Shown here: positions 1 to 64,000 of the stretch, one piece after another
Layout: every line of letters starts with the position of its first letter
Position numbering within the stretch: position 1 is the stretch's first letter
Assembly: GCA_022653695.1 (NCBI GenBank)
Contig: JALCSW010000003.1
Location: 1-64,000 of the forward strand
DNA: 64,000 bases
Source: Bacilli bacterium
GTDB taxonomy: Bacteria > Bacillota_I > Bacilli_A > RFN20 > CAG-826
Direction: 5' to 3'
Program-made: the position numbers and the translations under genes
The notes under the pieces: generated by a model
What the model was told of the DNA's origin: nothing
Databases searched by the model: none
What the model saw: only the letters and a program-made list of their open reading frames with translations

Positions 1-1
1 C

Positions 2-118
2 TGCCTGGGCTATCTGACCCCGAAACAGTACAGGGATGCCCACTTACCCGAAGCGGATGGTTCCAAAACGGCAAAGACGTGTCTCCGTTTGCCGGCGATC
101 GTGTCTACTTATCGTTGA
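2..118 (+). pseudogene. Possible C-terminal fragment of an IS3-like transposase
   Basis: Frame 2 is open from the window edge to a TGA at 116-118 and begins CLGYLTPKQYR. This resembles the LGYLTPxxYR tail found near the C-terminus of IS3-family transposases. If so, an insertion sequence once abutted or interrupted the restriction gene that follows in another frame. Only 38 codons are visible, the similarity is from memory, and the upstream part lies outside the window, so this is a weak call. Confidence 0.25.
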
Positions 119-728
119 CTACTGCACTTCGTCTGGAATTCTTCAAAAAGTTGGTGTATTTTCTAAAGGTTTTGTTTCATTTGACACCCTTGTTTCAACA
201 TATTCGCCATTCGCTAATGGCATAGTTGGAAATTACAAGAATGATTTTAAAGACACAGAATTTCCTGGATCAATAAAGATTTATCGTTACGAAAGAGGTA
301 CTTCTAAACGATACGCATACATTGATCGGAAAAAAATCATTGCCAATCAAGATTGGATTGATAGACATAAGGTATTTGTTTCAAAAGCAGGGGAAGTTTC
401 AGCAAAGTTTAACGGTCTTCCGTTCTATGGCGAGCCAGGGTCGGCTTGCAATGAAACATATCTCGTAGTTGGCCCATTTGAATCAAAAATAGAATGCGAT
501 AACGCCATCAAATATATGAACACCAGCATTTACAAGTTCTTCATTGCTCAGATTAAAAAGACTCAAAATGCAGCCAGAGGAGTTTACCGCTACGTTCCAA
601 TTCAAGACTTTTCGAAAACATCTGATATTGATTGGAGCCAAAGTTTGGATGTTATAAGCAAATCTTTATATAAGAAATATGGTATATCTGATGACGAGGT
701 AGTTTTTATTGAATCGATAGTTCAATAG
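36..728 (+). pseudogene. Truncated Eco57I/type II restriction-modification enzyme, C-terminal part
   Basis: The translated product matches, from about residue 40 onward, the C-terminal specificity region of Eco57I-type restriction-methyltransferases. FPGSIKIYRYERG, GEPGSACNETYLVVGPFES, YRYVPIQDFS and the ending KKYGISDDEVVFIESIVQ are typical of that family. The methyltransferase and endonuclease domains that normally precede it are absent. A stop codon lies in frame at 15-17 and the first 35 residues look unrelated. The fragment is therefore probably a 5'-truncated remnant, perhaps cut by an insertion at about 100-140. Without the rest of the gene it should have no restriction or methylation activity. 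An alternative is that the window edge plus a frameshift hides an intact gene. Confidence 0.7.
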
Positions 729-817
729 TTCCAAAACAAAAATAAATATTTGAATTCGTAAATATGTAATAAAAACCATAATTTATTGCACCCTATATAT
801 GCTATTATTATTTTAGT

Positions 818-1435
818 ATGGAAATGGATGAGAAACGAATAACTACAGATGATCGGCGGACATTCAAGTACGTCTATCCGTGGCACCACGGCTACATCGA
901 AGTGGAACTTGGCCCCGACGATTTCGAGCTCCGAAAGATAAACCCCCATCAAAGACAGATGGTCATCCTATATTACATAAAGCTACATGACGGCGAGAAG
1001 ATTATGTTCGATGAGGAATTCGCAATCAAACTAGGGACCAAGCAAAGGATCATCCAGTACGATCTGGCTTTCATGGAAAAGAAGGGGTGGGTAAGGATCG
1101 AGCCCACATTTGACAAGAAAGGCCGCAATTCCTACAACCGCTACTGGAACATGGTGAGAAAAGAGGCCTTCGACCATTTCTACGGAATGAAGCCAACCAT
1201 CGCCCGCGTCTACAGCGTGAAGAACTTCCTCGGCCTCAGGAACTGGCATTGGGAAGACTACAAAGTCATCACGGGATACGACGACTCTTACCACACCAAA
1301 TGGGACAAGATAGAGAACTACGACGAACTGAGGTCAAAGAGAAAAGACATTAAACAGACGCTCCACGCCTACGACCTGAGGAAGATTTCGCCATACCTCA
1401 AGAAGCGGCAAAGGCAAAAGCCATCCTCAAAATAG
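818..1435 (+). CDS. Winged-helix-like protein of the mobilizable element
   Basis: This 205-residue protein has no family I can name. Residues of about 40-100 contain a run of predicted helices followed by a KKGWVRIEP strand, which looks like a winged helix-turn-helix (QRQMVILYYIKLHDGEKI, then a recognition segment around GTKQRIIQYDLAFMEKKG). The C-terminus is very basic (KKRQRQK). The position upstream of the relaxase module suggests a replication, copy-control or regulatory role for the element. No clear Shine-Dalgarno precedes ATG 818, and ATG 824 is an alternative start. Confidence 0.5.
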   Translation: MEMDEKRITTDDRRTFKYVYPWHHGYIEVELGPDDFELRKINPHQRQMVILYYIKLHDGEKIMFDEEFAIKLGTKQRIIQYDLAFMEKKGWVRIEPTFDKKGRNSYNRYWNMVRKEAFDHFYGMKPTIARVYSVKNFLGLRNWHWEDYKVITGYDDSYHTKWDKIENYDELRSKRKDIKQTLHAYDLRKISPYLKKRQRQKPSSK

Positions 1436-1588
1436 CCATTATTCACCTTCCGTAAATATTTGCATAAGAAGTTTTTTCGGCTGAAAAAGCGACAGAAAGT
1501 CATTTTCGGCCCATTTTTTATTTGTGAAAATAAAAATTTTTCTTTCGCCGTGATCGGATGTTAAATCGGTAAGTCGGGGAATCGTACT

Positions 1589-1613
1589 AGGGGTAAGGGT
1601 GCAATTCCGTATA
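1589..1613. other. Candidate origin-of-transfer region
   Basis: The non-coding stretch 1440-1660 just upstream of the relaxosome genes contains a GGGGTAAGGGTGCAATTCC tract. Read on the minus strand it gives GCACCCTTACCCC, reminiscent of the CCCTTAC nic-adjacent motif in several MOBP/MOBQ origins of transfer. Position relative to the relaxase is the main support. No inverted repeat was firmly identified. Confidence 0.2.
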
Positions 1614-1724
1614 GATAAAATTGGAGAGGCATATTTTAGGCTTTTCAAAGGAGGTGGGGGAAAAATGGGCGGTCTCTCCGGCATAGGTGGGAAGCGCGAG
1701 AGCTTCCAAAAAGGAGGAAGGAAG

Positions 1725-2237
1725 ATGTTTGGATCAAAGAAGAAAGGTACGAGAGACAGGAGCACCCAGCCCCCGATGAAGGATCTTTATCGGAATGGGC
1801 TCAGCAAGCCGGTGGCAGACAAGCTGAGGGTCGTCTATTGGGAGGGCCACGACAAAGGAGAGTGGAAGAACGTCACCCAGATGGTCGACGCCATGGTGGG
1901 GGAGTTCCTCTCGCTCCATGGCCAGGGAGACGCCGCCACGATGGATGCGATGCTGACGATGGTTGCGAAGATGAGCAAGGAGAGCGAAAACGCTTTGCCT
2001 GAGCTTTTGGGCATCGACGGAAAGGCCGACTCCATCAAGGAGGACACCCAGAGGATGATGAGGATACTCTTCTTCGTGGCCAATGGCATCCAAAGGATGC
2101 TGACTGGCGATGACCACGAGAAGGCCAGGGCCGGGTTGCTTGATTATGAGACCAAGCACGCCGATGTCGCCATAGGGACGGTCGATCCGTCCTACTACAA
2201 GGAAAAGGCTGGAGGTGACGGACATGCCATCCCCTAA
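1725..2237 (+). CDS. Putative relaxosome accessory protein upstream of relaxase
   Basis: The ATG at 1725 follows an AAGGAGGAAGG site, so I prefer it to the in-frame ATG at 1665, which also has AAAGGAGGTGG upstream. The product is about 170 residues, starts with a basic stretch (MFGSKKKGTRDR) and is otherwise mostly helical, with no motif I recognise. It overlaps the relaxase start by 14 bp, so the two are probably translationally coupled. Small DNA-binding or helper proteins typically occupy this position in mobilization operons. That role is inferred from context only. Confidence 0.5.
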   Translation: MFGSKKKGTRDRSTQPPMKDLYRNGLSKPVADKLRVVYWEGHDKGEWKNVTQMVDAMVGEFLSLHGQGDAATMDAMLTMVAKMSKESENALPELLGIDGKADSIKEDTQRMMRILFFVANGIQRMLTGDDHEKARAGLLDYETKHADVAIGTVDPSYYKEKAGGDGHAIP

Positions 2238-3456
2238 TATCATCGTGAGGCACGAGTACTTCAAGCCGGGCGACCCGCAAAGAGACTACTACTCATCAAA
2301 CGGCGGTGCCGGGAAGCATGACTTTTTGTCCTATATGGACATCGGCTCAAAAGAGGATGGGAAGTACCTTGATTTCGTCGATTATGAGGGGAACCCCGAG
2401 AAGTCGTCGGGTGTTTTCGGGCCGAATGGTCTCATGGGCCAGGAGGAGGAGGCCAAGGCTAGGGACACGTTAAGAAAAAGCGGCGCCATCGTCCATTCTC
2501 TCGTCATCTCCACCGAGCACAAATTCGGGCTGGATAACCTGAAGGACAGCGGAAAGGCGGAGAGGCTGTTGGCCAAGACGTTCCCGAAGTTTTTGAAGGC
2601 CACCGGCTTCGACGTGGACAACGTCTTCTGGGTGGCGGCCCTCCATGAGAACACGGACAACCGCCACATCCACGTGCTTTTCCTCGAAAGGGAGCCGATA
2701 TACGCCAAGAAGGGTAAGGACGGCTATTTCTACAAATGGAAGGGAAAGCTCGACCCCCTGGCTATGAAGGAATGGAAGGGCGAGATGGAGAAGGAGCTAT
2801 TGCCTAAGCCCATGGGGATATGGGACACCCGCGACAAAGCGGTGGCCGAAGCCAAAAGGGCGGTCCTCGGGGCCAACGACTACATGAATCTGCAAGCGAC
2901 CCTCTCAAAGATATACGATGCCATGCCCGAAGACGGCCGCGTGGGCTATGAGTCGGAGAACATGAAGGGGGTAAGGCCGCTTGTCGACTCCGCCACCGAC
3001 ATCATACTGACCAACAGCTATTTATGGCCATCCATAAAGGAGGCCAGCGCGGCGTGCAAATCCTATGACGACGAGGTCAGGGAAAGATACCAATCATATG
3101 GCGCCTACGCCCCCAGGGAAGAGCTCATATACAGGCTCTACTCGGAGGAGATGTACCGAAGATGCGGTAACGCCATCATCAAGGAACTCATCGACCTCAA
3201 AGGACAGGAAAGGGCCATAAGGAGAAAGTACAAGAACTCCTACGCCGCCAAACATAGCGGCATAGCGACGGTGCTGAATGCCTTCGCCGACTCGGCCAGG
3301 TGGAGCGAGAAATGCGAGGCCGAGGCGAGCCTCACCGTCATCTGGTACAAGATGAAGACCAAGGAATTCGAGATCAAGAAGATGGCGGAATCCGGAGCGA
3401 TATCCCAAGAGGAAGCCTCTGAGGCGGTCGCCAAGATCGAGACGGAGCTGGAATGA
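2224..3456 (+). CDS. MobL/MOBP-type conjugative relaxase
   Basis: The product (about 410 residues) nicks DNA at an origin of transfer and pilots the strand during mobilization. The histidine triad is visible around residues 141-150 as HENTDNRHIHV, matching the HxDTxxxHxHI metal-binding motif of MobL-type relaxases. A preceding HSLVIS strand is also family-like. GGAGGTGA at 2211-2218 sets the ATG at 2224, rather than the GTG at 2215 that falls inside this site. The C-terminal half is helical and charged and has no helicase or primase motif. It sits between an accessory gene and a serine recombinase, as in integrative mobilizable elements of Bacillota. Confidence 0.8.
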   Translation: MPSPNIIVRHEYFKPGDPQRDYYSSNGGAGKHDFLSYMDIGSKEDGKYLDFVDYEGNPEKSSGVFGPNGLMGQEEEAKARDTLRKSGAIVHSLVISTEHKFGLDNLKDSGKAERLLAKTFPKFLKATGFDVDNVFWVAALHENTDNRHIHVLFLEREPIYAKKGKDGYFYKWKGKLDPLAMKEWKGEMEKELLPKPMGIWDTRDKAVAEAKRAVLGANDYMNLQATLSKIYDAMPEDGRVGYESENMKGVRPLVDSATDIILTNSYLWPSIKEASAACKSYDDEVRERYQSYGAYAPREELIYRLYSEEMYRRCGNAIIKELIDLKGQERAIRRKYKNSYAAKHSGIATVLNAFADSARWSEKCEAEASLTVIWYKMKTKEFEIKKMAESGAISQEEASEAVAKIETELE

Positions 3457-3571
3457 GAAAAACCCCAACAAATGCAAAGAGCATAAACGGTTTACTAATA
3501 AACCTTGGTAAACGAAGCGCAACCGGTATGCCCGGTTCGCCAAAAATAAGGAAAGAAAAGGAGGAAGGACT

Positions 3572-3949
3572 ATGACGGAATCATTAGAATACGGAAGGAG
3601 GGGCATTCTCGATATCGAGGTGCCCAAGTCGAGCATGGCGCAGGTAAAGCAGTTCGCCAGGGACATGGAGAAGCCGGTCTTCGACAGCCTGGCGGACCCG
3701 GATTTCCTATGGGAGGTCAACGCCATCATAATGGCGGAGGACGCGACGGAAGCGGCTGAGGAGCATGAGAGGAAATTCCCTCTCAGCCTTTCGGCCTCCC
3801 TGGTGTCTTACCTATACCAGCTGACGAGAAGATACTTGTCGGAAAGCGACGCGGTGCTAAGCGAGGAGCAGGTAATGGCCTCGCTTCTCGCCATCGTGAC
3901 AATCGGGGTCGAATCCAAAAGCGGATCGCTTTCGGGGGCGGCGGCATGA
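3572..3949 (+). CDS. Small acidic protein preceding the serine recombinase
   Basis: A 125-residue protein starting after an AAAGGAGGAAGG site. It is acidic and helical, with no recognised domain. Its stop codon overlaps the recombinase start by four bases (ATGA), so the two are likely co-translated. A role in regulating excision, such as a directionality factor, would suit the location but is only a guess. Confidence 0.55.
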   Translation: MTESLEYGRRGILDIEVPKSSMAQVKQFARDMEKPVFDSLADPDFLWEVNAIIMAEDATEAAEEHERKFPLSLSASLVSYLYQLTRRYLSESDAVLSEEQVMASLLAIVTIGVESKSGSLSGAAA

Positions 3950-5532
3950 GGGTTAGGAAAAAGAAGGTATTCTACGACGACAACAGGCCAGTCAAGAAAT
4001 GCGTGCTCTATCTCCGCTACTCAAGCGAGGGCCAGCGCGAGGAATCCATCGAGGGGCAAAGGCGGGAGAACACCAACTTCTGCAAAAGAAGCGGAATAGA
4101 GATAGTCGGCGAGTACATCGACCGCGCCAAGTCGGCGACCACCGATAACCGCCCCGAGTTCCAGCGGATGGTGAGGGAATCGGAATCGGGGCTCTTCGAC
4201 GCTGTGGTGGTGTGGAGGTTCGACCGCTTCTCCAGAAGCCGGAAGGATTCGGTCGTATATAAGGAGATACTACGCGACAACGGGGTGAGGGTCGTCTCCG
4301 CCACCGAGAAGTCGCTCGATGGTCCTGACTCCATCATCTTCGACGGCTTGGTGGACTCGCTCTCGGAATGGTATTCGGCCGACCTCTCCCAGAAGGTCAA
4401 AAGGGGGCTGACGGAGAACGTCCTCGAAGGGAAATCCATAGGGGCGACGCCGCCTTTGGGCTACACGATAGTTGACCATTACTACAAGATCGACGAGCAC
4501 GAGGCCCCGATAGTGAAGGAGGCTTTCAGACTCTACGTCGACGAGAACAAGTCGCTCCTTTCGATAGCCAAGGGCTTCCAGAAGGCCGGGGTGAAAAGAA
4601 CCTCCGGAAACGAGATAACCCACGTAATGCTGGAGCAGGCCGTCGGGAACGACCGCTACATCGGGATGCTTAGATGCACCGGCGCCGAGAACCCCAACGG
4701 ATTCCCGAGGATCATCGACGGCGAGACGTTCAAAAAGGCCCAAGCCAAAAGGGAGAGGAGGAAACACAGTGGCGGAGCCTTCAAGGCGGACGTTGAATAC
4801 GCCCTCTCGAAGAAGGTCTTTTGCGGTGGGTGTGGGAAGCCGTGGATTGGCCAAAGTGGGACCTCGAAAGTCGGAAGGCTCTATTCCTACTACAAATGCA
4901 ACGGTGTCCTTCACCATGAGGGCTGCACGATGAAGCCGATACCCAAGGATGTTCTAGAGAAAGCTGTTTGCGAGACGGTCCTAAGGGTGGTGGGGAACTC
5001 GACCATCGCCGATGTGGTGAGCGAGAACCTCTACAAGACCCAGGGAACCGATAGTCCGGAGCTGACCGCTGCCAAAGAAAGGCTGGCAGATGTGGAGAAG
5101 CAGAGAAATAACTTTGCCATCGCCATAGGCCAAGGCATCATCACCGGAACCACCAAGGAGAACCTACTAAGGCTCGAAGGGGAGAAGGAGAGGCTGGAGA
5201 ACTCCATCGCGAATGAGAAGACGGCTGAGAAGAACTACACCAAGCGCCAGATCGTGACGGCGATGAGGTTAATCGCCGGCTCGGAGCTTGACAAGGACAT
5301 CAGCCGGAAAGTGGTGGCCGAGAAGTTCGTTGAGAAAGTCATCGTCAGGACCAACAACACGGTGACCATAAACGCGAATATTTTCGGGGCCAAGATCAGC
5401 AAGGACATCCCAATACCTAAAGGCTCCCTTAAAAGTGTTCGCATAGCGCAAGCCATGTCCTGCCAAAATCGAAATATGGCCGTTTCGCACCCACGAAGCG
5501 GTTTTTATTTTGTCAAAAAACAGCTTTTTTAA
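3946..5532 (+). CDS. Large serine recombinase (site-specific integrase)
   Basis: This 528-residue protein has the three-part layout of large serine recombinases. The resolvase-type catalytic domain (about 18-165) carries the nucleophile in YLRYSSEGQ (Ser26) and the arginine-rich segment VVVWRFDRFSRS. The recombinase domain follows (about 175-280, PLGYTIVDHYYKIDEHEAPIV). A zinc ribbon comes next (about 292-326, CGGCGKP...CNGVLHHEGC), then a coiled coil (about 365-420). It should integrate and excise the surrounding element at an attachment site I could not identify. The extreme C-terminus beyond about 495 is Ser/Arg-rich and may be a frame extension. Codon use matches the other genes of the element. 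Confidence 0.9.
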   Translation: MRVRKKKVFYDDNRPVKKCVLYLRYSSEGQREESIEGQRRENTNFCKRSGIEIVGEYIDRAKSATTDNRPEFQRMVRESESGLFDAVVVWRFDRFSRSRKDSVVYKEILRDNGVRVVSATEKSLDGPDSIIFDGLVDSLSEWYSADLSQKVKRGLTENVLEGKSIGATPPLGYTIVDHYYKIDEHEAPIVKEAFRLYVDENKSLLSIAKGFQKAGVKRTSGNEITHVMLEQAVGNDRYIGMLRCTGAENPNGFPRIIDGETFKKAQAKRERRKHSGGAFKADVEYALSKKVFCGGCGKPWIGQSGTSKVGRLYSYYKCNGVLHHEGCTMKPIPKDVLEKAVCETVLRVVGNSTIADVVSENLYKTQGTDSPELTAAKERLADVEKQRNNFAIAIGQGIITGTTKENLLRLEGEKERLENSIANEKTAEKNYTKRQIVTAMRLIAGSELDKDISRKVVAEKFVEKVIVRTNNTVTINANIFGAKISKDIPIPKGSLKSVRIAQAMSCQNRNMAVSHPRSGFYFVKKQLF

Positions 5533-5600
5533 TAAAAAAACAAGCAAAAACGCTAAAAAGTGTGTATCAAAAAAAGGGTTTTCCCTTTCATAAATTTCTT

Positions 5601-5680
5601 GACCTTTTCAGATCAATGGTGACGAGTTCGAGTCAGAGTGGACGAATTAACGTCAAAGGTGACGAATTAGAAGTTGATAA
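5601..5680. repeat. Four imperfect 20-bp direct repeats
   Basis: GAC starts recur at 5601, 5621, 5641 and 5661, exactly 20 bp apart. The shared pattern is GACnnnTTnnnnTCA, with GACGAnTT in the last three copies. Two DNA turns per unit suggests repeated binding sites for one protein, as in the multi-site ends of IS21-type elements or iterons. No transposase gene lies beside it, so this may be an element end left behind. Confidence 0.5.
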
Positions 5681-5899
5681 TCCATCATTTCTATGAAATG
5701 TATGTCATGGGGTGGTTGTGTGAGATGCTTTGTTTTTCGAGATGGATTCGATGGATTTAAAGATTGGATTCAATCAATCGACAAGATTTACATGGTTGTT
5801 CGTTCCTATGACAATACGACATCAGAACAATACAGGGAATCGATAAAGGAAAGAGCGAAAGAAGTCAGAAGGAGAAAAGAGAAACAACAAAAGGCTTTC

Positions 5900-7498
5900 T
5901 CAGTCGTTGCATTTTCTCATTTCCAAGGTACCATCGAATTGCTTTGGCAATGACGGAAGCACATTGTGGCAAACGAAGACGATTGTCATGGGTAGTCCCA
6001 ATATGCTTTCTTGGATGCTGCGATTCGTCATTTCATCTAAGCCAGATGTGATCTCGTCTAGAAGCAAAATCTTTGGTTCATGGTATATAGCCCTTGCGAG
6101 CGCTATTCTTTGAGTCTCGCCGCCACTGCTGGAGTTTAACTCGGGGTCAAGAAGCGTATCCGTCCCTCTTTCCTTAACGAAATCGACCAATCCAGCCAAA
6201 CGAATTGCCTTAGTGAATTTGCCGTCGTCATACGGGGAACCAAAAAGAACGTTCTCCTTCAGAGTGCCTGGGAAAATTCTTGAAGTTTGCTCACAGTAAT
6301 AAACCGCGGATGCCACCGTTTTGAAACTGAGATCGCGGTAATCGTGTCCGCTCGCTTCAATAGTTCCGACATAAGGCTCACCACTATCAGAAAGAAGGCG
6401 GAGCAAGGTACTCTTTCCGCTACCGCTTTCTCCTTCTATGAGGTATTTTTTACCCGGTTCGAATGAATAAGAAAAATGGGAAATGATTTCTTTTTCCCCG
6501 TAGGAAAAGCTGAGATCTTGAACAGAAAGGCGACCATCCAGTTCGATTTTATCCTTCTTAGAGAACTCTTGCGTTGTTAATGTGAGAAGGCTTGCGTTTA
6601 CCGATGACATCCCCTTTATTGAAGATACAGAAGTGGCGAAACTGCTCAATGGATTATAGAGGTTGTTCGCGAGTTGGATGAAAGCAAGAACGGCACCGAA
6701 AGCCAGTCCTCCCTGGGAGGCGATAATTCCTGACCCCACAATGACCGAGATTTGAAGAACCGTTGTCAACAAACTGCTTAAGGATGACACGCCCAAGGAA
6801 AGGCGGGATTGCCTAAAGGCCGCGCGATAGGCTTTCATCGACGAGCGGCTTTCCTTTTCAAAAACATAATCGTATGCGGAAAGGCTCCTCACGACGTCGT
6901 GGCCCTGAAGGAAATTCTGGTATTGGCTTGAAAGATTGGAAAAGGCTTTCTGGATTTCCTCGTTACGAAGATTCATTGGCTTGTTAAAAAAATACGGGAC
7001 AAGAAACACCAAGAAAGAAAAGGCCAACAAGAAAAGTGCGATGGCCCAATTAATGTAAAGGGACATGGCAAGCGCAGCCAAATAAGTCAGTATAAAACCA
7101 GGGAGGGAAAGCATTGGGCCTAGATATTGATTGGCGACACGGGTGCAATCGTTCATGAGAACGGACAGATAAGAGGAAACATTGTTTTCCTGAAATGAGG
7201 CCGTGTTTTTCTCCATCAAGGAGGAAAAAACATCGTCGCTAAGCCGTTTGACTGCCTTGTTGAGGTACCAAGCCACGTAAGAGTTATATCCAAAAAAACA
7301 CGTGATCATTATCACCGCATAGCCAAGCGCCGCCGCCCCATAACCTATGAAGGTGGTTATGTCAAAAGAGTCGGAGGAAATGTTGTTAACTAGGTATTCA
7401 ATGACCAAAGCAATCCCCGCTTCGAGAACGGCGTCAAGAAAAGCGAGAAAAAGGAGAAGGAAATAGAATCCCTTAGACCAATAAAGATACTTTTTCAT
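5900..7498 (-). CDS. ABC exporter (fused membrane and ATPase domains), likely peptide exporter
   Basis: The product (532 residues from the ATG at 7498, with AGAGGA upstream) has an N-terminal domain with about six membrane segments (residues about 10-290). A nucleotide-binding domain follows, with Walker A GESGSGKSTLL, signature SSSGGETQRIALARA and Walker B ILLLDEITSGLDE. It has no peptidase C39 domain, so any leader would have to be removed elsewhere. It overlaps the end of the radical SAM gene by 26 bp, and a short peptide gene lies just upstream. Export of the modified peptide is the simplest role. General lipid or drug export is the alternative. Base composition is clearly more AT-rich than in the core genes. 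Confidence 0.85.
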   Translation of the reverse strand: MKKYLYWSKGFYFLLLFLAFLDAVLEAGIALVIEYLVNNISSDSFDITTFIGYGAAALGYAVIMITCFFGYNSYVAWYLNKAVKRLSDDVFSSLMEKNTASFQENNVSSYLSVLMNDCTRVANQYLGPMLSLPGFILTYLAALAMSLYINWAIALFLLAFSFLVFLVPYFFNKPMNLRNEEIQKAFSNLSSQYQNFLQGHDVVRSLSAYDYVFEKESRSSMKAYRAAFRQSRLSLGVSSLSSLLTTVLQISVIVGSGIIASQGGLAFGAVLAFIQLANNLYNPLSSFATSVSSIKGMSSVNASLLTLTTQEFSKKDKIELDGRLSVQDLSFSYGEKEIISHFSYSFEPGKKYLIEGESGSGKSTLLRLLSDSGEPYVGTIEASGHDYRDLSFKTVASAVYYCEQTSRIFPGTLKENVLFGSPYDDGKFTKAIRLAGLVDFVKERGTDTLLDPELNSSSGGETQRIALARAIYHEPKILLLDEITSGLDEMTNRSIQESILGLPMTIVFVCHNVLPSLPKQFDGTLEMRKCND

Positions 7499-8705
7499 GA
7501 AGCAGTTCCTCTGCATAGCATTGGTAAAAACCTATAACGCCTTGTCGCATTGCCTCACAGATCTTTTCGCCCCTCTCAGCGTTCCTGCATTGTTGGCCAA
7601 AGCATTTCGGATATAGCAAACAATCGTCATCGGGGCAATTTTTTCTGGCTTCTGGATCTTCGGATAGGCAATCTTCGATTTTTCCCTCCCCCATCATCTT
7701 TATCGTGCAATCGCCTATGCTGCCATCGGGATAAACGACGAATTTGCCTGGATGCCCAAATTGGCAAAAGAAACCTTCCGTATTAACGGAATCCATCAAG
7801 GCTGAATGCAAGCCCTTTCGTAATACTGGCTCATTTAACGAAAAAATGTTTAAACTTTTTGCCATGCATGATTTTCCGAGATTTTTCCAATCACTAACTG
7901 GGTAAAAAAGGAGCGAAAACCGTTTATCGTTTCCAAAGTTGTCATTGAAAACATCGCAAAACGGATCTATTACGGCCTGATCGCTGACGTTGCATCTTAC
8001 GATCATGGTAAACGGTTCTGGGATCTTATGTAATGTTAGAAGGTTTCTCATGATTATGTCGAATGTGCCACCACCATCGGGCCGGAGCCGACTAATGTCA
8101 TTCATTTCCTTTGGCCCGTCAACGGTCACTTGGAACGAAGTCACGCCGCAATCGACAAGGCTACGCGAGGTAGGTCCGTCCAATAAGGTGCCATTCGTGG
8201 TAATGCCTGATTTGAAGATGTGCGAACAGGAATTTTGATACTCCTTCATTTCCGAAGAGAAAGAAAGGACCCTCTCCTTATTCAACAACGGTTCTCCCCC
8301 GAACCAAGAAATAAAAAGGATTTGCGGAGACAGCTCTTTGATTTTTCTCTCAAGCCTGATGTACGTATCATCCCCCGTTGTCGGCCCATCGTGACGTTCG
8401 TAGCAATACGGACACCTTAAATTGCAACGCAAACTAGTGAATATGCAAACGTCTAATAAATCCTTTCCATGGAACAAGGCGCGTTCCTTGTCCAAAAGGA
8501 AGGCGTTCTCGAAAGTGTGGTCTCTCAGGAAATGGTGAGAGCGCAAAAACCCTTCTATTTCTTCGTCTTTTGATCCATTTATGGCATTGGCCAACCTGAG
8601 AGAATGCTCTTGGTCAAATCTAACGACGGAGTTTGTCATCGTATTGATTAAAAGACATCCGTTTTTGGTGGATTTGAATATTAAAGAATATTTGGCAAAC
8701 TCCAT
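7473..8705 (-). CDS. Radical SAM/SPASM peptide-modifying enzyme
   Basis: A 410-residue protein with an N-terminal region of about 85 residues (a candidate peptide-recognition segment). The radical SAM core follows, with CX3CX2C at residues 94-101 (CNLRCPYC), WFGGEPLL and ITTNGTLL. A C-terminal SPASM-like region has many cysteines (CTIKMMGE, NCPDDDCLLYPKCFGQQC, KIC) for auxiliary Fe-S clusters. Enzymes of this shape install thioether or C-C crosslinks in short peptides. The gene starts only six bases after the 34-codon Cys-containing peptide ORF and precedes an ABC exporter. I infer that it modifies that peptide. An anaerobic sulfatase-maturase role is less likely because no sulfatase is nearby. 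Confidence 0.88.
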   Translation of the reverse strand: MEFAKYSLIFKSTKNGCLLINTMTNSVVRFDQEHSLRLANAINGSKDEEIEGFLRSHHFLRDHTFENAFLLDKERALFHGKDLLDVCIFTSLRCNLRCPYCYERHDGPTTGDDTYIRLERKIKELSPQILFISWFGGEPLLNKERVLSFSSEMKEYQNSCSHIFKSGITTNGTLLDGPTSRSLVDCGVTSFQVTVDGPKEMNDISRLRPDGGGTFDIIMRNLLTLHKIPEPFTMIVRCNVSDQAVIDPFCDVFNDNFGNDKRFSLLFYPVSDWKNLGKSCMAKSLNIFSLNEPVLRKGLHSALMDSVNTEGFFCQFGHPGKFVVYPDGSIGDCTIKMMGEGKIEDCLSEDPEARKNCPDDDCLLYPKCFGQQCRNAERGEKICEAMRQGVIGFYQCYAEELLHEKVSLLV

Positions 8706-8711
8706 ACGTTA

Positions 8712-8816
8712 TCAGCTCCCGCACCCAAGGTAATTGAGCACGCACTTCTTCTGGCAAGCAATGATGTTAATGCTTTCGGTGAAGAGGCCGTCGTATCCTT
8801 CGACAACTATTTCCAC
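8712..8816 (-). CDS. Candidate RiPP precursor peptide (34 aa, CX3CX6C)
   Basis: Reading the minus strand, AAAGGAGGT at about 8824-8832 is followed eight bases later by GTG 8816, which opens a 34-codon frame ending TGA at 8712. The N-terminal part contains VEGYDGLF. The C-terminal part holds three cysteines (Cys21, Cys25, Cys32) in ACQKKC and YLGCGS. The same frame extends upstream to ATG 8840 (43 aa) and ATG 8876 (54 aa), but neither has a ribosome site. The EGY plus C-terminal Cys layout recalls Cys-rich peptides paired with SPASM enzymes, such as the Clo7bot type (from memory). The radical SAM gene begins six bases downstream. The peptide is too short for standard ORF thresholds. Confidence 0.65.
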   Translation of the reverse strand: MEIVVEGYDGLFTESINIIACQKKCVLNYLGCGS

Positions 8817-8896
8817 GGGTTTTACCTCCTTTGTCGGCATCATAAAACCAATACCAAAGATGAGGTCAAGCACCATTAACGATGGATTCTGAAGAA

Positions 8897-8918
8897 AACC
8901 TAAACCTAGGTTTAGGTT
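8897..8918. promoter_or_regulatory. Perfect 22-bp palindrome between regulator and peptide gene
   Basis: Two 11-base arms (AACCTAAACCT and its exact complement) meet with no spacer at 8907/8908. The palindrome covers the stop codon of the MerR-type gene and lies about 20-80 bp upstream of the possible peptide starts. A spacerless palindrome is a poor terminator hairpin and a good operator for a dimeric regulator, so I favour binding by the adjacent MerR protein. On the minus strand it is followed by TTTTC, so weak termination is not excluded. Confidence 0.5.
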
Positions 8919-9939
8919 ATTTGCTTTGCTTTAACTCGATTTCGTTGTCTTCTCTCACGATGGTTTCAAAGAGGACGGAATCATCTTTTGTTAGAGACGA
9001 GAAGAAAGGGGTCGGAAGATCCCCGTTTGAGATCCAAGAGGCGCCATCGAGGCAAGCTGCTTTCAGTGGAAGGCATCGAGAATCGGAAAAAATGAAGGCC
9101 ACTTGATGGCCACGAAAATCCGAACACACTTTTCTGATAGAAGGTAGATCCATCCCTCCTTGAACGAAAATCAAGCAATCCCGAGGTAACTGTTCAAAGG
9201 AGCTTAGTAAAAGGACAGAATTATCTATGTCGGAGATTAGAAAAACCTTTGGGGAGGTGGTGGAAAATTTCTCCAACGCTTCGGAAAAAGCACGTTGGTA
9301 AGCGATCAAGCGTTTTTCGACTTCGGCTTCTTTTTTCGATCCCCAATCACCGAAATCGGTGTTTATCGGACGATCTTTGGCTTGTATGAACTCTTTTGAA
9401 AAACAATTTGGATACAAGATACCATCAGAAATGTTCCAGGAATCACTACATTTTTCACAATGAAGTGAAGCGCTTCGAAGGCAGTCTTCTTCTATGGTCC
9501 CGTCCCTTAAAAGGAGTTTACTTCCACAGAAGGGGCATCGCAGAAAAGGAATGGCCTTTAAAGAAAAACCGCAATCCAAACGAGAAATATCATCGTCTTG
9601 CGAAGAAATAATGGCCTTCAGCTTTTTTTCCTTTAACCGAAGAGATTTTTGCTCATCGTGAATCTCATGAATTCGTCTTTTCAACATTCCTTTTTGTTCT
9701 TTAGCTAAAGCATTCTTGAATTTGCTTGTAAGTAACATCGAAAGAAGGAATTTTGAAATATCTTCTAAAGAAAATCCCAATTCCTTTAATTCGTTTATCG
9801 TCTTAGCCGTTTTTAGGTCCCGGTCGTCAAAAGAGTATTGCCCATTTCTTTTTGTTGGTCCCAAAAGTCCATGGTTTATGTAATAACGAATGGTGGATTC
9901 GCTAAGCTCTGTGAGTTTTGAGAATTCCCCGATCCTCAT
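8917..9939 (-). CDS. MerR-type regulator fused to zinc ribbon and methyltransferase-like domain
   Basis: The 340-residue product begins with a MerR winged helix (residues 1-70; IGEFSKLTELSESTIRYYINHGLL) and a long helix (about 75-115). A CX2C...CX2C zinc ribbon follows at Cys135, 138, 161 and 164 (CPFCGS, CEKC). This resembles the N-terminal zinc finger of the RlmA rRNA methyltransferases. Residues of about 200-330 look like a Rossmann-type methyltransferase domain, but no clear SAM-binding glycine motif is visible. Ordinary MerR proteins have a short effector domain, so the fused part may sense a metal, SAM or the peptide product (inference). It is upstream of, and co-oriented with, the peptide, radical SAM and exporter genes. 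Confidence 0.75.
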   Translation of the reverse strand: MRIGEFSKLTELSESTIRYYINHGLLGPTKRNGQYSFDDRDLKTAKTINELKELGFSLEDISKFLLSMLLTSKFKNALAKEQKGMLKRRIHEIHDEQKSLRLKEKKLKAIISSQDDDISRLDCGFSLKAIPFLRCPFCGSKLLLRDGTIEEDCLRSASLHCEKCSDSWNISDGILYPNCFSKEFIQAKDRPINTDFGDWGSKKEAEVEKRLIAYQRAFSEALEKFSTTSPKVFLISDIDNSVLLLSSFEQLPRDCLIFVQGGMDLPSIRKVCSDFRGHQVAFIFSDSRCLPLKAACLDGASWISNGDLPTPFFSSLTKDDSVLFETIVREDNEIELKQSK

Positions 9940-10218
9940 GCAACTATTATCCTGCTTCCGTTTGCCAACGGCATTAAAAATCCTTCTGGTGAAAACAGTT
10001 ACCCATCAGTTCATTGCTTTGCCGGCTATGACCGTTTACGATGTCTTGGCTTTTTCCTTCGTTTGTTTTCTCTGTCACCATTCGAAGCTTCTCGATGTTT
10101 ATCGTTTCCTCTGAAAGTTTTCTGATCGACTTCATTCTTTTTCGCTACCAATGTTTATTCGAAGTTTATTTTTCCATTTTGGCAATTATGATCTCATCGG
10201 GAAAACAAGCATTCTGTG

Positions 10219-10388
10219 CTATACAGACCGGAAGTCCAAACGATCCTAGAAGCGGTGCAAGTCAGGAGGCAAGACAAAAAAGCAGCAATGTTCACAATGG
10301 GCACTAGAGATGATGTGCAACCCTATATTTCCTAGCCCAAGAACTCACCAAGAACGGGGTGGACGTAACCCTTGGTTCCCATCCTTAA
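10219..10388 (+). pseudogene. Remnant of a family 28-type glycosyltransferase, N-terminal part
   Basis: A frame beginning LYRPEVQTILEAV runs into FTMGTRDDVQPYIS, then meets TAG at 10333. In the next frame the sequence continues LAQELTKNGVDVTLGSHP and stops at 10386. Joined, this matches the N-terminal MGTRGDVQPxIALAxxL segment of UDP-glucose:sterol-type glycosyltransferases. One missing base near 10331 explains the frame change. The rest of the gene is absent. The remaining spacer 9940-10215 holds nothing I recognise. Confidence 0.55.
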
Positions 10389-10450
10389 TATAAGCCTTCA
10401 TATGTAGTTTTCTGCTTGAAGTGTAACTTTTATTCCTGTCGATAATCATT

Positions 10451-11293
10451 ATGGCAAGAAGAAAAAGAAAAAACGAAGCAACCCCAGTCGAAACGGTGAT
10501 TCTTGCTGGGCCGATAATTCTACTTGTGTTAGCGATTGGGCAAAATTGGGGGACAGGCTGGATTATCTTCTTTTCGCTCCTCGTTGTCGCGGTAATGGCC
10601 CTTCTTATCATCAATCATCTGCCAGCCGTTAAGGGATGGAAAGGCGAAAGAAAAGTAAGAAGGTATATTTTGAAAGGGATGAACAAAAACGACGTTCTTA
10701 TCAACGATGTAATCGTTCCGGGGGATGACGGCAAAACCTCGCAAATCGATCACGTTTTGGTGTCTTCAAAAGGAATCTTCGTGGTGGAGACGAAAAACTA
10801 CTCCGGAAGGATCTACGGCAAAGATGGAGACATGAATTGGACCCAGGTGCTCGCTTATGGGCATAACAAGAACCGGTTGTATTCACCGGTGTTTCAAAAC
10901 ACGACTCACATAAGAAGGCTCAATTCTTTGTTCCCAAATGAGAAACTCAACATGAACAATGTGGTGGTGTTCGCCCAAGGCAACGTCAAATACATCGACA
11001 GCGAATATGTTTTCGCTCCTAGAGAACTCAAACGCTACCTAAAAGGCTGTCGGAACGATCTTCTCCAAGAAAGCGATATCCAAAGAATCGCTGGAGCGAT
11101 TAACACCTACAAGGAGAACCCGATCGAAACCAACAAAGAACACGCTGAAGGCATAAGGGAAACCAAAAACAAAATCAATGCCAACATTTGCCCTCGTTGT
11201 GGAAGCGCGCTTGTTCTCCGTCACACGAAAGATGGCCGCGAATTCTATGGTTGCTCAAACTACCCGAAGTGCAAGTTCATCAAGAAAAAGTGA
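10451..11293 (+). CDS. NERD domain protein with membrane anchor and C-terminal zinc finger
   Basis: The 280-residue protein has two hydrophobic segments (about 16-31 and 37-54). A nuclease-related NERD domain follows (about 62-190), with GWKGERKVRRYI, the QID motif at 98-100, VLVSSKGIFVVETKN and a final FAQG segment. A C-terminal topoisomerase-type C4 zinc finger starts at Cys247 (CPRCGS...CSNYPKC). NERD proteins are thought to act on nucleic acids, and the Q-I-D and E-T-K residues match the nuclease-like catalytic pattern. It stands alone between a decayed gene and yqeY and may be part of an acquired patch. The substrate is unknown. Confidence 0.85.
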   Translation: MARRKRKNEATPVETVILAGPIILLVLAIGQNWGTGWIIFFSLLVVAVMALLIINHLPAVKGWKGERKVRRYILKGMNKNDVLINDVIVPGDDGKTSQIDHVLVSSKGIFVVETKNYSGRIYGKDGDMNWTQVLAYGHNKNRLYSPVFQNTTHIRRLNSLFPNEKLNMNNVVVFAQGNVKYIDSEYVFAPRELKRYLKGCRNDLLQESDIQRIAGAINTYKENPIETNKEHAEGIRETKNKINANICPRCGSALVLRHTKDGREFYGCSNYPKCKFIKKK

Positions 11294-11440
11294 ATACTAA
11301 TCCGCGAAAAGACGAGGAATGATCAAATTTCAGTACGTAATAGTTCTTCGAAAAAAATCGAGAGTCTGAACAAAATGCCTTCGCACGTCGGGGGCTTTCC
11401 TTATGTTATGATGGTCTAGCCACGCGTATATAAGACCGAA

Positions 11441-11479
11441 AAAAGACAAATGAGACAGAAACTGTTCTCTTTGTCTTTT
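11441..11479 (+). promoter_or_regulatory. Long hairpin upstream of yqeY remnant
   Basis: AAAAGACAAA (11441-11450) pairs with the TTTGTCTTTT that ends at 11479, with a further inner stem (GAGACAG/CTGTTCTC). The hairpin lies about 35 bp before the yqeY start and ends in a U-rich run. It may be a terminator for the upstream NERD gene or a leader attenuator. Nothing else was recognised between 11294 and 11513. Confidence 0.4.
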
Positions 11480-11513
11480 CCGGTTTTCTTTTGTCTAGGG
11501 GGGGGAGAGAAAG

Positions 11514-11915
11514 ATGCTTAAGGCCAACATCACGGCCATGAAAGCGCATGACGAGGCCGCTCGCTCGAGCCTTAGCATCGTCATTTCCCGTTATCAGGAA
11601 CTGAAGACCAACGGAAGCGGCAAGGAGGTCACCGACCTTGATGTCCTCAAGATCGTCCAGAAGTTTTTCAAGGAGCTCGACGAGGAGCGGGACAGCTACG
11701 CCGCGGCCGGCAGGCCCGAGCAGGCTTCCGTCATCGCCCTTTAGAAAAAGGCCATCGAGGGATTCCTCCCCAAGATGCTTCCGGAAACGGAGATCAGGAA
11801 GATCTACTCCTGGCTTTCCGACAAAGCCCTTCCCTCCGTCATGAGATACTTCAAGGAACACTACGACGGGCAAGTCGACATGTCACTTGTCAGAAAGATA
11901 GCGAGAGGTCTATAA
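11514..11915 (+). pseudogene. yqeY: GatB/YqeY family protein interrupted by in-frame amber codon
   Basis: The frame from ATG 11514 encodes a YqeY-like helical protein (AMKAHDEAARSSLSIVISRY, VTDLDVLKIVQKF). It meets TAG at 11742-11744 after VIAL. The same frame then continues KKAIEGFLPKMLPETEI to GQVDMSLVRKIARGL and ends TAA at 11913. Both halves match the family in order: the LPKxL segment, then the C-terminal GxxDxxLVxxI. The interruption is therefore one nonsense codon at a position usually occupied by Gln, Glu or Lys. Read through, the product would be 133 residues, slightly short for the family (about 148). TAG is used as an ordinary stop elsewhere (rnfC, ldh), so a nonsense mutation or sequencing error is likelier than recoding. 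Confidence 0.75.
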
Positions 11916-11928
11916 TTACCACGCCTTT

Positions 11929-12002
11929 AGGGGCGTGGTTCAGTGGTAGAACAGAGGTCTCCAAAACCTTTGATGAGGGTTCGATTCCTTCCGCCCCTGC
12001 CA
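11929..12002 (+). tRNA. tRNA-Trp (CCA anticodon)
   Basis: A complete cloverleaf starts with acceptor AGGGGCG paired to CGCCCCT. The D arm is GTTCAGTGGTAGAAC and the anticodon loop is CTCCAAA with anticodon CCA. The T arm contains GGTTCGATTCC and the CCA end is encoded. It follows the yqeY remnant by 13 bases. Confidence 0.95.
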
Positions 12003-12099
12003 AAATGCCGTATATGCGAATTCTTGGAGTCTACCGGACAGAGTTCGTCGTTGCAATCGGGCTCAAGGGATTCCTTGAGTTCGAGCAAAACCAAGAAGT

Positions 12100-12127
12100 G
12101 ACCGTCTAGTGCGGTCTTTTCTTTTGC
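12100..12127 (+). terminator. Rho-independent terminator downstream of tRNA-Trp
   Basis: GACCG (12100-12104) and CGGTC (12112-12116) form a short stem followed by TTTTCTTTT. A second perfect hairpin (CTCAAGG/CCTTGAG, 12062-12079) lies just upstream. Confidence 0.6.
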
Positions 12128-12329
12128 TGCCCGTGGATTTGCTATATGGGTTTATAGGTAGGATCTCTATGGTGCGGCTGGGTCCATGAACGCGGCCGGT
12201 TTCTTTCGCGAGTCATTTTAACGCTTTGAAAGCCTTTGCCGCCTCGGCCACCAAATTGGCAACGACCGGGAAGATCGTTCCTTTTTTGACGGGGTCGCGG
12301 AAGACGTTCGTGAGGTTTTTTCGGCCATC

Positions 12330-12461
12330 ATGGTCGCGAGCGCTTATGGCTTGAGTTACGTCTTGAAGATAGTCGTCGGGGCGTTAGGGTGCCTGGCGAT
12401 CTTTTCTTTAACGCCAATGCTCATTTGCGGATTCCTAGACCATAAATTCTTCGAAGGCTAG
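12330..12461 (+). CDS. Possible small or degenerate membrane ORF in the 12.1-12.5 kb spacer
   Basis: A 43-codon frame encodes a hydrophobic peptide (YVLKIVVGALGCLAIFSLTP). The frame beside it upstream (about 12213-12325) encodes FNALKAFAASATKL-like helical sequence. The two could be halves of one membrane protein joined by a frameshift. No ribosome site is visible. Nothing else was recognised between 12128 and 12512. Confidence 0.2.
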   Translation: MVASAYGLSYVLKIVVGALGCLAIFSLTPMLICGFLDHKFFEG

Positions 12462-12512
12462 AAAAAAGCACGACACTTTCGACTTGATGAGGGCATATAC
12501 TAACCAATAGCG

Positions 12513-13052
12513 ATGAAAGCTAAAACCCCTTTGCACGAAAAAATAATTGACTCTGAAAGAATCAGTTCAATCACGGATAAGAAATCCAAGAAGAGGATTG
12601 ATAGGTACAATTCATTAATACTTTTAATCACCGGATGCCTTCCAATCGCCCCCACCTTCTATGGCTATAACTATGTCACTTTGGATGGGATCATCATTGA
12701 GGTTTTCTTCGATATCTTGGTTCTTGCGTATTTGTATTGTTTCGTACGGATGGCCATTTTGGTCCACAAGTACCGTTTCTTCAGGAAAACAATCTATTTC
12801 CACCTTCTTTATTTGCCATTCTTTCTGATGGCTTTGGTGATGTGCTTGCTGCCTTTGTTTACCGGAAAATTGATCGTCACTAACCATAGCGTCACTTTTT
12901 CCAACAATGTCGCCTATTTCTTTGTGGTTTTCCTTCCAATATTCTTTGCTTACATTGTTTTTATGGCATTTGCGGTGTTCAAGGGGTTGGCGCGAGGGCT
13001 CAAGCCAATGGAGGACAAAATGCAGGAAGGCCAAGACCATCCGCTTAAGTGA
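12513..13052 (+). CDS. Four-pass membrane protein, unknown function
   Basis: This 179-residue protein has a charged N-terminal segment of about 33 residues. Four hydrophobic helices follow at about 34-52, 57-80, 97-117 and 131-155, and the tail is basic and acidic. I see no family motif. Both flanking spacers are long and gene-poor, and the gene is AT-richer than the ABC operon that follows. It may be an isolated acquired gene. There is no clear Shine-Dalgarno site. Confidence 0.55.
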   Translation: MKAKTPLHEKIIDSERISSITDKKSKKRIDRYNSLILLITGCLPIAPTFYGYNYVTLDGIIIEVFFDILVLAYLYCFVRMAILVHKYRFFRKTIYFHLLYLPFFLMALVMCLLPLFTGKLIVTNHSVTFSNNVAYFFVVFLPIFFAYIVFMAFAVFKGLARGLKPMEDKMQEGQDHPLK

Positions 13053-13633
13053 GCGATGGCGAAGGGTTTCGCAATTGGCGGAAAGCCATAGGCCAAGGCA
13101 GGCATCAATCAAATCTTGGCTAGAAGATCCATCATCGGATGCCTCCTAGGGAAAGCGGAAACTTAGAAAGGCAGGCACGCATCAATGTAGCTGGCATCTT
13201 CGGCTTCAAGACATCCCAAAAAGTCACGTTCAATGATCTTCGGCTAGGCCCGAATGGATAATGGCCCCCCTTGCCAAATTGCCAAATTGTCTATTGGCGG
13301 TATTTCTGCTTTCATAAGCCATCAAGACCAAAACCGATTTTTCTTGTTTCGATGCGAATGCGCCATCGATCCCGGCTTTTATAGTTTCGCTTGCGTAGCG
13401 GCTTTTCGCCGCTATGAAATTGCTTTGTCCTTTTTTCGTGCGATGTTTATACTTAGCGAGTATGAAAAAACGAATGGACGTAACCTCGGAAGTTCGCCGT
13501 TTCGCCTAAACGATCAATGCGGGAGATGGCTGAACCATCATTGCTCCCGGGGGTCGCCGCAAAGGCCTTGCGGTCTTAGTCAAGAAAGAGCCGAGAGATT
13601 CGCGTCGCATCTTTATAAAGGAGTTAGGGAAGA
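13053..13633. other. Gene-poor spacer with a hairpin before the ABC operon
   Basis: No convincing coding frame is visible. A perfect stem CCGCAA/TTGCGG (13557-13573, loop AGGCC) lies about 60 bp before the ABC gene and could act in its leader. A GntR-type regulator often precedes such ABC pairs, but I could not find one here. Confidence 0.4.
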
Positions 13634-14494
13634 ATGAGAATCCTTACGCTGAATAGCGTTCGTAAGACTTACCCAAGTTTCGTTCTTGACGGCGTTTCCT
13701 TTTCCCTCGAAGCCGGGCACATCGTCGGTTTCATCGGGAGGAACGGGGCTGGGAAAACCACGACGCTCAAATGCATTTACAACCTTGTGAGCCCCGATTC
13801 CGGATCCATCGAGTATCTGGGGAAAGAGATTCGCGACACGGAAGCCTTCGCCAAGAGCGAGATTGGGCTTTTGTTTGGCGGCATCGAGTATTATCCCAAC
13901 AAGACTTTGCGGAGGATGACCTCGATAACCTCTTCTTTCTACCCCAAGTGGAATCGGTCGCTTTATGAGTCGTTCGTGAAGGATTTCGGCCTTGACGAGA
14001 ACAAAAAAATAAAGGAACTCTCGAGCGGCATGAAAGTGAAATATGGCTTGGCGCTGGCTCTTTCGCACGGGGCCAAGGCTTTGCTTCTTGACGAGCCGAC
14101 GAGCGGGCTCGATCCGGTTTCGCGCGACGAGCTGATGGATATTTTCATGAAAATCGTCTCCGATGGCGAGCATACGATCCTTTTCTCGACCCACGTCATC
14201 AGCGATCTTGAGAAAAGCGCCGACGACATTGTCTACATCAAGGAAGGGAAGATCATCGTTGACGAGCCCCTTTCCTCGTTTGAAAAGAAATACGTTATGC
14301 TCACGGGTGACGAGGAACTGATCAGAGGGCACGATATGTCAAAACTTGGCTACGTTCGCGTCCATGGCGGCAAATTCGAGTTCGTCGTGCCGGCGGGGGA
14401 AAGCGCGGCGATTCCAGGGGCCGCGTCCCGTCAGGCGAGCCTAGAGGAGATCATGGTCTTCCTCGAAAGAGGGGAGGAAAAGAAAAATGCGTAA
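13634..14494 (+). CDS. ABC transporter ATP-binding protein (EcsA/YtrB-like)
   Basis: A 286-residue ATPase with Walker A GRNGAGKTTT (about 37-46), signature LSSGMKVKYGLALAL, Walker B LLLDEPTSGLD and H-loop STHVISD. The roughly 75-residue C-terminal extension is typical of ATPases serving ABC-2-type exporters. AAAGGAG sits about ten bases before ATG 13634. The stop overlaps the start of the permease gene by eight bases, so the two form a coupled operon. The substrate is unknown. Related pairs export peptides, antibiotics or heme-like compounds. Confidence 0.88.
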   Translation: MRILTLNSVRKTYPSFVLDGVSFSLEAGHIVGFIGRNGAGKTTTLKCIYNLVSPDSGSIEYLGKEIRDTEAFAKSEIGLLFGGIEYYPNKTLRRMTSITSSFYPKWNRSLYESFVKDFGLDENKKIKELSSGMKVKYGLALALSHGAKALLLDEPTSGLDPVSRDELMDIFMKIVSDGEHTILFSTHVISDLEKSADDIVYIKEGKIIVDEPLSSFEKKYVMLTGDEELIRGHDMSKLGYVRVHGGKFEFVVPAGESAAIPGAASRQASLEEIMVFLERGEEKKNA

Positions 14495-15188
14495 TCTGCT
14501 CAAGAAGGAATTTCTCCTTTCGCTTAACCCCAACGTCATCGTCATGGGTCTTTTGGGTCTTCTCGTCTGCGTTCCTTCCTTTCCGGCCTTCGCCGCTTTC
14601 TTCTACATTTTGGGCGGTTTGGCTTCCATCATGCCGCGAGCGGCGGCGGACAAGGACTTGGAATATACCGCCATGCTCCCTATCCCCAAGCATGACGTCG
14701 TCGTCTCGAAAATGCTTCTTTTCGCCGCTTTGGAACTTGGCACGATCGTCTTCACCGTGCCGTTCGCCCTTTTGAGGGTTTTCGTATTCGATTCGGCGAC
14801 GGTGCAGAGCATGATCGATTCTTCGACCACCCAGGCGGATCTGCTCACCATGTACGCCATGGGTCCCTCGTTATCGACATACGGGTTCGCCTTCATCACT
14901 TTCGGGATTTTCAACATTCTCTTTTTCCCATGGTTCTACAAGAACCCGACCAAGATCAATGCCCCCCAGTTGGTGTCGACCATCGTCACGATGCTTATCA
15001 GCGTTCTTTTCGTTTTGGCCCCTTTCGTCCCTGGGCTTCAGGATTACCTTATTTACTCAACCCTCTCCGATTCAGCGTCGCTTTTTGTCCAATGCGGGAT
15101 CCTTCTCGGCGGTCTGCTTTTAGGCGCCGGCCTGACCTTTTGGGCGGGGAAACTCGCCTCAAAGCACTTTGAGAAAGTCGACATCTGA
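14487..15188 (+). CDS. ABC-2 type transporter permease
   Basis: This 233-residue protein has about six hydrophobic helices. The N-terminus is MRNLLKKEFLLSLNP, typical of ABC-2 permeases, which start with a short amphipathic helix before the first membrane span. The MLPIPKHDVVVSKML segment matches the conserved cytoplasmic motif of this family. It is translationally coupled to the ATPase gene and would form the membrane channel of the exporter. Confidence 0.8.
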   Translation: MRNLLKKEFLLSLNPNVIVMGLLGLLVCVPSFPAFAAFFYILGGLASIMPRAAADKDLEYTAMLPIPKHDVVVSKMLLFAALELGTIVFTVPFALLRVFVFDSATVQSMIDSSTTQADLLTMYAMGPSLSTYGFAFITFGIFNILFFPWFYKNPTKINAPQLVSTIVTMLISVLFVLAPFVPGLQDYLIYSTLSDSASLFVQCGILLGGLLLGAGLTFWAGKLASKHFEKVDI

Positions 15189-15268
15189 GCAAGAACGGGA
15201 TTCCTTGTCGATCGAGGGGAAACCGACGCGACGGATGGCGTTTGTTTTAGCGCACTCCGTGTGGGGCC

Positions 15269-15315
15269 CAAAAACAAAACAAGCCCGTTTCTACGAACGA
15301 GAGGAGAACGGGCTT
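15269..15315 (-). terminator. Terminator for a former minus-strand gene
   Basis: AAGCCCGTT (15281-15289) pairs with AACGGGCTT (15307-15315). Read on the minus strand the stem is followed by GTTTTGTTTTT. It sits just downstream of the degenerate minus-strand ORF and so supports that ORF having been a gene. Confidence 0.55.
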
Positions 15316-15331
15316 GGCCAAAGGGACGCTT

Positions 15332-15673
15332 TTAAGGGGCCATCAGGGCTTTTTGGCAAAGCCAGGGGGTGAATTTCCTTGTCTCCGACTTTAGTCCTTC
15401 CACCGAAGTGATCAGTTCATTGCCACCGAAGGAGATTATCGAAACCCCATTGAAGGAATGAGATGAGGATTCGACGGCGGGAAAATCCAACTGACGACAA
15501 CCGTCTTGGACCCTTCGGCGCGGATCATCCGCGTTATTTTCCATTCCGCGACGGTCTATGACTTCAGCGTATGGGATATCCATTTTTCGATTTGCCCGAT
15601 CCCGCGATACTCCGGACCATAGCGTTAGCTGTAATGGACGTTTGGCGAAAAAACGTTTGCCAGTTCTCTGAAA
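15332..15673 (-). pseudogene. Degenerate ORF, possibly a SnoaL-like/NTF2-fold protein
   Basis: On the minus strand a frame is open from a TGA near 15676 to a stop at 15332. The start codon available (15583) lies inside what reads as continuous protein: WSGVSRDRANRK, then VIDRRGMENNADDP, LDFPAVES, FNGVSIISFGG and ITSVEGL. The last segments recall C-terminal strands of SnoaL-like/NTF2-fold proteins. A minus-strand terminator follows. The N-terminus is missing. The rest of 15189-15777 shows nothing else. Identification is tentative. Confidence 0.35.
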
Positions 15674-15777
15674 TCACGCGTTTCCCACATGCGAAAGCAC
15701 GATTTTGTTTTCGCCCTTTCCGCAAGTCCGACGTCGCTTTCGCCCATCGTCCGATCGATTTTGCGAGCCATGCCCTT

Positions 15778-16338
15778 TTATTGTCTTGCCTTAGCGGTTC
15801 CCCGCATTCCGGGGGCGAGCCGGGCGAGAGCCTCCCCGCCGAGCTGTTTTCTCACGATGGCTTCGGCGAAAGCGATCGTGAACGCCATGGAGCGGCCCGT
15901 TATCAGCTCGCCGTCGGTGACGACGCCTTCGTCGACGTAGGTCCCTTTTCCAACTTGGAAGCCAGGGAAGCAGGTGTAACGTTTTCCGTCGAGGTAGCCG
16001 AGTTCTCCAAGAACGGAAGGCGCGGCGCAGATTGCGTAGACCGGTTTTCCGCCGTCAACGAACCCTTTGATGGCCCCGATCGCTTTTTCCGATCCCTTAA
16101 TGTTCATGACCCCGAGTTTTCCGCCGGGCAGGACAAGAAAATCGAAATCGGATAGGGCTTTCTCGCCCAAAACGAAATCGGCTTTGAGGCGACTGCCCAT
16201 CGAGGAACGGACCTCCATGGATTCGCCCACCGCGGCGTAATTGACCTCGATCTCGTGCGTTCTGGCCAAAACGTCGTGGGTGGCGATCGCCTCGGTTTCC
16301 TCGAAACCTTCCGCCAGAAGAATCAGTGCCTTTTTCAT
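15778..16338 (-). CDS. DJ-1/PfpI family protein
   Basis: The 186-residue product shows the class I glutamine amidotransferase-like fold of DJ-1 proteins. Evidence is LILLAEGFEETEA (Glu14 region), FLVLPGGKLGVMNI and the nucleophile elbow AICAAPSVLG with Cys104. Length matches family members such as YajL and PARK7. These proteins act as deglycases, redox-sensitive chaperones or glyoxalases. Which activity applies here cannot be read from the sequence. It is divergent from the flavodoxin-fold gene at 16529 and shares its upstream region. Confidence 0.88.
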   Translation of the reverse strand: MKKALILLAEGFEETEAIATHDVLARTHEIEVNYAAVGESMEVRSSMGSRLKADFVLGEKALSDFDFLVLPGGKLGVMNIKGSEKAIGAIKGFVDGGKPVYAICAAPSVLGELGYLDGKRYTCFPGFQVGKGTYVDEGVVTDGELITGRSMAFTIAFAEAIVRKQLGGEALARLAPGMRGTAKARQ

Positions 16339-16528
16339 GCGTAGAAGCCTTCTTTCGTTATCATTATGGACATCATAAGCCCCTGGGGCAAATAGACGCC
16401 GGGGAACTCTTTGGATTGGGCTTCCTCGCCTCGTTTATCATTTTTGGCAAGCCTTTGGCCTCGCGAGCGTTTTCCGCCGTTCCGATAGGCCCTTGTGCTA
16501 CCATGTTGACAAGGAGAAGGGAAAAACC

Positions 16529-17095
16529 ATGAAAACACTCATTGTCTACGCTCATCCTTACGAAGGAAGCTTCAACCATTTCGTCCTTGGGCGAGTCGAA
16601 GATCTGCTCGCTTCGGCAGGCAGGGAAACCGATCTTATCGATCTGAACAAGGATGGCTTCGATCCGGTCATGCACGGGGAGGATCTCCGCCTTTTCTCCA
16701 AAGGCGATTACCACGACAGACTGGCCGCCGACTATTCGGCCCGTTTGCTTTCCTCCGACGAATTGGTCCTCATTTTCCCGGTTTGGTGGTACGGTGTGCC
16801 GGCGATCATGAAGGGGTTCTTCGACAAAGTTTTTCTGAAAGGCCGCGTCTATGACGAGGTCGACCATAAGCTGACGGGTCTGCTAAAAATCAAGAGAGCG
16901 ACGATCCTCACGACCGGAAGCCTCGACAAGGAAGCCCTATCGGGCCTTGGCGACCCGATTGGAAACGCGCTCGCCCGCGGCACCCTTGGCTTAGTCGGAA
17001 TCAAAGACGTCGTTTGGATCCATTGCCCGCGGGTTCATCTTGAGGAGACGAGGATGGAGTTCCTTAAGGAAATCGACGGCCGTTTCGCCGAATAA
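16529..17095 (+). CDS. NAD(P)H-dependent oxidoreductase, flavodoxin-like fold
   Basis: The start at ATG 16529 follows AAGGAGAAGGG, giving 188 residues. It begins LIVYAHPYEGSFNHFVL, the phosphate-binding region of the flavodoxin-like fold-2 family (quinone reductase/KefF type). It contains LIFPVWWYGVPAIMKGFFDK, the conserved active-site loop. It probably carries FMN or FAD and reduces quinones or similar compounds with NAD(P)H in the cytosol. It is divergent from the DJ-1 gene, which may point to shared control by oxidative or electrophile stress (inference). Confidence 0.85.
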   Translation: MKTLIVYAHPYEGSFNHFVLGRVEDLLASAGRETDLIDLNKDGFDPVMHGEDLRLFSKGDYHDRLAADYSARLLSSDELVLIFPVWWYGVPAIMKGFFDKVFLKGRVYDEVDHKLTGLLKIKRATILTTGSLDKEALSGLGDPIGNALARGTLGLVGIKDVVWIHCPRVHLEETRMEFLKEIDGRFAE

Positions 17096-17233
17096 AAGCG
17101 GGCCTTCTTTCGAAAAAACGCCTCCTTGGCCTTTTCCTCAGACAGTTTCTTGTCCCATTTTACCCTTTCGGGCGGGGGCATTTGCCTCAAAGCCCTTTGA
17201 AAAAACCGATATTCGAGTATAGTTAATAGACGT

Positions 17234-17872
17234 ATGAGAGTATTCAGCAAAAACCAGTTGCAACGCTACCCGATTTACCTCAAGTTCTTCAAAGAGCTGC
17301 AGGCGGAGGGGACGGAGAACATCTCATCGCCCAAAATCGCGCGGGCCCTGGGATACAGCGAAGAGCAAATCCGCAAGGACCTGCAAGCCGTGAGCGACAG
17401 CGCCGGCCGTCCGAAGAAAGGCCGGAGCGTCGATAAACTCATCGACAACATCGAGAGTTTCTTGGGGTATCGTGGGAAAACGGAGGCGTTTTTATTGGGA
17501 ACGGGCCACTTGGGGGCCGCCCTTTTGAATTATCCTGGCTTTCAGGAGATGGGGCTCTCCATTACCGAAGGCTTTGACGTCGACATCGGCAAAATCGGGA
17601 AAACCGTGGGGAGCAAATCCGTTTTGGACATTCGGGATCTGCCGACCGAAATGGCTAGGCGTCATTGTCGGATCGTCGTCCTTGCCGTGCCGGCTCCCGT
17701 CGCGCAGAAAGTGGCCGATTTCGCCATCGGATGCGGCGCTTTGGGGATCTGGAATTTCACCCCGGCCCATATCAACGTTCCCGACGGGGTCGTGATCGAA
17801 AACGTGAATTTGGCCTCTTCCCTAGCCGTCCTCAACCATCGCCTTAACGAAAAAATGGCGAGACGCCATTAA
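17234..17872 (+). CDS. rex: Redox-sensing transcriptional repressor Rex
   Basis: This 212-residue protein has an N-terminal winged helix (LQRYPIYLKFF, SSPKIARALGYSEEQIRKDL) and a Rossmann NAD(H)-binding domain with GTGHLGAALLNYPGF. The GIWNFTPA and ENVNLASSLAVLNHRL ending is typical of Rex. Rex represses fermentation and respiration genes when NADH is low and releases DNA when NADH is high. In this window ldh, an aldehyde dehydrogenase and the rnf operon are plausible targets, although I found no convincing TTGTG-N8-CACAA site before them. It is convergent with the RNA methyltransferase gene and overlaps its stop by four bases. Confidence 0.95.
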   Translation: MRVFSKNQLQRYPIYLKFFKELQAEGTENISSPKIARALGYSEEQIRKDLQAVSDSAGRPKKGRSVDKLIDNIESFLGYRGKTEAFLLGTGHLGAALLNYPGFQEMGLSITEGFDVDIGKIGKTVGSKSVLDIRDLPTEMARRHCRIVVLAVPAPVAQKVADFAIGCGALGIWNFTPAHINVPDGVVIENVNLASSLAVLNHRLNEKMARRH

Positions 17873-18573
17873 GACAGCAAAGCGTAAAGGCCGATTGAGA
17901 CCGCGTTGTCGAGGTTGAGCGAATCGACCGCGCTCGACTGAGGAATGCGAAGCGGTGTCCCCAATCCCAAAAACGAATCGTCGAGCCCTGTGGCTTCGTT
18001 CCCGAAAACGAGGCTGCAGGGCTTTTTCGCTTCGGCGTTTTTGAGACTTGTTTTGGCTTTGAGCATAAAAGGGTAGTAGGAGCGTTCGCCAGCCGTTTTC
18101 CGGTATTCGTCGAACGAATCGAAATAGGCGAAGGGCACCGAAAAGATGGCTCCCATCGATGAGCGGACGCATTTGGGGTCGAAGGCATCCGCCGCGGGCC
18201 TAATGATGGCGAGACCTCCGATCGAGAAGGCGGCGGCGCTTCGCAAAACGGTGCCAAGGTTTCCCATGTTGGAAGGGTTCACCAAGACGATATGGTTTTT
18301 GCCCGGGTCGAGTTTCGAGGAGAATTTCTCGAATTCCCCGATCGCCATGACGTTGCTCTTTTCGCCCAGACGGAAAATCTTCTCGTTGTTCTCGATGAGG
18401 GGGATCCCGTTTTTCTTGGCCAAAGAGGCCAGTTTGGCGTATGTTCCGTCCCGTTTTTGCTTGGGGGAGACGTAAATCGCCCTCGCGGCATGGGGCTTCC
18501 GGAAAAGAAGCTCGAAGCAAATCGTGGTGCCGAGGCAATAACTGAGGGTTCCGTCTCTGTCGTATTTGTGCAT
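17869..18573 (-). CDS. SpoU/TrmH family RNA 2'-O-methyltransferase
   Basis: A 234-residue SPOUT enzyme. Motif 1 is NPSNMGNLGTVLRSAAAF, motif 2 is LVFGNEATGLDD and motif 3 is IPQSSAVDSLNLDNAVSIGL. These form the SAM-binding knot and catalytic Arg region. The N-terminal 90 residues resemble a substrate-binding domain (FELLFRKPHAARAIYVSP). It methylates ribose in tRNA or rRNA, but the exact site cannot be told from sequence. It reads toward rex. Confidence 0.88.
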   Translation of the reverse strand: MHKYDRDGTLSYCLGTTICFELLFRKPHAARAIYVSPKQKRDGTYAKLASLAKKNGIPLIENNEKIFRLGEKSNVMAIGEFEKFSSKLDPGKNHIVLVNPSNMGNLGTVLRSAAAFSIGGLAIIRPAADAFDPKCVRSSMGAIFSVPFAYFDSFDEYRKTAGERSYYPFMLKAKTSLKNAEAKKPCSLVFGNEATGLDDSFLGLGTPLRIPQSSAVDSLNLDNAVSIGLYALLS

Positions 18574-18639
18574 GAGCCAATTATAAACTCGCCGGTCTTA
18601 AATGGGGAACCCCGCCTATATAAGGGTGGAGGGAAGCAT

Positions 18640-19014
18640 ATGGGGAACGAAAGTCTGAAGGTTGGTCGGATCAGCCGAAAAATCGAGAAGGCGGTGGGCC
18701 ATGAGTTCGGGAATGACGTCGGGGTCTATCTTTCAAACGAGGAACTCGACGCCTTCGCGAGAAAATGGCCCAAAACCTATTTGGGCCGCATCGAGGAAAT
18801 GGGGCGCATCATCGCCAAACCCGACTATGCGGCCTATTGCGCGAAAAAGAGGGTTCTTTTCCTTATCAAGGAATACATGAAGGATGGGGGCTTCCGCAAA
18901 GTGGCGATGGAAATCGGGGACGAAGGGAAGCTGTCGATGCGCCTCATCTACAATCTCAGCGACCTTAAAGCCAAGGAAATAGCGTCCGAAACCCCAATCA
19001 GCAAAATCGATTAG
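18640..19014 (+). CDS. PBECR-like (phage-type nuclease fold) protein, probably without the usual histidines
   Basis: ATG 18640 follows GGAGGG and gives 124 residues. The segment VYLSNEELDAFARKWP, then IIAKPDYAAYCAKKRVLFLIKEY and a C-terminal YNLSDLKAKEI follows the strand-helix order of phage barnase/EndoU/colicin-like (PBECR) domains. Members usually carry HI..RH at the position occupied here by DAFARKW, so catalytic residues seem lost. Function may be binding rather than cutting. The family assignment is from pattern memory and is moderate at best. It is convergent with the next minus-strand gene. Confidence 0.45.
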   Translation: MGNESLKVGRISRKIEKAVGHEFGNDVGVYLSNEELDAFARKWPKTYLGRIEEMGRIIAKPDYAAYCAKKRVLFLIKEYMKDGGFRKVAMEIGDEGKLSMRLIYNLSDLKAKEIASETPISKID

Positions 19015-19700
19015 GCGCGTCGCCGGAATTTGCCCGAGAGAAGATCGTTGATGAGAATCGCCAAGAAGGAAATGGCGGCCATCCCGGATAAAAGCCCCAC
19101 CATGGCGACGACGACCCCGTTCCAGCCCCCGTTGCCGGCCATAAGGGAACCCGACGCGCTGTAGAATGTTGGCCGCATCAGCTCATAGGGGAAGAAATCG
19201 TCCTGAAAGATGAAGTGGGCGAGTTCGCTGTAAACGATATAGAAGAGCGGATAGACGAGGTAATAGAGCCCATGCCGCCATTTGACCGTGCCTTTTTCGG
19301 CGAAGAGAAGCCAATCCAGCAAAGCGGCAAGGGGAAGCGCCGCGTGAGTCAAAAGGCAGGCAAGGCCCATTCCGTCGGCCCAAAAAACGCCATTGACCAT
19401 TGGGTAGAGGATCCAGTAACCGACCGCGTCGCCGACAAGGTAAACGACCGAAGCCAAGGTAAACGGCATATAAACGTAGGCCGCGACCCCGCTGATGCCG
19501 TGGCGGATGAGGTCGACCAAGTTGAAAATGAAGGCCAGAATCATGATGATGCAGGCGAAAATGGAGACTTCCGTCGAGAAATATATGAAGGGGCGCTCAT
19601 CTTTTAAGGGGCTTGCGAAAACGATGGCAAGGGTGGCGATGGCTAGAGAAACCTCGAAAGCGCGATAGATCAATGAGGCCAAACGATTGCGAATTACCAT
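19011..19700 (-). CDS. Pr6Pr-like polytopic membrane protein
   Basis: The ATG at 19700 gives 229 residues, and an upstream TTG at 19736 is possible. About six hydrophobic helices are present. WRHGLYYLVYPLFYIVYSEL is characteristic of the Pr6Pr family, small bacterial membrane proteins of unknown activity. The protein ends in a basic tail (SGKFRRRA). No strong ribosome site is seen for either start. Its stop overlaps the convergent PBECR-like gene by four bases. Confidence 0.65.
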   Translation of the reverse strand: MVIRNRLASLIYRAFEVSLAIATLAIVFASPLKDERPFIYFSTEVSIFACIIMILAFIFNLVDLIRHGISGVAAYVYMPFTLASVVYLVGDAVGYWILYPMVNGVFWADGMGLACLLTHAALPLAALLDWLLFAEKGTVKWRHGLYYLVYPLFYIVYSELAHFIFQDDFFPYELMRPTFYSASGSLMAGNGGWNGVVVAMVGLLSGMAAISFLAILINDLLSGKFRRRA

Positions 19701-19756
19701 ACCGCGATATTTTCTACCTTTTCGGCGGATTTTCAATGTTATATCATTAGCGGAAC

Positions 19757-20275
19757 ATGAAAACGAAGCTGACTTTGCTTGATGATCAGTACCGATTTGG
19801 CGGCACTCCCCATGTCCGAGAAATTTCGCGGGGGATCGTTTCGGACGGAAAGGGACGCTATGCCATCCACTATTTGGAACGGAACGATATTTTCGGATCC
19901 TATCAGTACTACGAGACCCCAGGTGGCGGCATCGACGCGGGGGAAACTCCTGAAGCGGCGGTCGTCCGCGAATGCCGAGAAGAAATCGGTTACCGCGTCA
20001 GAGTCATCGCTTCCTTGGGGGAGGTTGACGACGCCTACAATCTCATTGGGCGGACCAACCATAACCATTTTTATCTCTGCGAGCGTTTTGGCGAGAATAT
20101 GGGACCCCACTTTGTAAGTTTGGGTGACCGCGTGATCAAGAAGACCCTGTGGCTTTCGATTCCAGCGATCCTTGGACTCTATAGGAGAATGCCTGAGGAA
20201 GGGGTTCCCCTTTTGGTGAAAAGACGCGAAATGCCCGTTTGGGAACAGGCCCTCGTCGCGACAAAAGGAAAATGA
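19757..20275 (+). CDS. Nudix hydrolase
   Basis: The 172-residue protein carries a full Nudix box from Gly57 to Tyr79 (GGGIDAGETPEAAVVRECRE, then EIGY), which fits GX5EX7REUXEEXGU with Cys in the first hydrophobic place. These enzymes hydrolyse nucleoside diphosphates linked to another group, using Mg2+ held by the RE..EE glutamates. The N-terminal region resembles NUDIX proteins that clean nucleotide or sugar nucleotides, but the substrate is not predictable. It is followed by tRNA-His. Confidence 0.88.
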   Translation: MKTKLTLLDDQYRFGGTPHVREISRGIVSDGKGRYAIHYLERNDIFGSYQYYETPGGGIDAGETPEAAVVRECREEIGYRVRVIASLGEVDDAYNLIGRTNHNHFYLCERFGENMGPHFVSLGDRVIKKTLWLSIPAILGLYRRMPEEGVPLLVKRREMPVWEQALVATKGK

Positions 20276-20324
20276 GCGGAATAACTTGCCTAAATGGGCC
20301 CGAATGCCTAAACTAATACGCGCT

Positions 20325-20402
20325 GGCGGAATTGGTGAAGCGGTTTAACACAACCGGCTGTGAACCGGCCATGCACGGGTTCGATTCCCGTATTCCGCCC
20401 CA
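20325..20402 (+). tRNA. tRNA-His (GTG anticodon)
   Basis: Acceptor GCGGAAT pairs with ATTCCGC, with the extra 5' G(-1) opposite C73 that marks tRNA-His. The anticodon loop is CTGTGAA and the T arm is GGGTTCGATTCCC. CCA is encoded. Confidence 0.93.
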
Positions 20403-20415
20403 TATGACCAAAAAG

Positions 20416-20438
20416 CCTAGATAACATCTAGGTTTTTT
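20416..20438 (+). terminator. Terminator after tRNA-His
   Basis: CCTAGAT/ATCTAGG stem with a three-base loop followed by TTTTTT. The same stem follows tRNA-Ser at 63337. Confidence 0.8.
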
Positions 20439-20449
20439 CATTTTTCCGT

Positions 20450-20465
20450 ACCACACTTTTACCAC
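20450..20465. repeat. ACCAC-N6-ACCAC direct repeat downstream of tRNA-His
   Basis: ACCAC at 20450 and 20461 with 11-bp periodicity. It is one of three copies found beside tRNA genes in this window, and the flanking 55 bp, including the terminator, resemble the copy at 63371. It may be an arm-type integrase site left by an element. Nothing else was recognised in 20466-20792. Confidence 0.45.
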
Positions 20466-20792
20466 AAATCCATTCCTATTGGATGTAGAACTGATGAAAA
20501 CGGCCAATTCGTGGATCAAAAGTTGAGCATTGCCTTTAGATGCATAACTTCACTGGTGAAAAAAGGCAGAAAATCCACCTCCGCACCCTATTAGAGCAAT
20601 GAAAATGATACGTTTTTGCATCAATGGCGAAAATAGATTGGTTTGCTTCCAATATCAGTTTCTTTTAGCGACCACGGGGCGGTCTTTTTGTCAAAGAACT
20701 CAAAGACCGCTTGGGGGGCATCCTTTAAAAAAACAAATCATTTTTACAAATGGCAACGAACGAAGACTATCATTGTGGGGAGCGTGAACGGA

Positions 20793-21299
20793 ATGGCAAA
20801 AGAAGAAATAAAGAACAGCGTTGAATATAAGTCGTTGGTGTTCGATGCGAAATATGCGTTGGCGGTTTTTGGGATTATTAGTTTCCTCGGTTTGCTGGTG
20901 GCGTTAGCGGTCGCGATGGCTAACGGCGATCTGGGCCTTGAGGCGTTTAAGGTTTCCTTGATCGCATGGGCGATCGCGGAAGCTTTCTTTGTCTTGGCTT
21001 TCGGATCGGCCCTCTTGTACATATTAAACAAGGCCCACGGGTTCCTGAAAAATTATGAAAAGTATAAGCCATATGAAGCGACGCTGGACAATCCGTCGAC
21101 TTCATACGCGGTTCGCGCCAGCGCGGTTTATTATACCGTCGCGATAAATTTGGGAGCGACATCGAAAGAAGTCAAAGCCGAGCCTCGCTTTTCCAGTTCC
21201 ATGTTTACAAAATTCGATATCAAGGATTTCAACAACAAAAAGGTTTTGGGATTGTACGACGAGAGAAGAGAGAGGTTCTACATCGTTCGAGTCATTTAG
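20793..21299 (+). CDS. Two-pass membrane protein, unknown function
   Basis: The 168-residue product starts at ATG 20793 (GGGGAG about eleven bases upstream). GTG 20784 is an in-frame alternative. Two hydrophobic helices lie at about 25-47 and 56-80. They are followed by a soluble C-terminal domain of about 85 residues with several aromatic and charged positions, which ends ERRERFYIVRVI. No family was recognised. It lies downstream of tRNA-His and the candidate integration scar, so it might be acquired. Confidence 0.6.
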   Translation: MAKEEIKNSVEYKSLVFDAKYALAVFGIISFLGLLVALAVAMANGDLGLEAFKVSLIAWAIAEAFFVLAFGSALLYILNKAHGFLKNYEKYKPYEATLDNPSTSYAVRASAVYYTVAINLGATSKEVKAEPRFSSSMFTKFDIKDFNNKKVLGLYDERRERFYIVRVI

Positions 21300-21472
21300 T
21301 TTGTCAGCCTAATGGTTTTTCGACGATTTTCGAAACCGAAAAACGAAAAATTATGCCTTGTCCTAAACGCCACATAACTCTAGGAAAAGAAACCGAATCC
21401 CAACTTGATTGAGGCTCCTTTTTTCAAGGGGAAGGAGAAAACCATCAAGCGAGCGGAAGGCATTATGCCGCT

Positions 21473-22105
21473 TTACTGGCGGATGGCTTTCTTCTCTTCG
21501 GGCGTGAGGCTGGCGTAGAAGACATCGCGGGTGCCTTGGAGCCCGCCGATAATAAGCGACACCATGATTTTAACGGTCAGCATATCGGCTCTGACCTCGC
21601 CTTTGGCGACTTTATAAGCGAAGAGTTCAAAGACGTCATAGCAAACGGGAATCAATGTTTTGCGGACCGAATCGGCCATGTCGGGGTCCTGAATGGTCGC
21701 GAGCAGCGCTTTGGTGAAGTGGTTGAGGTAAGCGTCGCCCTCAGGGCTTGAGAAGGACTTTTGGTGGGAGCTGTTGCGATAATTGAACGCGTAAATGACT
21801 TCCTCGCGGTGGGTATCCGAGAGCTGAAGCACGCGAAGCAGTTCGCCTTGAAGGTAATCCGACTGGTTTTTCTCGTCGACATCACGCAAAAGGCGACCCG
21901 CGTAGATGTTGGCAAGGATTCCTTTATAGGCGGCAAGCAACAGCCTTTCCTTCGTCTTGAAATGCACGTAAATCGTCGGTTCGGTGATTTTGAGATCCTT
22001 GGCGATTCGTTTTGTCGATATGTTGTCAATTCCGTTCGTCGCTCCGTAATGGATCGTGAGTTTGATAATGCGGGCATCGAGATTCCGCAACGTTCTTCTG
22101 GCCAT
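21473..22105 (-). CDS. TetR family transcriptional regulator
   Basis: The 210-residue protein has a clear TetR helix-turn-helix (about 25-62; ISTKRIAKDLKITEPTIYVHF, then KTKERLLLAAY) and a helical ligand-binding domain. AGGAGGAG precedes the start. It is divergent from the CBS-domain gene at 22240. The AT-rich spacer between them probably holds both promoters. The ligand and target are unknown. Confidence 0.88.
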   Translation of the reverse strand: MARRTLRNLDARIIKLTIHYGATNGIDNISTKRIAKDLKITEPTIYVHFKTKERLLLAAYKGILANIYAGRLLRDVDEKNQSDYLQGELLRVLQLSDTHREEVIYAFNYRNSSHQKSFSSPEGDAYLNHFTKALLATIQDPDMADSVRKTLIPVCYDVFELFAYKVAKGEVRADMLTVKIMVSLIIGGLQGTRDVFYASLTPEEKKAIRQ

Positions 22106-22239
22106 ATTTCTCCTCCTGATATTTTATTGTTTATTAAATATATCATGGAATTTAGCCGTCATAAAATGAATATGCAATGAAAATTCATGATCGTTTGGGC
22201 GATTTGTTTCATTGGGGAAACGATGATAATATACAATTC

Positions 22240-22644
22240 ATGAACATCATTCCCTTGCTTACGCCGAAGAAGGAAGTCGAATACCTTTACGGCGATTTTT
22301 CCGTTCGCCAAGCCCTTGAAAAGATGGATTTCCATCGATTCGGCACCGTTCCGGTGATCGATAGAAACAACGGGCACTATCTTTGCAGTCTCAGCGAAGG
22401 CGATTTCCTGTGGTATTGGAAAGAACACGGCTTCCCCTTTGAGACGTTCGGCAAGTTGCCGTTAACCTCGATCAAGCCTTCCCGCGATATTCAAAGCGTG
22501 GGCGTCAATTGCCAAATCAAAGAGGTCTATCCTCTCGTCACCAGGCAGAATTTCGTTCCGGTGGTCGATGACCAAAATGTCTTCATCGGGATCATTCGGC
22601 GGCAATCGGTCGTGAACGCGCTTCTGAGCGAGAAAAACAAGTGA
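22240..22644 (+). CDS. CBS domain pair protein
   Basis: From ATG 22240 (preferred because family members begin close to LLTPKKEVEYLY) the product is 134 residues. ATG 22177 would add 21 residues of atypical sequence. Two CBS units are visible: YGDFSVRQALEKMDFHRFGTVPVID, read together with the following loop, and TRQNFVPVVDDQNVFIGIIRR. It resembles the stand-alone YkuL-type proteins. Such modules bind adenine nucleotides or cyclic di-AMP. What it controls is unclear. Confidence 0.75.
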   Translation: MNIIPLLTPKKEVEYLYGDFSVRQALEKMDFHRFGTVPVIDRNNGHYLCSLSEGDFLWYWKEHGFPFETFGKLPLTSIKPSRDIQSVGVNCQIKEVYPLVTRQNFVPVVDDQNVFIGIIRRQSVVNALLSEKNK

Positions 22645-22691
22645 ATGAAAAGGCGGCGGAATTCGTTTCCGTCGCCTTTTGAGAATATCCC

Positions 22692-23519
22692 TTAGAGTTT
22701 TTCGGCCGCTTTGACGGAACCGGGCAAGAAACTTTTCTCGACTTCCTCGATGGCGCCTTTGTCGGTGGCCTCGGCCAGGATCGGATCGATGGGAAGCTCG
22801 TCAAGGAGCGGGATTCCGTAGCGTTTCGCCACGAGTTGGCTCTTGTCTTCGCCATAGATGCGGATTTTCTCGCCGCAGTGGGGGCAACTGACATAGGCCA
22901 TGTTCTCGACGAGTCCAAGGAGCGGGATCTTCATCATTTTGCACATATTGACGGCCTTTTCGACGATCATGGACACGAGGTCCTGGGGGCTGGCGACGAC
23001 AATCACCCCATCGACGGGGATTTGCTGGAAGACGGTGAGGGGGACGTCGCCGGTTCCCGGGGGCATGTCAATGAGAAAGTAGTCGACCTCCCCATATATG
23101 ACGTTCGTGTAAAGTTGGCTCACCAAATTGGCGATGAGGGGGCCTCTCCATAAAACCGGGTCCGAGGCGTTGTCGAGAAGGCAATTGACTGACATCAAAC
23201 GCAGATCGTGCTTGGTTTTCATCGCGAAAATGCCGTTTTCGTCACCCATGGCTTGTCCTTTGACGCCGAAAGATTGCGGGATCGAGGGCCCCGTGACGTC
23301 GGCGTCCATGATAGCGACCTTATGGCCGGCTTTCGCGAGTTCGGCGCCCAATAGCGAGGTCACGAGCGTCTTGCCGACGCCGCCCTTTCCGCTGAGGACG
23401 GCGATGGTCTTGCCGATTTTCGTCTCGGCATGGGGCTTCAGTTTCTCGATTTTGCGGCTTTTGCAATCCTCTTCCGCGCAGGATGCGCAATCGTGGTTGC
23501 AATTCGTTTCAGTGCTCAT
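22692..23519 (-). CDS. Mrp/NBP35-type Fe-S cluster carrier ATPase
   Basis: This 275-residue P-loop ATPase has the deviant Walker A SGKGGVGKT (about 43-51), ADVTGPSIPQSFG, IDMPPGTGD and a C-terminal CPHC pair that bridges a [4Fe-4S] cluster in the dimer. An extra N-terminal Cys cluster (CNHDCASCAEEDC, residues 7-19) is like that of eukaryotic-type Nbp35 and many anaerobe homologs. It likely loads clusters onto Fe-S enzymes. The Rnf, radical SAM and rubredoxin-like proteins in this window are possible clients (inference). Confidence 0.92.
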   Translation of the reverse strand: MSTETNCNHDCASCAEEDCKSRKIEKLKPHAETKIGKTIAVLSGKGGVGKTLVTSLLGAELAKAGHKVAIMDADVTGPSIPQSFGVKGQAMGDENGIFAMKTKHDLRLMSVNCLLDNASDPVLWRGPLIANLVSQLYTNVIYGEVDYFLIDMPPGTGDVPLTVFQQIPVDGVIVVASPQDLVSMIVEKAVNMCKMMKIPLLGLVENMAYVSCPHCGEKIRIYGEDKSQLVAKRYGIPLLDELPIDPILAEATDKGAIEEVEKSFLPGSVKAAEKL

Positions 23520-23635
23520 TGTTCTGCTTCCTTTTTCCTAGTGGATTATACCTTACCGCGGCCTTCTTGTCATAGAATACGGCTTCGGGGCGGATTTCCT
23601 TTCCCTCGCTCTTCCCGTTGATTTAGGATAAGCGT

Positions 23636-23785
23636 ATGAATCCTTCCAAGGAACGGAGACGCAGCGAGCGAAGAAGCGACCGCACGGGCGAAGACATCGA
23701 CATGCTCCGCGAGCGGGAGCGGAGGGGCGGCTCTAACGATCGCGCCCATAGCGATGCCTATAAGAACGATATCGATGGGGCTTAG
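23636..23785 (+). CDS. Possible small charged protein
   Basis: A 49-codon frame encodes a peptide almost wholly of charged residues (KERRRSERRSDRTGED...). It has no good ribosome site and its end overlaps the stop of the convergent pcp gene. It could be a small nucleic-acid-binding protein or a chance frame in GC-rich DNA. Confidence 0.25.
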   Translation: MNPSKERRRSERRSDRTGEDIDMLRERERRGGSNDRAHSDAYKNDIDGA

Positions 23786-24321
23786 GCGAGCAGATCGAGC
23801 AGGTCGTTGAGCAAGCGGATATCCTCTTCGAGCGGTACGCTTCCTTTTGCGGGCAGGTGAACGAATAGAGACGGGATCCCTGATGACAAGTCAAGGAAAT
23901 AGACGAGATTGCAGATAAAGCGGCCTGGGTCGAGGGAAAGCCGGCAGCGGTGCCCTTTTTCGGCAAGGGAAGGGCAAAGCCGGTCGGCGGGGAGCGGAGT
24001 TTCAAGGCGATATGGCATCTTCTTATCGATCGTTTCGCCGGTTTTCAGGTTTCCGTCTTCGTCGGGAACCGTGGCCTTCATGCGATTATAGGCATATCGC
24101 TCAAGGGTTGCCTCCTTCCGCCCGCCGGCGAGGCCAAGCGAAACGATGAGGTTGGGCTTGCGCGTGATGAGGGCTTCCCTTAACGTCGAGCGCGATCGTT
24201 CGTAACTGACGGGCAAAACGATGGTGGAAACCCCTTTTCTTTCCAAAAACGGCAAAACGTCCATGGAGGGGTTATCCGTTCCCCCGCCAAAAGGTTGAAA
24301 GCCACTCACGAGGATTTTCAT
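23782..24321 (-). CDS. pcp: Pyroglutamyl-peptidase I
   Basis: The 179-residue cysteine peptidase removes N-terminal pyroglutamate from peptides. The family signatures are in order: SGFQPFGGGTDNPS, LGLAGGRKEATLERYAYN with the catalytic Glu, PGRFICNLVYF with the nucleophile Cys, and LFVHLPA with the catalytic His. It is shorter than typical enzymes (about 200-215), with compact loops. With PepC and PepT it suggests active peptide use. Confidence 0.92.
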   Translation of the reverse strand: MKILVSGFQPFGGGTDNPSMDVLPFLERKGVSTIVLPVSYERSRSTLREALITRKPNLIVSLGLAGGRKEATLERYAYNRMKATVPDEDGNLKTGETIDKKMPYRLETPLPADRLCPSLAEKGHRCRLSLDPGRFICNLVYFLDLSSGIPSLFVHLPAKGSVPLEEDIRLLNDLLDLLA

Positions 24322-24367
24322 GAGTTAAGTTTAGCCCAAACGCGGGATTTCATAGTAAGATATTGCC

Positions 24368-25012
24368 ATGGACAACCAACAAACGCCTCGCGATCCTTTG
24401 GCGGAATTCCGCTCGCGCCTCAATCTCTATTCCTATGTTTGTCAGATCGTTTTCGTTTTTCTCGACCTGCTCGTCGCCGGAGTCTCGCTCATCGTCGCCC
24501 ATGACGCCGGAGCCAATCTCGTTTACCTTTGGGTCGGCTTCGGAGGCGCGGTCTTCTCGCTCGTCCTCCTCGCCGTCCTCTCCGCCCTCTATTTCGTCGG
24601 GGATGAGGAGGAACGCAATTCCCTCGGCCGCATCAAAGCCTCGCTTTTCGTCCGCATGGGGTTGCGGATCGTGGGTTTGCTGATCATGGCGGCTTTCCTG
24701 CTTCATTTGGGCCTTGTGAGCCAAGGCGATTCGAATTGGGGCGGATTCCTTTATGTCTATTCGGTTCTGGGCCTCATCGTGAGCGGCCTCGCCCTCATCT
24801 ACTCGATTTGGAAAGCCGCCTGGATCAAAGAGAACCCGGAGCGTTACCAAAGCGTTTACGGTCGCGTTGGGTCCCCGCGCGAAGTGGCGAAGAAAGAGCC
24901 GAGGGAAAAAGACTTCTCGACCCCTTCGCCCAAGAGGAAAAGATCCGCCAAAAAAAAGAAAACGGCCGATGGCCACGACATCATCGAGGTCGATTCGCAC
25001 GAGAAAAACTGA
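24368..25012 (+). CDS. Four-pass membrane protein with basic C-terminal tail
   Basis: The 214-residue protein has four hydrophobic helices at about 22-45, 49-78, 98-118 and 126-146. A strongly basic cytoplasmic tail (KRKRSAKKKK) then ends with acidic residues. No known family was recognised. It is divergent from pcp and convergent with the amidohydrolase gene. Confidence 0.65.
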   Translation: MDNQQTPRDPLAEFRSRLNLYSYVCQIVFVFLDLLVAGVSLIVAHDAGANLVYLWVGFGGAVFSLVLLAVLSALYFVGDEEERNSLGRIKASLFVRMGLRIVGLLIMAAFLLHLGLVSQGDSNWGGFLYVYSVLGLIVSGLALIYSIWKAAWIKENPERYQSVYGRVGSPREVAKKEPREKDFSTPSPKRKRSAKKKKTADGHDIIEVDSHEKN

Positions 25013-25042
25013 AAAAACGGTCCTTTGGTCAAAGGCTTTGCT

Positions 25043-25843
25043 CTATTCGGCTTTTATGGGAAGGCGATAAAGGCGGATGGCGTTTTTGAACATGAGATTC
25101 TCGTAAAGGCGATTCGGCAGTCTGAGGCGGTTTTTGAAATAGGGCCGGTACATCGGGTTGCCCAAGGTGTCGATTCCGTCGATGGGATTGTCGGTCCCGA
25201 ACATGATGCGATCCTTTCCGACGGACAGAAGGACCCGCTTGGCCTTTCTCATGTCGACCCAAGCGGTGTCGGCATAGAGGTTCGCGGTTCTCGCGAGTTC
25301 TTTGATGCCGTCTTCGTTGTCGCTGCATAATTGCAGATGGGCCGCGACGAACTTGAGATTTGGATTGCCTCGGGCGAGGGCGCCGAGGTATTTTACGTCG
25401 CTATAGCGGTCGGCGGCGGTGTGGACGAGGATCGGCAAATCGAAATCCCGAGCCAGTTTCAGATAGGGTCTCAGCTTGGGGCTCGTCACCCGAAGGCGGC
25501 TCTCGTAAGGGTGGACCTTGAGGGCGAAGATGAGTTTTCGGTTTTTGGCGATGAGATCGCGGAGCTTTGGGGTGACCGTCTCGTTATGGGGGTTGACCCA
25601 GACCGCGGCGCCCCGGCGCTTGGGGTCGCCCCGAACGAACCGAAGGGTCATTATAAGCCCGGCTTCCTGACTCACCTTATGGGGCGGGAACCTTTCGAAG
25701 GAAGGGTATTCGCTGCAATCGCAATCGGAAACTAGGGAAAAAGAGACGCCGTAGCGTTTCATGCTTTCCTTAACGCACCGCTCGCTTTCCTTGATGGTGG
25801 GCCAACTGCCGATATGGGCATGGGCGTCGACGATCGTTGCCAT
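25043..25843 (-). CDS. Amidohydrolase 2 family TIM-barrel protein
   Basis: This 266-residue protein has the metal-dependent hydrolase pattern DAHAHIG at the N-terminus, a central KVHP, then VHTA, AAHLQ and a C-terminal FGTDNPIDG. These are the expected metal ligands of amidohydrolase-2 enzymes (ACMSD/dihydroorotase-like TIM barrels). Substrates of the family range from carboxylates to amides. There is no operon context to decide. Confidence 0.82.
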   Translation of the reverse strand: MATIVDAHAHIGSWPTIKESERCVKESMKRYGVSFSLVSDCDCSEYPSFERFPPHKVSQEAGLIMTLRFVRGDPKRRGAAVWVNPHNETVTPKLRDLIAKNRKLIFALKVHPYESRLRVTSPKLRPYLKLARDFDLPILVHTAADRYSDVKYLGALARGNPNLKFVAAHLQLCSDNEDGIKELARTANLYADTAWVDMRKAKRVLLSVGKDRIMFGTDNPIDGIDTLGNPMYRPYFKNRLRLPNRLYENLMFKNAIRLYRLPIKAE

Positions 25844-25937
25844 GCCGTTATTTTAGACCCCTGGTCCCTAGTGGGCCAATAAAGTTGCGTTCTTTCTTGA
25901 ACGAGCCCCATAGCCGAGTAGAATAGTCAGTGCCTAT

Positions 25938-26012
25938 TGGGGTGTAGCCAAGCGGTAAGGCACGGGACTCTGAATCCCGTATGCACTGGTCCGATCCCAG
26001 TCACCCCAGCCA
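25938..26012 (+). tRNA. tRNA-Gln (CTG anticodon)
   Basis: Acceptor TGGGGTG pairs with CACCCCA. The anticodon stem CGGGA/TCCCG holds loop CTCTGAA. CCA is encoded. A TTGAAC-N16-TAGAAT promoter lies just upstream. Confidence 0.92.
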
Positions 26013-26024
26013 AATAACGAAAAC

Positions 26025-26050
26025 GCCCTCCCGTCGCGGAGGGCTTTTTT
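26025..26050 (+). terminator. Terminator after tRNA-Gln
   Basis: GCCCTCC/GGAGGGC stem with a six-base loop followed by TTTTTT. Confidence 0.85.
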
Positions 26051-26056
26051 CGCGCG

Positions 26057-26087
26057 GAAAACCCCCTCGATCAAGACGAAGGAGGGG
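26057..26087 (-). terminator. Terminator of pepT
   Basis: On the minus strand CCCCTCC and GAGGGGG form a stem followed by TTTTCC, just past the pepT stop codon. Confidence 0.6.
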
Positions 26088-26100
26088 CTCAATCGGCGAT

Positions 26101-27300
26101 TCAGGCCCTCACGAGGGCGATGACGATTCCGATCATCGTCTCGAAGTCCTTTTCGCTCAGATACTCGAAGCGGCCATGGTGGTTGTAGCTGCCGGTGCCG
26201 AGGTTCGGGGTCGGGCATCCGAGAAAACTGAAGGTCGCGCCGTCGGTTCCGCCGCGAATCGGCTCGTGGCGGGCTTTGATTCCAAGCTTTTCATAGACTT
26301 CGTCGGCATGCTTGACGGCGCGCGGATCGCGATCGAAAACCTCTTTCATGTTGCGGTAGTCGTCCGCGATGGTCACTTTGACGTGGGCTCGCGGGTATCT
26401 GCGGTTCATCTCCTTCGTCGCGTCGACGAATTCGCGTTTTTGCCTCTCGAAGGCCGCCGCGTCGTGGTTGCGGATAAGATAACGGAGGCTCGCGTGCTCG
26501 GCGGTGCCTTCCATTTGCAGCGGATGGTTGAAACCTTCGTAACCCGCGGTCAGCTCCGGCCGCTCGGATGGGTCGAGGAGGCCGTCGAATTCGGCGGCAA
26601 GGCGAAGGGCGTTCACCATCTTGCCTTTGGCCTCGCCCGGATGGATCGCGACGCCGGCGAATTCCACGTCGGCGTGGGCGGCGTTGAAATTCTCGTCCTC
26701 GACGAGGTCGGGGTCGGCTCCGTCGATGGTGTAGGCGAAGTCGGCGCCGAACTTCTTTTTGTCGAAATGCTCCGGCCCGCGCCCGATTTCCTCGTCGGGC
26801 GTGAAAAGGACGCAGATGGTGTGGTGCTTTTCCTCGGGGTGGCTCACATAGTGGTCGAGGGTGGCCATGATGATGGCGACGCCGGCTTTGTCGTCCCCGC
26901 CGAGGAGAGTCGTGCCGTCGGTCACGACGAGGCCGCTCCCCTTGTAATTGGCTAACCGCGGGAAATCCGCGGGACTCATTGAGTAACCGTCCTTCATCTT
27001 GATGGTCCCGCCGTCATAAGAGGGGATGTAGTTGGCTTTGACGTTGGCCCCCGAGACTTCGAGGGCGGTGTCGACGTGGCTATTGAGGCCGATCGCGGGC
27101 AAATCCTTTTCGCCCTCGAGTTTGGCGTAGACGCGGCCATACTCGTCGAGAGTGGCGGCGATCCCCATCTCGCCGAGCTCTTTCACGAGTTCACGGGAGA
27201 GGTCGAGTTCTTTCGCCGCCGAGGGGGTGGAGTCGCTTTTGTCGTCGCTTTGGGTGTCGATTTCGACGTAACGGATGAAACGTTCCAATTCTTTTGTCAT
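26101..27300 (-). CDS. pepT: Peptidase T (tripeptide aminopeptidase)
   Basis: ATG 27300 gives 399 residues starting MTKELERFIRYVEIDTQSD, as in other PepT proteins. The longer upstream frame is unlikely. M20 zinc-peptidase landmarks are GLNSHVDTA, the bridging Asp in LLGGDDKAGVAI, the catalytic DEEIGRGPEHF and the lid-domain FAGVAIHPGEAKGKMVNA. It frees the N-terminal residue from tripeptides in the cytosol. It stands alone between tRNA-Gln and the CotH-like gene, and its own terminator follows. Confidence 0.95.
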   Translation of the reverse strand: MTKELERFIRYVEIDTQSDDKSDSTPSAAKELDLSRELVKELGEMGIAATLDEYGRVYAKLEGEKDLPAIGLNSHVDTALEVSGANVKANYIPSYDGGTIKMKDGYSMSPADFPRLANYKGSGLVVTDGTTLLGGDDKAGVAIIMATLDHYVSHPEEKHHTICVLFTPDEEIGRGPEHFDKKKFGADFAYTIDGADPDLVEDENFNAAHADVEFAGVAIHPGEAKGKMVNALRLAAEFDGLLDPSERPELTAGYEGFNHPLQMEGTAEHASLRYLIRNHDAAAFERQKREFVDATKEMNRRYPRAHVKVTIADDYRNMKEVFDRDPRAVKHADEVYEKLGIKARHEPIRGGTDGATFSFLGCPTPNLGTGSYNHHGRFEYLSEKDFETMIGIVIALVRA

Positions 27301-27401
27301 GGGGATGGCCTTTCGTTTTGTCGCCGTCATTGTATAGCGAAACGCCCTTATCCGCCATAAAAGCGTGCTTGGGCGAGTCGTTCCGTTATAATATGGGCAA
27401 T

Positions 27402-29006
27402 ATGGCACAACATTATCGTTTCTTTGGGGTTTTCCTTCTTGTGGCGGGACTGCTTTCGGGTTGTTCCTTTTCTACGGGCTTTCCCTCTTCGTCGACAGAC
27501 GCTTCCTTCGGTTCCTCCGCGAATTCGGATCCCTCTTCCGTTTTCTCGTCTGAGTCTTCGGCCTCCTCTTCTAAGGCCTCGTCCTCTTCCTCGTCCTCTT
27601 CCGCGTCCGTCCCCGAGGCCGATTACGCGGCGTTTTGGGCCGATTCGTCGACCGTTTCCGTTTCCTTGTCCTTCAGCGACGCTTCCCTCTACGCCCTCAG
27701 CCATTATGGCTCGATCGACGGGCAGAAATGGGGCGACGTTTATTTCCCGGCGCGTCTTCGGCTCTCTTTCGGCGGGGTCGACCACGAGTTGGAGGAAGTG
27801 GGGGTCCGCATGAAAGGCAATACCTCCCGGACCGCCTTTTTGAACGAGGACGGTTCGTTCATGGATGGGAAATACGCCCATTTCAAAGTTTCCCTCAAAG
27901 CCACCTTCGACGACGAAATGTACGATTTGAGCCAGTTCTCCTCCTTCAAGCACGATTGGGGCGATGACGCGGCGGGGCGGAAGGAAAGGAAGAAGCGCGC
28001 TCTCTTCGGCATGGAGAAATTCGACCTTAAATACGTGCCCCGAAACGACGCGAAGACTTACTCGCAGGAAATGTATTGCTATGAATCGTTTAACGACGCG
28101 GGCATTTTGGCCCCTCATGCCAAATGGGCCGATCTCGCCCTTGCCGACGCCGCCGATTCGCGCGTCTCCTATTACGAGATGATCGAGCCTATCGATAAGA
28201 CGTTCCTCAAGAATCGGTTGGGCAAAGAAGCGGCTCAGGGGGATCTCTACAAGTGCGTTTGGGGCGCTGACAAAGGCGGCTCCTGGAGCGGGGCCGACCT
28301 CGTTAGGGCCGACGCGGTGGAAAAAGAGGTCTTCGACGCGAACGGATACGATGATGGGGGCCGTCTGGCTTATGGCCGCATCGGGGTCGAGGATTGCTAT
28401 TCCGGATATCATCCGAATTATCAGCTCAAGACCAATGACGATGGGGAAGACAGCGATTTCGGAAAGATGGCGGGCCTTATCAACGCCGTCCATAGTTGCC
28501 GTTATCGGAACGCCCCATCCTCGTTGCTGGAGAGCGCCGTCGACGTCGATGAGTTCCTGCGTTTTGAGGCCATGTCGTTCCTCTTTGGCAACTTCGACGA
28601 CCAGCGGATGGACTACAACAACTATTACGTTTACTTCCGAGTCGAGGACGGGAAAGCCATCTATATCCCCTACGATTGGGATTGGTCGCTTGGCAATAGC
28701 GGTGGCAGGGACATGGTGCATCTCGACCCCTTTTATGACTATGACCTCGACGGAAACGAATGCCGCAACAACATTTATTGGGACACTATCTTGAAAGGAA
28801 GCTCCTCTAGCCCCGCCTATTCGCTCGATGCGTATCGGGCGACGTATCGGAAGGCCCTTTCGGATTATTTGGCTGAAGGGTATCTCGATGGGGATAACTA
28901 CGCCGCCTTCGTCGCGGCGGCGCCCCGAAAGGACGAGCTTTCCTCCGTCCGTGATTACATGGCGGGCAAGAAATCGTTCTTGCTTGGAGTTTTGCAATCG
29001 CGCTGA
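27402..29006 (+). CDS. CotH kinase family lipoprotein
   Basis: Starting at ATG 27402 (ATG 27393 is possible), the 534-residue product has a lipoprotein signal peptide with lipobox LLSGC (Cys21). A Ser/Asp-rich linker to about residue 75 follows, then a CotH domain. GVRMKGNTSR, YYEMIEPIDKTFLKNRLG and IPYDWDWSLGNSGG match the nucleotide-binding and catalytic region of CotH-like protein kinases. CotH phosphorylates spore-coat proteins in Bacillus. Here the protein is a surface lipoprotein with no spore genes nearby, so its substrate is probably an extracellular or cell-wall protein (inference). Confidence 0.85.
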   Translation: MAQHYRFFGVFLLVAGLLSGCSFSTGFPSSSTDASFGSSANSDPSSVFSSESSASSSKASSSSSSSSASVPEADYAAFWADSSTVSVSLSFSDASLYALSHYGSIDGQKWGDVYFPARLRLSFGGVDHELEEVGVRMKGNTSRTAFLNEDGSFMDGKYAHFKVSLKATFDDEMYDLSQFSSFKHDWGDDAAGRKERKKRALFGMEKFDLKYVPRNDAKTYSQEMYCYESFNDAGILAPHAKWADLALADAADSRVSYYEMIEPIDKTFLKNRLGKEAAQGDLYKCVWGADKGGSWSGADLVRADAVEKEVFDANGYDDGGRLAYGRIGVEDCYSGYHPNYQLKTNDDGEDSDFGKMAGLINAVHSCRYRNAPSSLLESAVDVDEFLRFEAMSFLFGNFDDQRMDYNNYYVYFRVEDGKAIYIPYDWDWSLGNSGGRDMVHLDPFYDYDLDGNECRNNIYWDTILKGSSSSPAYSLDAYRATYRKALSDYLAEGYLDGDNYAAFVAAAPRKDELSSVRDYMAGKKSFLLGVLQSR

Positions 29007-29078
29007 AAATCGAAACGATTGAATAGCGGCGGGATTCTTCTAAAATAGGACCCGTACACTTTTTAAGGAGCTTAGCAA

Positions 29079-30425
29079 ATGAGCAGCAAAACCATCGTGG
29101 GGGCCCTCGACGCCAAACGGAGCGGGGAGATCCTCGCCTCTTACGAGAAGGACCCCAAGAACAAAGTCATCCGCCACGCCCTGTCGCGGGTGAGCCTCAC
29201 GGACGCCATCTACGACCCCTCTTCGAAAGCCGGCGTCAACCCCGTCTTCTCGCTCGATCTCAAAACCATGCCGGTCGCCAACCAGAAGGCCAGCGGCCGC
29301 TGCTGGATTTTCGCGGGGCTCAATTTCCTGCGCGAAACAATCGGCAAGAAGGCCCACATCAAGAATTTTGAGCTTTCGCAGAATTACGTTTCCCTGTTCG
29401 ACAAAATCGAAAAGGCCAACTACGCCCTCGAGACCATCGCCCAGTTCGCCGACCGCGACCACGACGACCGCGAGTTCTCCTTCATCCTCCACGATCCCGT
29501 GAGCGACGGCGGCCAGTGGGACATGTTCGTGAACGTGGTGAAGAAATACGGCCTCATGCCGAAGGCGGCCTTCCCCGAGACCTACGCCAGCGAGCACACC
29601 CGGGAGACCGACGCCTTGGCCAACGCCGCGATCCGCGGTTTCGCCGCTCAGGCTTGCCGTCTTCATAAAGCGGGCCTCCACAGCCAGATCCTCCCCCTGA
29701 AAGAGGAGACGATGGGCAAAATATACGCCATGTTCCTCAACGCTTTTGGGGTTCCCCCGAAAACGTTCGATTTCGAATACGTCGACGATAAGGACAAGTA
29801 TGCGCTGGAACGCGGGCTCACCCCGCTTTCCTTTTTCCGGAAGTACGTCGGGGACGAGATCGACGAATACCAGTCCCTCATCAATTCGCCGACGGCCGAC
29901 AAGCCCTTTATGCGCAATTACACGATCGATTATCTTGGCAATGTCGTCGAAGGCAATCCCATCAACCATCTAAATCTTCCGATGGAGCGCATCAAAGAAC
30001 TCATCCTCGCTCAGATGGAAAGCGGGTTGCCGGTGTGGTTCGGCAGCGACGTCGGCTTCTATCGCGACCGCTCTTCCTTCGCTTGGGACGACGCGGCCCT
30101 CGATTACGAGAGCGAATTCGGCTTCCCCGTCAAATTCGGCAAGGCCGACATGCTCGACTATTGGCATAGCGCCATGAACCACGCGATGCTTATAGCCGGG
30201 GTCGATCTCGTCGATGGGAAACCCACCAAGTGGAAGATCGAGAACTCCTGGGGCCCCGATAACGGCGTCAAAGGTTATTACGTCATGAGCCCAAGTTGGT
30301 TCGATTCCTTCGTCTATCAGGCCGTGATAAACCGCAAATTCCTCACTCCCGCCGAGCGGAAGGCGTGCCTTGAGAGCCCCGCGCACCTGCATCCCTGGGA
30401 TCCGATGGGGACCTTGGCTGACTAA
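29079..30425 (+). CDS. pepC: Aminopeptidase C (bleomycin hydrolase family)
   Basis: This 448-residue C1-type cysteine peptidase has the nucleophile in ASGRCWIFAGLNFLRE, the catalytic His in MNHAMLIAGVDL and the Asn in KIENSWGPDNG. Length equals that of PepC of lactic bacteria, which forms a hexameric cytosolic aminopeptidase with the C-terminus in the active site. AAGGAG precedes the ATG. A bidirectional terminator separates it from the convergent aldehyde dehydrogenase gene. Confidence 0.96.
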   Translation: MSSKTIVGALDAKRSGEILASYEKDPKNKVIRHALSRVSLTDAIYDPSSKAGVNPVFSLDLKTMPVANQKASGRCWIFAGLNFLRETIGKKAHIKNFELSQNYVSLFDKIEKANYALETIAQFADRDHDDREFSFILHDPVSDGGQWDMFVNVVKKYGLMPKAAFPETYASEHTRETDALANAAIRGFAAQACRLHKAGLHSQILPLKEETMGKIYAMFLNAFGVPPKTFDFEYVDDKDKYALERGLTPLSFFRKYVGDEIDEYQSLINSPTADKPFMRNYTIDYLGNVVEGNPINHLNLPMERIKELILAQMESGLPVWFGSDVGFYRDRSSFAWDDAALDYESEFGFPVKFGKADMLDYWHSAMNHAMLIAGVDLVDGKPTKWKIENSWGPDNGVKGYYVMSPSWFDSFVYQAVINRKFLTPAERKACLESPAHLHPWDPMGTLAD

Positions 30426-30430
30426 CAAGA

Positions 30431-30466
30431 AAAAAAGGCGTCGAGAATCGACTCGATGCCTTTTTT
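30431..30466. terminator. Bidirectional terminator between pepC and aldehyde dehydrogenase
   Basis: A run of A, stem GGCGTCGAG/CTCGATGCC and TTTTTT allow termination from both sides. Confidence 0.85.
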
Positions 30467-30472
30467 GGTCCC

Positions 30473-31840
30473 TTAATCCTTGATTTTGGCGATTTTCTTG
30501 AGGAGTCTCATCTTCCTATCCGTGTAAGGGGGGTATTTGACGTTGACTTCCATCCGGCCTTTGACGAGGAGGCTCTTCTCGTGGCTGAAGGTCTCGAAGG
30601 AGCGTTTCCCATGATAGCTTCCCATGCCGGAGCGGCCGACCCCGCCGAAAGGCAGCGATTCGTTCGTGAGGTGCATGATGGTGTCGTTGTGGCAGCCCCC
30701 TCCGAAAGGTGAGCGGGCGAAGACGAGCTTGGCCTTCCTCTTGTCCTTCGAGAAATAATAAAAGGCGAGGGGCTTCGGCTTCGAGTTGATGAGGGACAAG
30801 GCTTCGCCGATATCGCTGAAAGGGATGATCGGCATGATGGGGCCGAAGATCTCGTCGGACATGACTTTGTCGTCCCAGGTGACGTTGTCCATCACCGTGG
30901 GTTCGAGAAGGCGCCCCTCGAGTTTGCCCCCGACGATCACTTTCGCGGGATCGATGAAGGCCATGACCTTGGCGACGTGGCGATCGCTGATGAGGTGGGG
31001 GAACGTTTCGCTCAGCTTGCCGTCTGGGTAGTAAAATTCCTTGATGTATTTCCTCACCGCGCTTACGAAGGCCTCATGCACTTTCTCGTGAACATAGAAA
31101 TAATCCGGCGCGACGCAGGTTTGGCCCGCATTGAGGAACTTGCCCCACACGGACCGTTTGGCGGCGAGTTCGACGTCGGCGTCCTCGTCGATGAGGCAAG
31201 GGGATTTCCCGCCGAGCTCAAGGGAGACCGGCGTGAGGTTGGGGGCGGCCTTAGACAAGATCTCGCGTCCGGTCGAAGCCCCGCCGGTGAAGAAGATGTA
31301 GTCGTATTTCTGATCGAGCAGGTCGGCGTTTTGCTGATGGTTGCCGAGGATCACGCTGACGAGGCCCGGCTTATTGAATTCCTTGAACATGTCCGCCATG
31401 ACGCGCGAGACGTTGCCGGCGGCGCTGGCGGGTTTGATGATGGCGGTGTTGCCGGCGGCCAAGCACCCGATAAGGGGTTCGAGCGCCAATTGGAAGGGGT
31501 AGTTCCACGGGGCGATGATAAGGCAATTGCCATAGGGCTCCTGAAGGAGCTCGCCATGGCTGGGGAAATTCATGAGCGAGGTCCTGACGCGCCGCGGCTT
31601 CGCTTCTTTTCTCAGGTGCTTAATGTGATAATCGCATTCCTCAAGGACGAGGAACACCTCCGTCGAGAGAACGTCGAATTCGCCTTTGTTATAGTCGGCT
31701 TTGAACGCTTCGTCGAACCGGCCTCGATACTTGAGGATAAGTTCCTTGATTTTCGTGATGTTGGCGATTCTTTCAGAAACGTCCCAGGTTTTCCCGGAAG
31801 CGAAATAGGCCCGTTGGGCATCCAGCATTTCTTTGATCAT
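30473..31840 (-). CDS. Aldehyde dehydrogenase, class 3 type
   Basis: The 455-residue enzyme matches short class 3 aldehyde dehydrogenases. It has IIAPWNYPFQLALEPLIG, FTGGASTGREIL, the catalytic Glu in LELGGKSPCL, the nucleophile Cys in NAGQTCVAPDY and IFGPIMPIIPF. Its C-terminal basic, hydrophobic tail (MRLLKKIAKIKD) may associate with membrane, as in fatty-aldehyde enzymes of this class. It oxidises aldehydes with NAD(P)+. The 234-bp spacer to the divergent ABC operon should hold both promoters. Confidence 0.92.
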   Translation of the reverse strand: MIKEMLDAQRAYFASGKTWDVSERIANITKIKELILKYRGRFDEAFKADYNKGEFDVLSTEVFLVLEECDYHIKHLRKEAKPRRVRTSLMNFPSHGELLQEPYGNCLIIAPWNYPFQLALEPLIGCLAAGNTAIIKPASAAGNVSRVMADMFKEFNKPGLVSVILGNHQQNADLLDQKYDYIFFTGGASTGREILSKAAPNLTPVSLELGGKSPCLIDEDADVELAAKRSVWGKFLNAGQTCVAPDYFYVHEKVHEAFVSAVRKYIKEFYYPDGKLSETFPHLISDRHVAKVMAFIDPAKVIVGGKLEGRLLEPTVMDNVTWDDKVMSDEIFGPIMPIIPFSDIGEALSLINSKPKPLAFYYFSKDKRKAKLVFARSPFGGGCHNDTIMHLTNESLPFGGVGRSGMGSYHGKRSFETFSHEKSLLVKGRMEVNVKYPPYTDRKMRLLKKIAKIKD

Positions 31841-32074
31841 ATATAACCTCTGCCATCATTTTAGACTCGTTTCCGCCTTTTTGGGAATTCTCTTGCTTGC
31901 CTCTTCGCCAAAAATGATTTCCAAAGGAAACGATTTCCGAGCGGCGGATCGAGGGATTCAAAGATTTCCCAGGCGCATTTTCCTTAGCGGGGCGACATCC
32001 GGCATCGCCGGCTTTTTCCTAAATAAGGGAAAAGTGCCCTACCGCAAAGCGGAAAATCGAGATAAAGTAACCTC

Positions 32075-32779
32075 ATGGGCGAAATCAGAATCACGCATTT
32101 GACGAAAAAATACAATGAGGGGAAAGAAAACGAAGTTCGGGCCCTCAACGACGTCTCGTTCACTCTCCAAGAAGGCGAATTCGTGGTGATTCTTGGGGCT
32201 TCGGGCGCGGGGAAGAGCACGCTTCTTAACATTTTGGGCGGCATGGATTCGGCGACGGAGGGCTCGTATTTCGTCGATGGGCAGGACGTGGCCAAATACG
32301 GCTACGGCGATTTATCGCTTTTCCGCCGGCGTCACGTCGGCTTTGTCTTTCAGTTCTACAACCTCATGCCGAACCTCACCGCCCTTGAGAACGTCGAACT
32401 GGCGGCTTCCGTCGTCAAAGGGGCCTTTTCGCCTCAGGAAACGCTGCGGAACGTTGGGCTCAAGGAGCGGAGCGGCAATTTCCCTTCGCAGCTTTCCGGC
32501 GGCGAGCAGCAACGAGTGGCTATTGCCCGCGCTATCGTCAAGAACCCCAAGCTTCTTCTTTGCGACGAGCCGACGGGGGCCCTCGACAGCAAAACCGGGG
32601 CTTCGATCCTCAAGCTTCTTTACGAGGTCAGCCACAACTACAGGAAAACCGTCGTCATCGTGACCCACAATTCCAAAATTGCCGATTGCGCCGAGCGCCT
32701 GATCCGCATAAGCGATGGGAGAATCATCGCGGACGCCCTCGTGAAGAATCCCAAAAAGCCCGAGGAAATCGTTTGGTGA
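32075..32779 (+). CDS. ABC transporter ATP-binding protein, MacB/LolD type
   Basis: A 234-residue ATPase with Walker [13 protein letters not shown]-loop FVFQFYNL, signature [14 protein letters not shown], Walker [13 protein letters not shown] and H-loop VTHNSKIA. The [14 protein letters not shown] segment is typical of the MacB/LolD class, which drives mechanotransmission rather than substrate transport through the membrane. It overlaps the permease gene (GTGA), so the two are coupled. Confidence 0.92.
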
Positions 32780-35298
32780 GTCCCGGGTCTTTGCTTTCGC
32801 GGATGGGACGGCGCCAGATCAAAAGCAACTGGTCCCAATTCCTTGCGGTCATCGCCATCGGCGGCATCGCCGTGACTTTGTTCGTGGGGCTCCTCGCCAA
32901 CGCCGACAGTTTTGAGGGGCGTGTCGACGCCGCTTTCGAAGAGGGCAACATGGCCGACGCTTGGGTCACCACCTCGAAATACGAGCGGGGGGACGAGCCC
33001 GCCATCAGAAGCGCCCTTCCAGAAGGGGCCGAAATGGCTTCTCGTTTCGAGACGAACGGCCGGCTTGACGGTGCCGTCGCCTTTCCGACCGTCGTCCCTT
33101 CGCTTCCTTCCGTCAGCGCCCCCTATGAGGTGCGGCTGAGCGAGGCGGTCCCTTCGACGGACACCGACTTTTTCTATGTCGACGTGGCGATCGCCGGCGA
33201 GAACGGGGAAAAGCACGCCATCGGAAGCTCGATGAACCTCTCTTACGACCTGTCCGCCCTCGACTTGACGGGGTATAAGAGCTATCTTTCCTCATATTTG
33301 CTCAATCCGGGCGACGATATCCTCGACCAAACGGGATTCTCCCTTTCCCTTCGGGTCACGGGAATCATGAAATTCCCCGAGAATATCCAGAAAGCGGCCT
33401 ATTCGCCTTCGGTTTGCCTCATTGGGGGCGAGACTTTCTATAACGCGGTGAACCAAAAACTGCTTGGCCACTTCACCGACGAGGGGGTCGAGCTCATCTA
33501 TGAGGCCCTCGGTTGGAACGCCACCCCGGATTGGTCCCGTTTCCCGCGAGCCAACCAGTACCTTATCCGCTACCCTTCCCATGAGGCCGGGGATTCCTTG
33601 GACAATATCGAGGCGTATTTCGACGCGAAAGGGAGCGAGAGCAATCTCCTTTCCGTCGACGACCGCTCCTCGATGCCTTTCGTCACCGTGGTCAACAACG
33701 ACGTCAAGCAAGCCCGGCAGTTCACTTTCCTTTTCCCGTTCGTCTTCTTTTTCGTCGGCGTGCTCGTGATCCTGACGACGACGAGCCAGATCATCCTCAA
33801 GGAGCGAACCCAAATTGGCACCATGAAAGCCATCGGTTTGTCCAAGGCCCAGATTTATCGGCATTATCTCGCGCTTACCGATTCGGTGGTGGGGATCGGG
33901 ATTCTGATCGGGGAAATCGTGGGGCCGCTTCTGATCCCGGCCATCATGGACAACAAATACAGCATCATCTATACCTTGCCCGTCCGGACGTATGTTTTCC
34001 CGCTCTTATACGGGATTCTCACCGCGCTGGCTTTCTTGGCGGTCGCGAGCCTCGTCACTTACCTTATCTGCCGGAAGGAAGTGCGGCTCAACCCCGCGCA
34101 GTCGATGCGTCCCGCCGTTCCTGGAGTCAAGGGCAAATCCGGCGCCCTTCCGCCCTTAAAGCGTCCCTCCGCGGCTTTTCTGTCCATCAAGATGGCCTTT
34201 CGGAACATCCGTTTCGACATCGGCAAGAGCGTTATGGTCATCGTCGGCGTCATGGGGTGCACGGCTTTGCTCGTCTGCGGCTTCGGAATCGAGGACACGG
34301 TTTACTACGGCATCGACCATGACATGAGCCTGTTCAACAACGCTTCGGTCATGATGACTTTTTCCGTTTCAAAGAAAAAAAGCGACATTTTGGCGGACTT
34401 ATCCACCGTCGATGGGGTCGACGTCGAACGTTGCGACCCTTTCTCCCGGGCGACCGCGACGGTGACTTGCGGCGACAGGACGGTCGATTCCCACGCGATT
34501 GTCCTCAGTTTCGATCCGGTCGAAGACTCCCATTTCCAACTCGGGCCTTTCGATCATTCGACGCTCGCCATCTCCCAAAAAGTGGCGGACGAGACGGGGG
34601 CAAAACTCGGCGAGGCCATCTCCTTCGATTACGAAGGCGCGGCCTATTCGGCTCCGGTCGGCCTTATTTTCGAGGCCTTCGCCTTCAATGGGGTCGTGGC
34701 GTGCCACGACGCCCCTTTCTTCGCGAGCGAGCCTTCCTATTCGGGGGCCTATCTTGAATGCGTGAGCGGTTTCACCCCCGACGAGATCAAAGGGACCATA
34801 GGCGAGGAAGCCGCCGACGGAGGCCGTTTTGGCTACGTCACGGAATGCAGCACCCAAAAAGATTGGTCCGACAAAATAAACGACGTCATGTCGGGCGTCC
34901 TCATCATGACGAACGCCGTCAAGGGCTTCGGGATCGCCCTTGCCATCGTGGTCCTTTATAATCTGGCCCTCCTCAATTTCCGGGAGCGGACCCGGGACAT
35001 CGCGACCCTCAAAGTTCTGGGGTTCCGGCGGCGGGAGATCGCTTCGAGCCTCCTATGGGAGACGATGACCCTCACTTTCATCGGCGTGGCCCTCGGCTTC
35101 GCCCTAGGCTATCCCTTCCTCCTCGGCGTCATGGGCCTCAACAAGGTTGAGCTCGTGAGTTACCTTTACGTTATTAACTTCTCGAGTTACGGGCTTGCCT
35201 TCCTGCTCACTTTCGTCGTCGACTTCGCGGTCAATGGGGGCTTGTCGCTCCTGACGGGGAAGGTCAGGATGGTCGAGAGCCTCAAATCGGTTGAGTGA
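32776..35298 (+). CDS. FtsX-like ABC permease, two-domain
   Basis: The GTG at 32776 overlaps the ATPase stop by four bases and gives 840 residues. ATG 32803 is an alternative. An N-terminal membrane helix (LAVIAIGGIAVTLFVGLLA) is followed by a large extracytoplasmic domain (about 45-310). The first FtsX core has ILKERTQIGTMKAIGLSKAQIY. A second half has a smaller external domain and the core NFRERTRDIATLKVLGFRRREI. Duplicated FtsX domains are found in Gram-positive permeases for lipoprotein, peptide or antimicrobial-peptide handling. The function here is undetermined. Confidence 0.88.
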   Translation: MSPGSLLSRMGRRQIKSNWSQFLAVIAIGGIAVTLFVGLLANADSFEGRVDAAFEEGNMADAWVTTSKYERGDEPAIRSALPEGAEMASRFETNGRLDGAVAFPTVVPSLPSVSAPYEVRLSEAVPSTDTDFFYVDVAIAGENGEKHAIGSSMNLSYDLSALDLTGYKSYLSSYLLNPGDDILDQTGFSLSLRVTGIMKFPENIQKAAYSPSVCLIGGETFYNAVNQKLLGHFTDEGVELIYEALGWNATPDWSRFPRANQYLIRYPSHEAGDSLDNIEAYFDAKGSESNLLSVDDRSSMPFVTVVNNDVKQARQFTFLFPFVFFFVGVLVILTTTSQIILKERTQIGTMKAIGLSKAQIYRHYLALTDSVVGIGILIGEIVGPLLIPAIMDNKYSIIYTLPVRTYVFPLLYGILTALAFLAVASLVTYLICRKEVRLNPAQSMRPAVPGVKGKSGALPPLKRPSAAFLSIKMAFRNIRFDIGKSVMVIVGVMGCTALLVCGFGIEDTVYYGIDHDMSLFNNASVMMTFSVSKKKSDILADLSTVDGVDVERCDPFSRATATVTCGDRTVDSHAIVLSFDPVEDSHFQLGPFDHSTLAISQKVADETGAKLGEAISFDYEGAAYSAPVGLIFEAFAFNGVVACHDAPFFASEPSYSGAYLECVSGFTPDEIKGTIGEEAADGGRFGYVTECSTQKDWSDKINDVMSGVLIMTNAVKGFGIALAIVVLYNLALLNFRERTRDIATLKVLGFRRREIASSLLWETMTLTFIGVALGFALGYPFLLGVMGLNKVELVSYLYVINFSSYGLAFLLTFVVDFAVNGGLSLLTGKVRMVESLKSVE

Positions 35299-35358
35299 GC
35301 GTTGCCCTCGCTTTGCTTTCCCCGATTCGATATACTTATTCCGTAAGGAGGCCAAGTT

Positions 35359-35505
35359 ATGGCGGAAAAGAAAGTCCAGAGATACCGGTGCAAGGTCTGC
35401 GGGGCGATCGTCATCCCGAATCCGGATGGTTCATGCCCAGTTTGCGGGGCTCCCGCGGACATGCTCGTCCCAATCGACGAGAATGGCAACGACATCGAGA
35501 AGTAA
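35359..35505 (+). CDS. Rubredoxin-like miniprotein
   Basis: A 48-codon gene with AAGGAGG six bases upstream. Two CxxCG knuckles (YRCKVCGAIVIP and CPVCGAP) fit a rubredoxin-type iron or zinc site. The protein lacks the aromatic core length of classical rubredoxin (about 52 residues), so it may be a zinc ribbon or the rubredoxin-like domain found in rubrerythrins. It lies 59 bp before ldh and may be co-transcribed with it, perhaps serving electron transfer or oxygen defence (inference). Confidence 0.7.
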   Translation: MAEKKVQRYRCKVCGAIVIPNPDGSCPVCGAPADMLVPIDENGNDIEK

Positions 35506-35564
35506 GCCAGTTTGAGGGGGAGCCGACACGGCTTCCCCTTTGTTTTTAAGAAGGGAAAACCATT

Positions 35565-36524
35565 ATGGAACCACGAAAAATCGCGATCGTCGGCGACGGG
35601 GCCGTCGGCAGCAGCGTCGCCTACACTTTGATGCTGGGGCACGCCGCGAAGCAGATCGTCCTCATCGACGTCAACAAGCAGAAAGCCGAGGGCGACGCCC
35701 TCGACATGGCGGACGGAATGTCCTTTCTTTCGGTGCCCAAAATCGTGAGCGCCGGGGACTATGCGGCCATCGAAGGGGCCCATATGGTCATCATCACCGC
35801 CGGAACCGCCCAAAAGCCCGGGGAGACCCGCATCGACTTGCTCAAGAGGAACGCCGCCATCATGTCCTCGATCCTCGAGGAGACGAAAAAGCACCTCGAT
35901 CCGGAAGCCCTCGTCCTCATCGTGAGCAACCCGGTCGACATTTTGACTTACTTCGCCTTCAAGAAGCTCGGGAGGCCCGCCAATTCGGTCTTCGGCAGCG
36001 GAACGGTTCTCGACACCTCGCGCCTCAAGACCGCGATCAGCGAGGACACCCACATCGATCCCCGGAGCATTCACACCATGGTGGTGGGGGAACATGGCGA
36101 CAGCGAAGTCGCCGTTTGGAGCGCCACTTCGGTCGGCGGGCTCTCGCTCACCGAGTACTGCGCCAAATGTGGGCGCTGCAAGGACCGCAACATGGCGCGC
36201 CTTAACGCCCTTCACGAGAAGGTGCGCGGGGCGGCTTACGAGATCATCGCCAAGAAGGGAGCCACCAATTACGCGGTCGCCCTCGCGGTGAGCCGGATCG
36301 TCTCGGCGGTCTTCAGCGACGAGCACAGCGTCCTTACGGTCTCCTCTTATCTTGAGGACGAATTCGACGGGGCGGTGAAGGACGTATGCATGTCCGTCCC
36401 ATCCGTCGTCGGCGCCTCCGGGGTCGAAAGGATCCTGCGACCGGATTACACGGAAGAGGAGAAAACGGCCATCCTCGCTTCCGCCAAGGGCCTCAAAGAG
36501 AAACTCAAGGATTTGCCGTTATAG
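35565..36524 (+). CDS. ldh: L-lactate dehydrogenase
   Basis: The 319-residue NAD-dependent enzyme reduces pyruvate to L-lactate. It shows the Rossmann motif VGDGAVGSSVAYTL, the coenzyme Asp in IDVNKQK, and TAQKPGETR with Gln before KPGETR, which favours lactate over malate. NPVDILTYFAF, SGTVLDTSRLK and the catalytic His in GEHGDSE also match. AAGAAGGGA precedes the ATG. It is a likely target of Rex and the main fermentative NADH sink visible here. Confidence 0.96.
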   Translation: MEPRKIAIVGDGAVGSSVAYTLMLGHAAKQIVLIDVNKQKAEGDALDMADGMSFLSVPKIVSAGDYAAIEGAHMVIITAGTAQKPGETRIDLLKRNAAIMSSILEETKKHLDPEALVLIVSNPVDILTYFAFKKLGRPANSVFGSGTVLDTSRLKTAISEDTHIDPRSIHTMVVGEHGDSEVAVWSATSVGGLSLTEYCAKCGRCKDRNMARLNALHEKVRGAAYEIIAKKGATNYAVALAVSRIVSAVFSDEHSVLTVSSYLEDEFDGAVKDVCMSVPSVVGASGVERILRPDYTEEEKTAILASAKGLKEKLKDLPL

Positions 36525-36568
36525 CCGCAAAACCCGTTCGGATTTCGGGAAAAACCCGCAAGCGGCGT

Positions 36569-36613
36569 CAAAAAAAGCCACTCTTCCGCGAAAAGGGGAG
36601 TGGCTTCCTTTTT
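36569..36613. terminator. Bidirectional terminator between ldh and the lipoprotein gene
   Basis: AAGCCACTC/GAGTGGCTT stem flanked by an A run on the left and TTTTT on the right. Confidence 0.82.
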
Positions 36614-37802
36614 ATTCCATCGCGACGTATTTGGCGAAAAAGGCCTTAAGCAAAGGGTCGTGATAAAGGGCCGCCGCGGCATGGTTCCAAGCGTAGTATT
36701 TGGAGCCGTCGCCCATGTCGTAGACGTCGACGGAGTCTTGGCTCAACTCGATGCTGGTGAAGTCCGTTTGGGTGACGCCGCCCTTTCTCAGGGCATCGGC
36801 GTCGCTAAGGAAAGGGAGTTTGCTTTGCCGGGCGCCGTCGAAGAACGATTCGGTGATCTTGTACTTTCCGGCGACGAGGCTGATCGTGTCGTTGTCATAG
36901 ACGTCGGCGTCGTCTATAGCCCCCCAAGGCTTGTCTTCCGTGTTGGCGGCGGGGTTGCAGTGGACCCACATCGGCACGTAGCCGGCCCCGTATCCGAAAT
37001 CGTCCGTGTAGGTGCTGGCTAGGCCGTAATCCTGCTTGAAGGCGTTATATTGCGCGTAGGCCGTTTTCTCATCGGCGGTGGCCCCTTCCCCGTTATCGGG
37101 TCCCGCGCCGTTATGGTAGCGGACCCCTTCGACGTCAAGGTCGAAGAGGTAACTGCGGTTGCGTTTGCTCGCGTTGTATTCCTTCAGCAAATGGTCGTCG
37201 ACGTAAGAGCAATCGCCGCAACTCGTCCGGACGAAGCCGATGGTGAAAGGCGTCGTTCCGGCGTAAAGGCCGTCCATTTGGGCTTTGCTGAGGTAAAGCA
37301 TGTCGCTTAGGGAAAGCCGGGCGTCCATCCACGCGGAGAAAACGTCGTAGTCCTTGGCGAAACTGTCGCTCGTGCCGTCGGCGGTCTGCTGGTATTTGAC
37401 TTTTCCTCCCTCGATGATCGCGATGGTGGCCAAGTGAGAGTCGACGTTGAGGCCGTATTTGTCGAGCGAGGAATCGTCGAATTGGCTCGCTGAGATGCTG
37501 AATATCTGAAGGTTCTTGTGGCTTTGATAGAGGTTTATGGTCGCGCAGAATCGGCTCCAGCACGTGCACCCAAGGTCCTTGGGAAGCACGACGAGGACGA
37601 AATTCTGGTTCTCGTCCCCCATTTTGCTCTTGAGGTCGCTATAGGCATCGAGCTTTTGGAAGTGGCCGGTGTCGCTGAGGCTCGAATCGTAGAGGGAACC
37701 GAAGGCGAGCGGGACGGGGGTGGCCTTTTCCTCGCAACTTGATAGTAGGGGCAAGGCGAGCGCGAGGGCTAGTAACGGCAAAGAAAAACGCTTTTTGTTC
37801 AT
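36612..37802 (-). CDS. Lipoprotein with thioredoxin-like CxC/CxxC sites
   Basis: The 396-residue protein has a lipoprotein signal with lipobox LLSSC (Cys23). A first region with Cys79, Cys81 and Cys86 (LGCTCWSRFC) follows VLVVLPKDLG. A second region has TSCGDCSYVDDHLL at about 192-205. Each is preceded by a beta strand, as in thioredoxin folds, so two tandem thioredoxin-like domains are plausible. The cysteine spacing in the first is unusual for oxidoreductases. It may act in extracytoplasmic disulfide chemistry or metal binding. It reads toward ldh and is unlinked to other redox genes. Confidence 0.6.
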   Translation of the reverse strand: MNKKRFSLPLLALALALPLLSSCEEKATPVPLAFGSLYDSSLSDTGHFQKLDAYSDLKSKMGDENQNFVLVVLPKDLGCTCWSRFCATINLYQSHKNLQIFSISASQFDDSSLDKYGLNVDSHLATIAIIEGGKVKYQQTADGTSDSFAKDYDVFSAWMDARLSLSDMLYLSKAQMDGLYAGTTPFTIGFVRTSCGDCSYVDDHLLKEYNASKRNRSYLFDLDVEGVRYHNGAGPDNGEGATADEKTAYAQYNAFKQDYGLASTYTDDFGYGAGYVPMWVHCNPAANTEDKPWGAIDDADVYDNDTISLVAGKYKITESFFDGARQSKLPFLSDADALRKGGVTQTDFTSIELSQDSVDVYDMGDGSKYYAWNHAAAALYHDPLLKAFFAKYVAME

Positions 37803-38130
37803 GAGGAAATTCTAGAGCAAAAAAGACATGGGGGCAATAGAGGCGAAAAGCGTCCCCCGAAAGAGCGGAAAACCATTCAAAAACAAGGGGCGGAAAAAAT
37901 TTTTATCGCTGAGTCGAAAATGCCGCTCTTCGTTCGATTGTGCCGAAGGAAAGCCCATTTTCGGTTTTTTGAAAAGACCCCGGGGGGACCGCTCGCTTTT
38001 TCGTCCATCGATTTTTGTTGCATTCTCGTTGCGTTTATTGCATATTTTTTCGCGTCAAAGTTTCCGTATAGCGCAAAATCGGAATTTGGCATCTGTTCCG
38101 TGTTTCTGGTTTCATCCTGGAGGTATGGCT
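37803..38130. other. Spacer upstream of the pot operon
   Basis: An AT-rich 328-bp region between the divergent lipoprotein gene and potA. An open frame crosses it but is atypical in content and has no ribosome site before 38119. It probably holds promoters. I could not define -35/-10 elements or a known riboswitch. Confidence 0.4.
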
Positions 38131-39657
38131 ATGGACGCTGATAACACTATCATTTCGATTAAGGGCGTGAGCAAAATCTACGACAAGTCCTTCGCGGCGG
38201 TCGACGATTTCACCCTCGACGTCAAGAAAGGCGAATTCGTGACCCTTTTAGGCCCTTCCGGGTGCGGGAAGACGACGACCCTGCGGATGATCGCCGGCTT
38301 TGAGCTCCCGACGAAAGGCAAGATTTTCCTCAACGGGCAGGATATCACCGACCTCCCGCCTTATAAGCGCCCGGTCAACACGGTGTTCCAACACTACGCT
38401 TTGTTCCCGAACCTCGACGTTTACGACAACATCGCCTTCGGCCTCAAACTCAAAAAAATCCCGGTCGAGACGACCGATAAAGGCGGCAACAAGAGGACGG
38501 TCTATCGACGTTTGTCCGCCCAGGAGATCGACCAGAAGGTCGCCCATGCCCTCGCGATCGTGGACATGGAGGAAATGGAAGACCGTTCGATCGGCAATCT
38601 ATCCGGCGGCCAGCAGCAGCGCGTCGCCATCGCCCGGGCCATCGTCAATGAGCCCCAAGTGCTCCTTCTCGACGAGCCGCTCAGCGCCCTCGACCACAAG
38701 ATGCGCCTCGACATGCAGATCGAGCTCAAGGAGATGCATAGGAAACTCGGCATCACCTTCATCTACGTCACCCACGATCAGGAAGAGGCCCTTTCGATGT
38801 CCGACACCATCGTGGTGATGAGGGACGGGGCGATCCAGCAAGTCGGGACCCCCGAGTCCATCTACAACGAGCCGGTCAGCGCCTATGTGGCCGACTTCAT
38901 CGGCGAAAGCAATATCTACGGCGGGACCATGTCGGGCAAGATGCAAGTCCGTTTCTTGGGCAAAGTCTGGAACTGCGTCGACAATTTCCCCCTCAACGAG
39001 AAAGTCGACGTCGTCATCCGCCCCGAGGACGTCGTGATCGGAACCCCGGGCAAAGGGACCGTCGACGGCCTCATTTCCTCGCGTGTTTTCAAGGGCGAGG
39101 ATTATTCGTACGTCATCCTCGTCGGCAAAAGCGAGGTTCTGTGCCGGGGCACCAAGGCCCGCGCGGTCGGGAGCAAGGTCTCCATCCGCGTGGCCAAGGA
39201 GAACCTTCAGATCATGCACAAGGACCTGATCAACAACGAATGGCGCGACGCCTATCTTGACGGCAAGGGCAACGTCGTCATCAGCGGCGACTCTTTCCCC
39301 GTCGACCTCACGCGGCTCCTTAAAGGTTCCGTGATCGACGACGACGGTTATCTGAGCGACCCCAAGAGCGGCAAATCATACGATTTGACCGACGCCGAGG
39401 CGATCGCGACCTGCGATTTCACCGACGCCGTAATGAGCGATGACCTGGAACGGGGCCATGCGGTCGGGCGGATCGTCGATTCCGTTTGGCTCGGCGACCA
39501 TTACCGCGACCTCGTCCGCACGGAAGAGGAGGAGGATTACATCTGCGCGACCCCCTACCAGTGGAACGAAGGCGACACCGTCTCGGTCGACATTCCCCCG
39601 AAAGCCATCCGTCTGCGTCTAAAGAAGGACCTCGAGAGCTATGTCGTCGGAAAATAA
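38131..39657 (+). CDS. potA: Spermidine/putrescine ABC transporter ATPase
   Basis: GGAGG seven bases upstream selects ATG 38131 (508 residues). The ATPase core has Walker A GPSGCGKTTT, the family-specific PYKRPVNTVFQHYALFPNL, signature [14 protein letters not shown], Walker B LLLDEPLSALD and H-loop VTHDQEE. A TOBE region follows (VVIRPEDVVI). The protein is much longer than usual PotA (about 370). The N-terminal domain carries a 20-residue insertion (VETTDKGGNKRTVYRRL) and the C-terminal end has an extra 130 residues that look like a second TOBE-like domain. It heads potABCD, with potB overlapping its end. Confidence 0.93.
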   Translation: MDADNTIISIKGVSKIYDKSFAAVDDFTLDVKKGEFVTLLGPSGCGKTTTLRMIAGFELPTKGKIFLNGQDITDLPPYKRPVNTVFQHYALFPNLDVYDNIAFGLKLKKIPVETTDKGGNKRTVYRRLSAQEIDQKVAHALAIVDMEEMEDRSIGNLSGGQQQRVAIARAIVNEPQVLLLDEPLSALDHKMRLDMQIELKEMHRKLGITFIYVTHDQEEALSMSDTIVVMRDGAIQQVGTPESIYNEPVSAYVADFIGESNIYGGTMSGKMQVRFLGKVWNCVDNFPLNEKVDVVIRPEDVVIGTPGKGTVDGLISSRVFKGEDYSYVILVGKSEVLCRGTKARAVGSKVSIRVAKENLQIMHKDLINNEWRDAYLDGKGNVVISGDSFPVDLTRLLKGSVIDDDGYLSDPKSGKSYDLTDAEAIATCDFTDAVMSDDLERGHAVGRIVDSVWLGDHYRDLVRTEEEEDYICATPYQWNEGDTVSVDIPPKAIRLRLKKDLESYVVGK

Positions 39658-40516
39658 GGCCCTCCGGGCCGAGAAAGTCGAGTCTCGCGGCAAGCGTTTC
39701 TTCACCCTCAAGCGGAAATACCTGGTTTTCCCCTACGCGCTCTTCCTCGTTCTCTTCGTCGTCATCCCGCTTCTGCTCATCGTCGGCTACGCCTTCACCG
39801 AGACCGATATCGTCGACGGGGCGAAAGTCACCACCTTCTCTTTCGCGGCCATGGTCTCTTTCTTCACGAGTCCCAGCAAATGGTCGGTTCTCTTCGTCTC
39901 CCTCTTCGTGGGGATCCAGACGACCCTCATTTGCCTGCTTCTCGCCTATCCGGCGGCCTATTTCCTCGCCGAGAGGAAATTCAACTCCAACAAGGTGCTG
40001 GTGATCCTCTTCATCATGCCGATGTGGATCAACTTCGTCATCCGAACCGGGGCCACCCGCGATCTGCTCGATTGGGTCGGGCTCTCCGGCAGCACCCACC
40101 CGTGGACCGCCACCATCGTCGGCATGGTCTACAACTACATCCCGTTCACGATCCTGCCCCTTTACACCACGATGCTTAAACTCGACCATTCCCAAGTCGA
40201 GGCGGCCGCCGATCTGGGGGCGACCCCCTGGCAGGTTTTCTGGCGGAACATCGTCCCCCAGACGCTTCCCGGCATTGTCTCGGCCTGCGAGATGGTCTTC
40301 ATGCCGGTCATGAGCAGTTACGTCATCAGCGACACCCTTTCTGAGAGCAAGATCACGCTGTTCGGCAATTACATTTACCTCGCCTTCAGCAATTCGCTAT
40401 GGAACGAAGGCTCCTTCATGGCGCTCATCATGCTGGCGATCATCGGCATCACGATGCTCGCCACCCGTAAAATCGAGAAAGACCCAACCGGATCAAGAGG
40501 AGGCCAACTATGGTGA
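39641..40516 (+). CDS. potB: Spermidine/putrescine ABC transporter permease PotB
   Basis: A 291-residue inner-membrane permease with six helices and the ATPase-contact EAA loop EAAADLGATPWQVFWRNIVP. It overlaps potA by 17 bp and potC by 7 bp. FYKYPVF-type features are replaced by LKRKYLVFPYALFLVLFVVI, as is common in Bacillota PotB. The first 25 residues are hydrophilic, so a slightly later start is possible. Confidence 0.93.
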   Translation: MSSENKALRAEKVESRGKRFFTLKRKYLVFPYALFLVLFVVIPLLLIVGYAFTETDIVDGAKVTTFSFAAMVSFFTSPSKWSVLFVSLFVGIQTTLICLLLAYPAAYFLAERKFNSNKVLVILFIMPMWINFVIRTGATRDLLDWVGLSGSTHPWTATIVGMVYNYIPFTILPLYTTMLKLDHSQVEAAADLGATPWQVFWRNIVPQTLPGIVSACEMVFMPVMSSYVISDTLSESKITLFGNYIYLAFSNSLWNEGSFMALIMLAIIGITMLATRKIEKDPTGSRGGQLW

Positions 40517-41367
40517 ACAAAGCCCCGTTATGGAAGCGGATCTTGGCGCAAAGCTACATCTGGATCCTTCTGCTCCTCATGTATCTGCCCGTTCTGCTCC
40601 TCATCGTTTTCAGTTTCAGCACGTCCGCCCTCGGCGAACCCTTTGAGTTCACGTGGGACAATTACGTCGAGCTCTTCGCGAGCCACGATATCCAAGTGGC
40701 CGTGGGCAACACTCTTATCATCGCCTTCGTGACCGGCGTTTTGGCCACTCTGATCGGCACTTTGGGCGCCATCGGCGTCCACGAGTCCAAACCCGGGGTC
40801 CGCAAAGCCCTCGAGTTCACGACCCAGGTCCCGGTCGTCAACCCCGAGATCGTGATCGCCCTTTCCCTCATCGTCATGTTCGTTTTCGTCGGCGGCATCT
40901 TCGGGAGGCTGCAACTCAGCTTTTGGACTCTTCTCATCGGCCACCTCGTCCTCGCCACTCCGTTCGTCTATCTTTCGGTGCGCCCCAAACTCATGCAGAT
41001 GGATCCGGCTCTTTACGAAGCGGCCCTCGATCTCGGCTGCACGCCGCGCCAAGCCCTTTGGAAAGTGACCTTGCCGGAGATCCTTCCCGGCATCATGTCC
41101 GGGTTCCTTATGGCGGTGACCCTCTCCCTCGACGATTTCATCGTCACCGCGTTCACCCGTGGCCCGGGCCTCCTTAGCGGCGCTTCGCGCATCCAAACCA
41201 TCTCGACCTACGTCGAAGGCATCATCAAGAAGCACCCCCTTCCGACGAGCCTGCGCGCCCTCACGACCTTCATTTTCATTGCGGTCCTGACCCTCGTCGT
41301 CGTCTTCCTCCTCGTCCAGAACCTCAAAGCCAGACAAGGCAAGAAACGGAAAGGAAGGCAATATTAA
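40510..41367 (+). CDS. potC: Spermidine/putrescine ABC transporter permease PotC
   Basis: The 285-residue partner permease has the EAA loop EAALDLGCTPRQALWKVTLP and the conserved SLDDFIVTAFTRGPG segment near the end, which is typical of PotC. It forms the channel with PotB. AGAGGAGG precedes the ATG. The potD gene starts right after its stop. Confidence 0.94.
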   Translation: MVNKAPLWKRILAQSYIWILLLLMYLPVLLLIVFSFSTSALGEPFEFTWDNYVELFASHDIQVAVGNTLIIAFVTGVLATLIGTLGAIGVHESKPGVRKALEFTTQVPVVNPEIVIALSLIVMFVFVGGIFGRLQLSFWTLLIGHLVLATPFVYLSVRPKLMQMDPALYEAALDLGCTPRQALWKVTLPEILPGIMSGFLMAVTLSLDDFIVTAFTRGPGLLSGASRIQTISTYVEGIIKKHPLPTSLRALTTFIFIAVLTLVVVFLLVQNLKARQGKKRKGRQY

Positions 41368-43416
41368 ATGAAACGCGTTTTGCTTGTCTTGAGCGCGCTT
41401 TTCGCGCTCCTGCCGTTTGGGATCTCGCCCACAACCGCCCAGGCGATCGGCCAAGACAACGCCATCGCCTTCGCCCGCGCCAAAAGCGTTCGGGCGGGAA
41501 AGACCGTCAACCTCGTCATCCATAACAGCGAGGACTATATCGTCGGCAACCCCAACGACATCGCCGGGGATGATGGCGCTGGTCAGTTCAACCTCGTCGG
41601 CGCCTTCGAAAAATACTGCCTCCTTCACGATGGGGTCACCGTCAACGTGGCCTATCAGACCTTCTCGGTCATGGAGGACGAGCTTTCCAACCTCAGCGAC
41701 GGGGCCCATTACGCGGATCTCGCCTGCGTGAGCGACTACATCATTCAGCGTCTCATGGAGAACGGGATGGTGACTCCTTTCGCGAGAGGAGCGGAACGGG
41801 ATAGCTTATATAGGAACGGCGGTGGCCTCGAAGGTTGGGAGACCGACAATTACGAGACCTACGCCTCGCCTTTTCTCAAGAAGCGCCTTGGCGAGATCAC
41901 CGCGAACATCGGCGGAGACCCCGCCAACGTCGGCAATCTGGGCGACTACGCCCGCGGGTATATGTGGGGCACTCTCGGCCTCACCTACAACCCTGCCCTC
42001 AGCGATTACGCCGACGAGGGTTTGAGCGAAGACGACGTCAAAGTCCAGATGTCCGATTGGAACTCATTATGGGCTTCCCAGTACGAGAGGACCTTCCAGT
42101 TCAAGGATTCCATGCGCGACGCCTTCTCGATCGCCCTCATGAAAGTCTATGATGACGACTTCAAAGCCCTTCGCGGTTGGTATATGGCGGGTGAGGGCGT
42201 GTTGCCTGACGGCTCGAGGGGGCCGTACTCGAGCGAGCAGTACAACGAGGACGTGAGCACCATTTTCAACAACGTGAACCACATCGATGCGTTCAACGCT
42301 TTGGCTAAGCGCATCGACCCGCGGGCGGTGGACGTCGACGAGGCGACCATCGTCAACGAAGCCCAGTCCGCCTTGAGCGAACTGAAGGAGAAATCGTACG
42401 GCATGGAGGTCGACAGTGGCAAAACCGACATCCAAACCGGCACCAAATCCGGCATCGACACCGCCTGGAGCGGCGACGCCATTTTGGCCATGCTAGGCGC
42501 GGAGGATTACGACAACTCCCTCTACTACAGCGTGCCTAAGACCGGGGGCAATATCTGGTTCGACGCCTGGGTCATGATCAAGAGCGATACCCTTGAGCGG
42601 GAGTACGCCCAAAAATTCATCGATTTCATCAGCGACCCCATCAACGCGAGCCCTAACATGGATTACAATTGCTACACCTCTTTCATCGGTGGCGACGCGA
42701 TCATCGATTTGGTCCGTTCCCTTTACGATCCGCGGACCGCGGCGATGTACGTCTATCACGAGGACGGGGAGGATGGCGATGGGAGCGGCTATCTCCGCGG
42801 CGGCGGCGGTAACTACGTCTTGAAGGACGGAACCGGCGTCCATCCGGACACGGGAGACGACTATGGCGAGATCGACATGAGGGGTTCGACGTATGCGGCT
42901 CCCGTCGTGGCGGGCCATCCGGAGATCGCCACCTGGGACGATTACGCCGCCTCGCCTTTGTTCGTCGGCAAGGGCGAGAATCCGTGGGAGACCGTCGACC
43001 TCTCCTACTTCTTCGCCGGCACTTTGAGCGAATACGCCCCGAGCGACATGGTTTTCTACACCAATGAGCTCGAGACCGTCACGGGCAGGAATCTCAAGGG
43101 TGTGGATGAGACCGTGACCGTGGGCCGCCGCTTCTTGGCCCAGTATCCGATGGAAGACGAGGCCTACAAAGGCACCGTCCGTTGCCAAATCCCCTCTTTG
43201 GCCGTCATGGAGAACTACTCAGGCGACATCAACGGCTACGTTCTCACCATGTGGGAGAACGTGAAGGCGGGGGGCACGATCCAGCCATGGATCATCGCCC
43301 TAATATCGATCGAGGTCGCCGCCGCCCTTGGGGTTGGCCTCTATTTCTTCCTCAAAGGCACTAGGAGCAAAACTCTTCGCAAAAAGCGGAGAGAGGAGCG
43401 TCTTGGCGCCAAATAA
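41368..43416 (+). CDS. potD: Oversized, membrane-anchored PotD-type polyamine-binding protein
   Basis: The 682-residue protein starts with a signal peptide (MKRVLLVLSALFALLPFGIS, cleavage probably after AQA) and lacks a lipobox cysteine. The binding-protein core is shown by NLVIHNSEDYIVGNP, YMWGTLGLTYNP, IWFDAWVMIKSD and AQKFIDFISDPINA. Ordinary PotD is about 350 residues. The middle (about 245-345) and a region at about 470-620 are additional. The C-terminus has a single membrane helix (IIALISIEVAAALGVGLYFF) and a basic tail. A C-terminal anchor replaces the lipid anchor usual in Gram-positive bacteria. Confidence 0.88.
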   Translation: MKRVLLVLSALFALLPFGISPTTAQAIGQDNAIAFARAKSVRAGKTVNLVIHNSEDYIVGNPNDIAGDDGAGQFNLVGAFEKYCLLHDGVTVNVAYQTFSVMEDELSNLSDGAHYADLACVSDYIIQRLMENGMVTPFARGAERDSLYRNGGGLEGWETDNYETYASPFLKKRLGEITANIGGDPANVGNLGDYARGYMWGTLGLTYNPALSDYADEGLSEDDVKVQMSDWNSLWASQYERTFQFKDSMRDAFSIALMKVYDDDFKALRGWYMAGEGVLPDGSRGPYSSEQYNEDVSTIFNNVNHIDAFNALAKRIDPRAVDVDEATIVNEAQSALSELKEKSYGMEVDSGKTDIQTGTKSGIDTAWSGDAILAMLGAEDYDNSLYYSVPKTGGNIWFDAWVMIKSDTLEREYAQKFIDFISDPINASPNMDYNCYTSFIGGDAIIDLVRSLYDPRTAAMYVYHEDGEDGDGSGYLRGGGGNYVLKDGTGVHPDTGDDYGEIDMRGSTYAAPVVAGHPEIATWDDYAASPLFVGKGENPWETVDLSYFFAGTLSEYAPSDMVFYTNELETVTGRNLKGVDETVTVGRRFLAQYPMEDEAYKGTVRCQIPSLAVMENYSGDINGYVLTMWENVKAGGTIQPWIIALISIEVAAALGVGLYFFLKGTRSKTLRKKRREERLGAK

Positions 43417-43456
43417 GGGGTTTTTGCGGTGATTTCGTTTATTTGGCAATCGGCTT

Positions 43457-43510
43457 AAGCGTTCCTGATCCATCATGATGAACCTTTGATGGAAGGGGGG
43501 CGCTTTTTTG
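43457..43510 (+). terminator. Terminator of the pot operon
   Basis: A long stem begins AAGCG (43457) and closes CGCTT (43501), with an inner CCATCA/TGATGG pair, followed by TTTTTT. Confidence 0.65.
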
Positions 43511-43571
43511 GTTCCGCAAACGGCGATCCGCTTTTTCTTTTCGCCGGCAAATCACCTATAATAAATGGGTT

Positions 43572-44177
43572 ATGGCATTCCCAAAAGAGAAAAGCGCGTA
43601 TTTGGCTGAGGCTTCCTTTGCGGCGATTTTCCTGATTTGCTCCTACCTTGCCTTCCTTGCTTACGTCCTCGTGAACGCCTTGCTTTATTGCGGTTTCAAG
43701 GCTAGCGACGGGGCCCTTATCGCCATTGGAATCGTTCTTTACGGCGGCCTTATCTGCGGCCTTTTCTTCGCCGAGACGGGCTTGTTGGCCCGCGTCTGCG
43801 TCTATGGCCTCGGCTCGGCTTTTTCCCTTTACGAGGCGGTGCATGGCTTCGACCATCTTTACCTTATGGGCAACGGGATTCTCTTCGATTGGTACCATTC
43901 GCTCCGCGTGGTCGTCGGGATCTTGCTGCTTTTGGCCTTTCTTTCGGGGGCGGTTTCCTTGCTTAGCCACCTCAAAGCAAGGCTTTTCTCTCTCGCTTGT
44001 CGGATTTGCCTTGAGGCTTCGAGCGTCCTTTACGCCGTCTCGGCGGTTCTCGTTTTCCTCGCCGGAGATACCCTTAGTGGCCTCTTCGCCCTCGCGGAGG
44101 CCTTCCTCTCCGGAGCGCTTCCCTTTGCCCTCAAGGCCCTCGATTTCCTGCCGGATGCCGTCAAAAAAGGGCTTTGA
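43572..44177 (+). CDS. Polytopic membrane protein, unknown function
   Basis: The 201-residue, very hydrophobic protein has about five to six helices. No conserved motif or family was recognised. It sits alone between the pot operon terminator and a tRNA cluster. The reading frame and codon use match the chromosome, so it is probably genuine. Confidence 0.55.
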   Translation: MAFPKEKSAYLAEASFAAIFLICSYLAFLAYVLVNALLYCGFKASDGALIAIGIVLYGGLICGLFFAETGLLARVCVYGLGSAFSLYEAVHGFDHLYLMGNGILFDWYHSLRVVVGILLLLAFLSGAVSLLSHLKARLFSLACRICLEASSVLYAVSAVLVFLAGDTLSGLFALAEAFLSGALPFALKALDFLPDAVKKGL

Positions 44178-44209
44178 CGCCATCGCCTTTCTTTTCTTTC
44201 CTCTCCCGA

Positions 44210-44238
44210 TTGATAGCGAAATCGGCAGATGGTATAAT
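44210..44238 (+). promoter_or_regulatory. Promoter of tRNA-Cys
   Basis: TTGATA (44210-44215), 17-bp spacer, TATAAT (44233-44238); the mature tRNA starts eleven bases later. Confidence 0.85.
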
Positions 44239-44248
44239 CCCTAACGCT

Positions 44249-44322
44249 GCTTCCGTAGCCAAGCGGTAAGGCAGAGGACTGCAAATCCTTAACCGGCGGT
44301 TCGATTCCGCCCGGAAGCTCCA
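44249..44322 (+). tRNA. tRNA-Cys (GCA anticodon)
   Basis: Acceptor GCTTCCG pairs with CGGAAGC. The anticodon loop is CTGCAAA and the T arm is GCGGTTCGATTCCGC. CCA is encoded. Confidence 0.95.
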
Positions 44323-44394
44323 AAAATATAGTTGCCACCCTTGGGGCGGTGGACTATAGTTGTGGGGCTATCGAATAGGTGGCTTCGTCGACGT

Positions 44395-44471
44395 GCGCCA
44401 GTAGCTCAGCTGGATAGAGTATTAGACTACGAATCTAAGGGTCACGGGTTCGAATCCTGTCTGGCGCGCCA
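44395..44471 (+). tRNA. tRNA-Arg (ACG anticodon)
   Basis: Acceptor GCGCCAG pairs with CTGGCGC. Anticodon stem TTAGA/TCTAA has loop CTACGAA. CCA is encoded. Confidence 0.95.
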
Positions 44472-44484
44472 AAGGAAAGAAGAG

Positions 44485-44511
44485 TCCCCTCTTTGAAGAG
44501 GGGATTTTTTT
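44485..44511 (+). terminator. Terminator after tRNA-Arg(ACG)
   Basis: TCCCCTC/GAGGGGA stem followed by seven T. Confidence 0.88.
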
Positions 44512-44589
44512 GTGCGTTTCCTCCTTTCTTTAATGGTTTTCTTCTTAAGGTCGGAGTGCTATGATTTCGTGCGGGCCGTCAGGCTTCAT

Positions 44590-44667
44590 CGGGATGTAGC
44601 GTAGCTTGGTTATCGCGTCTGCTTTGGGAGCAGAAGATCGCGAGTTCGAATCTCGCCATCCCGACCA
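44590..44667 (+). tRNA. tRNA-Pro (TGG anticodon)
   Basis: Acceptor CGGGATG pairs with CATCCCG. Anticodon stem TCTGC/GCAGA has loop TTTGGGA. The T arm is GAGTTCGAATCTC and CCA is encoded. Confidence 0.95.
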
Positions 44668-44680
44668 AACGAAAACGAAA

Positions 44681-44706
44681 AGCCTTGGATAATTCCAAGG
44701 CTTTTT
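44681..44706 (+). terminator. Terminator after tRNA-Pro
   Basis: AGCCTTGGA/TCCAAGGCT stem with a four-base loop and TTTTT. Confidence 0.85.
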
Positions 44707-44762
44707 CCTTCAAACCGATATAAGTGGCTTTTCGCGGGGCAAGGCCATCGCGATAAAGGCGT

Positions 44763-45407
44763 CTATTCGCCGGTGTACTCGAGACTGCTATAGTCGTCGG
44801 CTTCCAAACCGGGGTGGACCGAAGGGTCCTCAAGGAAGCTCACGACGCCGTAACTGCCGATGCAGAAGGCCAGATAATCGGTTCGGTCGTTGCGGACGAC
44901 TTGCCCGCGGACGAGGTTGATCGCGTAACGGAGGTCGGCATTCACGCATTGATAGGCGAGGTAGCGGATTTCGGCATCCGAGAGGTTGCCGTTATGCGCA
45001 CGGAGGAAATCTTTCGTCGATTTAAGGAAAAGATCCTCGCATTCCCCGGCCGTCTTGGGGTCGAAATGGTCGCTTTGGAGATATTCGTAGATGTATTTTA
45101 TGTAAGCCGGCTTGGCGATGGCCTTGGTGATTTTCCTTTGGTAGGCCCCGAAGCTTTCCTTGCGCGCTTCCGCGCCGTAGTTCAGCGGAACGACCGGGCT
45201 CTCGGCGAACTCGTGGCAGCAGAAGATGAACGTTTGGTTGAAGAGGTTCGCTTTGGTGTGGAAGTGGACGTAGATGGCTGGCTCGCTGATGCCGATCCGG
45301 GCGGCCACCTCTTTGGTCGAGGCCCCTTCGATCCCGCGCTTGGCGGTCACTTTGATGAGTTGGGACTTGATTTCCCGTTTCGTTTGTTCTGCGCTGCGAC
45401 GTGCCAT
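44763..45407 (-). CDS. TetR family transcriptional regulator
   Basis: This 214-residue protein has the TetR helix-turn-helix at about 25-60 (ASTKEVAARIGISEPAIYVHF, then HTKANLFNQTF). A helical ligand domain follows. It resembles the regulator at 21473 in the first 60 residues, but the rest differs. It is divergent from the membrane protein gene at 45608. No target is evident. Confidence 0.88.
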   Translation of the reverse strand: MARRSAEQTKREIKSQLIKVTAKRGIEGASTKEVAARIGISEPAIYVHFHTKANLFNQTFIFCCHEFAESPVVPLNYGAEARKESFGAYQRKITKAIAKPAYIKYIYEYLQSDHFDPKTAGECEDLFLKSTKDFLRAHNGNLSDAEIRYLAYQCVNADLRYAINLVRGQVVRNDRTDYLAFCIGSYGVVSFLEDPSVHPGLEADDYSSLEYTGE

Positions 45408-45410
45408 ATT

Positions 45411-45432
45411 AATTACCTGTTACTAAGGTATT
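45411..45432. promoter_or_regulatory. Possible TetR operator
   Basis: An imperfect inverted repeat with AATTACCT and AGGTATT arms begins three bases upstream of the TetR start codon. It would suit autoregulation. Confidence 0.35.
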
Positions 45433-45607
45433 CTATTACAAAGCGTCGCCAAGAAGGGACGTTTTTTGTTTTTGGGACTAAATATCGGCGAAAATTCGGC
45501 GCCGTTAGCTTGAAAACGGCCTTCGAAACCCCTTTCTTTTTTCAAAATGAGAGGCATTTTCCCAAAGCGTCTCGCGCGGAGGCGGGGCGAGGTTTTATAA
45601 TACGGGC

Positions 45608-46477
45608 ATGAACAAGGCCGATCTCTACCGGGAACGCCAATTGGAGGAATCCATCCCCCATTTGGAGGCCAGGCGCCGCCATTACCGACGCCACGTGGTT
45701 TTTTGGCTCGTCGCCGAAGGGCTTCTTTCGGCCGTGGCCGCCGCGCTGATCGCCGTAGGCGCCCTGCGGGGGGAGCCTGCCTTTTTGGCCCCTTCGATTT
45801 CCGCCTTCGTTTTCATCACCCCCCTTTTCGTCCTCGCGGCGCATTTGGCGGCCCATCGTTACCATCGTTTTTTCGCTCAGGATGTCGCGACCCTTTTCGC
45901 CACCGGCTTCTACGATCGCTACGAGGCCGACGTCTCGCGTGACCTCGGCGACGAGCCGCGGGGGATGGTCGGCGCGCCCCATAGGCGCCTTCGCCCCGCG
46001 TTCGCCTCTTTCTACAAAGGCTTTTATCATGGCGTCAAGTTCAAGACTTTCGCCTTTAATGCGGGCAAAGGGAAAGAGGGCCGCTACTTCGTTTTCGAGC
46101 TCAACGCCCCCATAGATGGCGACATTCTTCTTAAGGGCGGCGAACTCGACGTTTTCGCGGGCATCAGCCTTCCGTTCGCGGTTCCGACCCCTGACGACGC
46201 ATTCCTTAAAACGCATTCCCTTAGGGCCAGCGATCCCGAGAAGGGATTGAAAAGCTTTGGGCCTCTCGTGAGCAAAGGGCTCGCCGCGCTCGAAGACGGG
46301 TGCGGGGGCCTCTTTTCCCTCTATTATCACGGTAAGAGGGCCATCGTTTATCTCGATGGCTACCGAAGCGCCTACAAACCCTCAGTCAACAAAGAAGTCA
46401 CCATGGAGGTCCTTGAGGCCTATGGGGGGGAGGTTACCTTGGCCGGGCGCCTGGCCCGAACCCTTGGGCTCCATTGA
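45608..46477 (+). CDS. DUF3137-like membrane protein
   Basis: The 289-residue protein begins with a charged helix (RERQLEESIPHLEARRRHYRR) and two membrane helices (about 29-50 and 56-82). A soluble region with strands such as KFKTFAFNAGKGKEGRYFVFEL and GGLFSLYYHGKRAIVYLDG completes it. The layout and final strand-rich part resemble DUF3137 proteins, whose function is unknown. It is followed at 55 bp by a small membrane protein gene. Confidence 0.6.
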   Translation: MNKADLYRERQLEESIPHLEARRRHYRRHVVFWLVAEGLLSAVAAALIAVGALRGEPAFLAPSISAFVFITPLFVLAAHLAAHRYHRFFAQDVATLFATGFYDRYEADVSRDLGDEPRGMVGAPHRRLRPAFASFYKGFYHGVKFKTFAFNAGKGKEGRYFVFELNAPIDGDILLKGGELDVFAGISLPFAVPTPDDAFLKTHSLRASDPEKGLKSFGPLVSKGLAALEDGCGGLFSLYYHGKRAIVYLDGYRSAYKPSVNKEVTMEVLEAYGGEVTLAGRLARTLGLH

Positions 46478-46532
46478 TCTAGCCGCCAAGGCGCGGTTTG
46501 TGGCATACTATTGAAAAGGAAAAAAAGCGAGC

Positions 46533-46847
46533 ATGAACGAGCCAACGAAGCAAGACGAAGGAGCCCTTTACGTCCACGCGGGGCGGGAAACTCCTTTTCC
46601 TCGCGAGATGGCGTGCCTTTCCTCGTTTATGTTCTGCGGCATCGTCGCCATCGTCTCAACCGTCCTCTACAGTTGGTACTCGGTCCTTGAGGACCATGCG
46701 GTCAGCCTCGTTCCGGACGATACGAGTTATCTTACCCAAATAACGGTTTGGAAAGCGTTCGCGATCGTCTTCATCGCGCTGACGCTTCTATCCTTCGCCT
46801 GCGGGCTTTTCTTCCGCTTCCATAAGAAAAAGCCGGTCTCCAAATAG
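46533..46847 (+). CDS. Small two-pass membrane protein
   Basis: The 104-residue protein has two hydrophobic helices (about 27-47 and 72-92) and a basic tail, KKKPVSK. AAAGGAAAAAAAG precedes the ATG. It is probably in an operon with the DUF3137-like gene. No family was recognised. Confidence 0.6.
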   Translation: MNEPTKQDEGALYVHAGRETPFPREMACLSSFMFCGIVAIVSTVLYSWYSVLEDHAVSLVPDDTSYLTQITVWKAFAIVFIALTLLSFACGLFFRFHKKKPVSK

Positions 46848-46882
46848 GCGAGCGGTCGGCTAAAAAGCCCCCATCGGGAAGT

Positions 46883-46952
46883 TCTTTCCTCAGTTGGCGT
46901 TGAGGCCTACGGGTCCCGGACATGGAACGCCTGCGGTGGAGTAGGGAAGTTG
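46883..46952 (+). ncRNA. Possible structured RNA between membrane protein and tRNA-Arg genes
   Basis: Non-coding DNA here folds into a nested arrangement. TTTCCT and AGGGAA are the outer arms, GGCGTT (46896) and AACGCC (46926) the inner stem, with GC-rich apical sequence. A-rich sequence follows. I recognise no RNA family, and the fold was judged by eye only. Confidence 0.2.
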
Positions 46953-47079
46953 CGTCAAGAAAAAAGAGGCCCGCTCGCGAAAAAAAGCGGAGGAAGGGGC
47001 TCCTACATGGCTGGCTTCTAGATCTGCGGTTCTATAAAAGGGGATTAATTTTCCGGCGATTGGTTTATAGTATTGCTAC

Positions 47080-47156
47080 GCCCCAATAGCGCAACTGGAT
47101 AGAGTATCAGACTTCGAATCTGAGGGTTGCGGGTTCGACTCCTGCTTGGGGCGCCA
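47080..47156 (+). tRNA. tRNA-Arg (TCG anticodon)
   Basis: Acceptor GCCCCAA pairs with TTGGGGC. The anticodon loop is CTTCGAA and the T arm is GCGGGTTCGACTCCTGC. CCA is encoded. Confidence 0.95.
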
Positions 47157-47168
47157 TATATGCAAAGC

Positions 47169-47200
47169 GGCGGCGGCGTCAAACGTTGCCGCCTTTCCTT
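47169..47200 (+). terminator. Terminator after tRNA-Arg(TCG)
   Basis: A GGCGGC-rich stem pairs with GCCGCC and is followed by TTTCCTTTT. The rest of 47201-47398 shows no gene. Confidence 0.65.
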
Positions 47201-47398
47201 TTGTCTTAAGCCGCCGCGGTTTTGCGGAAGGAAACCTCGGCCAATCGTTAGCGGTTCAGCGACCGGGACGATTGGCGTTTTGACTCTTGAAGTCCCCATG
47301 ATCGGTCAATCCGCCAAGAGGCCGAAAAACGTGATAGGCCCAAAAAAGTTGGTTATCGGGAGGCGGTTGAAAGATAATGATCAAGCAAGGAAGCCAAC

Positions 47399-47854
47399 AT
47401 GGATTTTGAGAAGGAACTGAAAAGATTTCTGGACGATTACGGAAAAGGAAGGGCGATGGTTCTATCCTCATCGGACGGTTCGGTTGTCTCGTCGCGCATG
47501 GTCAGCGTCGTTCGGATGGGCGGCCGTTTTTGGTTTCAAACGGATAAGCGCTTCAAAAAGTACAGGCAAATCAAATCCAACGGGAACGTTTCGCTGTGCA
47601 TCGATGGCATTTCCATCGAGGGCACGGCCATAGAGGCAAAGGAGACAAGGCTCGTCAAGCCGTTTTTAAATTCGTACAAAGCGGTATACCCCGGGTCTTT
47701 TGAGGAATACTCCAATCTGGATAATGAGGTGTTTTTTGAGGTGGTCCTCTCAAGGATTTACGTCTGGAAATACATAGAGGGAAGGGCCTATATCGAACTT
47801 TATGATGTTCAAAATTCCCTTTTCTCGTCGAACGAGTACCAAACCGGCAGGTAA
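47399..47854 (+). CDS. Pyridoxamine 5'-phosphate oxidase-like FMN-binding protein
   Basis: The 151-residue protein starts with a helix, then LSSSDGSVVSSRMVSVVRMGGRFWFQT, and KNxxVSLCIDG-like strands that form the split beta-barrel of PNPOx-type proteins. FMN binding is expected through the R/K residues around SRMVSV. Members reduce or bind diverse small molecules (F420-free here). It is preceded by AAGCAAGG. It stands alone. Confidence 0.75.
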   Translation: MDFEKELKRFLDDYGKGRAMVLSSSDGSVVSSRMVSVVRMGGRFWFQTDKRFKKYRQIKSNGNVSLCIDGISIEGTAIEAKETRLVKPFLNSYKAVYPGSFEEYSNLDNEVFFEVVLSRIYVWKYIEGRAYIELYDVQNSLFSSNEYQTGR

Positions 47855-47994
47855 ATTCAAAACCGTTCTTTGGCACGATGGAATCCGAACTTCATCCCCT
47901 TGGAGGCCTTTCGTGTTTTTAAGCCGCCCCATCGAATCATATAATATGGAAAAAGGCGACGAGAATAGGAAAAAGGGAAGGGCGGACAAGGAAA

Positions 47995-48879
47995 ATGAAG
48001 TACGAAACCATACGGAAGAAAGCGTTCGCGGTCATCGGGAAAGAAGGCTCGACCGCGGATGGGGAAGGCTTTATCCCGAGACTCTACGAAGCCGCCGAGA
48101 AAGGCTTTGGCGAAATCGGATCATTCGTGAGGCGCAGCGAGGATGGGCTGCCCGAAGGAATGTATGGCCTCATGAGCGATTTCTCGCGTTCCTACAAACC
48201 ATGGGAGGACCATTTTTCGAAGGGGCTTTATTTGGCTGGCTACGAGACGAACGGACCCGTGGGAAACGCTCCGGAGGGCTGGGCGGTTTGGAACGTCAAG
48301 GCGCAAGATTATATCTTCGTAAGACTGGAAAAGGGCGACGAGTACGAAAAGGTCTTCAACGACTTCCTCGATTATTACATTCCGCTGGAAATGAAAACCC
48401 TAAGCGGGGCCGTTTTCGATTATTCCTTCGCCGGAAGCGGCGAGCGGTGCCTTCTTTTCCCGGTAAGGGAAGCCCACTACAAGAAGTTGGACGATCGTTC
48501 GAAAGCCCACCTGGCCCGGTGCGGCCTTCTGTGCTCCTATTGCTTTTTCTCCGCCTGCCCCGGCTGCGAAGAAGGCGACTGTCGGTGCGCGTATGGCTAT
48601 TGGTGCCCCGATCATGTGTGCCCGAACGTGAAATGCGCGAAAGAAAAAGGCCTGGCTGGCTGCTACGCGTGCCCCGAGCTTGAGGGTTGCAAGTTTGGTC
48701 TCTACGCCACGGAGAACAAATCGGCCAAGGGATCCGCCCTTTTCGTCAAAAAGCACGGGAAAGAGGAACTCGTTAAGGCGATTGAGGGAATGGTGGACGC
48801 CGGGCTCAATTGGAATAAGGCCGTCGAGGCGTGCCGGGATTTCCGCGAAGCCTGCGCTTTGCTGGAGAAATACCGCTAG
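47995..48879 (+). CDS. DUF3795 Cys-rich protein with N-terminal effector-like domain
   Basis: The 294-residue protein pairs an N-terminal domain (about 1-150), which resembles GyrI/AraC effector-binding folds (PEGWAVWNVKAQDYIFVRL), with a DUF3795 region (about 176-240). That region is rich in cysteines (CGLLCSYC, CPGCEEGDC, CPNVKC, CYACPELEGC), consistent with zinc or Fe-S binding. The C-terminal helices include GLNWNKAVEACRDF. The domain pairing occurs in anaerobic Bacillota, but its function is not established. Confidence 0.72.
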   Translation: MKYETIRKKAFAVIGKEGSTADGEGFIPRLYEAAEKGFGEIGSFVRRSEDGLPEGMYGLMSDFSRSYKPWEDHFSKGLYLAGYETNGPVGNAPEGWAVWNVKAQDYIFVRLEKGDEYEKVFNDFLDYYIPLEMKTLSGAVFDYSFAGSGERCLLFPVREAHYKKLDDRSKAHLARCGLLCSYCFFSACPGCEEGDCRCAYGYWCPDHVCPNVKCAKEKGLAGCYACPELEGCKFGLYATENKSAKGSALFVKKHGKEELVKAIEGMVDAGLNWNKAVEACRDFREACALLEKYR

Positions 48880-48922
48880 TTTGGCCTTGTCGCTTCCAAG
48901 ACCCCGGTTCCGCGGAAACGGT

Positions 48923-49510
48923 TTATTGTTCGCTCACGACGTCGTGATCGCCGTGTTTCCTCTTTTTCCAACGCGGGGAGCGGTGGAAGGCCAGAATGAG
49001 AATCAGCTCGATGAGACCTTCCAAAAGCAAAGAGGCGCCGACGAAGGTGGTGACGAGACGGAAGGAATCGCCCCCGATGACGTCAACCGCGAAGACGGCG
49101 ACGCCCCCGATGAGAAAGAGGATCCCGGCGACGAGGTCGATCCACCAGTCCTTGGATTTTAGATCCTTGAGCGCGATCGAGTAGTTTATTTCGCGAATCC
49201 CGGAATAGATGAGGTATATCGCCGCGGCTATCGCGATGAGGTAAAGGTAAATCCCCGGGTCGGCGACGATCCAAGCGCCAAGGGCCGCCAAAACGATCGC
49301 GGGCACGATAAGGAACGGATCGAAGAGGCCAAACGAGAAAAAGGCGGCGAGGCCATAGAGGCAGCCTATCGCGATGAGAACGCTTCCGGAGGCGATGGCG
49401 AAGACGTTCGCGGCGAGGCGGTAGAAGCAAATGGCGAGGATTCCGACGACGATGAGAACGACGGCGTTCGCAATCCCCCTCGCGCGGTCGTTTTTGATGA
49501 TTTTTTCCAT
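48923..49510 (-). CDS. DUF308/HdeD-like six-pass membrane protein
   Basis: ATG 49510 (GAGGGA upstream) gives 195 residues. Six hydrophobic helices are arranged in pairs with small residues, as in the HdeD/DUF308 family (AIASGSVLIAIGCLYGLAAF, IYSGIREI). In enterobacteria HdeD is linked to acid stress. Here no related gene is adjacent. The 289-bp spacer to rnfC should contain the divergent promoters. Confidence 0.75.
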   Translation of the reverse strand: MEKIIKNDRARGIANAVVLIVVGILAICFYRLAANVFAIASGSVLIAIGCLYGLAAFFSFGLFDPFLIVPAIVLAALGAWIVADPGIYLYLIAIAAAIYLIYSGIREINYSIALKDLKSKDWWIDLVAGILFLIGGVAVFAVDVIGGDSFRLVTTFVGASLLLEGLIELILILAFHRSPRWKKRKHGDHDVVSEQ

Positions 49511-49720
49511 GGTGTTTCCCTCTTTCCCTTCCCTATTATTGATAGCAGGATTCCGCAGGTTTTCCAACCCCATCGCATCCCTGGGCGCAAGATTTGGCCC
49601 CCGCGAGGGCGCCTATCCGCTAAAAGTATAAAAATACCGCTTTTTATCGATTTACCGAAATAGTCACTCCTCATCAAAACTTTTCGGTCTTCGCGGCGGT
49701 TTTGGCCGGCCATCCCTGTC

Positions 49721-49748
49721 TTTTAAACCCGGGTCGGTTGGTTATAAT
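49721..49748 (+). promoter_or_regulatory. Probable promoter of the rnf operon
   Basis: TATAAT at 49743-49748 with a weak TTTTAA 17 bp upstream, about 50 bases before the rnfC start. No Rex-like operator was recognised here. Confidence 0.4.
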
Positions 49749-49799
49749 AGTCCCCGTAGGCGTTTCACGCGCGCATTCGAGGGGACGCAGGGTGGGTTT

Positions 49800-51110
49800 A
49801 TGATTGCAAAAGCGAGACATATCGAAGACACCAAGCGGCTTTTGGGGCTATTGCCGACTATCATGGTCGCTCCTCCGGAGTATCTTTTCCTCGCCACGAA
49901 CAACACCCGTTGCTTCGCTTACGATCTTTTCGTCAAACCCGGCGACCACGTGAATTGCTGCCAGATGATCGGCATGCGCCACGGACCGTTCTTCGAGCAA
50001 CCGATCCATTCGACCTGCTCCGGCGTTTATGAGGGCCTTGAGACCCATTATCACCGTTCGGGGAAGCTGATCTCCTTCATCAAACTGCACAACGATTTCA
50101 AGGACGATATGGACCCCATGGTCAAGGAACGGAGCGACGAGGAGATTTCCAAACTGACGAAGGCCGACGTCACCGAGATCCTGAAAAACTGCGCCTCGGT
50201 CGGCTTGGGCGGGAGTTCGTTCCCGACCTATATCAAAATGCAGACCGACAAACCGATAAAGACCATCCTCGTCAACGGCATCGAATGCGAGCCCTATATC
50301 ACCGCCGACCACCGTCTCATGATCGAGGAGAGCGGCTATCTCATCAAGGGCATCAAAATCCTCCAGCGGGTTTTCCATTGCCATGACGCCCGCATATGCG
50401 TCAAGGCCAAGTACCATGACCTTCGCAAACTCTACGAAGCCCTTCTTTCCCGCGAGGAGGGGAGCGGAATCACCCTATCCGTCGTCGGAAATTTCTATCC
50501 CCAGGGCTGGGAAGTCGCGATGATCAAGTCGGCGACCGGGGTCAAGGTGCCGCACGGTCACCTTCCGAGCGAATATGGCATCGTCAACTTCAACGTCTCG
50601 ACCGTGGCCGGAATCTACGAGAACGTCAAATTCAACAAGCCGGTCATAGAGCGGAACATCTCCGTCACGGGGGATGGGGTCAAGGAACCGGGCAATTTCC
50701 GGATCCGCGTCGGAACGCCGATCAAATCCCTGATCGAGGCTTGCGAAGGCTACAAGGACCCCTCCAAGCCCAAGACATTCATCTTGGGGGGTCCGATGAT
50801 GGGCGCCTCTCTCCCCAGCGACGACTGCATCGTAACCAAAACCGTCACCTCGATCCTCGTTTTCAACAAAGAGGAATACAGGGAAGAGCCCTGCATTCGC
50901 TGCGGGAGTTGCGTCCTTTCGTGCCCTGAGCATCTCGAACCCGTCATGATCATGAACGCCATGAAGGCCCTGCCGATCGACAAGGAACGCGTCAAGGCCC
51001 TCAATCCGCTCAACTGCATCGAGTGCGGGCTCTGCACCTATTGCTGCACCTCGAGGATTCCGGTCCTCGATTACGTTAAGCGGGCCAAGCTCGTCGCGAG
51101 GATGAAATAG
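49800..51110 (+). CDS. rnfC: Rnf complex subunit RnfC
   Basis: The 436-residue NADH- and FMN-binding subunit includes VGLGGSSFPTYIKM, VNGIECEPYITADHRLM and a SLBB-type domain (ISVTGDGVKEPGNFRI). Two [4Fe-4S] motifs are CIRCGSCVLSCPEHLEP and CIECGLCTYCCTSRIP. In Rnf it passes electrons between NAD(H) and the membrane subunits. It heads rnfCDGEA-x-B. The sequence is close in length to other Bacillota RnfC. Confidence 0.97.
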   Translation: MIAKARHIEDTKRLLGLLPTIMVAPPEYLFLATNNTRCFAYDLFVKPGDHVNCCQMIGMRHGPFFEQPIHSTCSGVYEGLETHYHRSGKLISFIKLHNDFKDDMDPMVKERSDEEISKLTKADVTEILKNCASVGLGGSSFPTYIKMQTDKPIKTILVNGIECEPYITADHRLMIEESGYLIKGIKILQRVFHCHDARICVKAKYHDLRKLYEALLSREEGSGITLSVVGNFYPQGWEVAMIKSATGVKVPHGHLPSEYGIVNFNVSTVAGIYENVKFNKPVIERNISVTGDGVKEPGNFRIRVGTPIKSLIEACEGYKDPSKPKTFILGGPMMGASLPSDDCIVTKTVTSILVFNKEEYREEPCIRCGSCVLSCPEHLEPVMIMNAMKALPIDKERVKALNPLNCIECGLCTYCCTSRIPVLDYVKRAKLVARMK

Positions 51111-51114
51111 GATT

Positions 51115-52281
51115 ATGGTCATCGTCAAGGAAAACTCGCCCCATCTGCGGCGGAAAGCCACTTTGTGGCAGATGCTGCTCGACGTCCTGATCGCCCTTTC
51201 GCCGGTCGTTGTTTTCGCGCTCGTCGAATACACATGGCGCGCGGCCGTCAACATCCTTCTCTCCGTTTCCGTCATGGTCGCGGCCGAAGCGGTGGCCGTC
51301 CTCATCAAGAATCGGGGGCCCAAGGACGGCGCCAAACATTCCCTCAAAGAGAGGCTCGCCTTCGCCTTTAAGGGTTATTCCATCAACAATTTCCTGGCCC
51401 CGTGCGTCTCGGGCCTCATCTTCGCGCTGATCATTCCGGCTAGGGAAACCAATCCGGCCGGCTTCATCTATTTCGTCATCGTCGTCGGTGCCCTCTTCGG
51501 CATCGTCGTCGGCAAGCTCGTCTTCGGCGGCACGGGCTACAACATCTTCAACCCGGCCGCGGTGGGCCTCATCTTCGTCAAACTTTGCTTCCAAAGCAGT
51601 TTCTCGGGGCCTTGGTACGTCGGGGCCTATGGCAGTGTCTCCGCCGGCGGCACGATTCTGCACGTCTCCTCGAATTTCGAGACGGTTTTCTCCTCGGGTT
51701 ACGGCTTCTCCGACATGTTCTTCGGCCTCATCCCCGGAACGATGGGCGAAACGTGCAAACTCGCCATTTTGCTCGGCTTGGCTTATCTTCTCATCCGGCG
51801 CGAGATCGACTGGCGCGTCGTCGTCGGTTTTTTGGGAACTTTCCTCTTTATGCTGTCTTTGGGCGGGCTCGTTCCGCTCATCAAGGGCGTTGAGGGTTTT
51901 GATTTCGGCTCTTTCATCCTGACTCAGCTTTTGTCGGGAGGCGTCCTCTTTGGGGTGACGTTCATGCTCACCGACCCCGTGACGATGCCGATCACGAGCC
52001 CCTCCCGCCTCCTTTATGGAATGATCGCCGCGGTCTGCGTGGTCTTCATCCGCATGTTCGGGGGCTACGCCGAAGGCATGGCGTTCTCGATCCTCATCGT
52101 CAACATGATCGCCCCGGTCCTTGACCACTACAAATGGAGCCAAAGCCGTTTCACCCTCAAGAACGTTCTGCCTTTAGTGATCGTTCCGGTCGTGGCCACG
52201 GCCATTTTGGTGTGGGCCCTCGCCGATCGCCTGCCTCTAGCAAGCGCTTTCGCCTCGTTTGAAGAAGGGTTCCTCTTATGA
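51115..52281 (+). CDS. rnfD: Rnf complex subunit RnfD
   Basis: The 388-residue protein has about nine membrane helices. The region GSVSAGGTILHVSS aligns with the flavinylation segment of RnfD/NqrB, where canonical SGAT is altered to SAGGT. The threonine that carries FMN is still present. MLTDPVTMPITSPSRLLYG and APVLDHYKWS are conserved. It begins five bases after rnfC and overlaps rnfG (ATGA). Confidence 0.95.
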   Translation: MVIVKENSPHLRRKATLWQMLLDVLIALSPVVVFALVEYTWRAAVNILLSVSVMVAAEAVAVLIKNRGPKDGAKHSLKERLAFAFKGYSINNFLAPCVSGLIFALIIPARETNPAGFIYFVIVVGALFGIVVGKLVFGGTGYNIFNPAAVGLIFVKLCFQSSFSGPWYVGAYGSVSAGGTILHVSSNFETVFSSGYGFSDMFFGLIPGTMGETCKLAILLGLAYLLIRREIDWRVVVGFLGTFLFMLSLGGLVPLIKGVEGFDFGSFILTQLLSGGVLFGVTFMLTDPVTMPITSPSRLLYGMIAAVCVVFIRMFGGYAEGMAFSILIVNMIAPVLDHYKWSQSRFTLKNVLPLVIVPVVATAILVWALADRLPLASAFASFEEGFLL

Positions 52282-52826
52282 GCCCCTCAGCGAGGAAATA
52301 CCTTAGGGTCGGGGCTATCCTATGCGCCATCGGGGCTTCAAGCGCCGCCCTTATCACGTGCGTGAACGTCTTCACGGCCCCCGCCATCGCCGCCCATGAG
52401 GCGGAAAAGAAGGAAGCGGGCCTCAAGGTCGTCTACGAGGCGACCGACCATTACGACGCCGACGTGGCCGTCGATGGCGAATACGTGAGCGCCTATAACG
52501 TCTGCTACGACGCCGATAACAACGAGCTTGGCTACGTGTTCACGGCTTCGGGGTCCTCGGGCGTCGTCAAGACCACCAAGATCCTGGTCGGGGTTTCCGG
52601 AGAGGCCGTTTCGCCCGTTTTGGGCAAAGTGTATTTCATCGCCAACGGCGCCACGGGCGCCTATGGGATCAAGGTCGAGAACAATTACGTCGACCCTTAT
52701 AACGGCGATCCAAGCGAGGCGACCCTCGACAACGTGACGTGCGGGGCCACCGTGGCGGCCACGCTCATCAGGTCCATGGTCAAGGAAGCCGAGTCGAGTT
52801 ACGTCAGCGCGAAAGGAGGGGCTTAA
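52278..52826 (+). CDS. rnfG: Rnf complex subunit RnfG
   Basis: The 182-residue protein has one N-terminal membrane helix and an extracytoplasmic FMN-binding domain. The flavinylation site is DNVTCGATVAATLIRS, a variant of the SGAT motif with Cys for Ser. Thr should carry FMN through a phosphoester added by an ApbE transferase, and none is in the window. FTASGSSGVVKTTKILVGVS is also typical. Confidence 0.94.
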   Translation: MSPSARKYLRVGAILCAIGASSAALITCVNVFTAPAIAAHEAEKKEAGLKVVYEATDHYDADVAVDGEYVSAYNVCYDADNNELGYVFTASGSSGVVKTTKILVGVSGEAVSPVLGKVYFIANGATGAYGIKVENNYVDPYNGDPSEATLDNVTCGATVAATLIRSMVKEAESSYVSAKGGA

Positions 52827-52827
52827 T

Positions 52828-53622
52828 ATGGACGCCATCGCGAGAAAACGCCACCACGAGTCTTTCGTTTCCGGCATCATCAGGGAAAACCCGCTTTTCG
52901 TGGCCGTTTTGGGCATGTGCCCGGCCCTGGCCGTCACCACGACCCTCGAGGCCGCGATCGGCATGGGTTTCCTCTTCAGTTTCGTCCTCATTTGCTCGAA
53001 CGTCCTTATCAGCGCCCTCCGCAAAGTGATCCCGGAGGAAATCGAGACGCCGGCCTATATCGTCGTCGTCGCCACCTTCGTCACCATCGTCAAAATGCTG
53101 TGCGAGGCCTATCTCCCCAATCTTTACGAGACGCTGGGCGTCTTCTTAGCCCTCATCGTCGTCAACTGCATCGTGCTGGGCCGGGCGGAGGCTTTCGCCA
53201 ACAAGAACACGGTCCTCGACAGTTTCCTCGACGGATGCGGAAACGGGATCGGCTATACGCTTGGGCTCATCGCGATCGCCTTCTGCCGCGAGGTCCTCGG
53301 CACTGGAATGATCACTTTCGGCGACATCTTCACCTTCCTCAAGGTCAACGGGGAGTCGGTCCATCTTTATCTTCTGAAGGGACCGAGTTGGGATTATTCC
53401 CTGTATCTGTTCACGACGCCGGCCGGCGGCTTCATCGTCTTCGGCCTCATCATGGGTTTCATCGCCTATCGCGCCAACAAGAAAAAGGATAGGGCCGCCG
53501 CCGAACGGCGCGCCAAAGCCTTCGCCGCGGCGGAAGCCAAGCCAACGGGACCGCTTTCCGGCGCGACTAAGCCCGTCTCCCCCACGAAGGCGGCGCCGAT
53601 TAAGGAAGGAGGGGCCGAGTGA
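52828..53622 (+). CDS. rnfE: Rnf complex subunit RnfE
   Basis: The 264-residue six-helix subunit contains RENPLFVAVLGMCPALAVTT and the half-helix motif VNCIVLGRAEAFA. The C-terminal tail from about 225 is long, Ala- and Lys-rich and probably disordered, which makes this RnfE some 50 residues longer than usual. It pairs with RnfA to form the symmetric membrane core. Confidence 0.95.
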   Translation: MDAIARKRHHESFVSGIIRENPLFVAVLGMCPALAVTTTLEAAIGMGFLFSFVLICSNVLISALRKVIPEEIETPAYIVVVATFVTIVKMLCEAYLPNLYETLGVFLALIVVNCIVLGRAEAFANKNTVLDSFLDGCGNGIGYTLGLIAIAFCREVLGTGMITFGDIFTFLKVNGESVHLYLLKGPSWDYSLYLFTTPAGGFIVFGLIMGFIAYRANKKKDRAAAERRAKAFAAAEAKPTGPLSGATKPVSPTKAAPIKEGGAE

Positions 53623-54212
53623 TGTACGCCTATTTCATTTCGTTTTTGCTCTCAATCGTGAGCTACATGCTCGTCGACAACGTCGTTTTGTCGCGTTTTT
53701 ACGGCATTTGCAGCTTCGTCGGCGTCGGCAACAAGGTCAAGTCCGCCTTCTCGATGGGGCTGGCCGTCGTCTTCGTCATCGTCTTGGCGACCCTCATTTG
53801 CTACCCGATCTACTATTACGTCCTCGTGCCGGCCGCGCTTCCCTTCATGGACACGGTCGTCTACATCCTCGTCATCGCCAGCTTGGTCCAAGTGGTGGGC
53901 CTCTTCATCAAGAAATACTCGCCCTCGCTTTATAAGACCTTAGGCATCTACCTTCCTCTTATCACCACCAATTGCGCCGTTTTGGGCGTCGTGACGGAGA
54001 ACACCAACAGCGGGCTCGATTTCGGGATGTCGATGGCCAACGCCCTCGGCACCTCGGTAGGCTATCTTCTGATGATCGTCGTCTTCGCGTGCATAAGGGT
54101 GCGCTTGGAGTCCTACAAGGCCCCGCGCGCCATGAAAGGGCTCCCTTTGGCGCTCGTGACGGCCGGCATTATGGCCATGGCCATCATGGGTCTGACGGGA
54201 CTGGGGCAATAA
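53622..54212 (+). CDS. rnfA: Rnf complex subunit RnfA
   Basis: ATG 53622 overlaps the rnfE stop by one base and follows AAGGAGGGG. The 196-residue, six-helix protein has VDNVVLSRFYGICSFVGV and TNCAVLGVVTENTNSG, the Cys-containing half helices of RnfA. It bridges the core with RnfE around a buried [2Fe-2S] site. Confidence 0.95.
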   Translation: MYAYFISFLLSIVSYMLVDNVVLSRFYGICSFVGVGNKVKSAFSMGLAVVFVIVLATLICYPIYYYVLVPAALPFMDTVVYILVIASLVQVVGLFIKKYSPSLYKTLGIYLPLITTNCAVLGVVTENTNSGLDFGMSMANALGTSVGYLLMIVVFACIRVRLESYKAPRAMKGLPLALVTAGIMAMAIMGLTGLGQ

Positions 54213-54213
54213 G

Positions 54214-54450
54214 ATGGCTCTCTTGTCCCAAGGCGCCGCCATCGGCCTCACGATCGGCATCATCGCCTTTTTGCTCGTCGTCTTCTTCGTGAGCTTCCTC
54301 GTCTATCGGAAAACCCCCGCGCCGAAAGGCTGCGAACGGATTAGGCCCGACGAAGGGGCCTGCAAAGGCTGCTCTCAGGTGGGTTGCGACCTCTATGGCG
54401 AATATCATAAGGGCGACAAAGACGACGGCAAGAAGGAGGAAAAGAAATAA
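54214..54450 (+). CDS. Small Cys-rich membrane protein within the rnf operon
   Basis: The 78-residue protein has one membrane helix (about 8-31) and four cysteines (40, 50, 53 and 58 in KGCERIRPDEGACKGCSQVGC) before a charged tail. The arrangement is like FeoB-associated Cys-rich membrane proteins. It begins one base after rnfA and overlaps rnfB by one base. An extra gene here is unusual. It may bind a metal or Fe-S cluster and serve the complex (inference), possibly making up for the short RnfB. Confidence 0.6.
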   Translation: MALLSQGAAIGLTIGIIAFLLVVFFVSFLVYRKTPAPKGCERIRPDEGACKGCSQVGCDLYGEYHKGDKDDGKKEEKK

Positions 54451-54773
54451 TGTACTGGTATATCCTTTATGGGGTTCTTGTCCTGGCGGGGCTCGGTTTT
54501 TTGCTTGGGGTTTTCGTGACCTGGGCCGCCAAAGTCTTCCGCGTCGAGGAGGATCCGCGCATCGCCGAAGTCGAGAAACTGTTGCCCAACGCCAACTGCG
54601 GGGCTTGTGGCTTTCCGGGTTGCCACGCCATGGCGGAAGCCCTCGTCAAAGGCGAGGTCACCAAGGTTTCCTCCTGCAAGGCCGGGAAGAAAGAGAAGAA
54701 CTACGACCCCATCATCGCTTACCTAAGCGCTCACCCGGGCAAGGACGGGAAAACCAACGTCCCGACCCTCTAG
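54450..54773 (+). CDS. rnfB: Short Rnf subunit RnfB lacking ferredoxin domains
   Basis: The 107-residue protein has the N-terminal membrane helix and a single [4Fe-4S] domain with Cys50, 53, 58 and 76 (NANCGACGFPGCHAMAEAL). It then stops. Canonical RnfB continues for 150-220 residues with two or more ferredoxin-type clusters that accept electrons from ferredoxin. A stop codon and tRNA genes follow directly. I see no CxxCxxCxxxCP sequence in any frame downstream to 54850. Either the electron entry is altered or a separate protein supplies it. Confidence 0.9.
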   Translation: MYWYILYGVLVLAGLGFLLGVFVTWAAKVFRVEEDPRIAEVEKLLPNANCGACGFPGCHAMAEALVKGEVTKVSSCKAGKKEKNYDPIIAYLSAHPGKDGKTNVPTL

Positions 54774-54793
54774 GGGCAAAACGAGAAATCCTA

Positions 54794-54822
54794 TTGAGTG
54801 TCGCGATGGCGATGCGTATAAT
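54794..54822 (+). promoter_or_regulatory. Promoter of tRNA-Ala/tRNA-Met pair
   Basis: TTGAGT (54794-54799), 17-bp spacer, TATAAT (54817-54822). Confidence 0.8.
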
Positions 54823-54847
54823 AAACCCGCTGTCCACGGACAGAGAT

Positions 54848-54923
54848 GGGGCTTTAGCTCAGCTGGGAGAGCGCGTCCTTTGCAAGGATGAGGTCAGGGG
54901 TTCGAACCCCCTAAGTTCCACCA
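54848..54923 (+). tRNA. tRNA-Ala (TGC anticodon)
   Basis: Acceptor GGGGCTT pairs with AAGTTCC using two G-T pairs. The anticodon loop is TTTGCAA and the T arm is GGGGTTCGAACCCC. CCA is encoded. Confidence 0.94.
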
Positions 54924-54936
54924 ATAGACACCATTT

Positions 54937-55013
54937 GGCTGAGTAGCCCAGCTGGTTAGAGCAGCCGGCTCATACCCGGCATGTCGAGGGTTCGAATCCC
55001 CCCTCAGCCACCA
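54937..55013 (+). tRNA. tRNA with CAT anticodon (tRNA-Met, elongator type)
   Basis: Acceptor GGCTGAG pairs fully with CTCAGCC, which argues against initiator tRNA. Anticodon stem GCCGG/CCGGC has loop CTCATAC. Because tRNA-Ile(UAU) is present at 63151, a lysidine-type Ile role is less likely. Its 3' end is duplicated at 56825. Confidence 0.93.
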
Positions 55014-55024
55014 ACATGTTTACA

Positions 55025-55060
55025 AAGGTCCCAAATCCTTTGATGGAATTGGGCCTTTTT
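55025..55060 (+). terminator. Terminator after tRNA-Met, inside the island
   Basis: AAGGTCCCAA/TTGGGCCTT stem with an inner TCC/GGA pair, followed by TTTTTCGTTTT. Confidence 0.75.
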
Positions 55061-55081
55061 CGTTTTCATCGAAACTCCCAT

Positions 55082-55097
55082 ACCACCTCTAAACCAC
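55082..55097. repeat. ACCAC-N6-ACCAC direct repeat near the left end of the island
   Basis: ACCAC at 55082 and 55093, 69 bp after the tRNA 3' end. It matches copies at 20450 and 63371 in sequence and spacing. Confidence 0.5.
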
Positions 55098-55160
55098 CAA
55101 TTTTAAGCGTTTTTGGTTTTCGAAGAATACCCAGGGACAAGTGCAAACTAATGCAGACTG

Positions 55161-55257
55161 GCTCCGAAAGATGTAACAAATGATTGATAACTCGCTCCGA
55201 AAAATGTATATTCTAATCAGAAACTCGCTCCGAAATTTGTAAAAAAGGAAGTGAAAG
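55161..55257. repeat. Three 33-bp tandem repeats upstream of the ATPase gene
   Basis: GCTCCGAAA recurs at 55161, 55194 and 55227, with ACTC ending the first two units and AT-rich middles. The period of 33 bp is about three DNA turns. The last unit runs into the ribosome site of the ATPase gene. Regulatory binding sites are likely. The array is too short and its units too divergent for CRISPR. Confidence 0.7.
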
Positions 55258-55258
55258 A

Positions 55259-56614
55259 ATGTATTATAGAAGAAAAATTGATGAAAAACTAGATCAATGG
55301 TTGAGTAAAAAGAGCAAATCACCGGCTTTAATCGTTGGCATACGCCAATGCGGTAAGACTGAAAGCGTCGAGGAGTTCGCTAGAAGAAATCATTTGCAAC
55401 TGGTGGAAATGAACTTTTGGACCAATCCAGAATATTATTCCGATTTTGACGGTACGCTTGAAGTCGACGCTTTAATCTCCAATATTTCTTTAAGGTTTCC
55501 TGCGATGAAAATCGACCCCAACAACACATTGCTATTTTTTGATGAGATTCAAGAATGTCCACGAGCGAGATTGTCTTTTAAGAATTTCGAAAAAGACGGC
55601 CGTTACAAAGTTATTGGAAGTGGCTCTTACTTAGGCATTAATGGATATATCAAGGATGACACGACTCCTGCTCCGACTGGTTATGATGAAGTTCTTCAAA
55701 TGAAGACGATGGATTTTGAAGAATTCTTGTGGGCCATTGGCTATAAGAAGGAACAGGTTAATAGATTGGTAGACCTTTTCAATAAAAAAGAACCCGTGCC
55801 CGAAAACATCCACAACTTATTCAAAGATGTGTTTTTGAAATACGTTTGTATTGGCGGATTCCCAAAAGTGGTTAAGGAATACGCAAATACTCGCAATTTG
55901 ATGTCGGCCTATAACATTCTCTCTAGCACGGTGTTTGATATGAAAACTGATTTCGGCAGAAGGAAAGATAAAAACAATAATCCTATTTTTAAGCGTAGTG
56001 AGGTTGCTCGAATTCAAAATGTTTTCGATTTGATACCCACTTTTCTCGCGAAAGAAAACAAGCGTTTCATATATACTAAGATCTCTAGCGGAAACACATA
56101 CGAGAAAAAGGACGCGATTGAGTATTTGGTTCAGGCGCATATCGTTTGCAAGGTTTTCAATCTCGAGGTGCCTTCTCTCCCGTTGAATGGAGCGAGAATA
56201 GAATCTCAATTCAAACTTTTTCCGGAAGATATCGGCATAGTGACATCTATGTATGGAGTGGACACCATCGCCGGCATCAATAGGGGCGATATGGGGCAAG
56301 GCAAAGGAGCTATATTTGAGGCCGCTGTTTTTGACTCCCTCAATAAGGCCGGCATTGAACCGTACTACTTTGCCAAAGAAAGCGGATTAGAGGTTGATTT
56401 CGTGATACCCTACAATGGCTTTCCGACCTTAGTGGAAGCAAAGGCCAAAAACGGAAACACCAAATCATCAAAGACGGTAATGAAGAATTCTGATCATTAC
56501 GGAAAAACGAAACTGATTAAGATTGGCGACTACAACATAAGCGAAAATGGAGACATCATTACCATACCCCATTACTTGACGTTTGCATTAGGGAAACTCG
56601 AATATGGACTTTAA
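55259..56614 (+). CDS. ATPase of the AAA_14/DUF4143 type
   Basis: The 451-residue protein has a P-loop variant IVGIRQCGKTESV (about 26-38) and a Walker B LLFFDEIQECPRA. A sensor region VIGSGSYLG follows, then a C-terminal DUF4143 region that ends in a nuclease-like fold (GLEVDFVIPYNGFPTLVEAKAK). The last element matches the D-x-E-x-K PD-(D/E)XK pattern. These ATPases are common, horizontally moved, and of unclear role. Defence or toxin-like functions have been suggested for relatives. Codon use is AT-rich. AAAGGAAG precedes the ATG. Confidence 0.85.
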   Translation: MYYRRKIDEKLDQWLSKKSKSPALIVGIRQCGKTESVEEFARRNHLQLVEMNFWTNPEYYSDFDGTLEVDALISNISLRFPAMKIDPNNTLLFFDEIQECPRARLSFKNFEKDGRYKVIGSGSYLGINGYIKDDTTPAPTGYDEVLQMKTMDFEEFLWAIGYKKEQVNRLVDLFNKKEPVPENIHNLFKDVFLKYVCIGGFPKVVKEYANTRNLMSAYNILSSTVFDMKTDFGRRKDKNNNPIFKRSEVARIQNVFDLIPTFLAKENKRFIYTKISSGNTYEKKDAIEYLVQAHIVCKVFNLEVPSLPLNGARIESQFKLFPEDIGIVTSMYGVDTIAGINRGDMGQGKGAIFEAAVFDSLNKAGIEPYYFAKESGLEVDFVIPYNGFPTLVEAKAKNGNTKSSKTVMKNSDHYGKTKLIKIGDYNISENGDIITIPHYLTFALGKLEYGL

Positions 56615-56824
56615 GCCAACTGTCGGCCTAAATTTTGACGATGAAATCGGAAATAAGGAATGGTGGTGGCTGCTTTGTTGCATGAAGTGGTTGGTTTAAT
56701 GGCGCAATTGTCTTTTGCTGACAATCACCATTTTTTATGCAAGGACGCATAGAAATATGGCGTTAAACGAAATTAATGCTAGAACAAAGTTTGCATCGAG
56801 CGCTTTATAAATGTGATCAAAGCG

Positions 56825-56841
56825 CCCCCCTCAGCCACCAA
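56825..56841. repeat. Right copy of the tRNA-Met 3' end (attachment-site scar)
   Basis: It is identical over 17 bp to 54998-55014. The region 56615-56824 shows no gene I can support. Confidence 0.8.
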
Positions 56842-56850
56842 ATGACAAAA

Positions 56851-56880
56851 ACATCCGATTATGTCGGATGTTTTATTTTT
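56851..56880 (+). terminator. Terminator right of the island
   Basis: ACATCCGA/TCGGATGT stem followed by TTTTATTTTT, ten bases past the duplicated tRNA end. It was probably the original terminator of tRNA-Met. Confidence 0.8.
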
Positions 56881-56881
56881 T

Positions 56882-57331
56882 ATGTTTGCGAAATATATGA
56901 AATGTATCGTTTATCATTTGTTTTCCTCTCTTTTTTGCAACGGAAAGAAGAAGTACGAGGCTATTGAAGCCTTCGTAGACTATCACGGACTCTATCGCAT
57001 TTGGAACTTCGTGAAGCGCAGCACTGGGTCGACGTATGCCTCGCTGAAAGAAAAATATCCAAAGACACTCCTAGGAAGCAAAATACTCGGACGGCTTGCC
57101 GGCGATATGTTTCGTCAGTCTCGACGGCGCGCTGATAAAATGGGCGCTCGACGAATTTGCGCGTTTCTTCAAAGATATTGCGAGGCTGTTTTCAAGGAGA
57201 ATTATGATGAGATGCAACGAAATTATGAGAGGCTCTTTGTGAACAGCATCCAAAAAAATGATGGCATGACGAACCTTCTGGACTTGGATATGTTCGACGA
57301 CATGGATCGAGTTTTGTTTCGCCTACGATGA
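56882..57331 (+). CDS. Hypothetical helical protein
   Basis: A frame of about 149 residues, with ATG 56897 as an alternative start. The protein is rich in Arg, Lys and aromatic residues (GLYRIWNFVKRS, DMFRQSRRRADKMG) and has no motif I know. The frame begins inside the terminator, so the true start is uncertain. It sits at the left of a zone of decayed genes and may itself be partial. Confidence 0.4.
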   Translation: MFAKYMKCIVYHLFSSLFCNGKKKYEAIEAFVDYHGLYRIWNFVKRSTGSTYASLKEKYPKTLLGSKILGRLAGDMFRQSRRRADKMGARRICAFLQRYCEAVFKENYDEMQRNYERLFVNSIQKNDGMTNLLDLDMFDDMDRVLFRLR

Positions 57332-57400
57332 TTCAAAAATGAAATTGTATTTGCAAAAAAATTGATAATCCTTTCCTTTGGCCTAATAGCAAAATTAAAT

Positions 57401-57880
57401 ATGAATCAATGCAAAATATGGGATGTCGGGCAGGGTCTTTTCTATTCCGGCAGGGTGGGGGACTTGGATTTCGTCTACGACTGCGGAAGCCTGACCCCGG
57501 GTCCGTTTCTAAATGAATGCATAGAGGCCTTTTCAAACAAATGCGTAAATTTCAGATACCTTTTCGTGTCACATCTGGATGCCGACCACGTGAATAGGAT
57601 CGCTGATCTGTTGCACCGTTTCCAAGCCCGTCCGCGGATTTTCCTCCCTTATCTCGGATCCGATCCAAACATCCCCGGTTCTTTCGGCATCCTGGCCGAG
57701 TCGTATTTGATTGCCATGGGCCAAAGCTCGGAAGACATCGGCCGTTTGCGCGGAATCCTGTCATCCGAGAACGAGTCGTTTTGGGACAACGAGAGCATGA
57801 ACGAGGAATGGTTCCCGTACTCACGTGGCGACCAAGGGCCGAAAAGGGTGAAAAAACCTGACGGCTTTAAATTCGCTTGA
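57401..57880 (+). pseudogene. Truncated metallo-beta-lactamase-fold protein
   Basis: From ATG 57401 the 159-residue product has the ComEC/Rec2-like beginning DVGQGLFYSG and YDCGS. The metal motif SHLDADHVNRI (HxDxDH) lies near residue 60. The chain stops soon after, where such proteins normally have another 150 or more residues with more metal-binding His. The following frame encodes an unrelated AbiEi tail. The gene is therefore likely broken by a deletion that fused it to the AbiEi remnant. Confidence 0.65.
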
Positions 57881-58223
57881 TTGCTCTGACCGTGATCCCA
57901 TAAGGAAAGATATCACTGCGATCCGTGGCAGCAACTCTTCTTCTTTCCCGGGCGTTACCGTCCATTATGTCAGTGGTGACCGAGTCTTTTCTGACGTTGT
58001 TGATGGGAAGACGCCTCAGGGCCATACCGTAAAATGCTATGATATCGAGCGTACCTTAATTGATCTTCTTCGGAATAGGTCTTCCATTGACCCTACTCTA
58101 TCGTCGGTCGCCTTGAAGCGGTACGCTTCCTCTTCTGGGCGACGTTTGCCTAAACTGATCGAAATCGGCAAATCGTTCCGGGTCGATAAGCTTTTGGAGA
58201 CTTATTTGGAGACTCTTTTATGA
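57852..58223 (+). pseudogene. AbiEi-type antitoxin remnant (C-terminal half)
   Basis: The frame after a TGA at 57849 reads ...FPGVTVHYVSGDRVFSD, HTVKCYDIERTLIDLLRNRS, LKRYASSSGRRLPKLIEIGK and ends VDKLLETYLETLL. This is the C-terminal pattern of AbiEi antitoxins (YDxERTIxDL...LxxYL). The N-terminal winged-helix domain is missing and no start codon with a ribosome site is present. Confidence 0.7.
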
Positions 58224-58514
58224 AATTCGCGAATACCCGATCTTTTGCTGAGGAGACCAGAAACTATTCCTAGAAAACAAAGATAAACCGGACGATCGTT
58301 CAACGCCTCTAAATGATGGAATGCTTTTTGGGGCCCCTTCCCCCATTCCTCATATCGCGATTCCTTTATTCTCAAAGGCGGAGTTCTTGTATGAGCGCTA
58401 TTTGGGGCAACCCTTCGATCAACGATGGACATCGACCAAACAATTAAAGGGATTCCACTAAAAGAACCGGATGCTGAACGAATGACGTTTGTGGCGTGGC
58501 GTTTTTTTCGGTAG
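58221..58514 (+). pseudogene. Decayed AbiEii-type nucleotidyltransferase toxin
   Basis: It begins ATGA-overlapped with the AbiEi remnant (MKFANTRSFAEETRNYS, then TAG). In a shifted frame it continues SSYRDSFILKGGVLV, a stop, and RSTMDIDQTIKGIPL. These are the AbiEii landmarks YxxxFILKGG and RxTxDID. At least two stops and one frameshift break it. With the AbiEi remnant it forms a dead AbiE type IV toxin-antitoxin/phage-exclusion pair. Nothing clear lies in 58515-58611. Confidence 0.6.
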
Positions 58515-58611
58515 TCCCATCAGCTTCCTTCGCGATTGATTCACAAGGCGAATTCCGGTACGTTTGATTGGATGAGCGACACTGTCCTTGTTTTTTGCGG
58601 CCATGGAAAAT

Positions 58612-59091
58612 TCACGGAAGGCGATCTTTCGCCGATTCCTTCTTCGCCTTGATGAAATCCTCAAAGTCCGAGTACCAGCTTATCGCGTTCGCCACGAACT
58701 CGTCGGTGACCTCCGCCCTTAAAGCGATCTCGTGCGCCCCCATGCCTTTCGCGAAGATGGCGTCGACGACGTAAGGCAGCGGCAGGAGCTCCCGAAGCGA
58801 GGCGATCCTGGCCAGTCTCTCCGCCCTGTCTATCTCGGCTTTGGGCGAGCCTAAGCGATAGAGGGCGCCTAGACGCAGGTGGCACCTTTCGTGCGAGAGG
58901 GTCTCTAGTTCTATTGCCCTTGACGGATTCTCGGATCCGCTCAGGAAAATGGATTCCATCCCGCCTTTCCTCACGCAGGCGCCCCGGATTCCTTTCGGGA
59001 GCGAAGCGGTGCGGATCTCCGTTATGCCCTCTTTGGCGAGCGAATCCTCGTATTTTTCCAGTCTTGTCAAAGCGTCGTTTCGGGTTGCCAT
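58612..59091 (-). CDS. ImmA/IrrE-type metallopeptidase
   Basis: ATG 59091 gives 159 residues. The zinc motif HERCH (about 67-71, in LSHERCHLRLGALY) fits HExxH of ImmA/IrrE proteins, and the flanking helices are consistent. Such peptidases cleave a cognate XRE repressor to induce a mobile element. The next gene upstream on the same strand is XRE-type (spacing about 170 bp). The C-terminal region (EIALRAEVTDEFVANAI) looks like a small helix-turn-helix-like tail. Confidence 0.75.
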   Translation of the reverse strand: MATRNDALTRLEKYEDSLAKEGITEIRTASLPKGIRGACVRKGGMESIFLSGSENPSRAIELETLSHERCHLRLGALYRLGSPKAEIDRAERLARIASLRELLPLPYVVDAIFAKGMGAHEIALRAEVTDEFVANAISWYSDFEDFIKAKKESAKDRLP

Positions 59092-59268
59092 AAACATATT
59101 TTAAGGCTTCCTGACTGCCTCGCGCCGGAATGCCATCGAATTCAGTCTTCTTCGTTTACTCGTTATGCGAAAACCGTTGCGACGACGAAAGAAAAAATCT
59201 GTTTTGTCAAAAAACATGAAAAAAAACGTCGCCTATTACGACGACGCTATCGGTCATTGCGACTGGCC

Positions 59269-59595
59269 CTATTTGCCTTTGTTCTTGTTTTGCTTCAAAA
59301 AAGTTTCGATCACGTTTTTGACGGCGGCTTTCTGGTCATCGGTCAGTTCGGTGAGGTTCTTGCCGGAAAGGGCCAGAAGATAATCGTCGGAATCCATTTG
59401 GGACTCGCCAAGAATATAAGAGGACGTAACATGAAAGTATTTGGACATCCTCTCCAAAGTCTCGCTGGTGGGCGAGGATTTGTTCGCCTCGTACCCCCAA
59501 TAGGTTCGGCGGCCGATCATCAAATCGTCAGCCACCTTGTTTTGCGTGAGGCCGTTCTGCTTTCTTAGCGCTTTTAGTTTCTCGCCTATTGCCAC
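59269..59595 (-). CDS. XRE family transcriptional regulator
   Basis: The 108-residue protein has an HTH_3 domain (residues 4-62; LKALRKQNGLTQNKVADDLM, then RTYWGYEANKSSPTSETLER). A short helical tail follows. It resembles ImmR-type repressors of integrative elements and is paired with the ImmA-like gene. A perfect inverted repeat lies upstream, near 59676. Confidence 0.88.
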   Translation of the reverse strand: MAIGEKLKALRKQNGLTQNKVADDLMIGRRTYWGYEANKSSPTSETLERMSKYFHVTSSYILGESQMDSDDYLLALSGKNLTELTDDQKAAVKNVIETFLKQNKNKGK

Positions 59596-59675
59596 GTAAA
59601 CATTCTAAATTTTTAGCAAATAAACGCGAAATCATACTTGCATAACAGCGTAAACCTGCTTATAAATATACATAG

Positions 59676-59695
59676 TTTCGCAATAAAGTGCGAAA
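59676..59695. promoter_or_regulatory. Inverted repeat, likely XRE operator
   Basis: TTTCGCA and TGCGAAA arms separated by six bases, 80 bp upstream of the XRE start. Related half sites (GCGAAA) occur near 59623. Confidence 0.5.
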
Positions 59696-59716
59696 AAATG
59701 TGCAAGGAGGTTTTCT

Positions 59717-59785
59717 ATTCCGACCGTTGATGAGCTTACAAAGAATCTCGTTGGAGTGCCAGCGTTGTCGCTTAAGGGAAAATAA
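59717..59785 (+). CDS. Possible 22-codon peptide with ATT start
   Basis: AAGGAGGT six bases upstream leads into ATT 59717, opening IPTVDELTKNLVGVPALSLK and ending TAA. The strong ribosome site and clean frame argue for translation, but ATT starts are rare. It is divergent from the XRE gene, where an element's first lytic or excision gene would sit. 59786-59918 shows no gene. Confidence 0.25.
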   Translation: MPTVDELTKNLVGVPALSLKGK

Positions 59786-59918
59786 CGTGAGATAGCAAAA
59801 ACATTTTACTATTTCTTAATAAATGGCTACGAATAAGGTCTTTTTGGTTAAAAACAAAACAGGAAAACGAGTAATAAAGCAATAACTATTTGACGCTTTT
59901 GCCTCTTTGTCATAGTCT

Positions 59919-60908
59919 ATGGAAACGACGGAAAAAACTGAGGGGATAATCCATGGGATCATGGTTGATTTAGCAGATGAAAAATTATATAGATTCGCTA
60001 GGCTTTCCTTGGAGTCTTTCGCGGAACGCGAAGCGGTGTATTTCACGCTCCCCGACGGCCCTTCTCTTTTCACTTGCCCCTTCCGTTTCCTTTCCGGAGA
60101 CACGAAAAAACTTGGCTTTCGGGAGGGCCCGATTTCCTTTTCGTCTTTTTTGTGCGCGGATTTCGACGCGGTTGACTCAAAGAACCGATTCTCCTGCCAA
60201 CGTTGCCTCGCCATGGCGAAAGAACTCCGTCATGGGCGCAAGGACCATTTCGAGTTTGGCCTTTCGTATTTCACCGGAAAGAGTCGGCATATTTTTTCCT
60301 GCTATCTGTCATATATTAAGGACAAACGTATGTTTTTGATCGCCCTTAAGAGGCTGAAATCCCTTGAGCCGTTCTTTGCCAACCTCATTCAGAAAGCGTT
60401 CGTCGATAGCACGACGGGCCTCGAGAACAAGGACGTCTGCCTTCGCGCGATCAACTCTTTGCCCCTCGACGGGAAATCATACGTCGTCTTCATGGATCTC
60501 AACAGTTTCAAGTTGGTCAATGACGTCTACGGGCACGCCGAAGGGGATCTTATCCTGAAGAAGTTCGCGCTGGCGCTTGAGGAAAACAAACCCAAGTGCC
60601 TGGAACCCTATCGTTTCGGCGGCGACGAATTCGTCGTCATCGCCCGGGATTGCTCAGAGAAATACGTATGCCATTATCTTGACGGAGTCCAAGACCGTTT
60701 TTCCTTGTCGCTGAAGGAAAAGACATGCATGAGCTTTTCCGCCGGCATCATGAAGGCCCGGGGTTCTTTGGACTCGCCTTTATCCCTCATCACCCTCTCC
60801 GATCGCGCCATGTACCTAGCCAAGAAGAAGGGATTGCCCTATTACGTGATCAGCGATCGGGAAACGAACTATTTCCTCGCCCATCCGATGAAGGACTCTC
60901 TTTTGTGA
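59919..60908 (+). CDS. GGDEF diguanylate cyclase
   Basis: The 329-residue protein has a C-terminal GGDEF domain (about 165-320). It has MDLNSFKLVNDVYGHAEGD for GTP/Mg binding, the intact active-site RFGGDEFVVIA and LSDRAMYLAKKKG. It should make cyclic di-GMP. No RxxD inhibitory site is obvious. The N-terminal 150 residues look like a cytosolic sensor (Cys-containing, no membrane helix) that I cannot name. No EAL partner or c-di-GMP riboswitch was recognised in the window. Confidence 0.9.
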   Translation: METTEKTEGIIHGIMVDLADEKLYRFARLSLESFAEREAVYFTLPDGPSLFTCPFRFLSGDTKKLGFREGPISFSSFLCADFDAVDSKNRFSCQRCLAMAKELRHGRKDHFEFGLSYFTGKSRHIFSCYLSYIKDKRMFLIALKRLKSLEPFFANLIQKAFVDSTTGLENKDVCLRAINSLPLDGKSYVVFMDLNSFKLVNDVYGHAEGDLILKKFALALEENKPKCLEPYRFGGDEFVVIARDCSEKYVCHYLDGVQDRFSLSLKEKTCMSFSAGIMKARGSLDSPLSLITLSDRAMYLAKKKGLPYYVISDRETNYFLAHPMKDSLL

Positions 60909-61135
60909 TTCCGTTCCCATATCGTCCTTTGATCCGTGGGGAACCATTCGCGTTTTTCCCTTGCAAAAAGGTTGACTTGGAAAACGTAAAAAAGCCGGCG
61001 GCGCTCGAAAACGGTTCGTTATTCGCCAAAACTTAATCGCCTCTCGCGGAAGGCTTTCGCGACGCCGACAGCTCTCGTTAATTTCTCTTCAAGGCGTTTC
61101 GGAAGCTATAATTATGGAAAAAGGAGCGGATTGAT

Positions 61136-61693
61136 ATGCGAAAGAACTTTGGCGCCAAAGCGCTGCTCTGCCCGGAGATGGCTTTGGTGGTGGGGACTTA
61201 TGACGAAAACGGGAAAGCCAACGCGATGGTGGCCGCCTGGGGAGGGGTGAGCGACGACCAAGAGGTTACGATTTGCATCGGCGGGAACCACAAGACGGCC
61301 GATAACCTGCTTTCGAAAAAGGCTTTTTCCCTTTCGATCGGAGGCAAAGAGTCCCTTTCGAAGATCGACTTCGTGGGCGTCCTGTCGGGCAAAAGCGATC
61401 CCGACAAGGTCACGGAAGCGGGGCTGAGTCCCGAAAAGGGGGCGTTCGTGGACGCCCCGACGTTTTCCGAGTTGCCGTTCGTCATGGAGTGTCGCCTTAA
61501 GAGTTACGACAAAGAGAGCTGCCGCCTCGTCGGGGAGATAGTCAACGTGGCGGTGGACGAAAGCGTCCTTGATGAGAAAGGCCGCATCGATTTTGGGAAA
61601 TGGAGACCCCTCTGCTACGATCCTTTCAGCCAAAGCTACGTCGAGGTCGGCCCTGTCGCGGGTCCGGCTTTCCAGAAACCCCAAAAGCGATAG
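61136..61693 (+). CDS. Flavin reductase-like (FMN-binding split barrel) protein
   Basis: AAAAGGAGCGGATTG precedes ATG 61136. The 185-residue product has ALLCPEMALVVGTYDENGK, NAMVAAWGGVSDDQ and TADNLLSKKAFSLSIGG, typical of the DIM6/flavin reductase family. It likely binds FMN and may act on flavins or small quinones. The ATG lies well before the riboswitch-like leader of the antiporter, which is transcribed from its own promoter. Confidence 0.85.
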   Translation: MRKNFGAKALLCPEMALVVGTYDENGKANAMVAAWGGVSDDQEVTICIGGNHKTADNLLSKKAFSLSIGGKESLSKIDFVGVLSGKSDPDKVTEAGLSPEKGAFVDAPTFSELPFVMECRLKSYDKESCRLVGEIVNVAVDESVLDEKGRIDFGKWRPLCYDPFSQSYVEVGPVAGPAFQKPQKR

Positions 61694-61724
61694 ACAAATC
61701 GATTGGCCTTGGTCTATAGTATCG

Positions 61725-61802
61725 GCACGGGAATGATGTACTCCCGCGCTTTGAAGCGAAACCGCCTCCCTGAAGGCTGATGACATCTACGCATCTCGGT
61801 GC
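61725..61802 (+). promoter_or_regulatory. Riboswitch-like leader of the cation:proton antiporter gene
   Basis: A promoter (TAGACA 61691, TATAGT 61715) starts transcription about ten bases before a compact fold. GCAC/GTGC closes it. Inside are GGGA/TCCC and CGCTTTGAAGCG hairpins, ACCGCC and a GCC...GGC stem. GATGT (61734) can pair with ACATC (61782) as a pseudoknot. The segment GGCTGATGACATCTACG resembles the conserved 3' part of Li+/Na+-sensing riboswitches such as nhaA-I (from memory). A Na+/H+-type antiporter follows, which fits. Confidence 0.5.
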
Positions 61803-61834
61803 GCGGAAGCATCGGTTCATCGGAGGCTTTGTTT

Positions 61835-63061
61835 ATGCTCTTCTTCTCGCTTTGCCTTATTCTTCTCGGCGGCGGCATCGTTGGCTTCCTGTGCCGCAAA
61901 ATCCGTCTTCCGGCTCTGATCGGTTATCTCATCGTTGGGATCGTGCTGGGGTATTTCTCTCTCATTGACGCCTCGATCGCGGGGATTTCGGCCGAATTGC
62001 GGAAAATCGCCCTTATCGTCATCCTTCTTAAGGCGGGACTTTCGCTCAATCTTGAGGACCTTAAGAAAGTCGGACGTCCGGCGGTTCTCCTTTGTTTCGT
62101 CCCCGCTTGCTTCGAGATGTGCGCGGTTGGCCTCTTAGGGCCTTCTTTTCTTGGGCTGACATACACGGAATCGTTCCTTCTTGGCGCCGTTCTGGGGGCC
62201 GTTTCCCCGGCGGTCGTCGTTCCGCGGATGGTGAAGATGATCGAGGAAAAGCGGGGCACCGAAAAGGCGATACCCCAAATGATCGTGGCCGGATCGAGTT
62301 GCGATGACATCGTGATGATCGTTTTCTATTCGTCGTTTCTTACCATCGAAGGAGGGAACGACCTCTCAGCGATGACTTTTCTTAACGTCCCCATTTCCGT
62401 CGTGACGGGAGTGGGCGTCGGGATAGGGATCGGTTTCCTCTTCTCGTTCCTTTTCGAAAAGGTCCACATGCGCGATTCCATCAAACTGTCGTTGGTTTTG
62501 GGGGTCTGCTTCGGGCTCGTGTTCTTGGAGTCGTATCTCAGCCAATGGTTCGGGTTCTCGAGCTTGCTAGCGGTTATCGCGATCGGAATCGTCATTCTGT
62601 CCCAGCGTTCCGTCCAAGCCAAGCGCCTGGCCGTCAAATGCGACCGGGTCTGGGCCGTGGCCGAGATCTTCCTTTTCGTCCTCGTGGGGGCTTCGATCAA
62701 AATCCAGTACGCACTCGATGTTCTGGGTTGGGCTTCCTTGCTTATCGTCATCGCCCTCGCGATTCGCGTCGGCGGGGTTTATCTCTCGCTGACGAAGACC
62801 CCGCTTACGTTCAAGGAACGGACTTTCGTCGCCATCGCCTACACGCCCAAAGCGACGGTTCAGGCCGCCATCGGGGGCGGATTGCTCGATTTGGGCAACA
62901 GTATAGGCAATCCCGCCATCATCGCCGCCGGGACGACCGTCCTTTCCGTCTCGGTCGTGTCGATTCTCCTGACGGCGCCGCTTGGGGCCGCTGCGATCGA
63001 CCTCGCGGGTCCGAGGCTTGTTTCCGTTTCCCCCAGAGAAAGCGCTAAGGAAAGCCGGTAG
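61835..63061 (+). CDS. Cation:proton antiporter (Na+/H+ exchanger family)
   Basis: GGAGG seven bases upstream selects ATG 61835 (408 residues). About 11-12 membrane helices show the exchanger pattern, including IRLPALIGYLIVGIVLG, GAVLGAVSPAVVVPRM, a core SSCDDIVMIVF with paired Asp and AYTPKATVQAAIGGG. It should exchange Na+, Li+ or K+ for H+. No C-terminal RCK/TrkA domain is present. The upstream leader looks cation-responsive. Confidence 0.9.
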   Translation: MLFFSLCLILLGGGIVGFLCRKIRLPALIGYLIVGIVLGYFSLIDASIAGISAELRKIALIVILLKAGLSLNLEDLKKVGRPAVLLCFVPACFEMCAVGLLGPSFLGLTYTESFLLGAVLGAVSPAVVVPRMVKMIEEKRGTEKAIPQMIVAGSSCDDIVMIVFYSSFLTIEGGNDLSAMTFLNVPISVVTGVGVGIGIGFLFSFLFEKVHMRDSIKLSLVLGVCFGLVFLESYLSQWFGFSSLLAVIAIGIVILSQRSVQAKRLAVKCDRVWAVAEIFLFVLVGASIKIQYALDVLGWASLLIVIALAIRVGGVYLSLTKTPLTFKERTFVAIAYTPKATVQAAIGGGLLDLGNSIGNPAIIAAGTTVLSVSVVSILLTAPLGAAAIDLAGPRLVSVSPRESAKESR

Positions 63062-63095
63062 TTGGCGATCTGTTGTCTTTTGCCTGCGTTGCTCA

Positions 63096-63124
63096 TTGTT
63101 TGGGAAAAGGCAGGTGGTTATAAT
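63096..63124 (+). promoter_or_regulatory. Promoter of tRNA-Ile
   Basis: TTGTTT (63096-63101), 17-bp spacer, TATAAT (63119-63124), 26 bp before the tRNA. Confidence 0.8.
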
Positions 63125-63150
63125 GAACGGGCCATAATGTCATGGCTTTT

Positions 63151-63227
63151 GGTCCATTAGCTCAGCTGGTCAGAGCAGGCTCCTTATAAGGGCAAGGTCC
63201 GATGTTCAACCCATCGATGGACCACCA
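63151..63227 (+). tRNA. tRNA-Ile (TAT anticodon)
   Basis: Acceptor GGTCCAT pairs with ATGGACC. The anticodon loop is CTTATAA, placing TAT at 34-36. The stem GGCTC/GGGCA has one mismatch and one G-T pair. The T loop is TTCAACC and CCA is encoded. It reads AUA without lysidine. Confidence 0.8.
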
Positions 63228-63233
63228 AAATCC

Positions 63234-63325
63234 GGAGGCGTACCCAAGTGGCTTAAGGGGTCGGTCTTGAAAACCGATAGTGGGGCCTCGCTCCAGCTAG
63301 AGTTCGAATCTCTACGCCTCCGCCA
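63234..63325 (+). tRNA. tRNA-Ser (TGA anticodon)
   Basis: Acceptor GGAGGCG pairs with CGCCTCC. The anticodon loop is CTTGAAA and a long class II variable arm is present. The T arm is GAGTTCGAATCTC. CCA is encoded. Confidence 0.95.
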
Positions 63326-63336
63326 CCTAATAAAAC

Positions 63337-63360
63337 CCTAGATATTATCTAGGTTTTTTT
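63337..63360 (+). terminator. Terminator after tRNA-Ser
   Basis: CCTAGAT/ATCTAGG stem with a three-base loop and seven T, nearly the same as that after tRNA-His. Confidence 0.85.
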
Positions 63361-63370
63361 ATTCATCCAT

Positions 63371-63386
63371 ACCACTCTTCTACCAC
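63371..63386. repeat. ACCAC-N6-ACCAC direct repeat downstream of tRNA-Ser
   Basis: ACCAC at 63371 and 63382, 46 bp after the tRNA 3' end. It matches the copies at 20450 and 55082. Confidence 0.5.
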
Positions 63387-63848
63387 AATCGGAATCGTAG
63401 AAATCCCGGATAAGACCCTTTTCGTCCGGCAACAAAAGGCTATAAGTCTCGAGGACACGGTCGACTCGAGATCGCCAAGCCACTTTGCCACAACCCGAAG
63501 CGGGATCCCCTGGCGAAGAAGACTCAAGCGCCGAAAAGGGCTCTTATGAAGTGCTTTTTTGCGTCATCAACGCCAAATGAAACAATACTGGAAAAACCAT
63601 GATCTTTGGTAGTCTTAGGATACTGATAAAAACGAGGCATCCAGGACATGAGTCCTACAAAGGTATTTAACTTGCGCTTTCAGGGCAGTTTTTGAGTTTT
63701 CTGTTTCTGTCCTCATTCAAAGAAGAGTATTGCAAAGATTTTTAATGGACACTTTGCCTACCCCACAAAAAACGAAACAAATATAAGATCGTAAATCATT
63801 ATCAGGACAATTAAGCCAAGTTTTGAGGCGCGTTAAGAAAGAGGAAAA
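63387..63848. other. Gene-poor region right of tRNA-Ser
   Basis: No gene can be supported. A 76-codon minus-strand frame (63717-63947) is hydrophobic and atypical. The region is AT-richer than the core and starts with the ACCAC repeat, so it may be the left part of another element that continues past the window. Confidence 0.35.
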
Positions 63849-64000
63849 ATGGAAAAAACCAATTCTTGGATCGTCTATGTTATTCATGATGTGGCCGCCA
63901 ATTATTCTAAGAAAAGAAGTGGTGTATCGTTTTCTCATCGCCTTCAAAAAAGTGTGGATTTATCCTTTTGGCTTGTATATAACAGAACCGTTTTTTTTGC
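63849..64000 (+). CDS. Partial ORF at the right edge
   Basis: ATG 63849 follows AAAGAGGAAAA and opens MEKTNSWIVYVIHDVAANYS, with no stop before the window end (50 codons). No family was recognised. It may be the first gene of an element beside tRNA-Ser. Confidence 0.35.
   Translation, partial: MEKTNSWIVYVIHDVAANYSKKRSGVSFSHRLQKSVDLSFWLVYNRTVFF

What the first reader, a model, noticed from the sequence alone, without database searches (positions are those of the whole stretch)
5900..9939. Complete candidate RiPP cluster: MerR fusion, 34-aa Cys peptide, radical SAM/SPASM enzyme, ABC exporter
A short ORF with an exact AAGGAGGT site lies six bases before a radical SAM/SPASM gene, which overlaps an ABC exporter. 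The peptide has a leader-like acidic N-terminus (VEGYDGLF) and three C-terminal cysteines (CX3CX6C). All genes share strand and AT-rich composition. Seen: ORF, ribosome site, motifs, order. Known: SPASM enzymes modify Cys-containing precursors. Inferred: the peptide is the substrate and the exporter its outlet. The peptide is similar only in outline to Clo7bot-type sequences, so it may be a new subtype.
Basis: partly seen in the sequence, partly recalled or inferred. Interest (0 to 1): 0.88.

Follow-up and report, generated by a model that had tools for sequence, protein, structure and literature searches.

The report
MerR-controlled radical SAM peptide cluster
A Bacilli bacterium appears to carry a small gene set that makes a 34-residue cysteine peptide, modifies it with a radical SAM enzyme and exports it under a MerR-type switch, while a second copy in the same genome has lost the peptide-making part but kept the switch and the exporter.

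Summary
On the minus strand lie a MerR/zinc-ribbon fusion, a 34-aa Cys peptide, a radical SAM/SPASM enzyme starting 6 nt later, and an ABC exporter overlapping it by 26 nt. The enzyme's one firmly grouped relative (G148, 35% identity) has its own RBS-led 34-aa Cys peptide just upstream and an overlapping ABC gene; a looser cousin (G367, about 31%) has a 28-aa one. Across the loci scanned, 5 of 18 radical SAM genes but 0 of 95 other large ORFs have such an ORF upstream.

New points: (1) the 34-aa form is favoured over the 54-aa form, because a MerR-type promoter (TTGACC-19 bp-TATGAT) lies inside the 54-aa frame. (2) A paralogous locus keeps MerR fusion, promoter and exporter, but peptide and all but about 50 codons of the enzyme are gone; the kept genes look constrained. 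(3) The cluster lies in an 8.5-kb low-GC block identical in a second species.

Best reading: a radical SAM RiPP whose regulator and exporter form a separable sensing/self-protection module. The enzyme meets no curated subfamily cut-off; Clo7bot membership is not met. Chemistry, activity and the MerR ligand are untested.

The parts
8917..9939 (-). MerR fusion: MerR HTH (1-65), helix, zinc-ribbon-like Cys pairs (C135/C138, C161/C164), C-terminal domain of unknown family
   Evidence: MerR_1 5.4e-18; weak Trm112 match, 25.9 bits, cut-off 77; the Cys are invariant in the paralogues
8897..8918 (.). 22-nt perfect palindrome at the MerR stop; core TAAACCWAGGTTTA also at the same place in the paralogous locus; role open
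8839..8869 (-). Candidate MerR-type promoter TTGACC-N19-TATGAT
   Evidence: (2 strict matches in 64 kb, shuffle mean 0.1), coordinates
8824..8832 (-). Ribosome-binding site AAAGGAGGT
8712..8816 (-). Candidate 34-aa precursor peptide, GTG start, three C-terminal Cys
   Evidence: counterparts in G148 and G367
7473..8705 (-). Radical SAM/SPASM enzyme, 410 aa
   Evidence: Pfam Radical_SAM 1.5e-16; NCBIfam; ten Cys invariant in 3 aligned sequences
5900..7498 (-). Half-size ABC exporter without peptidase domain, 532 aa from ATG 7498
   Evidence: ABC_membrane and ABC_tran; start by comparison with paralogue
5462..13953 (.). Block without a mismatch to G015, 44.8% GC

Best explanation
The four genes form a radical SAM RiPP system. 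SHOWN by sequence: the gene order; a 34-aa Cys ORF with RBS; the 6-nt and overlapping gene junctions; recurrence of peptide/rSAM/ABC in one firm relative and one looser cousin; a promoter with the 19-bp spacer typical of MerR control; and a paralogous locus that lost peptide and enzyme but kept MerR, promoter and exporter. INFERRED: the MerR fusion holds the promoter silent and, on binding a ligand with its C-terminal part, distorts the DNA to switch the operon on. The N-terminal part of the peptide is the leader held by the enzyme, which links the C-terminal cysteines by thioether chemistry. The exporter, which lacks a peptidase domain, moves the product out, and a protease elsewhere trims the leader. 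Since the second locus keeps only regulator and exporter, I think the ligand is the mature peptide or a near relative, and that MerR plus exporter also give inducible self-protection. The stated confidence is for the RiPP core under MerR control; I put the product-sensing, self-protection part at about 0.35.
For: G148 has MEILQVQYTDESLLNIKCVQNIICGVDAKYCHLE, G367 has MEVISNGNPTSVGVVVPVNILCGSNCGK, each behind GGAGGTGAA and before the enzyme gene. Window and G148 enzymes group at 100/99. Shuffles: 13 of 20,000 (window, at least 3 Cys), 2 of 5,000 (G148, at least 3 Cys) and 15 of 5,000 (G367, at least 2 Cys). Control: 5 of 18 radical SAM genes against 0 of 95 other large ORFs have such an ORF upstream. 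rSAM-ABC overlaps of 26 nt (window), 26 nt (G148, if the ABC start is the ATG at L069 8496) and 8 nt (G367). The 13 best NCBIfam matches of the enzyme are all RiPP maturase models. Promoter: 2 strict TTGACN-N19-TATNNT in 64 kb against a mean of 0.1 in 20 shuffles, one of them right before the peptide. The paralogue has TTGACG-19-TATCCT with dyad CGTGAAC-TTTT-GTTAACG in both species, a site found once in each genome at up to 3 mismatches. Paralogue G000/G015: MerR dN 0.027, dS 0.095; exporter, first 466 codons, dN 0.021, dS 0.148.
Against: One firm relative and one cousin are few, and the peptides align weakly (1.2-2.0% of shuffles as good). 13 of the 18 radical SAM genes scanned lack a strict upstream Cys ORF. 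No MerR gene was seen beside the G148 or G367 enzymes in the stretches read, so MerR control is known only from the window's genus. The dyad in the window's own promoter is poor (3 of 7 arm positions, by eye). The paralogous exporter of G015 has a frameshift near its end. Both structure models are poor (pLDDT 53 and 51), so a leader-binding domain is not shown. No protease or separate immunity gene was recognised in 5900-9939.
Confidence: 0.72

Rival explanations
1. The modified peptide is a signal rather than a toxin: the exporter secretes it, and the MerR fusion is its intracellular receptor in an autoinducing loop. The MerR/exporter pair of the second copy would be a leftover receiver or signal pump.
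For: Regulator, peptide and exporter are linked, with the regulator's promoter site driving the peptide. The second copy keeps regulator and exporter.
Against: No importer for a signal was looked for or recognised beside the cluster; an exporter alone does not explain re-entry. No activity data.
Confidence: 0.14
2. The 34-aa ORF is a chance or regulatory upstream ORF, and the enzyme acts on a substrate encoded elsewhere.
For: Weak likeness between the three peptides; no model matches the peptide; 13 of 18 radical SAM genes scanned have no such ORF.
Against: Chance is 13 of 20,000 by shuffling; the nearest relative has a 34-aa Cys ORF in the same place; 0 of 95 other large ORFs have one upstream.
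Confidence: 0.08
3. The system deals with metals or thiol stress: a MerR metal sensor controls a small metal-binding Cys peptide and its exporter.
For: The fusion's best NCBIfam matches are Zn- and Cu-responsive regulators (48.2, 46.6 and 45.7 bits), and it has two Cys pairs.
Against: Those scores are far below the cut-offs of 143, 167.95 and 147.4. The Cys at 123, 135, 138, 161 and 164 do not form the CX7C loop of CueR (loop recalled, no call). A radical SAM enzyme is not needed for a metal-binding peptide.
Confidence: 0.06

Closest known systems
CefB, TIGR04463 and Clo7bot radical SAM/SPASM maturases (NF038107, TIGR04463, TIGR04334)
   Same: Radical SAM/SPASM enzyme of like length; matches begin near the N-terminus
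   Different: 112.1, 97.9 and 88.8 bits against cut-offs of 600, 525 and 600; the peptide matches no model, though no positive control worked
Streptosactin (GGG) family
   Same: A radical SAM-modified short peptide; the exporter here matches the GggC model over 3-528 of 538 residues
   Different: Exporter at 140.2 bits, cut-off 750. Streptosactin is streptococcal, under Rgg/SHP control, with two sactionine rings (PMC13361665, passages); here the regulator is a MerR fusion. Gene order of that operon is recalled.
Solved enzymes 5wgg/5why, 9gm3/9gmc (ChlB), 8vpo (TigE)
   Same: Best matches by profile and by fold search; 5wgg is CteB (name recalled)
   Different: The profile match to 5wgg covers only 82-247; fold TM-scores are 0.40-0.47 on a low-confidence model
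TipA and BmrR type MerR drug sensors
   Same: MerR HTH plus a larger C-terminal part; promoter with a long spacer
   Different: PDB profile matches to TipA (2vz4, E 0.078) and BmrR (E 0.016-0.017) cover only positions 2-107; the C-terminal part has no known family

Membership tests
Radical SAM/SPASM peptide maturase | CX3CX2C motif and seven further SPASM cysteines | tested here: met
   C94, C98, C101 and C314, C333, C357, C362, C368, C373, C383 are invariant in the 3 aligned sequences; Pfam Radical_SAM above cut-off, but Pfam listed no SPASM domain. The seven-Cys rule is recalled.
Clo7bot maturase (TIGR04334) | Score above 600 bits | tested here: not met
   88.8 bits
Clo7bot or other curated precursor | Peptide matches a curated precursor model | tested here: inconclusive
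   No match for the 34- and 54-aa forms in NCBIfam or Pfam; 0 of 8 other candidate precursors matched NCBIfam, so there is no positive control
RiPP cluster | Linked precursor, maturase and exporter, recurring in an independent genome | tested here: met
   Window and G148; G367 as a looser cousin
RiPP cluster | Leader-binding (RRE) domain | tested here: inconclusive
   Three strands then three helices at the N-terminus of the model, but block means of pLDDT are 38-52 there
Sactipeptide or ranthipeptide | Thioether from Cys sulfur to the alpha carbon, or to another carbon | not testable with these tools
   Needs mass spectrometry or NMR
MerR family | MerR HTH domain and promoter with 19-20 bp spacer | tested here: met
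   MerR_1 5.4e-18; 19-bp spacer here and in the paralogue; spacer rule from PMC9909328, passages. Binding was not tested.
TipA-like sensor | Known antibiotic-binding domain behind the HTH | tested here: not met
   No Pfam, NCBIfam or PDB match to the C-terminal part beyond weak zinc-ribbon matches

The most novel reading that the evidence does not exclude
The MerR/zinc-ribbon fusion directly senses a radical SAM-modified peptide, and MerR plus exporter form a stand-alone inducible immunity (or receiver) module that outlived the loss of the biosynthetic genes, the old peptide promoter now driving the exporter directly.
Probability: 0.35. Interest if true: 0.68.

Novelty: new variant of a known kind. 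Interest (0 to 1): 0.5.

Why it matters
If true, a one-component MerR switch with a new C-terminal domain controls a radical SAM peptide, so its ligand can be tested on one short promoter. The two loci in one genome, one complete and one stripped to regulator plus exporter, make a natural test of whether an exporter protects against its own peptide. The enzyme group is rare in what was searched: window, its identical copy in G015, and G148 are the only firm members met.

Tried and rejected
The 54-aa form was rejected: its frame runs through the promoter, and the peptides of G148 and G367 start at the ME[IV] codon after the RBS. Clo7bot filing was rejected on score.

Precursor families by HMM gave no match, and no positive control worked. 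The 34-aa peptide by tblastn in plasmids and phages gave no match. In the own genome the 54-aa form matched itself and one weak place (E 0.09).

Enzyme relatives on plasmids: 92 records, 3 with at least 80% of the query, the 20 listed all under 40% identity; neighbourhoods not read. Viral contigs: 53 loci; best profile E 1.8e-63, against 2e-187 or better for the three rows of the profile itself. The Theionarchaea locus L033 was not followed.

I first treated window, G148 and G367 as one subfamily. The tree supports only window plus G148 (100/99); G367 is at 76/66, with G487 and G819 (L095) about as near, and the report was mended for this. The other class-level relatives have small Cys ORFs upstream (G287, G573), downstream (G487, G431, G509, G292; loose RBS rule, the one of G431 overlapping the enzyme gene) or none listed (G317); their peptides were not compared.

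Structure models were poor; only the enzyme model was searched against the PDB.

Papers: the search for MerR, RiPP, radical SAM and ABC transporter gave 6 papers; in the one opened, the four 'merr' matches shown are the author name Merritt. The 15 listed of 256 hold 'MerR family' zero times. So a MerR regulator of a radical SAM RiPP was not met; this is no proof of absence.
Full report
WHAT IS THERE. All features of the finding are in the sequence, on the minus strand. In order of transcription: a MerR fusion (8917-9939); a 34-codon ORF (GTG 8816 to stop 8712) behind AAAGGAGGT; a radical SAM/SPASM gene (7473-8705) starting 6 nt after the peptide stop; and an ABC exporter (5900-7498) whose most likely start lies 26 nt inside the enzyme gene. 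The cluster is 43.8% GC; the window right of 13953 is 54.2%.

IS THE PEPTIDE REAL. In shuffles of the 211-nt gap between MerR and the enzyme, a GGAGG-led ORF of at least 20 aa with three Cys occurs in 13 of 20,000 (the rule was set after seeing the peptide). Recurrence is the stronger test. The enzyme was searched in 116, 279 and 395 genomes (relatives, order, class sample) and as a three-row profile in 392, 244 and 249 (phylum sample, order and family of G367); the sets overlap. Apart from the identical copy in G015, the nearest relatives are G148 (35% over residues 5-400, E 2e-70) and G367 (31% over 10-337, E 1e-34). A tree of 21 enzymes groups window and G148 firmly (100/99), G367 only weakly (76/66); G487 and G819 are about as near as G367.

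G148 has MEILQVQYTDESLLNIKCVQNIICGVDAKYCHLE (34 aa) and G367 MEVISNGNPTSVGVVVPVNILCGSNCGK (28 aa), each behind GGAGGTGAA and just before the enzyme gene. By shuffling, such ORFs occur in 2 of 5,000 (at least 3 Cys) and 15 of 5,000 (at least 2 Cys). Both have an ABC gene overlapping the enzyme's 3' end (26 and 8 nt). As a control over 18 loci, 5 of 18 radical SAM genes have a strict upstream Cys ORF against 0 of 95 other ORFs of 300 aa or more; downstream it is 1 of 18 against 3 of 95, two of those three being the window and G148 peptides themselves. Against: the peptides align weakly (z 2.6, 2.4, 2.5), and 13 of 18 radical SAM genes show no such upstream ORF.

THE SWITCH. Between MerR and the peptide lies TTGACC-19 bp-TATGAT (8839-8869). 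The strict form TTGACN-N19-TATNNT occurs twice in 64 kb on both strands, against a mean of 0.1 in 20 shuffles, and spacers of 15-18, 20 and 21 gave none; the other match, at 1337, is antisense to an ORF and probably chance. Spacers of 19-20 bp are typical of MerR-controlled promoters (PMC9909328, passages). The fusion has a MerR HTH (5.4e-18), a zinc-ribbon-like part with weak Trm112 matches and a C-terminal part with no family found. In 274 genomes of the order, 2 have matches at E 1e-15 or better, two copies each. A 22-nt perfect palindrome sits at the MerR stop; its core TAAACCWAGGTTTA is also at the MerR stop of the second copy.

THE SECOND COPY. In the same genome (G000:C1, about 549.3-552.1 kb) and in G015 (C6) lies a paralogous locus: MerR fusion (38% identity), the promoter, the last 50 or so codons of an enzyme gene (54-56% identity), and an exporter (53-54% identity). 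The peptide and the rest of the enzyme gene are missing; the junction lies just after the old RBS and is the same in both species, so the loss probably came before they split. Between the two, MerR has dN 0.027 and dS 0.095, the exporter (first 466 codons) dN 0.021 and dS 0.148. The promoter TTGACG-19-TATCCT holds the dyad CGTGAAC-TTTT-GTTAACG, found once in each genome at up to 3 mismatches. Against strict constraint, the exporter gene of G015 has a 1-nt insertion near its end.

SHARED BLOCK. The window matches G015 without mismatch from 5462 to 13953; to the right, 500-nt bins to 21.5 kb run from 77% to 95%. To the left, the window has a MobL relaxase and a serine recombinase, not aligned to G015 here. 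Recent exchange is the simplest reading; an artefact in two draft genomes is not excluded.

HOW IT MOST LIKELY WORKS. MerR keeps the promoter silent and activates it on ligand binding; the operon makes peptide, enzyme and exporter; the enzyme, guided by the leader, links the Cys residues; the exporter, without a peptidase domain, moves the product out; a protease elsewhere removes the leader. Gene content and promoter rest on sequence; ligand, chemistry, export and activity are inferred. The stripped copy suggests that regulator plus exporter are useful alone, as inducible self-protection or as a receiver.

KNOWN OR NEW. The enzyme is a radical SAM/SPASM peptide maturase by its cysteines and nearest models, with 5wgg, ChlB and TigE as nearest solved structures. 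Its best NCBIfam score is 112.1 bits against a cut-off of 600 (64 families matched, 25 shown). It is not a Clo7bot enzyme. I file it as a new variant of a known kind. Papers were seen as listings with abstract openings or as passages; none was read whole.

CHANGE AFTER CHECKING. G367 was lowered from subfamily member to cousin; the new control speaks the other way, so the confidence of 0.72 was left as it was.

Noticed in passing
window 1-5461: Part of a mobilisable element: MobL relaxase (2215-3456) and serine recombinase (ORF 3946-5532), not aligned to G015; identity with G015 starts at 5462, inside the recombinase ORF, as at an insertion junction.
   Followed up: partly
window 5462-13953: 8.5-kb block without mismatch to another species of the genus, 44.8% GC against 54.2% to its right.
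   Followed up: partly
window 9940-9954 and L036 just upstream of 8290: Both MerR fusion genes have a GATAAT or CATAAT box only 6-7 nt before the start codon, as if their mRNAs were nearly leaderless (by eye).
   Followed up: no
L115, L011, L122, L097, L100: More distant radical SAM genes with small Cys ORFs beside them, several in L115, some sharing starts such as MK[TV]IKEA; no curated model matched the ones tested.
   Followed up: no
window 10451-11293: NERD-domain protein with a topoisomerase-type zinc finger inside the shared block.
   Followed up: no
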